This document shows, one piece after another, positions 1-33,468 of a stretch of DNA of 33,468 nucleotides. A program made the position numbers and the translations under genes. Source of the stretch: Dehalococcoidia bacterium. GTDB taxonomy: Bacteria; Chloroflexota; Dehalococcoidia; GIF9; AB-539-J10. Where the stretch lies: positions 1 to 33,468 of the forward strand of contig PWRA01000137.1 of NCBI GenBank assembly GCA_003556385.1, written 5' to 3'. Under the pieces are notes generated by a model that worked only from the letters and a program-made list of their open reading frames with translations, ran no database searches and was not told where the DNA came from. The first letter of the stretch is position 1. Every line of letters begins with the position of its first letter.

Positions 1-12
1 CGGGGTCGGTGA

Positions 13-678
13 CTATGCCTCCAGAATTATGCGGGCATCTACAGCTACCGCCTTATCGGAATAGGCGAATACGGGATTTAGGTCTAGCTCCTCTATCTGA
101 GGGTTCTCATCCACAAACCGTGATACCTTGACTATCAGCTCCTCCAATGCCGGCACACTGACCGGGTCTCGTCCCCTGTACCCCTCCAGTATGGGATATC
201 CTTTGATCTCCCTGATCATGTCCCCGGCATCTCGTTCCGTAACCGGGACTATCCTAAAGGAGACGTCCTTGAGCACCTCGACCAACACGCCGCCGAGGCC
301 GAACATGAGTACAGGACCGAACTGAGCGTCCTTGCTCATGCCGATGATCACTTCTACTCCCGGTGGAGCCATGGGTTGCACCGACAGACCGTGAATCCGT
401 GCACCGGGGTATGCCTGTCTGATCGATGACAGCATCTCGGCATATGCCTTACCCACCTGGGTAGCGTTGGCCAGTCCCAGCCTTACTCCGCCGGAGTCGC
501 TCTTGTGCACCACATCCGGCGAATTCACCTTCAACACAACAGGGAAGCCCATCTCCCTGCTTATGGCGATGGCCTCCCTCTTGCTCCTGGCGAGCCTCGT
601 CTCGACGACGGGTATGCCTGCCTTCTTAAGAAACTCCTTCGATTCGGTCTCGGTCAGCATAGTCTTGCTCTTTATCAT
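13..678 (-). CDS. ATP-grasp beta subunit of ADP-forming acetyl/acyl-CoA ligase
   Basis: 221 residues, the usual size of a stand-alone beta subunit of ADP-forming acetyl-CoA synthetase. These enzymes convert acyl-CoA, ADP and phosphate to acid, CoA and ATP, and in anaerobes they make ATP by substrate-level phosphorylation. The ATP-grasp fold is visible from VVLKVNSPDVVHKSDSGGV (about residues 47-65, with the conserved HKSD) through the glycine-rich FGLGGVLVEVLKDVSFR to the C-terminal DLNPVFAY motif. The catalytic CoA-binding alpha subunit is not in the window and may lie just beyond the left edge. The ATG at 678 is preceded by a weak AAGGGA; a second Met at codon 7 is an alternative start. The family call is firm; the exact acyl substrate cannot be told. 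Confidence 0.88.
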   Translation of the reverse strand: MIKSKTMLTETESKEFLKKAGIPVVETRLARSKREAIAISREMGFPVVLKVNSPDVVHKSDSGGVRLGLANATQVGKAYAEMLSSIRQAYPGARIHGLSVQPMAPPGVEVIIGMSKDAQFGPVLMFGLGGVLVEVLKDVSFRIVPVTERDAGDMIREIKGYPILEGYRGRDPVSVPALEELIVKVSRFVDENPQIEELDLNPVFAYSDKAVAVDARIILEA

Positions 679-722
679 TGTGTCGATCCCTTCGTGAGTC
701 CACTACTCTCGTGCAAATGCCA

Positions 723-751
723 ATTGTAGCCCATCGTGCCTCATTTCTCCA
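723..751 (-). promoter_or_regulatory. weak sigma70-type promoter candidate for the ATP-grasp gene
   Basis: On the minus strand TACAAT (728-723) lies 17 bp from TGGAGA (751-746). The -10 matches 5/6 and the -35 4/6 of consensus. It sits about 45 bp upstream of the ATG at 678. This is pattern evidence only. Confidence 0.25.
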
Positions 752-950
752 GTAATCCCAAACAGCGGGAAGCTTGAGCCGGTCCTGGCCCGGGGAGCCC
801 GTCGCCTGCATGGACGAGGCGAACACTTTCCCCTTGCCTTCTGAGGCGGTTCTTGACTGGGGCTGAAACCTTCTCCGCCCACACTCCGGTCATCTAGAGC
901 AGTCTGAACCCGGCGCTGGTGCTCTGCTGAGCTCTTGCCTACCGGCTTTG

Positions 951-967
951 ACGCCGCGTGCCGGCGT
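951..967 (-). terminator. possible hairpin terminator after the HhH gene
   Basis: ACGCCG (951-956) and CGGCGT (962-967) form a perfect 6-bp stem with a 5-base loop, 14 bases past the stop codon at 982. No U-tract follows, so termination is uncertain. Confidence 0.28.
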
Positions 968-981
968 TGTTGCAGATAGAC

Positions 982-1743
982 TTACGTTCGGAGCGGCTGG
1001 TCATTGGGATCGGAGCAGTCTGCCCGTACAGGGCATACGGAACACTGGTTACCCTTGCAGAAATCCAGCCCTATTCTTATCAGGGCCAGTTCGGTTGCGG
1101 GTCGCCCCAGGGCACCTTCATCCAGAGCGAGCCTGGACGCCACCTCTTTAGCTACCGGCGAGAGGCTAGGTTGAGCCTTTTCCCAGACGCCCTTCAGCTC
1201 TCTCAGAAACGTGCCTACAGTGGTGGGCCCTACGCCTTTGAACTCCTGCAGTTTCTTCTCCAGGTCCTTGTTGTTCTTTGCGCGCTCATACAGGTTCTCC
1301 AGCGAGCCATACCTTTCTTTTAGTTTGGTCGCGATCTCCAGCACCTTCGAAGCGGTAGCGAAGTCGTACACCACGTAACCCCCGGCGTCCAGAACCTCCA
1401 CGAGCCTGTCCCATCCTGCCTCTATGATGCGCTCGGGCGTTAGCATTTCCTCCCTTTCGAATTCCTTGTATGTCTTCTTGGCAATCTCTGTGGAGACTCC
1501 ACCCGTAAAGAAGACCGAGGCCAGAAACCACCTGAACCTGTGTGCCTCGCACCTCAGGTCCAGGCCTAGGTCTCGAGCATGACTCGGCACCTGAGAAAGC
1601 TTGTCGTGGATCGTCATCTGTGCTCTTATCTCGTCGGTCTCTTGGGCCACAGAACCAGACAACCGCCGGCGCCGGTCGCCGTCTGCTGCCCTGGACCTGG
1701 TGACATCTGCCCAGAATATATTATAGACTATCTCGTAGCGCAT
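982..1743 (-). CDS. HhH-GPD-like protein with [4Fe-4S] cluster (endonuclease III superfamily, atypical)
   Basis: 253 residues. A helix-hairpin-helix, EFKGVGPTTVGTFL (about 167-180), and a C-terminal cysteine cluster C229-x4-C234-x2-C237-x5-C243 place it near endonuclease III/MutY-type DNA glycosylases, whose usual spacing is C-x6-C-x2-C-x5-C. The hairpin reads GVGPTT where active bifunctional members have GVGRKT, so the catalytic lysine is missing. The segment about 18 residues later (SLSPVAKEV) has no catalytic aspartate. It may be a non-catalytic DNA-binding relative or use other residues. The start at 1743 is supported by GGAGG at 1750-1754, 6 bases upstream; the first 40 residues are Arg-rich and unlike the family. 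It diverges from the GalT-like gene. Confidence 0.75.
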   Translation of the reverse strand: MRYEIVYNIFWADVTRSRAADGDRRRRLSGSVAQETDEIRAQMTIHDKLSQVPSHARDLGLDLRCEAHRFRWFLASVFFTGGVSTEIAKKTYKEFEREEMLTPERIIEAGWDRLVEVLDAGGYVVYDFATASKVLEIATKLKERYGSLENLYERAKNNKDLEKKLQEFKGVGPTTVGTFLRELKGVWEKAQPSLSPVAKEVASRLALDEGALGRPATELALIRIGLDFCKGNQCSVCPVRADCSDPNDQPLRT

Positions 1744-1835
1744 TGTTAGCCTCCGACATACATAGCCTGACGACGCGAGGCAGGCCGTGAAGCCGGTCCG
1801 AGGAACTCGGAGTGCTGGCCCGCCAAGGATTTGTC

Positions 1836-2825
1836 ATGGAGTTCAAAAAGACCGTCAGAAACGGGGTGGAATACAGATTCGATCCCTTGACCGGGCACCA
1901 GTCCCGGATAAACCCTCAGAGAGCCGGCCGACTCAGGAACGCTGGTGACAGGGGTGGGCTTGCCGCAGTAGTTGCCGACAGCGCAAGAACGTGTCCGTTC
2001 TGCCACGAGCGAGTTGAAGAGAAGACGCCTTGTTTCACAGGGGAGGGTTGGCAGGAAGGGAGAATAGGACGTGGAGAGACCCTGCTGTTTCCTAACGCAA
2101 ACCCCTTCGGTGAGAACCACGCTGTGGGGATCATCAGTCGGGCGCACTTCCTGAAGCTGGACGAATTCAGTCGGGAGATGCTCCAGGACAACCTGGTCGC
2201 CAGTAGGGACTACGCCCTCGCGGTGCATCGGGGCAAGAGAGAAGCAGTCTGGCCCATCTATCTCTGGAACTATATGCCGCCCAGCGCGGGAAGCATAGTC
2301 CACCCGCACAGCCAGACCCTGGTGGAAAGCGAGCCGCTCCCCGGCCAGGCAGAGCTTATGCGCAAGAGTCGCGAATACTTCGACCGTAACGGCACAGTTT
2401 ACTGGCAAGACCTGGCAGAGCGCGAAGAGAAGACCGGCGAACGGTTTATATACCGGGGCGACTGCCTGTCCCTGGTAACAAGCTTTGCGCCGCGGGGCTT
2501 CAACGAAATCCAGTTTATCTTTGGAGGCTTGAGTTCCTTTGCGGAAGCGGGGGAAAGAGAGATAGCCGAGTTCGTCGATTGCTTGATCGGGGCACTCAGA
2601 GGGTACCGGGAGATCGGCATCGGCTCATTTAACCTCATCACCTGTTCGGGCCCTATCGATGAGAGAGCGGGATACTACAGACTGCACGCCAAACTGATCT
2701 CTCGCCCGTATCCGGGTGGAGTCTATACCGGCGATACGGGCCCTTTTGAGAGGTTGTGTGATGCCTGGGTTATCGATACGTTGCCCGAATTGGTGGCGGC
2801 GAAGCTCAAGCCCATCTTCAGGTGA
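1836..2825 (+). CDS. galactose-1-phosphate uridylyltransferase family protein (GalT-like)
   Basis: 329 residues from the chosen ATG. GalT-family enzymes of the HIT superfamily transfer a nucleotidyl group through a covalent histidine intermediate. Visible marks are CPFC (53-56, likely zinc ligands), FPNANPFGENHAVGI (85-99), and the active-site V-H156-P-H158-S-Q160. The C-terminal part, with NEIQFIFGG and the RLHAKLISRPYP segment, fits the second half of the GalT fold. The start at 1836 is preferred over the in-frame GTG at 1812 because AAGGA (1825-1829) lies 6 bases upstream. No other Leloir-pathway gene is nearby, so the true substrate (galactose-1-P or another sugar or nucleotide phosphate) is open. 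Confidence 0.8.
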   Translation: MEFKKTVRNGVEYRFDPLTGHQSRINPQRAGRLRNAGDRGGLAAVVADSARTCPFCHERVEEKTPCFTGEGWQEGRIGRGETLLFPNANPFGENHAVGIISRAHFLKLDEFSREMLQDNLVASRDYALAVHRGKREAVWPIYLWNYMPPSAGSIVHPHSQTLVESEPLPGQAELMRKSREYFDRNGTVYWQDLAEREEKTGERFIYRGDCLSLVTSFAPRGFNEIQFIFGGLSSFAEAGEREIAEFVDCLIGALRGYREIGIGSFNLITCSGPIDERAGYYRLHAKLISRPYPGGVYTGDTGPFERLCDAWVIDTLPELVAAKLKPIFR

Positions 2826-2846
2826 CACATCTCCCCGGCGGTCTCA

Positions 2847-2876
2847 TTGGCAATGATTCAGAGACGTTACTATAAT
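2847..2876 (+). promoter_or_regulatory. strong sigma70-type promoter for mfd
   Basis: TTGGCA (2847-2852) and a perfect TATAAT (2871-2876) are separated by 18 bp. Transcription should start near 2883-2885, at or next to the mfd ATG at 2885, which would give a leaderless or nearly leaderless mRNA. Confidence 0.65.
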
Positions 2877-2884
2877 ACCGCCTG

Positions 2885-5800
2885 ATGGTTAATAGAGGTC
2901 CGGCACTGAATCTCTCTGGCCTGCTTTCTTTGCTCAAGGTAATGCCTTCCTACACACAGTTGGTGAAGGCCCTGTCTGGAGCACAGGACGAACACAAGGC
3001 CGTGGTCCTCGAGGCAGCGAGGCCTTATCTGATAGCCGCGCTGCACAGGGAGCTCGAAGTGCCCGTCATGCTGGTGACGGCACAACCCGATACAGCCAGG
3101 AAGCTCCACGAGCAGCTTCTTGCATGGTGCCCGCCTTCGGCCGGGTTACACAGGCTTTCCGAGCTGGACTTCCTGCCCTACGATAGTCATCGTCTATCCT
3201 CTGTCAGCTATCAGGTGCTGGAGAGGTTGAGGGCGCTATCGGCCCTGTCGTTGCACGGGCCTGGGGAGTCCGCTCGGCCCGGATACGGGCCCACAAAGGC
3301 GCCCCTGGTGGTGACTTCTGCCCTGGGGATCATAAATAAGACCATAAGTCACGCAGACTTCACGGCTGTCTGCCGTGTTCTCAGGCCCGGCATGTCCGTT
3401 GACCCCCTGGAACTACTGCGCACGTGGCAGCGGATGGGCTATGAAGCGGAGGAGGTTGTCGAAGTGCCGGGCCAGATGAGCAGGCGGGGTGGTATCGTTG
3501 ATGTCTTCCCGCCGGATAGCGAATCGCCAGTCCGAATAGAGTTTTCGGGCAACCAGGTGGAGACCATGAGGTGCTTTGACCCGACAAGCCAGCGATCAAG
3601 GGGCCCTGTATCGTCCTTGATCGTGATGCCGGCCAGGGAGTTTCTCATGCCGCCATGGGACACCAGCGGCGGACTCGACCTGGATGATTGTGATGCGGAG
3701 GCAAGGGAGCGCTTCCGGGCGGACCTCGCCAGATTGCAGGAGGGACAGTGGTTCCCCGGGGCTGAGTTCTACTCTCCACTTATTAACTCGGGAAGTGTCC
3801 TGGACTACCTCTCCGGTGATGCTCTCCTCGTGCTCGACGACCCCGGAGGGATCGAGCTGGCAGTGACCAGGTTGAACGGTGAAGCGGAGGAGTTGAGAGC
3901 GGCAAAGGTGGAGAGAGGCGAGCTGCCCTCTGCCTTTCCCTCCCCCTATCTGGGCTGGGCCGAACTGGCGCCGCAGATAGAAGCCACGCGTCGACTGTCC
4001 CTGGACACGTGGGACAGCGCCCGCAGTCAGGCCCATGTCTTATCCTTCAGCAAACCTCAGAGCTATGGCAGTCAACTGGAGAGGTTCCTTAGAGCAGCCA
4101 GAAGAATGGTGGAACAAAGGCAACGCGTGCTCATAGCGAGCCACCAGGCGGATCGCCTGGCCGAGCTTCTTGAGAGGGAGGAGATTCATGCCTCGCCCGC
4201 TTCACAGATAGAAGAGGTGCCTCCGCCTGCCTCCATCACTCTGCTGCATGGTTCACTGAACGGAGGCTGGGTAATGGATGATGAGATGACACTTATCACC
4301 GATGCCGAGCTCTTCGGGTGGGTCAAGCAGCCGCGCGCAAGCAGGAGGCGACCTGTACCGCGCCGGTGGTTGTTCCCTCCGCTATCGCCCGGCGAATATG
4401 TCGTCCATGTGGACCACGGCATCGCCAGGTTCAATGGCATGACCAGGATGTCTGCGCACGGAAGCGAGCAGGAGTACATTGTGCTGGAATATGCGGCCGG
4501 CGACAAGCTCTATGTGCCGTCTGATCGTGTGGACCGTGTCAGTCGCTACGTCGGTGCCGGCGACCAGGCGCCACCCCTGAGCCGGCTGCGGAGCCGTGAA
4601 TGGCAACGGGCGAAGAAAAGAGTCAAGGAATCAGTGGCCGAGATCGCCCGCGAGCTGCTCGAACTCTACGCTGCTCGCGAACTCGCTCCCGGCTTCGCTT
4701 TCTCTCCGGACTCCCTCTGGCAGCACGAACTGGAAGCTTCCTTCCCCTATGTGGAAACGCCGGATCAAATCGAGGCGATCATGGCGGTCAAAGATGATAT
4801 GGAAAGAGCCAAGCCCACAGACCGCCTTATCTGCGGAGATGTCGGCTATGGCAAGACCGAAATAGCGCTGCGCGCCGCCTTCAAAGCCGTCATGGATAAC
4901 AAGCAGGTAGCCATTCTGGTTCCCACCACCGTGCTGGCTCAGCAACACCTCACTACCTTTACCGAGAGGCTGCAGACGTATCCCGTCAGAATCGAGATGC
5001 TCAGCCGTTTCTGTCCGCCCCAGAAGGAAAGGGAGATCCTGCGGGGCCTGGCCAGCGGCGCTGTAGACATATGCATCGGCACCCATCGCCTGCTCCAATC
5101 GGACATCACATTCAAAGACCTCGGACTGGTGATCATCGACGAAGAACAACAATTCGGCGTGGTGCAGAAGGAGAAGCTGAAGCAGTTAAGGAAGGAGGTG
5201 GATACCCTGGCACTCAGCGCCACCCCTATACCACGCACCCTTCACATGTCCATAAGCGGGATCAGGGACATGAGCATGGTGGAGACACCGCCGGAGGAGC
5301 GACTGTCCATCAAGACCTATGTGGGGGTCTATGATCCCACCCTGGTCAGGCAGGTGATACTGCGTGAGATAGAGAGAAACGGTCAGGTTTTCTTTGTGCA
5401 TAACCGCGTTCAGAGCATCGGCCTGGCCGCCCGCAAGGTGCGGGATGCGGTACCTGAAGCCAGAATAGCCATTGCGCACGGGCAAATGCCGGAGGAGCAA
5501 CTGGAAAAGGTGATGACCGATTTCATGACAGGCGAGTACGATGTGCTGCTGGCTACGACCATTATCCAGCTCGGTCTGGACATGCCTAACGTGAATACGC
5601 TGATCGTCGACCGGTCCGACAAGTTTGGCCTGGGTCAGCTCTATCAGTTAAGGGGTAGAGTGGGACGCGGCATTAACCAGGCGTATGCGTACTTCTTCTT
5701 CGACGAAGGGAAACAGCTAACTCCCCAGGCCTATAAGAGGCTCAGGACCATCCTGGAGGCCACAGAACTGGGTTCTGGCTTCGGAATCGCTATGAAGGAC

Positions 5801-6409
5801 CTGGAGATTCGGGGAGCTGGCAACCTCCTGGGTGTGAAGCAGAGCGGACACATCGCAGCACTAGGTTTTGACCTCTATTGCCAGCTGCTGGCTGAGACTG
5901 TGGAAGAGTTGAGGGCAAAACGGGAGGGCGAAGCCAGGAGGCGCGTCATCCGCAGGACCGAGGAGTCGCCAAGCATATCTCTGCCCCTGGCGGCCTACAT
6001 ACCGGATGAGTACGTCCCCAATCTGGGTACCCGCTTGAGCCTCTATCAGAGGCTGGCCGGAGTGGAGCGTATGGAGGATCTCGAAGACATGGCCCGGGAG
6101 TTCGAAGACAGATTCGGGGCTCTGCCGGAACCGGTGGAAAACCTGCTCTACATGGTGAGGGTCAAGTTGCTGGCCATTGAGGCGGGGGTCGGGTCCGTTG
6201 CCACACAGGGCAGGCAAATAGTGCTCAAGCCGCTAACGGACGGTCGGCAGTTGGAAGGCGCGGCCCCCGTCAGCGGGGGAGTCCGAGCGGGCGCTACCCA
6301 GATCAGGATCGATACTAGAGTGCTGGGGAACAAGTGGACTGCGACCCTGGAGGAAACGCTGAGATACAACGCCCTTCGTGCCGGAGTGAAGGCCGCAGAC
6401 ACTGCATAG
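2885..6409 (+). CDS. mfd: transcription-repair coupling factor Mfd
   Basis: 1174 residues, close to the 1148 of E. coli Mfd. It is a DNA translocase that removes RNA polymerase stalled at lesions and recruits UvrA. In order: a UvrB-like N-terminal module (MSRRGGIVDVFP near 198-209); the CarD-like RNA polymerase-interacting domain (LSPGEYVVHVDHGIARF from about 499); a RecG-like motor with Walker A GDVGYGKTE (651-659), DEEQ (752-755) and RGRVGRG (about 922); and a C-terminal TRCF domain. The reading frame is intact. The ATG at 2885 has no Shine-Dalgarno and lies about 9 bases past the -10 box, suggesting leaderless translation; ATG 2942 would remove the conserved NLSGLLSLL start of the family. 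It is monocistronic and convergent with the amidotransferase gene. Confidence 0.98.
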   Translation: MVNRGPALNLSGLLSLLKVMPSYTQLVKALSGAQDEHKAVVLEAARPYLIAALHRELEVPVMLVTAQPDTARKLHEQLLAWCPPSAGLHRLSELDFLPYDSHRLSSVSYQVLERLRALSALSLHGPGESARPGYGPTKAPLVVTSALGIINKTISHADFTAVCRVLRPGMSVDPLELLRTWQRMGYEAEEVVEVPGQMSRRGGIVDVFPPDSESPVRIEFSGNQVETMRCFDPTSQRSRGPVSSLIVMPAREFLMPPWDTSGGLDLDDCDAEARERFRADLARLQEGQWFPGAEFYSPLINSGSVLDYLSGDALLVLDDPGGIELAVTRLNGEAEELRAAKVERGELPSAFPSPYLGWAELAPQIEATRRLSLDTWDSARSQAHVLSFSKPQSYGSQLERFLRAARRMVEQRQRVLIASHQADRLAELLEREEIHASPASQIEEVPPPASITLLHGSLNGGWVMDDEMTLITDAELFGWVKQPRASRRRPVPRRWLFPPLSPGEYVVHVDHGIARFNGMTRMSAHGSEQEYIVLEYAAGDKLYVPSDRVDRVSRYVGAGDQAPPLSRLRSREWQRAKKRVKESVAEIARELLELYAARELAPGFAFSPDSLWQHELEASFPYVETPDQIEAIMAVKDDMERAKPTDRLICGDVGYGKTEIALRAAFKAVMDNKQVAILVPTTVLAQQHLTTFTERLQTYPVRIEMLSRFCPPQKEREILRGLASGAVDICIGTHRLLQSDITFKDLGLVIIDEEQQFGVVQKEKLKQLRKEVDTLALSATPIPRTLHMSISGIRDMSMVETPPEERLSIKTYVGVYDPTLVRQVILREIERNGQVFFVHNRVQSIGLAARKVRDAVPEARIAIAHGQMPEEQLEKVMTDFMTGEYDVLLATTIIQLGLDMPNVNTLIVDRSDKFGLGQLYQLRGRVGRGINQAYAYFFFDEGKQLTPQAYKRLRTILEATELGSGFGIAMKDLEIRGAGNLLGVKQSGHIAALGFDLYCQLLAETVEELRAKREGEARRRVIRRTEESPSISLPLAAYIPDEYVPNLGTRLSLYQRLAGVERMEDLEDMAREFEDRFGALPEPVENLLYMVRVKLLAIEAGVGSVATQGRQIVLKPLTDGRQLEGAAPVSGGVRAGATQIRIDTRVLGNKWTATLEETLRYNALRAGVKAADTA

Positions 6410-6467
6410 GTGGCACGTTCCTCGAATCAGGGTCTTCCTCCAGGCCTGAACCGGCGGCCCTACAGAG

Positions 6468-6483
6468 GGTCACAGCGGTGACC
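6468..6483. terminator. small palindromic hairpin between convergent genes
   Basis: GGTCAC (6468-6473), loop AGCG, GTGACC (6478-6483) form a perfect 6-bp stem in the 83-base gap between mfd and the amidotransferase, close to both stops. It could act on both strands. There is no U-tract. Confidence 0.3.
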
Positions 6484-6492
6484 GTGCTATGA

Positions 6493-7224
6493 TCATGGCC
6501 GGCGGGGCGGCCCCGGCATATTGCAGATCTCGACCTGTCTATCCGGAAGGGTCAACCGCAGAAGCGAGGCGTTCCTCATCTCCCGCCATCCCTGCCGGGG
6601 CCCGGGTAAGCGTTCGGATGAGATCACTACGTAATCGTCCGTCGACAGGTACTTCATGGTGTAGTAATGTGGAGTCCGCTCGCCACGTCTACCATAAGTG
6701 TTTAGCACGTAGACGTGATCGTTGCTGCACAGGATGAAGTTGAGCGCCGAATAGTCCTTCACGTCCCTCACTGTTCTACTTATGGCCTCCATCATGTCGC
6801 CGCATTGTCGAGCGTGCTCAAGGATCAGGTCGAAGAACTGCTGTGAATCCGTTCTTGCTCCACCTTCGAAATCGTAGATCGTACCGTTGTGACAGAAATA
6901 GCAGTCGCCATCCTGGAACGGGTGCGTAAACTCATGACCCACCACTGTTCCCGGCGACGCTCTCCTGGCATGCAGCATCACCAGATCCGGAGTGATGCTA
7001 TAAAGCTCGTTGAACACGGGGTCCTGCCAGCAGGCAACAGCATTCTTGTAGAACCTGACTGCGCCCGAGCTTCGCGCCATTACGCCCCAGCCATCCCCGT
7101 GGACGTGGTGGCCCCGGCCCCGGTATTCATGATCCCCGTTCTCGTTCTGAGCCATCAGCTTGAAACCGTCCAGCAGGCTTGGCCAGGGAAATCTGCCGGC
7201 TGCCACTAGCATTCTACAGGCCAT
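6493..7224 (-). CDS. class II glutamine amidotransferase (YafJ-like, Ntn hydrolase)
   Basis: 243 residues. Type 2 glutamine amidotransferases hydrolyse glutamine with an N-terminal cysteine and pass ammonia on; the acceptor of this small stand-alone type is unknown. Visible motifs are the N-terminal CRM (Cys3), HGDGWG (42-47), LHARRAS (84-90) and CHNGTI (111-116), the conserved oxyanion/glutamine-binding set. The start at ATG 7224 is set by GGAGG (7229-7233) 4 bases upstream and puts the cysteine at position 3 behind Met-Ala, not at position 2 as usual. The cysteine would become N-terminal only if Met-Ala is cleaved. An upstream in-frame start would add 12 residues and looks less likely. Confidence 0.82.
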   Translation of the reverse strand: MACRMLVAAGRFPWPSLLDGFKLMAQNENGDHEYRGRGHHVHGDGWGVMARSSGAVRFYKNAVACWQDPVFNELYSITPDLVMLHARRASPGTVVGHEFTHPFQDGDCYFCHNGTIYDFEGGARTDSQQFFDLILEHARQCGDMMEAISRTVRDVKDYSALNFILCSNDHVYVLNTYGRRGERTPHYYTMKYLSTDDYVVISSERLPGPRQGWREMRNASLLRLTLPDRQVEICNMPGPPRRP

Positions 7225-7345
7225 ACGTCCTCCGAGAAGACATTTTAGCAGCCCGGACACCGGTTGTGCTCCTCTGGCATTGCCCTGTGCATCTCTGCCC
7301 CGGCCGCCGATCTGAATGGGTCACAGAAGAGGCGGGCACCGGCGA

Positions 7346-7374
7346 TTGACAACGTAACGAACGATCGCTAAACT
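7346..7374 (+). promoter_or_regulatory. strong sigma70-type promoter for the ndh-P5CDH unit
   Basis: Perfect TTGACA (7346-7351), 17-bp spacer, TAAACT (7369-7374). The expected start near 7381 leaves about 25 bases of leader before the ATG at 7406. Confidence 0.6.
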
Positions 7375-7405
7375 CACGGGTGGGAACACGCTGATTCGGT
7401 AGCAG

Positions 7406-8734
7406 ATGACTGAGGGTGGAGACAGGAAGAGGGTTGTTATACTCGGTGCCGGTGCCGGTGGCCTTGCCGCTGCACTGGAACTCCGAAAGGCCGGCACCGC
7501 TGTACCCGGCGTCGAAGTGACCCTGGTGGACCAGCGCGACTATCATCATCCCCTGCCGTATATCTGTAACGTGGTCAGCGGCGGCGTTCGGCCGGGACAT
7601 ATCTGTTTTCCTCTGCACGCGGTGCTGAGTGAAAGGAGCAATAGCCGGCCGGTCCTGTTCAAGCAGAGCCGGGTGGAGGACATAGATCCAGAGAACAAGG
7701 TGGTAGTCACCGATGGCGAAGAGCTGAAGTGGGACTATCTGGTTGTGGCCCTGGGCAGCACCACGAACTTCTTCGGGATGAGCAATCTGGAGCACGGTAC
7801 GCTGGCCTTCAAATCTGTGAAAGACGCTGTTAGTATCCATGATCGCATTCTGGATAACCACGAGGCAGCCCTGCGGGAGGAGGATGTGCAGCGACGGCGT
7901 GTATTGCTGACCTTCGTTGTGGTGGGAGGTGGCGCCACCGGAGCAGAGTTGGCGGCGTCCATTCAGGGCTTCGTGAGCGTCGTCGGGCGGAAGTACCCTT
8001 CGCTGACAGCTGAAGCACGCGTGCTGCTGGTCGAAGCACGGGATTCGCTGCTATCGGGTCTGAAGCCGGCAATGTCAGATCTGGCGATCAGGCGACTCTC
8101 TTCTCGAGGAATCGTGATCTTGCTGGAAACCCGGGTCACAGAGGTGTTGCCCGATGCTATCGAGACGGCAGACGGCACGCGCATATCGACCGGTACCGTT
8201 ATCTGGGTGGCGGGCGTGAAGCCCGCGACTGTTGCGGAATCGTTGCCTTTCGAAAAAGGTCGGGATGGCCGGCTGCTGGTGAACGCGTACCTTGAGGTCC
8301 CGCAGGCGCCGGGGACCTACGTAATCGGAGATTGCGCCTATCTCCCGCAGCGAGACGGCTCGGGACCCTATCCGCAGACACAGCAGGTAGCCGAACGGCA
8401 GGGCCCGGTCTGTGCACGAAACATAATCAGCACCATACTGGGGAGAAATCGACAGGCCTTTGACTACAGATTCAAGGGGCAGTTGATATATATGGGCAAG
8501 AACCTCACGGCGGCTCAGGTATGGAATCACGTCTTCGATGGCTTCACTGGCGCGCTGCTGCGGCGGATTTTCTATGCATGGGAGTTCGTGTCATATCTGG
8601 GCCTGACGACTGGATTGAGAAGAAAGGCCGGCGCCGTGAACGACTGGGTTCTGGCCTACTTCGGCCGCCACGCTATCGCGGACCTGTCCGACGAGAAGTG
8701 GGAGGCGCTTGAGGTCGGGCGTAAAAGAAGGTAA
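7406..8734 (+). CDS. ndh: type II NADH dehydrogenase (NDH-2)
   Basis: 442 residues. NDH-2 is a single-subunit, membrane-associated flavoenzyme that passes electrons from NADH to quinone without pumping protons. Two Rossmann folds are clear: FAD-binding VVILGAGAGGLAAALEL (about 9-25) and NADH-binding VVVGGGATGAELAA (about 172-185). VIWVAGVKP and the second FAD contact TYVIGDCAYLPQ follow. The C-terminal region (about 360-442) has the hydrophobic and basic segments expected for membrane attachment, and no transmembrane helix is evident earlier. No good Shine-Dalgarno precedes the ATG. P5C dehydrogenase starts 46 bases downstream on the same strand, so the two may share a transcript. A related ferredoxin or sulfide:quinone reductase is less likely. 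Confidence 0.82.
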   Translation: MTEGGDRKRVVILGAGAGGLAAALELRKAGTAVPGVEVTLVDQRDYHHPLPYICNVVSGGVRPGHICFPLHAVLSERSNSRPVLFKQSRVEDIDPENKVVVTDGEELKWDYLVVALGSTTNFFGMSNLEHGTLAFKSVKDAVSIHDRILDNHEAALREEDVQRRRVLLTFVVVGGGATGAELAASIQGFVSVVGRKYPSLTAEARVLLVEARDSLLSGLKPAMSDLAIRRLSSRGIVILLETRVTEVLPDAIETADGTRISTGTVIWVAGVKPATVAESLPFEKGRDGRLLVNAYLEVPQAPGTYVIGDCAYLPQRDGSGPYPQTQQVAERQGPVCARNIISTILGRNRQAFDYRFKGQLIYMGKNLTAAQVWNHVFDGFTGALLRRIFYAWEFVSYLGLTTGLRRKAGAVNDWVLAYFGRHAIADLSDEKWEALEVGRKRR

Positions 8735-8780
8735 GATTACCGTGAGCAAAAATATAAAGGCATTGCAGGAGGTGTAACAG

Positions 8781-10439
8781 ATGCTCAATATCGATGGGAT
8801 CCCGGAAATACCCAAACCCTTGAACTGCCCGATGCCCGGCTTCGCTAAGGGTACGGCTGAGCGAAAGCTGCTGGAAGAGGCGATCAAGGAACTGCGTGCG
8901 CAGGATCCGGAAAAAGTGAAGCTGCCGTTGATGATCGGCGGGGAAAGAATCGTGACCGGGAAGCTTGCGGACTGTACTGTTCCTCACGACAACAAGAGAA
9001 TCCTCGGTCGTTACTCGGTCGCCCAGCCGGACCAGGCCGAGCAGGCCATCAAGGCCGCGTTGGACGCAGCGGCTGGATGGCAGCGGATTCCGTGGCATAT
9101 GCGGCTCAACGTCTTCCGCAAGGCAGCCTACCTGATGGAGACAAAGCATTTTTACAGACTGGTTGCCGCAACCATGGAAGACCTGTCGAAGACGCCCTAC
9201 GAGGCAATGATAGATGTATGCGAGCTCGTTGATTTCTGGAACTTCAACGTCTACTATGCCTACCAGATATATCGCGAACAGCCCGATACCCAGCGGTTTA
9301 GTTTCAACCTTACAGACTGGCGGCCGTTGGAGGGGTTTGTGGCTTCTCTGTCGCCGAACAACTTCATGGCTATTGCCGGCAACCTTGCCACGGCGCCTGC
9401 AATGATGGGCAATGTGGTTGTCGCCAAACCGGCGTCGGACACTGTGTTCATATTCCACGCAGTCCTGGATGTCCTTTACGAGGCAGGTATGCCCCCGGAG
9501 GTCATCTCCGTAATTCATGGTGACAAAGAAACGAGTCGGCTGCTCGGAGATATCCTCCTGGCGAGTCCGGTGCTTGCCGGGGTCCATTTCACAGGCAGTA
9601 CCGAGACGTTTGACTGCATAGTCGGTGCTATCGGCAAGAACACTGAGAAGGGGGTGTACTGCTGCGGCTACCCCCACCGGGCGTGTGTGGGCGAGACGGG
9701 TGGAAAGGACTTCCTGATCGTCTACGATGATGATGATCCCAAGACCGTGGCGGCGGCGATGATAGTGGGCGGCTACGGTTACCAGGGACGGAAGTGTTCG
9801 GCCACCTCAAGGGTCTATATCACCGAACGCATGTGGCCGGCCGTGCATGAAGAGTTGTCTGCCTTCATTGATGCCATCAAGGTTGGCGATGCCGCGGATT
9901 TCAAGAACTACATGGCGGGAATAATCAGCGAGGCCGAGTATAACAAGATTGTCGGCTATATAGAAGCAGCGAAGGCAGACGGAAGTGCGGAGGTGTTCGG
10001 GGGGTCCTATACCGATGGTCCCGGCTGGTTCATCCAGCCGACGTTGATAGTCACGCGCAACCCGAACTTCCGGACGATGGAGGAAGAGATCTTTGGTCCG
10101 GTCATAACAGTTTGCCCGATGATGGAAGACGATTTCCGGTCGGTGCTCAAGAAATGCGATGAAACCAGTCCGTACGGGTTGACGGGAGCCATAAACACTG
10201 GGAGCCTCGTCACGCTTTGTGAAGCCCTTCAACAACTCCGCTATGCTGCCGGCAACATATACGATTGGAAGACCACCGGAGCCGTCGTCGGTCAGCAGCC
10301 TTTCGGCGGGGCCAGGAAATCCGGCACCGATGACAAGGCGGGATCCAAGCTGAACCTTTACAGATGGGTCACTCCGCGCACGATTAGCCTGCTGCACAAT
10401 AGACCTCAGGTCCCCTGGCCGGCCTATCTTGACGTGTAG
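8781..10439 (+). CDS. delta-1-pyrroline-5-carboxylate dehydrogenase (ALDH4 type)
   Basis: 552 residues. It oxidises glutamate-gamma-semialdehyde (from P5C) to glutamate with NAD, the second step of proline breakdown. Residue landmarks are N194 in SPNNF, E305 in GETGGKD, and catalytic C339 in YGYQGRKCSATSR. The overall pattern, including PWHMRLNVFRKAAYL and YNWK-like YDWKTTGAVVGQQPFGG near the end, resembles animal mitochondrial ALDH4A1 more than bifunctional PutA. The start is fixed by AGGAGGTG at 8767-8774, 6 bases from the ATG. No proline dehydrogenase is in the window, so the partner is elsewhere. A weak internal promoter (TTGAGG, 17 bp, TAAGAT at 8709-8737) could allow separate expression from ndh. 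Confidence 0.92.
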   Translation: MLNIDGIPEIPKPLNCPMPGFAKGTAERKLLEEAIKELRAQDPEKVKLPLMIGGERIVTGKLADCTVPHDNKRILGRYSVAQPDQAEQAIKAALDAAAGWQRIPWHMRLNVFRKAAYLMETKHFYRLVAATMEDLSKTPYEAMIDVCELVDFWNFNVYYAYQIYREQPDTQRFSFNLTDWRPLEGFVASLSPNNFMAIAGNLATAPAMMGNVVVAKPASDTVFIFHAVLDVLYEAGMPPEVISVIHGDKETSRLLGDILLASPVLAGVHFTGSTETFDCIVGAIGKNTEKGVYCCGYPHRACVGETGGKDFLIVYDDDDPKTVAAAMIVGGYGYQGRKCSATSRVYITERMWPAVHEELSAFIDAIKVGDAADFKNYMAGIISEAEYNKIVGYIEAAKADGSAEVFGGSYTDGPGWFIQPTLIVTRNPNFRTMEEEIFGPVITVCPMMEDDFRSVLKKCDETSPYGLTGAINTGSLVTLCEALQQLRYAAGNIYDWKTTGAVVGQQPFGGARKSGTDDKAGSKLNLYRWVTPRTISLLHNRPQVPWPAYLDV

Positions 10440-10447
10440 ACCGTATT

Positions 10448-10480
10448 CAAGGGCTCCTGACTGACCGTTGGGAGCCCTTG
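10448..10480 (+). terminator. 10-bp perfect hairpin after P5C dehydrogenase
   Basis: CAAGGGCTCC (10448-10457) and GGAGCCCTTG (10471-10480) form a perfect 10-bp stem with a 13-base loop, starting 8 bases after the stop codon. No U-tract follows, so it may be a Rho-assisted or RNA-stabilising end. Confidence 0.55.
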
Positions 10481-10560
10481 CAAAACTCCCCGCGAATGAG
10501 GAGGGTGTTACGGCCAGTATAGGCGGAGCACGTCCAGCCGTGGGCATGCAGCCCTGGCCA

Positions 10561-10582
10561 TGAGGCCGTATCACGGCCCTCA
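10561..10582. repeat. inverted repeat upstream of the M42 peptidase
   Basis: TGAGGCCGT (10561-10569) and ACGGCCCTCA (10573-10582) pair over 9 bp with one bulged base around an ATC loop, about 42 bases before the start codon at 10624. It may be an operator or mRNA hairpin; no regulator is identifiable. Confidence 0.35.
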
Positions 10583-10623
10583 GAAAGACAGGCGATCACT
10601 GCTATGCGAGAAAGGGGAAGAAT

Positions 10624-11706
10624 ATGGACGAGATAGAAATACTGCTGAAGCAACTGACTCAAGCCGGTGGCATACCCGGACACGAGACTGAGGTGCGCGG
10701 ATTGATCCAGAAGCACCTTGGATCATTGGGCGAGGTCACCCATGACAGGCTGGGCAGCGTGATCTGCCGGAAGAGCGGCGAAGCCGCTGAACCCAGGATA
10801 ATGCTGGCAGCTCATATGGACGAGATCGGGTTTGTGGTAAGCCATATCACAAAGGAGGGCTTCATCAGGTTTGCTTCAGTGGGAGGTTGGTGGGACCAGG
10901 TCTTGCTGGCACAGAGGGTAGTGATCAAGACGGCGAAAGGCGATGTCACCGGCATAATCGGCGCCAGGTCTCCTCATCTTCTATCCGATGAAGAGCGCAG
11001 AAAACTGGTCGAGCGAAAAGACATGTATATCGACATCGGTGCGAGTTCGGCGGAGGAGGTCGATAAGGCCGGGGTGCGGATCGCAGACCCAGTCCTGCCC
11101 GTCAGCGAGTTCACCATTCTCGCGAACGGTAAGACCTACCTGTCTAAGGCCTTCGATGACCGTGGGGGATGCGCTGTTCTGCTGACCGTGATGCGCAGAC
11201 TGCGCGATACCGCTCATGCCAACACGCTCTTCGCCGTGGCTACGGTTCAAGAGGAGGTCGGTCTCAGAGGGGCCAGGACAAGCGTAAGGGTAGTTGATCC
11301 CGATGTGGCCATTGTATTGGAGGGAACCGCTGTCAGCGATGTGCCCGGGCAGAGTGATGATAGTCACCAGGTATTGCGACTCGGCAGAGGCCCGATAGTA
11401 ACGTTCTATCGAGGGGATATGATCCCTAACCACAAATTGCGTGACCTGCTTGTCGATACGGCAGAGAGGGGTGACGTTCCGGTGCAGATACGTGCTGATG
11501 ACCGCGTGCGTGGTGGTACCGATGGGGCGGCCATTCATCTCCACGGAAGTGGTGTCCCGACAATAGTGGTCAGCCTGCCCGTGCGCTACGTGCATAGCCA
11601 TGGCGGGATTATGCACCGGACCGATTTCGATGCTGAGGTTGAGCTTCTTGTCAGGCTTGTGCAGAGGTTGGACCAGAAAGCCGTGAGTGATCTGACCGCG
11701 TGGTGA
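10624..11706 (+). CDS. M42 family metallo-aminopeptidase (FrvX/TET type)
   Basis: 360 residues. M42 peptidases are cytosolic two-metal aminopeptidases that form large tetrahedral assemblies and trim peptides. Expected metal ligands and catalytic residues are present: H64 in AAHMDEIGF, D178/D179 in AFDDRGG, E210/E211 in VQEEVGLRG, E233 in LEGT, and H324 in RYVHSHGG. RGGTDGAAIHLHG (297-309) is also typical. An AAAGGGGAAG tract precedes the ATG. The gene is separated from P5CDH by 184 bases with two hairpins, so it is probably its own transcript. It is often annotated as endoglucanase M or glucanase, which is a historical misnomer. An M29 aminopeptidase lies 9 kb away. Confidence 0.93.
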   Translation: MDEIEILLKQLTQAGGIPGHETEVRGLIQKHLGSLGEVTHDRLGSVICRKSGEAAEPRIMLAAHMDEIGFVVSHITKEGFIRFASVGGWWDQVLLAQRVVIKTAKGDVTGIIGARSPHLLSDEERRKLVERKDMYIDIGASSAEEVDKAGVRIADPVLPVSEFTILANGKTYLSKAFDDRGGCAVLLTVMRRLRDTAHANTLFAVATVQEEVGLRGARTSVRVVDPDVAIVLEGTAVSDVPGQSDDSHQVLRLGRGPIVTFYRGDMIPNHKLRDLLVDTAERGDVPVQIRADDRVRGGTDGAAIHLHGSGVPTIVVSLPVRYVHSHGGIMHRTDFDAEVELLVRLVQRLDQKAVSDLTAW

Positions 11707-11777
11707 GCGCGACATGGGGTCGATAGTCAGGCGCCATACTATTCCCTCGAGCCCTGATCTGTGACACAACGTGCCGT

Positions 11778-11796
11778 GCACCGACCGAGACGGTGC
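11778..11796. terminator. short hairpin between convergent genes
   Basis: GCACCG (11778-11783) and CGGTGC (11791-11796) make a perfect 6-bp stem with a 7-base loop, touching the stop codon of the cDPGS-like gene. There is no U-tract, so the function is uncertain. Confidence 0.25.
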
Positions 11797-13139
11797 TATC
11801 TCATAGGCAGGTTGTGTGACCTTCCGAACTCGGTCAGTATATCTTCCAGCGTCGGCGTTCCGATTTCCCGGAGTTCGTAGTGAACCCTGGTGTTCGGCCT
11901 CTCGATGTTGATCAATCTTCGAAGATCGATGGGTGTAGCCACAACCACTGATTCGCAGTCGGTCCGGTTGATGGTAGTCTCGAGGTCCTTCAGTTGCTCG
12001 TTGCCGTAGCCCATTGCCGGTAGGAGCGCTCCGATATGCGGGTACAGCCTGAACGTCTCGGTTATCTCCCCCACAGTGAATGGCCTGGGGTCGACCAGTT
12101 CTGCCGCACCGTATCTTTCGGCAGCGATCGTGCCGGCACCGATCCGCATCTCCCCGTGGGTCAGCGTCGGACCGTCCTCAATGCAGAGCACCCTCTTGCC
12201 GGTGATAATCTCCGGATTGTCGACCGTTACAGGAGAATCCGCGCTGACCACAGTGGCCCGCGGGTTTACGTCCTCTATGTTGCGCCGTACTGTCTCCACA
12301 TCCTCCGGGCGGGCACTGTCCATCTTGTTGACCACCACTACGTCCGCCATGCGCAGGCATATTTCGCCCGGGTAGTAGGAGATCTCATGCCCGGGACGGT
12401 GGGGATCGACAACCGTGATGAACAGGTCGGGCGTGCAGAACGGGAAGTCATTATTTCCTCCGTCCCACTGAATAACATCACAACCCTTTGAGTCCTGCTC
12501 GGCAGCATCCAGGATGGCCTGATAGTCTACCCCGGCATAGACCACGTTCCCGCGCACGATGTATGGCTCGTATTCTTCCATTTCCTCAACAGTGCACTGG
12601 TGCTTCGCCAGGTCCGCCAGTTCGGCGTACCGCTGTACCTTCTGGGCAACCAGGTCGCCGTAGGGCATGGGGTGGCGCATGGAGACGACCCTGAGACCCT
12701 TTTCAGTGAGGACATCGATGACCCTCCTGGAGGTCTGACTCTTTCCGGCACCCGTCCGCACCGCGCATACAGCGACAACGGGCTTATTGCTCTTGAGCAT
12801 GGTGTCGTTCGGACCGAGCATCATGAAGCTAGCGCCCGCGGCTTCCACAATGGCGCCGATACGCATTACGTGTCCATAGGGAACATCGCTATAGGCGAAA
12901 ACACAGGTGTCTACGGTTAGCTCCTTTATCACCTGTGGCAGGTCCTCCTCCGCATAGATGGGAATCCCCTCCGGATAGAGCCTTCCGGCCAGCGCCGCCG
13001 GATACCTCCTTCCGGCGATGCCGGGTATCTGCGAAGCGGTGAACCCGACCACCCGGTAAGCTTCGTTGTCTCTGAGAAAGGCGTTGAAATTGTGGAAATC
13101 CCTGCCAGCGGCACCGATGATGAGTATTCTTCTCGTCAA
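11796..13139 (-). CDS. cyclic 2,3-diphosphoglycerate synthetase-like P-loop GTPase
   Basis: 447 residues. The archaeal founding member makes cyclic 2,3-diphosphoglycerate; bacterial relatives are usually annotated only as GTPase and their role is not known. An N-terminal Rossmann-like segment (RRILIIGAAGRDFHNFNAFL) is followed by a P-loop domain with Walker A RTGAGKSQTS (128-137), WDGGNNDFPF (225-234), DVVVVNKMDSA (266-276) and a long conserved tail. The start codon is TTG at 13139, chosen because a 10-base Shine-Dalgarno match (13145-13154) lies just upstream and the N-terminus fits the family. It lies downstream of carbamate kinase on the same strand, separated by 148 bases with hairpins and a possible promoter. 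No other gene for cyclic-DPG metabolism is present. Confidence 0.85.
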   Translation of the reverse strand: MTRRILIIGAAGRDFHNFNAFLRDNEAYRVVGFTASQIPGIAGRRYPAALAGRLYPEGIPIYAEEDLPQVIKELTVDTCVFAYSDVPYGHVMRIGAIVEAAGASFMMLGPNDTMLKSNKPVVAVCAVRTGAGKSQTSRRVIDVLTEKGLRVVSMRHPMPYGDLVAQKVQRYAELADLAKHQCTVEEMEEYEPYIVRGNVVYAGVDYQAILDAAEQDSKGCDVIQWDGGNNDFPFCTPDLFITVVDPHRPGHEISYYPGEICLRMADVVVVNKMDSARPEDVETVRRNIEDVNPRATVVSADSPVTVDNPEIITGKRVLCIEDGPTLTHGEMRIGAGTIAAERYGAAELVDPRPFTVGEITETFRLYPHIGALLPAMGYGNEQLKDLETTINRTDCESVVVATPIDLRRLINIERPNTRVHYELREIGTPTLEDILTEFGRSHNLPMR

Positions 13140-13144
13140 GAGAA

Positions 13145-13154
13145 ATCACCTCCT
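13145..13154 (-). promoter_or_regulatory. extended Shine-Dalgarno that fixes a TTG start
   Basis: AGGAGGTGAT on the minus strand complements ten bases of the usual 16S 3' end and sits 5 bases before the TTG at 13139 (7 bases from the AGGAGGTG core). It strongly supports the non-ATG start. Confidence 0.75.
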
Positions 13155-13174
13155 GTAGACTATCCGATCGGTTG

Positions 13175-13203
13175 ATTCTACCGGCCCAAAGCCGAACGGT
13201 CAT
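13175..13203 (-). promoter_or_regulatory. candidate promoter for the cDPGS-like gene
   Basis: TAGAAT (13180-13175) lies 17 bp from ATGACC (13203-13198). The -10 is 5/6 and the -35 4/6 of consensus. It would allow transcription independent of carbamate kinase. Confidence 0.38.
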
Positions 13204-13251
13204 CTTCACTAAGAGTTCCGTCCCGGCCCTCCGGACGGGTCCGTTGCTGCC

Positions 13252-13274
13252 TATCCGGGCTTAGCTCCCGGATA
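13252..13274 (-). terminator. 8-bp perfect hairpin after carbamate kinase
   Basis: TATCCGGG (13252-13259) and CCCGGATA (13267-13274) pair perfectly around a 7-base loop, 13 bases past the carbamate kinase stop. A second dyad, CCGTCC/GGACGG, lies at 13218-13238. No U-tract is present, so it may be a terminator or part of a leader for the next gene. Confidence 0.42.
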
Positions 13275-13287
13275 AGTCCAATAGACC

Positions 13288-14259
13288 CTACTTGACAATC
13301 CGTGTACCTGTCTCTCCGGCAAGCGCCTTTGCGGCTGTCTCAGGAAGGGTTATGACAACTTCCCTCTCCCGCGATGCCGGTCCGTCGGTCTCTTCCAAAA
13401 ACATTATGGCCGCCCGGATCTTGGGCTCCATGCTTCCTCTGCCGAAATGGCCCTCTGCCAGCAGTCTCCTGGCTTCGGCCAGGCTTAGCTCTTCAAGGGC
13501 CTTCTGATGGGGCGTGCCGAAGTCACGGTATGCATACTCCACGGCCGTGAGGATGAAGAGGACGTCGGCATCTATCTGAATGGCGAGACGAGCCGAGGCA
13601 TAGTCTTTGTCTATCACCGCTTCGACGCCGTGCAGGGCCCGGTTGCTGTCTCTGACTACCGGGATCCCACCACCACCGGCGGCTATCACTATCTCCCCGC
13701 TATTGAGCATACTCTTGATGATCCTAGCCTGCTGGACGTCAAGAGGCAATGGGGAGGGGACTACACGCCGGTACCCGCGCCCGGAATCTTCGACGATGCT
13801 CCAGCCATCCTGTTTCTGCCGTTGCTCTGCCGTTTCTGCATCATAGAAGGGGCCGATGGGCTTGGAATGGTCCTGGAAGGCCGGGTCATCGCGGTCTACT
13901 ATCACCTCGGTCACTACAGTGGTGATGTTGCGGGCCGCCCCCGCCTGCCTGAGATGATTGGCGAGGGTGTTCTGGATCATGTAGCCTATGTAACCCTGGG
14001 CCTGCGCCCCCAGAACATCCAGAGGCATTGGTGGGATGATGTTCTTGGAACCTTCATCGGCCAGCAGCAAGTTGCCGACCTGCGGACCGTTCCCGTGGGT
14101 GATCACAACGCGGTTGCCACTGGCGAGCAAATCCAGCAATTGCTCCGCCGTCCGGTCCAGGTTCCTATACTGCTCTTCTGCGGTTCCCTTTTCCTTGGCC
14201 CTGATTATGGAGTTGCCTCCCAGGGCAATGACAAAGGTCTTCGTCCTGTCTAAGTTCAC
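13288..14259 (-). CDS. arcC: carbamate kinase
   Basis: 323 residues, family-typical. It catalyses carbamoyl phosphate + ADP to carbamate + ATP, giving ATP in fermentative catabolism, or runs in reverse. The amino acid kinase fold is clear: VIALGGNSII (10-19), VITHGNGPQVGNLL (51-64), AAGGGGIPV, and the DKDYASARLA motif specific to carbamate kinases. The start is GTG at 14259, with GGAGG (14268-14272) 8 bases upstream. No arginine deiminase, agmatine deiminase or carbamoyltransferase is nearby, so the source of carbamoyl phosphate is not shown. A strong promoter at 14351-14379 leaves a leader of about 85 bases. Confidence 0.95.
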   Translation of the reverse strand: MNLDRTKTFVIALGGNSIIRAKEKGTAEEQYRNLDRTAEQLLDLLASGNRVVITHGNGPQVGNLLLADEGSKNIIPPMPLDVLGAQAQGYIGYMIQNTLANHLRQAGAARNITTVVTEVIVDRDDPAFQDHSKPIGPFYDAETAEQRQKQDGWSIVEDSGRGYRRVVPSPLPLDVQQARIIKSMLNSGEIVIAAGGGGIPVVRDSNRALHGVEAVIDKDYASARLAIQIDADVLFILTAVEYAYRDFGTPHQKALEELSLAEARRLLAEGHFGRGSMEPKIRAAIMFLEETDGPASREREVVITLPETAAKALAGETGTRIVK

Positions 14260-14305
14260 AGGCTAAGCCTCCGGTATACACGGTATTCATTCGTATTCCG
14301 ATGCG

Positions 14306-14326
14306 CAGACCCGGCGGACCGGTCTG
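14306..14326 (-). other. hairpin in the carbamate kinase 5' leader
   Basis: CAGACCCGG (14306-14314) and CCGGTCTG (14319-14326) pair over 8 bp with one bulge and a 4-base loop, inside the predicted leader between the promoter and the GTG start. It does not match a riboswitch I know. Confidence 0.35.
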
Positions 14327-14350
14327 ACCCTTTGAAGCTGTAAAGCCCTC

Positions 14351-14379
14351 ATGATATCCCGCTTTGGGTCTACTGTCAA
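14351..14379 (-). promoter_or_regulatory. strong sigma70-type promoter for carbamate kinase
   Basis: Perfect TTGACA (14379-14374), 17-bp spacer, TATCAT (14356-14351) on the minus strand, with an expected start near 14344. Confidence 0.62.
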
Positions 14380-14536
14380 GCGAGGCCGAGTTCGAGGCTT
14401 CTCAGCGAACCCGGCCTGCTAACTCGTTCCAGGTAGCGCGGCTGTACAGGTCTTGTGACGGCCACTCTTCGCCGGTGGCAATAGCGAGGGAAGAACTGTC
14501 ATAGCACGGCATCCCGACGGTTCATGTCCGTCTCTG

Positions 14537-14980
14537 CTACTCCGTGAAGACCCTGACCACCTCTTGCTTGCTCGCGACGTCCACCTCTAGGTCGCTCAAG
14601 GCGCCTATGAGTTCGTCCAGGCCGTCCGGGTTGAGATTACTGATATCGAGTCCTATGCCTTTGTTGCGCAGAGCCTCGCCGACTTTGTGGCCGACGCCGG
14701 ACGGCAGCACTGAAGCGAACTTGATGCCGGAACGTATCAGTGCCACCGGCACACGCACGTTGACGCGCTCCGCATCCTCGTCCTGCTCGTGTGCGGGTCC
14801 GGGCTGGGCGGTCACACGCAGGTATTTCGGTTTGGCCCGTGCCGTCCTTGCTCCGTCTCCCGCGGTGGTGTCGTCCGTGCCTGTTTCGGGTTCCGCTGCA
14901 CCCAGCAGGCGATAGGCTTCCTCGACGCTTATCCTCTCCTCCACCAGCATCTCCAGGATCTTCTTTCGATTTGCAGCCAT
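14537..14980 (-). CDS. SHOCT-like domain protein, function unknown
   Basis: 147 residues. The first 25 residues (RKKILEMLVEERISVEEAYRLLGA) are a SHOCT-like/YvlB-type short helical domain found in many Gram-positive and Chloroflexota regulatory or envelope-stress proteins. A polar, Asp/Glu-rich linker (about 28-70) follows. The second part, VNVRVPVALIRSGIKFASVLP (about 73-93) and the tail with LDISNLNPDGLDELIGAL, resembles the C-terminal module often seen behind this domain. There is no signal peptide or membrane helix. AAAGGAGG (14989-14996) just before the ATG overlaps the stop of the preceding small gene, so the two are translated from one transcript. The role cannot be read from sequence. 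Confidence 0.8.
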   Translation of the reverse strand: MAANRKKILEMLVEERISVEEAYRLLGAAEPETGTDDTTAGDGARTARAKPKYLRVTAQPGPAHEQDEDAERVNVRVPVALIRSGIKFASVLPSGVGHKVGEALRNKGIGLDISNLNPDGLDELIGALSDLEVDVASKQEVVRVFTE

Positions 14981-14995
14981 CTTGTTTTCCTCCTT

Positions 14996-15190
14996 TCAAC
15001 TCATGGACCCGAGTGTTACATATCCGTTGCCCGTCAGGGCATACCGCACTCCCGGTTGCGCCGGCTGGGCCGTGTACCATGATAGAGGCCCTGCCGGAGC
15101 GCCACCTTCGTTGTGCCCATTCGCCCGGCGGGAAGGGCCCATCTCCCTGGTGGCAGCCCTGTTGACCATTTTCTTCCGATGCTCAGCCAT
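14996..15190 (-). CDS. 64-residue protein, function unknown
   Basis: A short frame that I did not recognise. Support for it being real: AAGGAGG (15196-15202) lies 5 bases before the ATG at 15190; a perfect consensus promoter lies about 45 bases further upstream; and the stop codon abuts the Shine-Dalgarno of the SHOCT-like gene (15 bases between frames), as in a coupled operon. The protein starts basic (AEHRKKMVNRAATREM), has a Gly/Ala/Pro-rich middle and ends in SWYTAQPAQPGVRYALTGNG, with no membrane helix and no cysteine. It may be a small partner of the SHOCT-like protein, or a leader peptide. An upstream in-frame ATG at 15262 would lie within the promoter and is rejected. Confidence 0.6.
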   Translation of the reverse strand: MAEHRKKMVNRAATREMGPSRRANGHNEGGAPAGPLSWYTAQPAQPGVRYALTGNGYVTLGSMS

Positions 15191-15241
15191 TTGTCCCTCC
15201 TTCTTTAGATAAATCAAGATGTAGATTAAGTATTTCCACCC

Positions 15242-15270
15242 ATTATAAGTCCCATGTTTCACTTTGTCAA
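15242..15270 (-). promoter_or_regulatory. perfect sigma70/sigmaA consensus promoter
   Basis: On the minus strand, TTGACA (15270-15265), exactly 17 bp, and TATAAT (15247-15242). The upstream DNA (15271-15300) is AT-rich like an UP element. The expected start near 15235 gives a leader of about 45 bases to the 64-residue gene. Confidence 0.85.
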
Positions 15271-15291
15271 ACTATTACAGGAATATTTTCA

Positions 15292-15312
15292 AGAAATGCT
15301 GAAGAGAAATGC
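15292..15312 (-). repeat. 8-bp direct repeat upstream of the consensus promoter
   Basis: GCATTTCT occurs twice (15312-15305 and 15299-15292), 13 bases apart start to start, about 57-77 bases before the predicted transcription start. It is a possible regulator site. Confidence 0.35.
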
Positions 15313-15432
15313 AAAAACTTAAGTCCACAGCTGGGATGGGTCAGATGGAAGGTGATCTTGCGGCAAACGGACAGATGCCGAATGGGCGTACCAGGTCGGT
15401 CGAAACAGACGGGTAGCAGGTCAGGTGGCAAC

Positions 15433-15452
15433 GGCCGGGCGGATGCCCGGCC
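15433..15452 (-). terminator. 8-bp GC hairpin at the end of the sugar operon
   Basis: GGCCGGGC (15433-15440), a 4-base loop, and GCCCGGCC (15445-15452) form a perfect stem, starting 3 bases past the trehalose gene's stop codon. No U-tract follows. It is probably the operon end. Confidence 0.55.
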
Positions 15453-15455
15453 TGC

Positions 15456-17636
15456 TCATCGCCCCTGTGCCATCCTGTTTAGCAGAGAATTCGCCTGTAT
15501 CGGCGAATCGATGCCATATTTGGCTGACGATGCGCCAAAGCCCACTTTTGCAGACCACGCTGTCGGGGGGATGACTCTGAAGGTATCCTCGTCGGTCCAG
15601 TCATTGCCCAGGGCAAGAACAAAGTCCCAGTCCTCTCTGGAAAGCCACCGCACAGCAGCCCGCCCCTTGTTGATTCCGGCGTTCTTCACTTCCACAACCT
15701 TGCTCCCTTCCAGGACCTGGACGTCCAAATTGGCCGTTATGTTCGAGAGATTGTTTATCAACTCGCGCGCGCGGAGTTCGCTCAGCCTGGGGTTTGCCTT
15801 TCTATAATGCCAGACAAGGGAGAACTCTTTCTCCTCGATATGTGACCGGGGGGTCCTGTCCACCCATGACTCGAGTATTGGAACTATCTCCTTCTTCCAA
15901 TCGCTGCTCAGCGTCTCTATTGCCTCCCATTGCCCGCCCTTCTCTTTTAGCCATACACCGTGTTCAGCCACCAGGCTTACATCTAGATCACCGAACCACC
16001 TGTCCAGCGACCCCTTGTCACGCCCGCTCATCAACACCACTTCATTCCGGGGGTTTTCTGCCAGCTTCTGAAGCACGCCCATGAGCTTAGACCCCGGCTT
16101 TGTCTCCGCCGGCTTTGCCGACAGAGGTACCAGTGTGCCGTCGTAGTCCAGCAGCAATAGTGCCCGGCGGCTGTCTCGGAACTCGTCTATCAGCTTTCTC
16201 TGGAGCCGATAGGTCAGCGTCTTTGCCTTCATCTCTCGTTGGAGTTTCCTGGTTTGATGCAACCTATCCAGGAATTCGTGGGCCCAGTGCGTCACGTCGT
16301 AGCGCTTGAGCCGCTTCTGCATTGTGCGGTTTCGCTCTACCTGCTCCTGGTCAGGCATTGCCAGGGCTTGCTCGAGTGCGCGGACGATCTCCTCCTGGCT
16401 GTTCGCATTTATCGTGATAGCTTCGCCCAACTCCTGCGCCGCTCCGGTGGTCTCACTGAGTATCAGTACTCCTCTCCCGTCCGCTTTCGTGGCAACATAT
16501 TCCTTTGCCACCAGATTCATCCCGTCTCTGAGAGGTGTAAGCAGCGCCACGTCAGCCAGGGCGTAGAGAGCGGCAAACGAGTGGAACGGTAAGGCACGGT
16601 ACAGATACCAGATAGGCACCCAGCCTATGGTCCCATGCTTTCCGTTTATCTCGCCCACCAGTCCATCGACCTGTCTTTTCAGTTGCATATAGTGGTCGAC
16701 CTTTGTGCGGGAAGGCACAACCAGGAGAACAAAGACGACCTTCCTCAGATACTGAGGGTTCCTCTCCAGGAACGTGCTGAAGGCCTCCAATCGCTCGGGA
16801 ATACCTTTGGTGTAATCCAGCCGGTCCACCGAGAGGATGATCTGGAAGTCTCCCAGCTTCTTGCGAAACCTCTTAATCTCTATTTCCGCTCTCTCATCCC
16901 AGACAACGTTGGAGAAGCGTTCATAATGTATGCCCATAGGGAAGGCATCGGCTCTCACTATCCTTTCACCTTTGGTTATCTGCCCCATGCCGACCTCGTA
17001 GCCCAGAAAACGGTGCACGCTGTCCAGAAAATGGCCGGCGTAGTCATACGTGTGAAAGCCTATGAGATCTGCCCCCAGGAGTCCTTCCAGGACGTCTTCG
17101 CGCCACGGAAGAAGACGGAAGACTTCAAACGACGGAAAAGGAATGTGCAGAAAAAATCCTATATCTGCCTTAGGCAACCTCTCTCTCAGGAGTCTGGGCA
17201 GGAGCATCAAGTGATAGTCGTGTATCCAGATGATATCTTTAGGCCGGGCGATGCTGGCGACCACCTCGGCGTATGCCGAGTTGACCCGTTCATATGCCTG
17301 CCAGTAATCCTTCCGATACTCGGCGTAGAGTGAAAAGTAGTGAAACAGAGGCCAGATGGTCCGGTTGCAGATCCCGTGATAGAACGCGTCGATATCCTGC
17401 TGCGAGAGGGAGACCGGGTAGCATCTTTCGGCGAGTAGTCTCGCTGTGATCTCTTCTTCATTTTTTCTTCTCTTGAGGCTAATCCCCGGCCAACCTACCC
17501 AGACACAGTCGGAAGACTCATATAACGGCCTTAGACCTGTAGCAAGTCCACCGACACTGGGCTCGAAGTGCCAGGCGCCTTTCTTCTCTTCAATAGTTAT
17601 CGGCAGTCTGTTCGCAACAATAATAATCCTACGCAT
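15456..17636 (-). CDS. bifunctional trehalose-6-phosphate synthase/phosphatase
   Basis: 726 residues with OtsA and OtsB activities fused. The first part (about 1-465) is a GT20 synthase that joins NDP-glucose and glucose-6-phosphate: VGGLATGL, IWIHDYHLMLLP, GFHTYDYAGHF, SVDRLDYTKGIPERL and TPLRDGMNLVAKEY are all in place. The second part (about 485-726) is a HAD phosphatase that makes free trehalose, with nucleophile motif DYDGT (497-501), LMSGRD, LVAEHGVWL and ALGNDWTDEDTF. Fusion in this order is common in bacteria and eukaryotes. The start lies 3 bases after the nucleotidylyltransferase stop, with GGAGTG across the junction, so translation is probably coupled. The product likely serves osmoprotection or carbon storage. 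Confidence 0.96.
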   Translation of the reverse strand: MRRIIIVANRLPITIEEKKGAWHFEPSVGGLATGLRPLYESSDCVWVGWPGISLKRRKNEEEITARLLAERCYPVSLSQQDIDAFYHGICNRTIWPLFHYFSLYAEYRKDYWQAYERVNSAYAEVVASIARPKDIIWIHDYHLMLLPRLLRERLPKADIGFFLHIPFPSFEVFRLLPWREDVLEGLLGADLIGFHTYDYAGHFLDSVHRFLGYEVGMGQITKGERIVRADAFPMGIHYERFSNVVWDERAEIEIKRFRKKLGDFQIILSVDRLDYTKGIPERLEAFSTFLERNPQYLRKVVFVLLVVPSRTKVDHYMQLKRQVDGLVGEINGKHGTIGWVPIWYLYRALPFHSFAALYALADVALLTPLRDGMNLVAKEYVATKADGRGVLILSETTGAAQELGEAITINANSQEEIVRALEQALAMPDQEQVERNRTMQKRLKRYDVTHWAHEFLDRLHQTRKLQREMKAKTLTYRLQRKLIDEFRDSRRALLLLDYDGTLVPLSAKPAETKPGSKLMGVLQKLAENPRNEVVLMSGRDKGSLDRWFGDLDVSLVAEHGVWLKEKGGQWEAIETLSSDWKKEIVPILESWVDRTPRSHIEEKEFSLVWHYRKANPRLSELRARELINNLSNITANLDVQVLEGSKVVEVKNAGINKGRAAVRWLSREDWDFVLALGNDWTDEDTFRVIPPTAWSAKVGFGASSAKYGIDSPIQANSLLNRMAQGR

Positions 17637-17639
17637 ACG

Positions 17640-18716
17640 TCAACACTCCATTTCGATCTTGCTGTCGTCACCTAGGCACACGCTCACCTTCTCGGGGCCC
17701 GTATCATTGCCGAATCCCAGTAGCGTTGAACTCCTACCGATGACGCTATCTGTTAGCGACCTGACTCTCGCGATGCGGCAGGCTTCCAGTATTACCGAGC
17801 GCTCAACCGACGAGTTCTCGACCACGGTCCCGGCCCTGATGTTGGTGAAGGGCGCTATGGTCGAGTTCACTATCTGGCAGTCCGTGGCGATAAACGCCGG
17901 ACCCCTAACAAGGCTATTCACGATCCTTGCCCCCTCCTCGACCTGTACTCTTCCCTCGATGCGACTGTTAAGCGCCTTTCCTTTGATATCACGCTCCGAG
18001 TATGCATCAAGGACGACACGGTTAGCCTCGATGAGGCCCTGATTGCTGCCGATATCGAGCCACCACCCTGGGAGCACGCAGCTTCTGATCTCTTTTCCCA
18101 TCTCGAGGAGACTCTGCATGGCGTCGGTTATCTCCAACTCCCCGCGCCACGAAGGCTTTGTCCTGGCTATGGCCTTGTGTATCTCCGACGTGAAGATATA
18201 CACTCCGATTACGACAAGGTTACTCTTCGGTTCCTTCGGCTTTTCCAACATGCGCGTCACTTTACCTGAAGCGTCAACGTCGGCCACGCCGAACGGCCTC
18301 GGATCGTCTACCTCCTTGAGAAGGATGCTGGCGTCGCAGGCGGAGACATAGAACGCCTCCACGAATTCCTTGACTCCGTTCTGAACAAGGTTGTCGCCAA
18401 GGAACATGAGGAACTCGGAATCATCGAGAAAACCCTCAGCTATCTGAACAGCGTGCGCCAGTCCCCCCGGTTCGGACTGGCGTATGAACTCTATGCTCGC
18501 TCGCCCCCGCCGCTGTTCACCTATCGCTTCCCTTATGTGAGGCTCGGTGTCCGGCGATACGACGATGCCGATGTCCTCGATGCCCGCTTCTACTATGTAG
18601 TCGAGCACATGAAGAAGGATCGGCTTATTCCCCACGGGCAGGAGGTGCTTGGGTAGTGTGTGAGTTAGGGGTCTGAGCCGTGTACCCTTGCCGGCAGCCA
18701 GGACTAAAGCCTTCAT
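17640..18716 (-). CDS. sugar-1-phosphate nucleotidylyltransferase (long RmlA/GlmU-like)
   Basis: 358 residues. The N-terminal nucleotidyltransferase domain has ALVLAAGKGTRLRPLT (3-18), the metal-binding FLGDNLV and the EKPKEPKSN segment. The C-terminal quarter has isoleucine-rich hexapeptide repeats (SRIEGRVQVEEGARIVNSLV and on) of a left-handed beta-helix. This is the layout of the long-type glucose-1-phosphate thymidylyltransferases, which can use dTTP or UTP. AGGAGG (18725-18730) lies 8 bases before the ATG at 18716. It stands between PGI/PMI and the trehalose synthase, so supplying NDP-glucose to the synthase is an attractive but unproven role. Substrate could also be glucosamine- or mannose-1-phosphate. 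Confidence 0.88.
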   Translation of the reverse strand: MKALVLAAGKGTRLRPLTHTLPKHLLPVGNKPILLHVLDYIVEAGIEDIGIVVSPDTEPHIREAIGEQRRGRASIEFIRQSEPGGLAHAVQIAEGFLDDSEFLMFLGDNLVQNGVKEFVEAFYVSACDASILLKEVDDPRPFGVADVDASGKVTRMLEKPKEPKSNLVVIGVYIFTSEIHKAIARTKPSWRGELEITDAMQSLLEMGKEIRSCVLPGWWLDIGSNQGLIEANRVVLDAYSERDIKGKALNSRIEGRVQVEEGARIVNSLVRGPAFIATDCQIVNSTIAPFTNIRAGTVVENSSVERSVILEACRIARVRSLTDSVIGRSSTLLGFGNDTGPEKVSVCLGDDSKIEMEC

Positions 18717-18788
18717 CCGGCCATCCTCCTACGGTGTCTGGTGACCTGCCCCATAGCTTCCCGACCAGTTGCGCCCCATCGCTCTGCC

Positions 18789-19862
18789 CTAGTCGCCAGG
18801 AGTATTTGACCGGGCGAGGTACTGCTTCACGAAGTCTATCGCATCTATAGATGTAGGGTCAACCTCGTTCAGCATCGCCAGGTAAAAACTGGCATAGTCG
18901 CCGAGGAGAACCAGGCTCATGATCTGGGCTAGGGCACTGTCACCCCTGGCTTGAGCGGACTCATGCGGGATGCCCGCTCCGGAGAGCAGTTCGGTTGTAG
19001 CCCGGTAGCGTAGCACAGTCCGGGGTCCTAGCAATGCCGAACGCAGCAGGAGCACATATATCATGTCCTTCGCCCCGGCGGGGAACTCGTAACCGATTAC
19101 GGCATTATGGTTCAGTTCAGGGAAGCTTTCAGAGAAGGCCCAGGACTTGCTGTTCTCGTTGAACTGCGCCTTCCAGCGCTGAGCCACCTCTGCGAGTATC
19201 TCTGCTCCGTAGACTACTGCTACACGCCCTGACAGCCTGCTCGCCAGTTGCTTTGCAGGGTTTGACGCAAGAGGCTTGGTCTCGACGAAGTCATCCGACA
19301 GTTCTTCCAGAATGCCCACTGTCTCGTTCACGTCTGCCGCCTTATCTGTGATGAGACCGAGCTTCTGAAATATGCCGACCAGAGGCAAGAAATTGTAGGG
19401 AAACGCTGCCCTGGGAGGTGCCCGGTAAGACACTATGTAGGCAGGGATGCCTTCGCCTTCAGCCATCTGCCCCAGCCTGCCACCGGAGGTGATTACTATC
19501 TGCTTTGCCTGTCTCTTGGTTGATTCGCTGAATGCCGAGAGGGTTTCCTCGGTATTCCCCGAATAGCTCGAGGCGATGACCAGCGTCCTCTTATCGACAA
19601 ACGTGGGCAGCCCATAATCGCGGTGCACCCATACAGACACTCTGCTTTCCATCTGGGCCAGGCGCCGAGCGATATCACCGCCGATAGCCGAACCGCCCAT
19701 CCCCAGGATGACTATGTTAGACACTTCGGAATAGTCCACCGGCAGGTCAAATCTCAGCACTGCTTCCCACGCTCCCTGGCACTGCGCTGTGAATGCGTGC
19801 AGGTGATCGAGCATGCCTGATCTATCAAGCTGTCGGTAGGCTGAGGGTTTGTCCAGATCCAC
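18789..19862 (-). CDS. bifunctional phosphoglucose/phosphomannose isomerase
   Basis: 357 residues, the usual size of the PGI/PMI family. It interconverts fructose-6-phosphate with glucose-6- or mannose-6-phosphate. Two SIS domains are visible: VILGMGGSAIGGD (51-63), ASSYSGNTEET (98-108) and SGGRLGQMA (126-134) in the first, and the catalytic ESFPELNHNAVIGYE segment (about 239-257) in the second. The start is GTG at 19862, with GGAGG (19872-19876) 9 bases upstream. It is the first gene of a three-gene operon with the nucleotidylyltransferase (72 bases downstream) and the trehalose gene. A possible promoter lies at 19928-19956. Confidence 0.9.
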   Translation of the reverse strand: MDLDKPSAYRQLDRSGMLDHLHAFTAQCQGAWEAVLRFDLPVDYSEVSNIVILGMGGSAIGGDIARRLAQMESRVSVWVHRDYGLPTFVDKRTLVIASSYSGNTEETLSAFSESTKRQAKQIVITSGGRLGQMAEGEGIPAYIVSYRAPPRAAFPYNFLPLVGIFQKLGLITDKAADVNETVGILEELSDDFVETKPLASNPAKQLASRLSGRVAVVYGAEILAEVAQRWKAQFNENSKSWAFSESFPELNHNAVIGYEFPAGAKDMIYVLLLRSALLGPRTVLRYRATTELLSGAGIPHESAQARGDSALAQIMSLVLLGDYASFYLAMLNEVDPTSIDAIDFVKQYLARSNTPGD

Positions 19863-19927
19863 TATACCGGTCCTCCATATCCCGCCGGAATCGCCCCGGA
19901 TAGGCTGGCATCCGGTCGGCGTTCAGT

Positions 19928-19956
19928 AGAATACTCTAATCGGGCGATTCGGGCAA
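19928..19956 (-). promoter_or_regulatory. candidate promoter of the sugar/trehalose operon
   Basis: TTGCCC (19956-19951), 17 bp, TATTCT (19933-19928) on the minus strand, each 4/6 of consensus. The start would be near 19921, about 59 bases before the GTG. Confidence 0.35.
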
Positions 19957-20156
19957 CCTGCTGGCTTGTCTGGGGAAGAACACGTAAGGGCCCGTGGGGT
20001 CTGGCCAATCGCGACCGCCGGTGAGTACAGCAATACCCGCGGTGCTGCCGGTGCTGAGCCATTACCGTCGTATTCGCAGCAAGGGAACCGGCGATACCGT
20101 ATAGCGAGGAGACGCGGCAAACCCGTGTCGACATCGGATCCCTGTAGCCGGGAGCG

Positions 20157-20186
20157 TTGACTCCTCTCGACTGGCTCTGCTAGACT
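20157..20186 (+). promoter_or_regulatory. candidate promoter for the M29 peptidase
   Basis: TTGACT (20157-20162), 18 bp, TAGACT (20181-20186) with a TGC extended -10. It lies about 190 bases before the ATG at 20373. Confidence 0.38.
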
Positions 20187-20372
20187 GCGCCTGCGTTGCG
20201 CGACCGTGGGAGAGGCTCCGGTGCGCACAGCACGGCTTGATCCCTGCGTGGCGATGGTCTGAGACGTCGCATCACCGGGTCCGGTAGTGGGAGGACCAGA
20301 AGTCGGCCACGACAGAACCCAGCGCGGACGCGGGATAAGCGGGCACATTCTGATCAAGACGAAGGAGGTAAT

Positions 20373-21476
20373 ATGGCAGATCCTCGAGTGGATGCTATAG
20401 CCAGAATTCTGGTCGATTACTCCGTTGAGATACAACCGAACCAGCTGGTGCGCATCACCGGTACTCCCGAGGGCGCACCGCTGGTGCTGGCCGTCTACCG
20501 GCAGGTGCTGGAGCGGGGGGCCCATCCGTGGCTCCAGTTGGGGTTGGAAGGAACGCAAGAGCTCTTCCTCGCCTATGCCGATGATGCCCAGCTCGATTAT
20601 ATCCCGCCGTTTGTGAAAGACGCCATTGAGCAGATCGATGCGAGCATCGGGATCTGGGCCGAGGTGAACACCAAGCAGTTGACCAGCGCCAATCCTGCCA
20701 GGCAGGCCCGCCGGGCGGTGGCAATGCGTCCTATGTCTGAGCGGTTACTGGAACGGGCGGCCAGGAAAGAGCTGCGGTGGACTGCAACTCTACATCCCAC
20801 GCATGCCTTCGCTCAAGATGCGGAGATGTCGCTCCGGGAATTCGAGGACTTCGTCTACAAAGCAAGTCTCGTCCACGAATCGGATCCAATCCAGGCCTGG
20901 CGGACGGTTTCCAGGGATCAGCAACGTGTGGTCGACTGGTTGAGTAAGGCCAGGGAGATCCATGTCCTCGGGCCCGACACAGATTTCAGGCTCTCGGTGT
21001 CAGGGCGGACGTGGCAGAACTGCGACGGCCACGAGAACTTCCCCGACGGAGAGATCTTCACCGGTCCGATCGAGGATAGCCTTAACGGGCATATCAGGTA
21101 TACCTATCCTGCCTGCGCCTATGGTCGTGAGGTGGAGGACGTCCGGCTTGAGTTCAAGGACGGTAGGGTCGTTAAGGCTACGGCGGCCAAGAACGAAGAG
21201 TTCCTGTTGCAGATGCTGGAGACAGACGCAGGCGCACGCTACGTCGGGGAGTTTGCCTTCGGGACCAACCGGGGCATCCAGAGGTTCACGAAGAACACTC
21301 TTTTCGACGAGAAGATCGGCGGGACGATCCACGTGGCGTTGGGCAAGGCCTATCCTGAGACCGGCGGCAAGAACAGCTCTGCGATCCACTGGGACATGGT
21401 GTGCGACCTGCGGAAGGATGGAGAGGTCCGGGTTGACGGCACCCTTTTCCTGAAGGATGGCAAGATCCTGATATAG
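20373..21476 (+). CDS. M29 family metallo-aminopeptidase (AmpS/AmpT type)
   Basis: 367 residues. M29 enzymes are dimeric, two-metal aminopeptidases (thermophilic aminopeptidase T, AmpS). The five metal ligands can be placed: E227 in DGEIFTGP, E293 in GEFAFGTN, H320 in GTIHVALG, and H339 with D341 in AIHWDMV, with spacing like the family. GTPEGAPLVLAVY near residue 30 and GRTWQNCDGHENFPDGE (211-227) are also typical. The gene begins with a strong AAGGAGGTAAT just before the ATG. The SAM methyltransferase follows after 110 bases. It is a housekeeping peptide-recycling enzyme in most hosts. Confidence 0.93.
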   Translation: MADPRVDAIARILVDYSVEIQPNQLVRITGTPEGAPLVLAVYRQVLERGAHPWLQLGLEGTQELFLAYADDAQLDYIPPFVKDAIEQIDASIGIWAEVNTKQLTSANPARQARRAVAMRPMSERLLERAARKELRWTATLHPTHAFAQDAEMSLREFEDFVYKASLVHESDPIQAWRTVSRDQQRVVDWLSKAREIHVLGPDTDFRLSVSGRTWQNCDGHENFPDGEIFTGPIEDSLNGHIRYTYPACAYGREVEDVRLEFKDGRVVKATAAKNEEFLLQMLETDAGARYVGEFAFGTNRGIQRFTKNTLFDEKIGGTIHVALGKAYPETGGKNSSAIHWDMVCDLRKDGEVRVDGTLFLKDGKILI

Positions 21477-21586
21477 AGGAGGCATCGCCGGGCCCGTTTA
21501 ATGCGTGTTCGGCAGACCTTGCTGTCACTCGACCGCTAAGACGCCACGCCGTTATCGGTTCGCTTTCGTCTGCAGGAGCCGCAAAG

Positions 21587-22369
21587 ATGAGTCGTCACTG
21601 GACAGAAGAGCTGTTCCTCAAGCACGCTGACCTGTACCGGGTTCTGCTCGAAGGAATGCTCGCCCGGGCCGAAGACGAGGCGCGGGGTGTTGCAGGACTG
21701 CTGGATGCCGCAGGGGTTGAAGCCGGCGCAGTGATACTGGACCTCAACTGCGGAATCGGGCGCCATGCCATACATCTGGCCAAACTGGGCTACCATGTCG
21801 TGGGTGTGGATATCTCGCCCCGCCTGGTTGAGCGGGCCCGCGAGCTGGCTGCAGAGCATTCTGTTATGGACCTGACTGAGTTTGTCGTGGGTGACGCGCG
21901 AGAGGTAGCAGACGCGCTGCCGGGCCGCAACTTCGATGCCGTGATCAGCATGTTCACCTCGCTTGGATACTACGACGAGGAGACAGACCGCTTGATACTG
22001 CGCCGGTGCCGTGACCTGACCCGGGCCGGAGGGATCTTCGTCCTGGAGACGGGGTTTCGCGATTCCATCGCCCGCAATTTCCAGCCGTATGGTGTGTTCC
22101 GTGTCGGTTCGCTCCTGCTCCTTCACGAGAGGGAGTTCGATCTGGATACTTCGCGCAGCAGGGCCACGTGGACTTTCCTTGAGAAGAAGGGGAGTAGTTA
22201 TCGTCTACGTGCGGCGGTCGATCTCGATCATCGTCTGTACAGCCTGCACGAACTGATATCGTTATTCAAGCAAGCGGGGTGGCGCTACTGTGCTGCCTAC
22301 CGCGACTTCGCACTGCGGGAGCCGTCGCTTGATGGGAACAGGCTGGTCATCGTCGCGGACAAAATATGA
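21587..22369 (+). CDS. class I SAM-dependent methyltransferase
   Basis: 260 residues. Motif I VILDLNCGIGRHAIHLA (about 49-65), acidic motif II GVDISPRLVERA (about 73-84), the VGDAREV motif III region (about 102-108) and FDAVISMFTSLGYYDEE (about 117-133) define a Rossmann-fold methyltransferase. The G-Y-Y-D-E-E segment is shared with small-molecule methyltransferases of the UbiE/Methyltransf_25 kind. The substrate cannot be inferred. AGGAG lies a few bases before the ATG. Same strand as the M29 peptidase, possibly co-transcribed; convergent with comEC. Confidence 0.85.
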   Translation: MSRHWTEELFLKHADLYRVLLEGMLARAEDEARGVAGLLDAAGVEAGAVILDLNCGIGRHAIHLAKLGYHVVGVDISPRLVERARELAAEHSVMDLTEFVVGDAREVADALPGRNFDAVISMFTSLGYYDEETDRLILRRCRDLTRAGGIFVLETGFRDSIARNFQPYGVFRVGSLLLLHEREFDLDTSRSRATWTFLEKKGSSYRLRAAVDLDHRLYSLHELISLFKQAGWRYCAAYRDFALREPSLDGNRLVIVADKI

Positions 22370-22480
22370 CCCACTGGGAGAAGGTGCCTTTCCCTCAGCG
22401 CTGTCATCATAACACCATTACACCTTGTTCACTCCGTGGTTTTGCCATCTTCTCCGGCGACGCTGAGCAGTTCCAGCACC

Positions 22481-24907
22481 TCATTTATCTGTCCTGACCC
22501 AGAGCCCCTCCCCGTCGGTGATCAGCTCGATTGTGCCTTGCCTGTCCGTGCGATAGACGTTGTCTTCGCCCACCCAGTCGATAAGTCTTTCCAGCACCAC
22601 GGGGCTGGGGTGACCGAAGGGATTGTGCGCCCCCACTGAGATCACGGCCACCTCTGGGTCAACCGCGGCTAGAAACTGCGGCATGGTGGAGGTCATGCTG
22701 CCATGATGGGCGGCTTTCAGAACCGTGCTTCTCAGGTTGGGCCGCTGCATGATGAGGTCCAGCTCGGCTTCCTGTCTGATATCGGCGGTCAGGAGGAAGC
22801 TGATCTCGTTCCAGGTGAGTCTGAGGACTAGACCGTTGTTATCTACATCGCAACTGGTTCCTTCGAAGAACTGCCGCGGCGGGTTGAGCACGTCGAGTAT
22901 GATGCCGTCGCCCAGGTCGATCCTCTGTCCTGAGCGAGCAATGCTAAGCTCGATATCCTTATCCTCGATGCGTCGGAGTAACTCCCGGTAGATCGACGAG
23001 TCATAGGGTACGCCGGGGTCGAGCACCTGGTTGACCTCGTATGTTTGCAGGACCTCTACCAGGCCCGTGATGTGGTCGGCCTGAGGCTGAGTGATGACCA
23101 CCAGATCTATAGTCCTGTTCCAGAAGGGGAGCTTCTCGCTCAGTGCCAGACCGATCCTCTGCGTGTCAGGCCCACCATCGACCAGTATGTTCTGTCCGGC
23201 GGGCGTCTGAATCAGTATGGCATCTCCCTGTCCCACATCAAGGAAGCTCACACGGAGATTGTGATCGGGTAGGGTAAGGACCGCAGACCAGACCAGGATA
23301 GCTACTATCAGGAGGGGAAGGACAGGCCATTTTGCCGAAAGGGGGATGTGGGGGCGAGGAATGCCGTCCGCGGCGTTCCTCAGCCTGGAAGCTAGCTTTC
23401 TGAAGAGACCGGTCAACTGCCCACGATAAGAAAGGGACGCCAGAACTGCAGCCAATATACCATAGTAGATCCAGACGTGCCAGGGAGAAGCATTCACCTC
23501 CAGTGAGGAATAGGGCAGGGCATCAAGACCCTGTACCACGAAAATGAGATAGCTGAGAAACAGCCAGGCCACCCAGCCGAGTATCTGAGCGGCGAATACA
23601 GCGAATAGTCCGACGAAGGCGCACAGCGCAGCTGTTACGATGATGAAGGGCAGAGTGGGTAGACACAGGAAGGTTGCTGGCAGCGCAACCAGCGAGAGCA
23701 CCCCGAAGTTGTGAGCAATCAGCGGCCCGACCGCGACCGTCGCTGCCAGGGTGGCAGCGAATACATCGGTCATCGCCCTGCCTGTGCCGGTCAGCGCCTT
23801 GTTGCCGCCTGATACACGGGCCACTCCCTTCTGGCCCCATGCCTGGAAGTAAGGAAAGAGGAGAACAAGCCCGGCCATGGCCGAGAAGCTCATCTGAAAT
23901 GATACGCTCCACAGGAGATGGGGATCGATTCCGACCATCACTGCGGCGGCAAATGCCAGGGCTATTATTGCGCTTCGCTGCCTCCCTAAGCACTCAGCCA
24001 TCAAGAATAGACTACCCATGGTTGCGGCCCGAATGACGGGCGGCCGCATGCCGGCCAGCATGGCATATAACCAGATGCCTGCCATAGCTATCCAAATATG
24101 TATGCCACGCTGACGCCCGAAGACGATAACGGCGAAGCTAAGGAACATGGCCAGAATAATCCCCACATGCAGGCCAGAAATGGCCAGCAGGTGTGCTGTT
24201 CCCGTCCTGGAAAAGCTCTGATGGAGCGAATCAGGAATGCCTTCCCGCTGGCCCAGCAGGATGCCCTGCGCCAGCGAGGCCTGTGGCTCTGGCAATGCCC
24301 TGGCTAAAGAAACGGAGAGGCTTGCCCTCAAGGAACTGATCCACCGCAACGGTGCGAATCCCTGGCCGTGGTCGACGACGTCCACTAACGGGTAGTATAT
24401 GATGGAGTAAATTCCCCGGTGGGCCAGGTAGCCCGCATAGTCGAAGTCCTCCAACTGGGGAGGAGTCACCAGCTTTCCCGTCACAGCAAGCTGATCCCCG
24501 TAACGGTAGGCGGGGTATCTCGATACCCGCATCAGCGCGTTTCCCGACACTTCTCGGCTCTCACCATCCACAGTGATATCGGCGGCCGCAAAGGTCAGCA
24601 GGCAGTATGTATCCCGGACGTCGGGCTCCTCTGCCACCCGCCCATGAATGTGCACAACCCCCCTATCGTTGTAGGAACAGAGCGAATCCTCACCCGCTGA
24701 CGGCAAGCTTGTGCCGTAATGAAGGATGCCGCCTAGAAGGGCCAGGACACATAGGCCGGCGACGATCAGTGTTTTTCTGCTCCCCGGGAAGCAAGGTATA
24801 ACCGCGAACGGGATGATCCCTATGGCCAGGGCAAGCAAAGGCAGGCTCAGTTCTGAACCCAGGAATGTACCGAGAACCCAGGCACAGCTAACATAGAGAA
24901 GCCACAC
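22481..24907 (-). CDS. comEC: ComEC/Rec2 DNA-uptake channel
   Basis: 808 residues. ComEC is the inner-membrane channel that takes up single-stranded DNA in natural transformation. An N-terminal membrane segment and an OB-like domain (about 80-180) are followed by a competence domain with roughly eight or more hydrophobic helices (AISGLHVGIILAMFLSF near 242 is its signature) and a C-terminal metallo-beta-lactamase-like domain (FLDVGQGDAILIQTPAG, LKAAHHGSMTS). In the latter, the metal motif usually written HxHxDH reads Q607-P-Q609-A-D611-H612, so two histidines are glutamines. The start is GTG at 24907 without a good Shine-Dalgarno. No comEA, comF or pilus gene is in the window. Confidence 0.93.
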   Translation of the reverse strand: MWLLYVSCAWVLGTFLGSELSLPLLALAIGIIPFAVIPCFPGSRKTLIVAGLCVLALLGGILHYGTSLPSAGEDSLCSYNDRGVVHIHGRVAEEPDVRDTYCLLTFAAADITVDGESREVSGNALMRVSRYPAYRYGDQLAVTGKLVTPPQLEDFDYAGYLAHRGIYSIIYYPLVDVVDHGQGFAPLRWISSLRASLSVSLARALPEPQASLAQGILLGQREGIPDSLHQSFSRTGTAHLLAISGLHVGIILAMFLSFAVIVFGRQRGIHIWIAMAGIWLYAMLAGMRPPVIRAATMGSLFLMAECLGRQRSAIIALAFAAAVMVGIDPHLLWSVSFQMSFSAMAGLVLLFPYFQAWGQKGVARVSGGNKALTGTGRAMTDVFAATLAATVAVGPLIAHNFGVLSLVALPATFLCLPTLPFIIVTAALCAFVGLFAVFAAQILGWVAWLFLSYLIFVVQGLDALPYSSLEVNASPWHVWIYYGILAAVLASLSYRGQLTGLFRKLASRLRNAADGIPRPHIPLSAKWPVLPLLIVAILVWSAVLTLPDHNLRVSFLDVGQGDAILIQTPAGQNILVDGGPDTQRIGLALSEKLPFWNRTIDLVVITQPQADHITGLVEVLQTYEVNQVLDPGVPYDSSIYRELLRRIEDKDIELSIARSGQRIDLGDGIILDVLNPPRQFFEGTSCDVDNNGLVLRLTWNEISFLLTADIRQEAELDLIMQRPNLRSTVLKAAHHGSMTSTMPQFLAAVDPEVAVISVGAHNPFGHPSPVVLERLIDWVGEDNVYRTDRQGTIELITDGEGLWVRTDK

Positions 24908-25061
24908 GGAACAACTCTCAATTCAGGCAAGCTATTGTTGTCCCAGTTTACCAGTTTGCAGTGCGTCGGGGATAGGGTCGGGCATGTTCTACCGGCCGAG
25001 TCTGTCCGCGATTCACCGTGGTGTTAGAGGGAACCTGTATGCGGTCAGCCTCCACGCGATG

Positions 25062-25089
25062 TTGATGAACCACCGAAGTGTGGTATACT
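25062..25089 (+). promoter_or_regulatory. candidate trpB2 promoter with extended -10
   Basis: TTGATG (25062-25067), 16 bp, TATACT (25084-25089) preceded by TGG. The start near 25096 leaves a leader of about 155 bases. Confidence 0.5.
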
Positions 25090-25142
25090 GGCCGCGAATG
25101 AACGCGGACAGGGTCCGTAATGGCATAGCGTTCCCGTGCTCC

Positions 25143-25171
25143 GTCTGTGCGGGCGACAGACAAGAACCCGC
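25143..25171 (+). other. overlapping alternative hairpins in the trpB2 leader
   Basis: GTCTGT (25143-25148) pairs with ACAGAC (25156-25161). The loop sequence GCGGG (25149-25153) can instead pair with CCCGC (25167-25171). The two folds exclude each other. No leader peptide rich in Trp codons was found, so this is not a classic trp attenuator. Confidence 0.3.
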
Positions 25172-25253
25172 CACGATCCGAGGGGCTCAAACCTGAGTAG
25201 GCCAGAACTATGACTGACGCCGTCCTTGGTTGCGTTTCGTCTGGAGTTGCATG

Positions 25254-26534
25254 ATGAGAGAAGTAAGACAGATAAGCCTGCCGGTGAAGGATCTCCCCGA
25301 CAGATGGTACAACATCATCCCCGACTTGCCTGAGCCCTTACCTGCTGCCGAAGGTGACATGACTGCGATGGGCAAGGCTATCATCAAGGAGTGCCTGAAT
25401 CAGGAGTTTTCGGCGCAGAACTGGGTAGAAATCCCGGATGAGCTTCATGGAGCTTACCAGCAGATCGGCAGGCCGAGGCCTTTGTTCCGCGCGGTGAATC
25501 TTGAAAGGCGTCTCGATACGTCAGCCGAGCTCTATTATAAGGCCGAGGGGCTTTTCAGTCCCACCGGATCTCACAAGATCAACACTGCCATAGCACAGGC
25601 ATACTATGCCAAGCAGCAGGGATTGGGGAGACTTGTCACCGAAACAGGCGCAGGGCAGTGGGGAACGGCTCTGTCGTGCGCGGCAAGGATCATGGGCCTG
25701 AAGGCCACGGTCTACTGGGTAAGAGCAGTCTACAAGTGGAAGGAGGCGAGACGCGATTTTATGAAGCTCTATGGTGCAGATGTCTTTGCCTCTCCCTCAG
25801 AGAATACCGAAACGGGCAGAAAGCTGGTGCGGCAGGATTCCGAACACCCCGGGTCGCTTGCGATAGCGATCTCGGAGGGCCTTGAGGATGCCCTGTCTGA
25901 CGACAGAGCGGCCTATGTGTTGGGCTCGGTGCTAAACCATGTGCTCCTTCATCAGACGATCATCGGGCTCGAATGCAGGAAGCAACTGGAACTGGTTGAC
26001 CGGTATCCTGATGTCGTCGTTTCCTGCCTCGGAGGCGGAAGCAACTTCGGGGGAATCGCTTTGCCCTTTCTCGGAGATGCCGTGAAGCAGGGTAGGAAGA
26101 CGAGGTTTGTTGCCGCTCAATCTCAGGCCGCCCCCAATCTACAGGGCGAGTATCGCTACGATAATGCAGATTATTCCGGGATTACACCCAGGCTGAAGAT
26201 GTACACACTGGGACACCAGAAGGAGATGCCTCCCATTTTCGGTGATGGCATCAGATACCACGGCTGCTCTCCCATTCTGAGCCTTCTCAGGAATAGGGGC
26301 TATATCGACACTGTTGCATATCCGACCGATGAGAAATACGTCTTCGATTGTGCGAAGTTGTTTCTGTCGGAGGAAGGGTTCTTGCCCGCACCCGAGTCGG
26401 CCTATTCGATTGCTGCCGCGATTGACGAGGCAAACGCATGCAGTGAGGCGGGTGAGTCCAGGACTATATTGTTCAATGTTTCCGGCCACGGGTTTATGGA
26501 CATGGAGGGCTACAGGCAGGTTCTGCAGATCTAG
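25254..26534 (+). CDS. trpB2: TrpB2-type tryptophan synthase beta chain
   Basis: 426 residues from the chosen ATG. It joins indole and serine to tryptophan with PLP. PLP lysine K108 in SPTGSHKIN, ETGAGQWGTAL, CLGGGSNFGG (phosphate-binding loop) and FNVSGHGFMD near the end are clear. The N-terminal LPDRWYNIIPDLPEPLPP-like segment and extra length mark the TrpB2 subfamily, which does not form the standard complex with TrpA and is common in archaea and deep-branching bacteria. No trpA or other trp gene is here, so indole salvage is likely. GGAG (25243-25246) lies 7 bases before ATG 25254; ATG 25251 is an alternative. The carboxyltransferase starts 114 bases downstream. Confidence 0.92.
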   Translation: MREVRQISLPVKDLPDRWYNIIPDLPEPLPAAEGDMTAMGKAIIKECLNQEFSAQNWVEIPDELHGAYQQIGRPRPLFRAVNLERRLDTSAELYYKAEGLFSPTGSHKINTAIAQAYYAKQQGLGRLVTETGAGQWGTALSCAARIMGLKATVYWVRAVYKWKEARRDFMKLYGADVFASPSENTETGRKLVRQDSEHPGSLAIAISEGLEDALSDDRAAYVLGSVLNHVLLHQTIIGLECRKQLELVDRYPDVVVSCLGGGSNFGGIALPFLGDAVKQGRKTRFVAAQSQAAPNLQGEYRYDNADYSGITPRLKMYTLGHQKEMPPIFGDGIRYHGCSPILSLLRNRGYIDTVAYPTDEKYVFDCAKLFLSEEGFLPAPESAYSIAAAIDEANACSEAGESRTILFNVSGHGFMDMEGYRQVLQI

Positions 26535-26648
26535 AACCGCGCCGCCCGGGCTCCCCCTCCGGTTTCTTCCCGGACCAGAGGTATCTACTGTCATGTTGCG
26601 ACCGGGCCGCTGCGTTAGCCTATGAAATCGTAAGGAGGGTGAATCTAT

Positions 26649-28211
26649 ATGGTAGATGAGTCTGACAAGAATCTGGGCAGGCGTGCAGAGCTTGAACAGA
26701 GAAGGGAAAGGATTCTGCAGATGGGAGGGTCAAAGGCGGTTGAAGAGCGTCACAAGAAGGGGCAGCTGTCGGCCAGGGAACGGGTGCAGCGTTTTTTTGA
26801 TCCCGGCACCTTCAGCGAGATAGGAATGCATGTTAGGCACAGAACGACGGCGTTTGGCATGGACCGCAGGGAGGTCCCGGCCGAGGGTGTGATTACAGGC
26901 TTCGGCAAGGTGAACGGCAGGCACGTGGTAGTTGCCGCCGAGGACTACACCGCCATGGCCGGGACGTTTGGTGAATACCACGGTAAGAAGTTTGTTCGTG
27001 CCGTAGATTTCGCCAAGGACAACGGATGGCCGTTTGTGGGGATGAATGACTCCGGAGGGGCTCGCCTGCAGGAAGGGATGGATACGCTGGAAAGCTACGG
27101 CTGGCTCTTCAGGTCTCAGATACTGGCGTCCGGGATCATACCCCAGATAGCGTTACTTATGGGCCCCTGTCTGGGAGGGCAGGCGTACCATCCGGTAATG
27201 CAGGACTTTCTCATTCAGACCAGGCACACCGGTTTCATGGGCATTGCCGGACCTGCCTTCGTTAAGACCCAGACGGGCGAGGAGATCAGCCTGGAGGAGC
27301 TTTCGGGCTACAAGGCACATGCTATCAAGTCGGGCCAAACACATGTCGTGGCTGAAGACGACGCCGAATGTCTTGAGAAGTGCAAGGAACTGCTGGCCTT
27401 TCTACCTGTGAACAACAAAGAGCGGCCCCCACGCATCCGGACGGACGATGACCCGGACAGGAAGGAGGACTTACTAAGCCTGATGCCGGAGCATCCACAC
27501 CAGCCGTTCGATATGTACAAGGTAATCGCGAAAATAGTTGACGACGGGTATTTCTTCGAGACCCTTGGTCTCCACGCCAGGAATATAATCACGGGGTTTG
27601 CGCGCTTCAACGGACGGCCCGTAGGAATAGTGGCCACCCAGCCAAAATGGATGGCCGGGTGCATAGATATAGACGCCGCGGACAAGGGGGCCAGATTTGT
27701 CAGGTTTTGCGACCTGTTCAACATCCCTTTGCTCACGCTTCATGATTCTCCCGGCTACCTGATAGGGTCGCAGCAGGACTGGGGCGGGATATTGCGCCAT
27801 GGCGCCAAGCTCCTTTTTGCCTGGGCTGATGCCACTGTACCCCTGATCGCAGTCATAATGAGGAAGTCGTACGCCGGTGCGCACTATGGCATGCTGGACA
27901 AGGCCATCGGAGCCGATCTGGTCTTTGCGTGGCCTACTGCCCGGATCACCATCGTCGGGGCTGAGACTGCTGCCAGCGTGATCTTTGCCCGCGAAATCAG
28001 AGAGTCCGCTCAACCCGACGAGGTGCGAGAGCAGAGAATAAGAGAGTATTCGGAGACCTACGAGAACCCCTATTGCGCTGCCGAGAGGGGCTATGTGGAC
28101 GACGTGATAGACCCATCGGAAACGAGGCGGACCATAAACAGAGCACTGGACGCCCTGGAGGGCAAAACGGTCGCCCGTCCCTGGCGCAAGTATTCAAACA
28201 TCAATCTCTGA
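26649..28211 (+). CDS. acyl-CoA carboxylase carboxyltransferase subunit
   Basis: 520 residues with the two crotonase-like halves of biotin-dependent carboxyltransferases (propionyl-CoA carboxylase beta, methylmalonyl- or glutaconyl-CoA decarboxylase alpha). N half: NDSGGARLQEG and GPCLGGQAYHPVMQDF. C half: HDSPGYLIGSQQDWGGILRHGAKLLFAWA and RKSYAGAHYGM. Some positions differ from typical PccB (for example the TQPKWMAGCIDIDAADK segment where PccB has a NQP-containing sequence), so substrate is uncertain. A strong AAGGAGGGTG precedes the ATG. It lies 15 bases upstream of an acyl-CoA dehydrogenase, in one operon. No biotin carboxylase, biotin carrier or membrane decarboxylase subunit is present, so partners must be encoded elsewhere. 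Confidence 0.88.
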   Translation: MVDESDKNLGRRAELEQRRERILQMGGSKAVEERHKKGQLSARERVQRFFDPGTFSEIGMHVRHRTTAFGMDRREVPAEGVITGFGKVNGRHVVVAAEDYTAMAGTFGEYHGKKFVRAVDFAKDNGWPFVGMNDSGGARLQEGMDTLESYGWLFRSQILASGIIPQIALLMGPCLGGQAYHPVMQDFLIQTRHTGFMGIAGPAFVKTQTGEEISLEELSGYKAHAIKSGQTHVVAEDDAECLEKCKELLAFLPVNNKERPPRIRTDDDPDRKEDLLSLMPEHPHQPFDMYKVIAKIVDDGYFFETLGLHARNIITGFARFNGRPVGIVATQPKWMAGCIDIDAADKGARFVRFCDLFNIPLLTLHDSPGYLIGSQQDWGGILRHGAKLLFAWADATVPLIAVIMRKSYAGAHYGMLDKAIGADLVFAWPTARITIVGAETAASVIFAREIRESAQPDEVREQRIREYSETYENPYCAAERGYVDDVIDPSETRRTINRALDALEGKTVARPWRKYSNINL

Positions 28212-28226
28212 GAAAGGAGGCGACAT

Positions 28227-29384
28227 ATGGACTTCGGCTTCACGGAGGACCAGGAGAGGTTCAGACAGGAGGTACGCAGCTTCCTGGAAGACGAGATACG
28301 ACGGGGAGAATGGGAACCTGCGTGTGATGCCTGGATACAGGGCTTTGATCCCGAGTTTACGAAACGGGTGGCGCAGAGGGGTTGGATAGGTCTGACCTGG
28401 CCTCCGGAGTACGGCGGGCAGGGGCGCAGTCATGTGGACAGACTCATCCTGACTGAAGAGATGCTACGTTACGGGGCGCCAGCCGCCTGTCACTGGTTTG
28501 GTGATCGCCAGGTCGGGGGCGCGATTCTTTCGTTCGGATCGGAGGAATTGAAGAAGGAATTCTTGCCCAGGATTGCAGGGGGGGAGGCCTATTTCGGCCT
28601 GGGCATGAGCGAGCCCGGGGCCGGCTCCGATCTAGCGTCGTTGCAGACCAGGGCTGTGGAAGACGGAGACTATTATGTAATCAACGGTCAGAAGACCTGG
28701 ACCAGCTGTGCTTACTTCGCCCACTACATCGACGTGTATGCCCGCACAGATCCCGAGGCCCCGAAGCACAGGGGTATCAGCGAGTTCATCGTGGATGCCG
28801 GGTCGACCGGGGTCAGTCGTATCCCGATGACAGATATTACCGGCACCGAGGCCTGGAGCGACCTGTTCTTTGATAATGTGCGTGTACATAAGAAGTACCT
28901 GATCGGCGAGAAGAACCGCGGTTTCTATCAAGTCCTCCATCAGCTCGATTATGAGAGGAGCGGAATGGAGCGCATCATGGGCAACTACCCATTGTTCGAA
29001 GCCATCGTACAGTACTGCCGGGAGAGCAAACTGTCCCGGGATCCGGTGATTCGCAGCAAGCTGGCGCGACTACAGGTCGAATTCGAAGTGGGGCGCTTGC
29101 TTGGTTACAGAGTGACCTCGGTTATGGAGGAAGGGCGGACCCCTAACTGGGAATCGGCTATGTCCAAGGCCTATTCCACCGAGTTCGAGAAGCGACTGGC
29201 CAACGTGGCTATGGAGATCCTGGGTCTCTACGGGCAGCTGATGCCGGAGTCCAGGTTGGTCCCGCTTCGCGGTATGGCCCCGCACTCATACCTGGGCTCT
29301 AAAGGCTACAGCCTTCAGGCGGGCACGACTGAGATATTGAAGAACATCGTAGCTCTGCGGGGGCTGGGTCTACCCGGATCATGA
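28227..29384 (+). CDS. acyl-CoA dehydrogenase, probable catalytic subunit
   Basis: 385 residues. It makes enoyl-CoA with FAD. LGMSEPGAGSDLASLQT (125-141), NGQKTWTS (153-160) and the C-terminal QAGTTEILKNIVALRGLGLP fit the family. The medium-chain catalytic Glu in the C-terminal EGT motif is Ala here (QAGT), but LDYER at 240-244 puts Glu243 where isovaleryl- and long-chain enzymes have theirs. It lacks the RxQFGxPIxxFQ segment seen in the next gene, so it probably pairs with that protein. AAAGGAGG lies just before the ATG, and the gap to the carboxyltransferase is 15 bases. The acyl substrate is unknown. Confidence 0.9.
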   Translation: MDFGFTEDQERFRQEVRSFLEDEIRRGEWEPACDAWIQGFDPEFTKRVAQRGWIGLTWPPEYGGQGRSHVDRLILTEEMLRYGAPAACHWFGDRQVGGAILSFGSEELKKEFLPRIAGGEAYFGLGMSEPGAGSDLASLQTRAVEDGDYYVINGQKTWTSCAYFAHYIDVYARTDPEAPKHRGISEFIVDAGSTGVSRIPMTDITGTEAWSDLFFDNVRVHKKYLIGEKNRGFYQVLHQLDYERSGMERIMGNYPLFEAIVQYCRESKLSRDPVIRSKLARLQVEFEVGRLLGYRVTSVMEEGRTPNWESAMSKAYSTEFEKRLANVAMEILGLYGQLMPESRLVPLRGMAPHSYLGSKGYSLQAGTTEILKNIVALRGLGLPGS

Positions 29385-29481
29385 TGCGTCGCCCTGATCA
29401 GAGTGAGGACTGCCGGGCGACCAGGATGCTCGTGTCTGCGATACAGGATGGCACCGCAATCATTGAGATAGGAGGCTAGCG

Positions 29482-30603
29482 ATGAAGCTCAAGCTGAGTG
29501 AAGAACAAGAAATGCTGAGAATAGCGGCCCGTGACTTCCTGGCCGATAAGTGTCCCAGGGCCTTCATCAAACAGATGGAAGAAAGCGAGACAGGCTATTC
29601 CAGGGAGATGTGGCAGGAGATGGTGGAGTTAGGATGGATGGGCCTGGCATTCCCCGAGAAGTATGGCGGGGGCGACATGGGTTTTCTCGACCTGGCATTG
29701 TTATTGGAAGAGATGGGGCGTGCCTGTCTGCCCGGTCCTTTCTTCTCTACGGTGGTGCTTGGCGGTCTGCCCATTCTCGATATGGGCAGTGAGGAGCAGA
29801 AAGAGAGGTACTTGCCGGCGGCAATCCGGGGCGAGAAGATCTTCAGCCTGGCCCTGACCGAACCCGGCCATCGGAATCACGAACCGGCCGCAATTACCAC
29901 CGAGGCTACTCCGGAGGGTGACGGCTATATAATCAACGGCACGAAGTTATTCGTCCCCGACGCCCATATTGCCGACTATCTGCTGTGCGTGGCCCGAACG
30001 AAGCCTGCTGATGAAGTCGCAGTGTTCATGGTAAATGCCAGGGGTCCGCAGATAGACTGCAGGCTTTTGACGACCCTCGGCGGCGATAAGCAATGCGAAG
30101 TAGTGTTGGATGGGGTATCGGTATCTAAAGCCGACCTGCTGGGGCGGCCGGGTCAGTTGGCCGCTGTGCAGAGGATCGTTGAGCGCGCCGCCGTGGCGAA
30201 GTGTTGCGAAATGGTGGGGAACATTCAGCGGGTATTGGAGATGACCGTGAGCTACGCCAAAGAAAGAAAGCAGTTTGATCGGCCCATCGGCAGCTTCCAG
30301 GCCATTCAACACTATTGTGTCGACATGGCGACCGATGTCGACGGAGCGAGATTGAGTACCTACCGGGCAGCCTGGATGCTAAGCAAGGGGCTCCCCTGTA
30401 CCGGGGAGGTGGCCACGGCCAAGGCATGGATGGGTGAGGCCTCTCAGCGCATCATGGACCTGGCGCACCAGATTCATGGTGCGATCGGCGTTACCATGGA
30501 GCATGATCTGCACTTCTATAGCAGGCGTGCCAAGGCTGCAGAGCTTGCCTATGGCGATGCCGATGTCTACCGGGAGATGGTTGCACAGGAAATGGGGTTA
30601 TAG
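29482..30603 (+). CDS. acyl-CoA dehydrogenase, probable second (FAD-binding) subunit
   Basis: 373 residues. It has the ACAD fold (LALTEPGH 123-130, NGTKLFVPD 152-160) and the FAD/dimer motif KERKQFDRPIGSFQAIQH (260-277), which the preceding protein lacks. The C-terminus, HGAIGVTMEHDLHFYSRRAKAAELAYGDA, ends without the EGT-type Glu, and no Glu is obvious at the isovaleryl-type site. This complementary layout matches heterotetrameric (alpha2beta2) ACADs such as the mycobacterial ChsE1-ChsE2 type, so I infer the two genes make one enzyme. The gap to the previous gene is 97 bases, and AGGAGG precedes the ATG. Confidence 0.88.
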   Translation: MKLKLSEEQEMLRIAARDFLADKCPRAFIKQMEESETGYSREMWQEMVELGWMGLAFPEKYGGGDMGFLDLALLLEEMGRACLPGPFFSTVVLGGLPILDMGSEEQKERYLPAAIRGEKIFSLALTEPGHRNHEPAAITTEATPEGDGYIINGTKLFVPDAHIADYLLCVARTKPADEVAVFMVNARGPQIDCRLLTTLGGDKQCEVVLDGVSVSKADLLGRPGQLAAVQRIVERAAVAKCCEMVGNIQRVLEMTVSYAKERKQFDRPIGSFQAIQHYCVDMATDVDGARLSTYRAAWMLSKGLPCTGEVATAKAWMGEASQRIMDLAHQIHGAIGVTMEHDLHFYSRRAKAAELAYGDADVYREMVAQEMGL

Positions 30604-30631
30604 CTACCCTGGATTGCGATCGCCTCAATAA

Positions 30632-31285
30632 TCACAGATCCTGGCGGAGTTCATCCAGCTCCTTCTCTAAGCTTCTTTGTCCCAGTGATACCGTCAGGTC
30701 TCCCCGGGTTCTTTCCGTGATGGCCCGCACGGTGTCGGTGCTCCGTCTCAGGCCATGAGCCAGTAGCTCCGGAAAGTCCATGGCCATCAGGATTCCATAG
30801 ATGTTGTCCATGATGGTAAGAAGCTCCTCACAGCGGGAGAAGTCCCCGCGTCTGACGCTGTCCAGTATGTACCTCCGCAACTCCCCCACCGACTCGCCCA
30901 GACCGTCGAGGTAGGCGGCGTAGCTTACCTGCAGCGCTTCGGGCTTCGGCAAGGCTTCGTCGGCGATCAAGGCCAGCGTGATGTAGCCTTCCGCCAGTTC
31001 CTTCTGAGCATCATGAACGAAGCCCGAGTGAAGCAGCCTGCCGTGTCCCGCCAGGTCGCGGCTCAGGTCTTCAAGCAACTGATGTCCTGACGCAAGCAGC
31101 TGTCTCGCCCTGTCGGGCTCCTGGCGGTGGATGGCGCGTATGGCATCCGCACTGTAGCGGATTACCTGGCGGCAGTTGCGTAGGGCTTTCTCTCGTGCCC
31201 CATCCTCGGCCACGAAGTGCGGCGGCAGATCCACAGCGATTGACTCCAGGTCCTTTGCTGTTTTTGACATCTCCATCCTGCTCAC
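30632..31285 (-). CDS. translin family protein (TRAX/translin-like, possible nuclease)
   Basis: 217 residues, all helical by composition, like eukaryotic translin and TRAX and their archaeal and bacterial relatives, which bind single-stranded RNA/DNA; TRAX carries the RNase activity of the C3PO complex. Visible landmarks are REKALRNCRQVIRYSADAIRAIH (31-53), the KELAEG segment (E96, E99), YLDGLGESVGELRR (125-138, with E131 and E135) and RRSTDTVRAITERTRGDL (180-197). The acidic ExxE and ExxxE pattern resembles the TRAX active site, with Glu in place of one Asp. The GTG at 31285 is used; the ATG at 31270, with AGGA 5 bases upstream, is a good alternative. It starts 5 bases after the ThiD2-ThiE stop, so it is co-translated with it. 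Confidence 0.8.
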   Translation of the reverse strand: MSRMEMSKTAKDLESIAVDLPPHFVAEDGAREKALRNCRQVIRYSADAIRAIHRQEPDRARQLLASGHQLLEDLSRDLAGHGRLLHSGFVHDAQKELAEGYITLALIADEALPKPEALQVSYAAYLDGLGESVGELRRYILDSVRRGDFSRCEELLTIMDNIYGILMAMDFPELLAHGLRRSTDTVRAITERTRGDLTVSLGQRSLEKELDELRQDL

Positions 31286-31290
31286 TAGCC

Positions 31291-32400
31291 CTATGCCTGG
31301 CTGGGGGTCTGGGAGTCGGTTCCTCGTTCCTCACTTGCCCGCTTCATCTGTAAGACCAGTTGGTGCCCGGCTTCCCTGACATCTTCCTCCCCCAGCACGG
31401 CACTTACTACGGCTACGGAGTTGGCTCCGGCTTCCACTACTTGGCCGATGTTATCCCGGTTGATACCGCCAATGGCCACCACAGGGACAGATACCCTGCG
31501 CTTGATCTGTCTTAGCACGTCCAGTCCTACCACTGTGGTCCCACTCTTCGTCGTTGTGGGGAATATGGAGCCCACGGCAATGTAGTCTGCGCCTTCATCC
31601 TGGGCTTCTACTGCCCGGGATAACGTGGTAACCGAACAGCCGACTATCTTATCTATGGGCAGTGCGCTGCGGACCACAGGAAGCGGCAGATCGTGCCGGC
31701 CGACGTGAACCCCATCGGCATCGACAGCCAGGGCTAAGTCCAGGTGGTCATTCACTATGAACAGGATACCAGCCTGACCACAGAGTTTCCTGAGTTTCTG
31801 CGCCACGAGCAGCAACTCTCCTTTTGCAGCCTGCTTGTCCCGGAGCTGGATTGCGCTGGCGCCTCCTTCGATGGCCATTCTTGTGACGTCCGTCTCATCC
31901 CTGCCTGCAGCAAACTGCCTGTCCACGATAACGTAGAGCCCTGACAGTCTGTCCGTCTTGTCTCGGCGTGATATCCGCGAGAACAATTCTCGCTCCGCGT
32001 CGTAGACGGCGAATCGTGCCTGTTCAAAGCGGCCTGCAGTGAGAGTGTGGCGTAGTTCCGGCAGTTTTGCCAGCTCCTCTATGACGCGAAGGGCTTCCTC
32101 TGCCCTCCTGGCATTGGCCGTAACCACGTCTTGCAGGCCCCGCAGGGACATCGACTCCGACAACCGCTGCCCCCCGCCCGAATCCGGAGGGCGGCCGACG
32201 TCGTGTGCCGAATCTCTGTGAGACAAGAGCGCTGCGTTCAGTGATACAGTCTCCCGGGCTAGATCGTGACGCAGGCTCCGTAAGCGCCGGCTCAATTCAA
32301 CATCATTGAGCAGATAGCGAGCGATGTCTTCCAGGACGCGCAATCCTTCTCGCGACCGGTTCACATTGGCATCAATCGTACGCAGCACTTGGAGAGACAC
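31291..32400 (-). CDS. thiE: fused ThiD2-ThiE (HMP-P kinase domain plus thiamine phosphate synthase)
   Basis: 369 residues. The C-terminal domain (about 150-360) is ThiE, which joins HMP-PP and THZ-P to thiamine phosphate: GLYVIVDR, AIQLRDKQA, FIVNDHLDLALAVDADGVHVGRHDLPL, VGSIFPTTTKSG and VPVVAIGGIN are canonical. The N-terminal domain (about 1-135, RTIDANVNRSREGLRVLEDIARY) is the ThiD2 type, reported as a monofunctional HMP-P kinase that makes the substrate for ThiE. The start is GTG at 32400, overlapping the end of the upstream FmdB gene by 29 bases; GTG 32388 is an alternative. Domain order fits the known fusion. No ThiC, ThiG or ThiM lies in the window. Confidence 0.93.
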   Translation of the reverse strand: MSLQVLRTIDANVNRSREGLRVLEDIARYLLNDVELSRRLRSLRHDLARETVSLNAALLSHRDSAHDVGRPPDSGGGQRLSESMSLRGLQDVVTANARRAEEALRVIEELAKLPELRHTLTAGRFEQARFAVYDAERELFSRISRRDKTDRLSGLYVIVDRQFAAGRDETDVTRMAIEGGASAIQLRDKQAAKGELLLVAQKLRKLCGQAGILFIVNDHLDLALAVDADGVHVGRHDLPLPVVRSALPIDKIVGCSVTTLSRAVEAQDEGADYIAVGSIFPTTTKSGTTVVGLDVLRQIKRRVSVPVVAIGGINRDNIGQVVEAGANSVAVVSAVLGEEDVREAGHQLVLQMKRASEERGTDSQTPSQA

Positions 32401-32746
32401 TTTCCATGTCCTTCAGCGGCTCAGGCAGCGTGACTTCCCTGGCGGCCTGTATCTGGTCCTGAATACGCGACGGCATCTCCTGCCCCATGTCGCGGAATCT
32501 CTTCTCCGTCCAGCGACCGATATTGCGGGGGTCCCTATAGTAGTTCTCGCCAACACGTCCGACGGGCTCTCCACTCTCCTCCCACACCGTCTGCAGCGAC
32601 TTGTGGTAGGCAAAGCTGGATATGACTCGCGATAGGTTATCGCTGCCGCACAACGAGCATTCCGGGGCAAATGGCGCAGACAGGTTCCTTACCAGGAAGC
32701 TAGATCTTCTCTCGCAGTTGTGGCACATGAACTCGTAGATGGGCAT
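32372..32746 (-). CDS. FmdB family zinc-ribbon protein (second copy)
   Basis: 124 residues. The N-terminal ribbon MPIYEFMCHNC...CSLC has C8, C11, C30 and C33. The rest is charged and polar with no known domain. FmdB proteins are small putative regulators of unknown role, first noted beside formamidase and formylmethanofuran genes. It lies 15 bases downstream of its paralogue and overlaps the thiE start. An AGGCGG tract precedes the ATG. The C-terminal half differs from the paralogue, although both keep the ribbon, a YHK/YES-type segment and an arginine-rich W-containing stretch (RWTEKRFRDMGQ versus EWNRRMSGGE). Confidence 0.82.
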   Translation of the reverse strand: MPIYEFMCHNCERRSSFLVRNLSAPFAPECSLCGSDNLSRVISSFAYHKSLQTVWEESGEPVGRVGENYYRDPRNIGRWTEKRFRDMGQEMPSRIQDQIQAAREVTLPEPLKDMESVSPSAAYD

Positions 32747-32761
32747 AGAATACCGCCTGGT

Positions 32762-33145
32762 TCAGCTGCTCTTGGACTCGCCTGACCGCCGGCCTGACTT
32801 CTCTCTCTTCTTCTGCTCTATCTGAGTAGCCGGCCACTCGCCCTTGTCCATCCTGTCGGTTATCTCCTCGTATTCAGGAGGCGACTTCTCACCGCCACTC
32901 ATTCTCCGGTTCCACTCAGCCAGTGCGCGCGGATCATTGCGCATCATGCCACGCGTCAACTGACGGTCCGAGAGTATGCTCTCATAGACATCCCTGTGTG
33001 TCCTCCCTACCGAGAACGCGGAGAACACCCTGCTCAGCCCGGCTTTGCCGCACCCGGGGCATGCCGGCGCCGGGGCGTGAAACCCCTGTTGATATGAACT
33101 CATGGTCCGACGGCAGTTATCGCACCAGTACTCGTAGATAGGCAT
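32762..33145 (-). CDS. FmdB family zinc-ribbon protein (first copy)
   Basis: 127 residues from the chosen ATG. The ribbon MPIYEYWCDNC...CPGC has C8, C11, C29 and C32. A charged C-terminal half ends in KKREKSGRRSGESKSS. It is the first gene of a tight minus-strand operon of two FmdB proteins, ThiD2-ThiE and translin. The start at 33145 is favoured because MPIYEY is the family N-terminus and because a promoter at 33163-33191 predicts a transcript starting near 33156, downstream of the longer candidate start at 33172. The function is unknown. Confidence 0.8.
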   Translation of the reverse strand: MPIYEYWCDNCRRTMSSYQQGFHAPAPACPGCGKAGLSRVFSAFSVGRTHRDVYESILSDRQLTRGMMRNDPRALAEWNRRMSGGEKSPPEYEEITDRMDKGEWPATQIEQKKREKSGRRSGESKSS

Positions 33146-33162
33146 TTCTCGTTTACGAAAAG

Positions 33163-33191
33163 ATTCTAGCACAGCGGAACACGGCCACCAA
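33163..33191 (-). promoter_or_regulatory. promoter of the FmdB-ThiE-translin operon
   Basis: TTGGTG (33191-33186), 17 bp, TAGAAT (33168-33163) with a TGC extended -10 on the minus strand. The start would be near 33156, only about 11 bases from the ATG. Confidence 0.5.
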
Positions 33192-33468
33192 ATTCTGTGG
33201 GAGTGCCGGGGCCGGTTCGCCGGTCATGATTATGTGCGGGAGGCACGACAAGCAGGTCTAGCAATGGCAGCGCCCGGCGGGCACGTAATACCTACCATGC
33301 CTGCGCCAGCGGCGGATGGCGGGTAGCTCTGGCTAAGGATAGCCCGGTTCTTTCCCCATGAGGGCGACGGCCGATACCTGAGGAGGCCCCCCGAACGTCT
33401 GCGATAGGCCGAGTCTGGGATCATCGAGCTGGCGCTCAGGAGATTCTGCCCGGCCCTGGAGCTGTCTA
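33192..33468. other. right-edge intergenic sequence, no gene seen
   Basis: About 280 bases upstream of the FmdB promoter. No coding frame is supported. GGCCGG-TTCG-CCGGTC at 33210-33225 can fold into a 6-bp UUCG-capped hairpin (one G-U pair). I looked for a TPP riboswitch before the thiamine operon and saw none. Confidence 0.45.

Follow-up and report, generated by a model that had tools for sequence, protein, structure and literature searches.

Organization of the unit and its promoter

On the minus strand of the window (the whole analysed stretch of 33,468 nucleotides), a perfect sigma-70-type promoter is followed by a gene for a 64-aa protein and, directly behind it, by a gene for a 147-aa SHOCT-like protein, designated here SHOCT-A (Table 1). 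Direct reading of the sequence places the -35 hexamer TTGACA at 15270..15265 and, after a 17-bp spacer, the -10 hexamer TATAAT at 15247..15242, whereas the Shine-Dalgarno sequence AAGGAGG (15202..15196) is followed by GACAA and the ATG of the small gene at 15190. The TGA codon that closes the 64-codon frame (14998..14996) shares its last base with the first A of AAAGGAGG, which is located 8 bases before the ATG of SHOCT-A (14980). The first-pass annotation had reported the promoter with its exact 17-bp spacing, the Shine-Dalgarno sequence 5 bases from the ATG of the 64-residue frame, and a stop codon touching the Shine-Dalgarno sequence of the next gene; all three were recovered by direct reading, the promoter to the base, and the transcription start predicted here (about 15235) agrees with the one given earlier. 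The SHOCT-like identity proposed for the downstream gene stands as well, since its match to SHOCT-like_DUF2089-C (PF22746; E-value, 6.4 × 10−7; 29.2 bits) exceeds the curated cut-off of 27 bits.

Table 1. Features of the two-gene unit, with positions given along the window.
Feature	Position	Strand	Basis or remark
A/T tract TTTCTTGAAAATATT	15282..15296	-	Precedes the -35 box; 7 of 8 loci have a TTTTCTTAAAAATA-like tract (alignment)
Perfect sigma-70-type promoter, TTGACA-17-TATAAT	15242..15270	-	Consensus scan, 12/12; same hexamers and spacing in 8 of 8 family loci
Promoter-context signature common to DUF2089-operon promoters	15220..15264 (spacer 15264..15248 and 15241..15220)	-	PWM; possible operator
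Shine-Dalgarno sequence AAGGAGG of the small gene	15196..15202	-	Direct reading
Gene for the 64-aa small protein	14996..15190	-	13-copy family; pairwise dN/dS 0.15–0.57 where computable; no database family
Codons 1–18, homologous to the SHOCT-like N-terminus (apparent partial duplication)	15137..15190	-	hhalign and nucleotide identity
Conserved C-terminal core LSWYTAQPAQPGVRYALTGNGYVTL	15011..15085	-	Conservation, codon-position divergence, AlphaFold2 hairpin
Shine-Dalgarno sequence AAAGGAGG of SHOCT-A	14989..14996	-	Its first base is also the last of the small-gene TGA
SHOCT-A, SHOCT-like gene (147 aa)	14537..14980	-	PF22746; paralogous to the SHOCT gene in the DUF2089 operon

In the genome of the window (1.66 Mb, 171 contigs), the exact sequence TTGACA-17-TATAAT occurs eight times, compared to a single occurrence of the reversed control, which is more than expected by chance. 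Across the 20 genomes of the genus, 3–16 perfect promoters per genome were found, and matches to the reversed control were absent outside G000. Such promoters, rare in these genomes, mark a few specific genes: two of the eight belong to the small-protein family, the second of them driving a paralogous copy of the unit, one lies ahead of 23S rRNA, and the others precede genes for a DnaJ-type co-chaperone, MgtE-like and CTP-synthase-like proteins and less clear products (names read from translations). All eight readable promoters of the small-protein family are perfect, although their spacers and flanks diverge. The A/T tract upstream of the -35 box, more diverged in G002:C95, resembles a distal UP element and may act as one. 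Judging from its promoter, the unit is probably strongly transcribed, given that another perfect promoter of the genome precedes 23S rRNA.

Two further observations concern promoters of this kind. A second, near-perfect one (TTGACA-17-TATCAT, 11/12; 14351..14379, minus strand) is found between SHOCT-A and a carbamate kinase-like gene (start 14259). In at least six genomes of the genus, perfect consensus promoters also form divergent pairs about 15–40 bases apart (G012:C24:1320-1392, G018:C78:660-732, G006:C89:1478-1550, G001:C189:1072-1144, G011:C213:2941-3025, and G015:C42:18535-18621), some of which have GTTAAC-like spacer bases in common.

The small-protein family

Searches of Pfam, NCBIfam, PHROGs, PADLOC and PDB gave no match to the small protein apart from a chance-level one in PHROGs (E-value, 0.36); neither phage families and defence models nor the searched viral contigs yielded a match to the unit, and nothing useful was found in the literature on small proteins and promoters in Dehalococcoidia. 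Searches with the 64-aa query revealed two further copies in the genome of the window, arranged in tandem on contig C150 (75% and 68% identity), and homologues in five further species of the genus. In total, the family comprises 13 copies, present singly or as tandem pairs at each locus, and 12 of these were aligned, the thirteenth gene being cut by a contig end. The listed copies have a near-perfect Shine-Dalgarno sequence (6–7 of 7 bases), and the proteins are mostly basic (pI > 9 in 11 of 12). All comparisons were made on MAG-quality contigs and with small alignments.

The 64-aa frame represents a genuine protein family under purifying selection on its C-terminal core, the consensus of which is LSWYxAQPAxxGxxYALTxNGYVxL. 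Searching relatives for the small frame ahead of SHOCT-like genes, together with substitution rates, showed it to be conserved with dN/dS below 1. Because distant pairs are saturated, the closer pairs count most; the ratio is 0.26–0.44 in the closest pairs, including 0.38–0.39 between the window and C150 copies and 0.26 between two G012 copies. The divergence at codon positions 1, 2 and 3 is 0.27, 0.27 and 0.54 in the core, and 0.44, 0.42 and 0.50 in the nearly unconstrained N-terminal half. Taken together, the codon-position divergence and the dN/dS values demonstrate that selection acts on the protein, and mainly on the core. AlphaFold2 predicted a weak N-terminal helix and a C-terminal beta hairpin (residues 49–61), with confidence in the hairpin only (pLDDT 84 for residues 51–60; mean pLDDT of the whole model, 59.6), and it is this hairpin core that presumably constitutes the working part of the protein.

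In a profile comparison, residues 1–18 matched the N-terminus of the SHOCT-like proteins (hhalign E-value, 1.5 × 10−5; probability, 79.7%), and nucleotides +4 to +27 of the small gene and the SHOCT gene are 62–71% identical in seven of nine pairs, against a background of about 27%. Thus, the first ~18 codons and the ribosome-binding site of the small gene appear to have been borrowed from the 5′ end of the SHOCT gene, which would make this family a case of gene birth by use of the start region of a downstream neighbour. A candidate source of the core, the C-terminal strand of the operon membrane protein described below, looked alike by eye and was rejected at an hhalign probability of 0.1%.

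A partial duplication of this kind might also have left a functionless, decaying remnant that is simply carried along by the promoter. The SHOCT-derived start and the weak constraint on the N-terminal half are what such a remnant would show, but the copies are intact, with gaps of whole codons, positions 1 and 2 of the core codons are under constraint, dN/dS does not exceed 0.44 in the closest pairs, and no locus was seen that has lost the small frame while keeping SHOCT-A. This explanation is therefore disfavoured and regarded as very unlikely.

The small protein was found in six of the 20 genomes of the genus, three of these being the Dehalococcoidia MAGs JAUWQY010000036, PULQ01000016 and PWZA01000157, and in no other of the 84 genomes of the order. 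Sampling at class level (393 genomes) and phylum level (301 genomes) gave just four weak matches outside the genus: those in G354 and G088 (class) look like chance when the stretches are read, and those in G550 and G452 (phylum) are weak. So far, the known range of the small protein is thus confined to a single Dehalococcoidia genus, and to some of its species. The SHOCT-A family is present in exactly the same six genomes; as the two genes adjoin, this co-occurrence reflects linkage and is not independent evidence. Wherever the sequence upstream of a SHOCT-A gene is readable, the small frame is there, and a broken frame next to a retained SHOCT-A gene was looked for and not found. Together with the selection on the protein and the perfect promoters at all eight readable loci, this supports the two-gene unit anticipated in the first-pass annotation. 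SHOCT paralogues that are not preceded by the small frame do exist, in another operon, behind genes for a DUF2089 protein and a membrane protein.

Promoter context and the DUF2089 operon

The unit was found in two genomic settings. At locus 1, that of the window, it lies between a trehalose-phosphate-synthase-like gene and the carbamate kinase-like gene, and G012 has matching neighbours, distributed over two contigs (C165 and C120), as does G009 in part. At locus 2 (e.g., G000:C150, G012:C128, and G018:C135), SHOCT-A, preceded by one or two small genes, is followed by genes for a DUF2089 protein, a membrane protein of ~105 aa and a second SHOCT-like protein (SHOCT-B), and, in some genomes, by TldD/TldE-like genes next after SHOCT-B. 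The DUF2089 protein matches PF09862 (E-value, 2.4 × 10−19) and has a weak SHOCT-like tail. SHOCT-A and SHOCT-B are paralogous and not cleanly separated in the SHOCT tree. The unit of the window resembles the DUF2089 (HTH)–membrane protein–SHOCT-like operon in that PF22746 is common to both and the two adjoin at locus 2 of relatives, and differs from it in that the window locus has no adjacent DUF2089 or membrane protein gene and has the genus-specific small protein instead. In G012, the first small genes of locus 2 (G012:C128:8978-9148) and locus 1 (G012:C165:207-377) share 93% protein identity and the SHOCT genes linked to them are nearly identical, which suggests recent copying between the two loci.

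The likeness extends to the sequence around the promoter. On a PWM built solely from five DUF2089-operon promoters, with the hexamers excluded, the window promoter scored 11.5 (shuffle mean, -23.8; sd, 8.2), a value reached by none of 5000 shuffles. All eight family promoters stood far above their composition shuffles, of which no more than 1 in 5000 reached the observed score; by contrast, the six remaining perfect promoters of this genome scored at background level. A 45-base pattern of the signature, scanned with up to three mismatches in the 20 genomes of the genus, was found at seven places, with no control matches; four of these places are promoters of small genes, two are DUF2089 promoters, and the last precedes a Toastrack gene. 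The window promoter itself is more diverged and outside the reach of this pattern, so that its signature is based on the PWM. The Toastrack (DUF4097) gene (PF13349; E-value, 1.6 × 10−18) is preceded by the signature at G014:C109:13085-13129 (L105) and followed by a TldD-like gene; it is an example from one genome, and a search of the remaining 19 genomes of the genus gave no orthologue. The promoter scores against shuffles and the six control promoters, together with the genus-wide scan, indicate that the unit has its promoter context in common with the DUF2089 system. This likeness could stem in part from common descent of a duplicated promoter and not from a working operator; common descent does not easily explain the signature at the Toastrack gene.

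Possible roles of the unit

The first-pass annotation had ranked the unit as the least explained of the window and of unknown function. This now appears too strong, because the promoter signature, the paralogy and the neighbours tie it to the DUF2089, SHOCT-like and Toastrack genes, a published predicted membrane-stress module. According to a comparative study of PSP systems, DUF2089 proteins (zinc ribbon, HTH, SHOCT-like) found with Toastrack genes are likely membrane-stress systems, and SHOCT-like domains are predicted to tether proteins to the inner side of the membrane (PMC11237479), although the function of the SHOCT domain is still unsettled (PMC3581485). Since such contexts are likely membrane-stress systems, the unit is most plausibly a lineage-specific addition, or satellite, to the DUF2089/SHOCT/Toastrack envelope-stress regulon of one Dehalococcoidia genus, with the small protein as an accessory, a reading that we hold to be somewhat probable. 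The presumably very strong sigma-A-type promoter, in a context common to the DUF2089-operon promoter, would give one mRNA for the 64-aa protein and the duplicated SHOCT-like protein, and ribosomes would move straight on from the first gene to the second. The small gene would have arisen from a copy of the SHOCT ribosome-binding site and first ~18 codons, fused to a new C-terminal part that is now the conserved one. When the regulon is switched on, possibly by the DUF2089 HTH protein, both proteins would be made in quantity, and the abundant small protein may then act through its hairpin core on SHOCT-like assemblies at the inner side of the membrane, as a partner that assists or tunes them. 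With these results, an undescribed small-protein family gains a concrete setting, and the regulon, for which we know of no regulator or signal, a testable promoter signature.

The main rival of the satellite reading, though an unlikely one, is that the small frame is mainly a leader, the heavy translation of which feeds ribosomes to the SHOCT start, or the conserved C-terminus of which controls the SHOCT gene by ribosome stalling. Such a role would suit the small-gene stop that runs into the SHOCT Shine-Dalgarno sequence, the conserved core that ends 0–6 residues ahead of the stop, where an arrest sequence would lie, and the next ribosome-binding site close behind each tandem copy. However, predicted RNA structure around the SHOCT start and in the leader does not exceed that of shuffles and the SHOCT Shine-Dalgarno sequence is not consistently paired, which gives no indication of a masked site that could be opened; moreover, a leader would not need two tandem copies, and a conserved core of ~25 residues with a predicted hairpin exceeds the needs of translational coupling.

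It is also conceivable, but decidedly doubtful, that the small protein mimics half of a SHOCT-like domain, its N-terminal helix capping or competing in SHOCT-like contacts, including those of the DUF2089 tail, while the hairpin binds a second target; this would amount to product-level feedback on an envelope-stress switch with an rRNA-grade promoter. Export of the small protein as a peptide signal or bacteriocin-like product, with the SHOCT-like protein as immunity or stress partner, is scarcely probable. The small size, mostly basic character, tandem copies and strong promoter would fit it, but neither a signal sequence nor a cysteine-rich core or hydrophobic helix is obvious in the protein, it has no family matches, no obvious export or modification genes lie nearby, and its conserved part is the C-terminus, opposite to usual RiPP precursors.

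As regards the satellite reading, related architectures are known elsewhere. LiaX/YvlB of Firmicutes combine a SHOCT-like domain with a Toastrack domain, and SHOCT-A resembles them as a protein with an N-terminal SHOCT-like domain and a predicted tie to envelope stress; this 147-aa protein differs in having no Toastrack (DUF4097) domain, PF22746 being its only Pfam match. No LiaFSR-like genes were seen near the window unit, and we know of no counterpart of the small protein in LiaX/YvlB systems. Only one match, at chance level, was obtained for the SHOCT-like protein among solved structures, and its model is poor, with helices predicted at residues 2–13 and 19–27. This weak model is in line with the short bi-helical domain of SHOCT domain proteins (PMC3581485), the difference being that the domain is N-terminal in the window protein. 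The DUF2089–membrane protein–SHOCT gene order is also found, without the small gene, in other families of the class. In one of these (L081), a 57-aa frame, by eye unrelated to the small-protein core and largely made up of a SHOCT-like segment, is located between the membrane protein gene and the SHOCT gene, ~174 bases before the latter.
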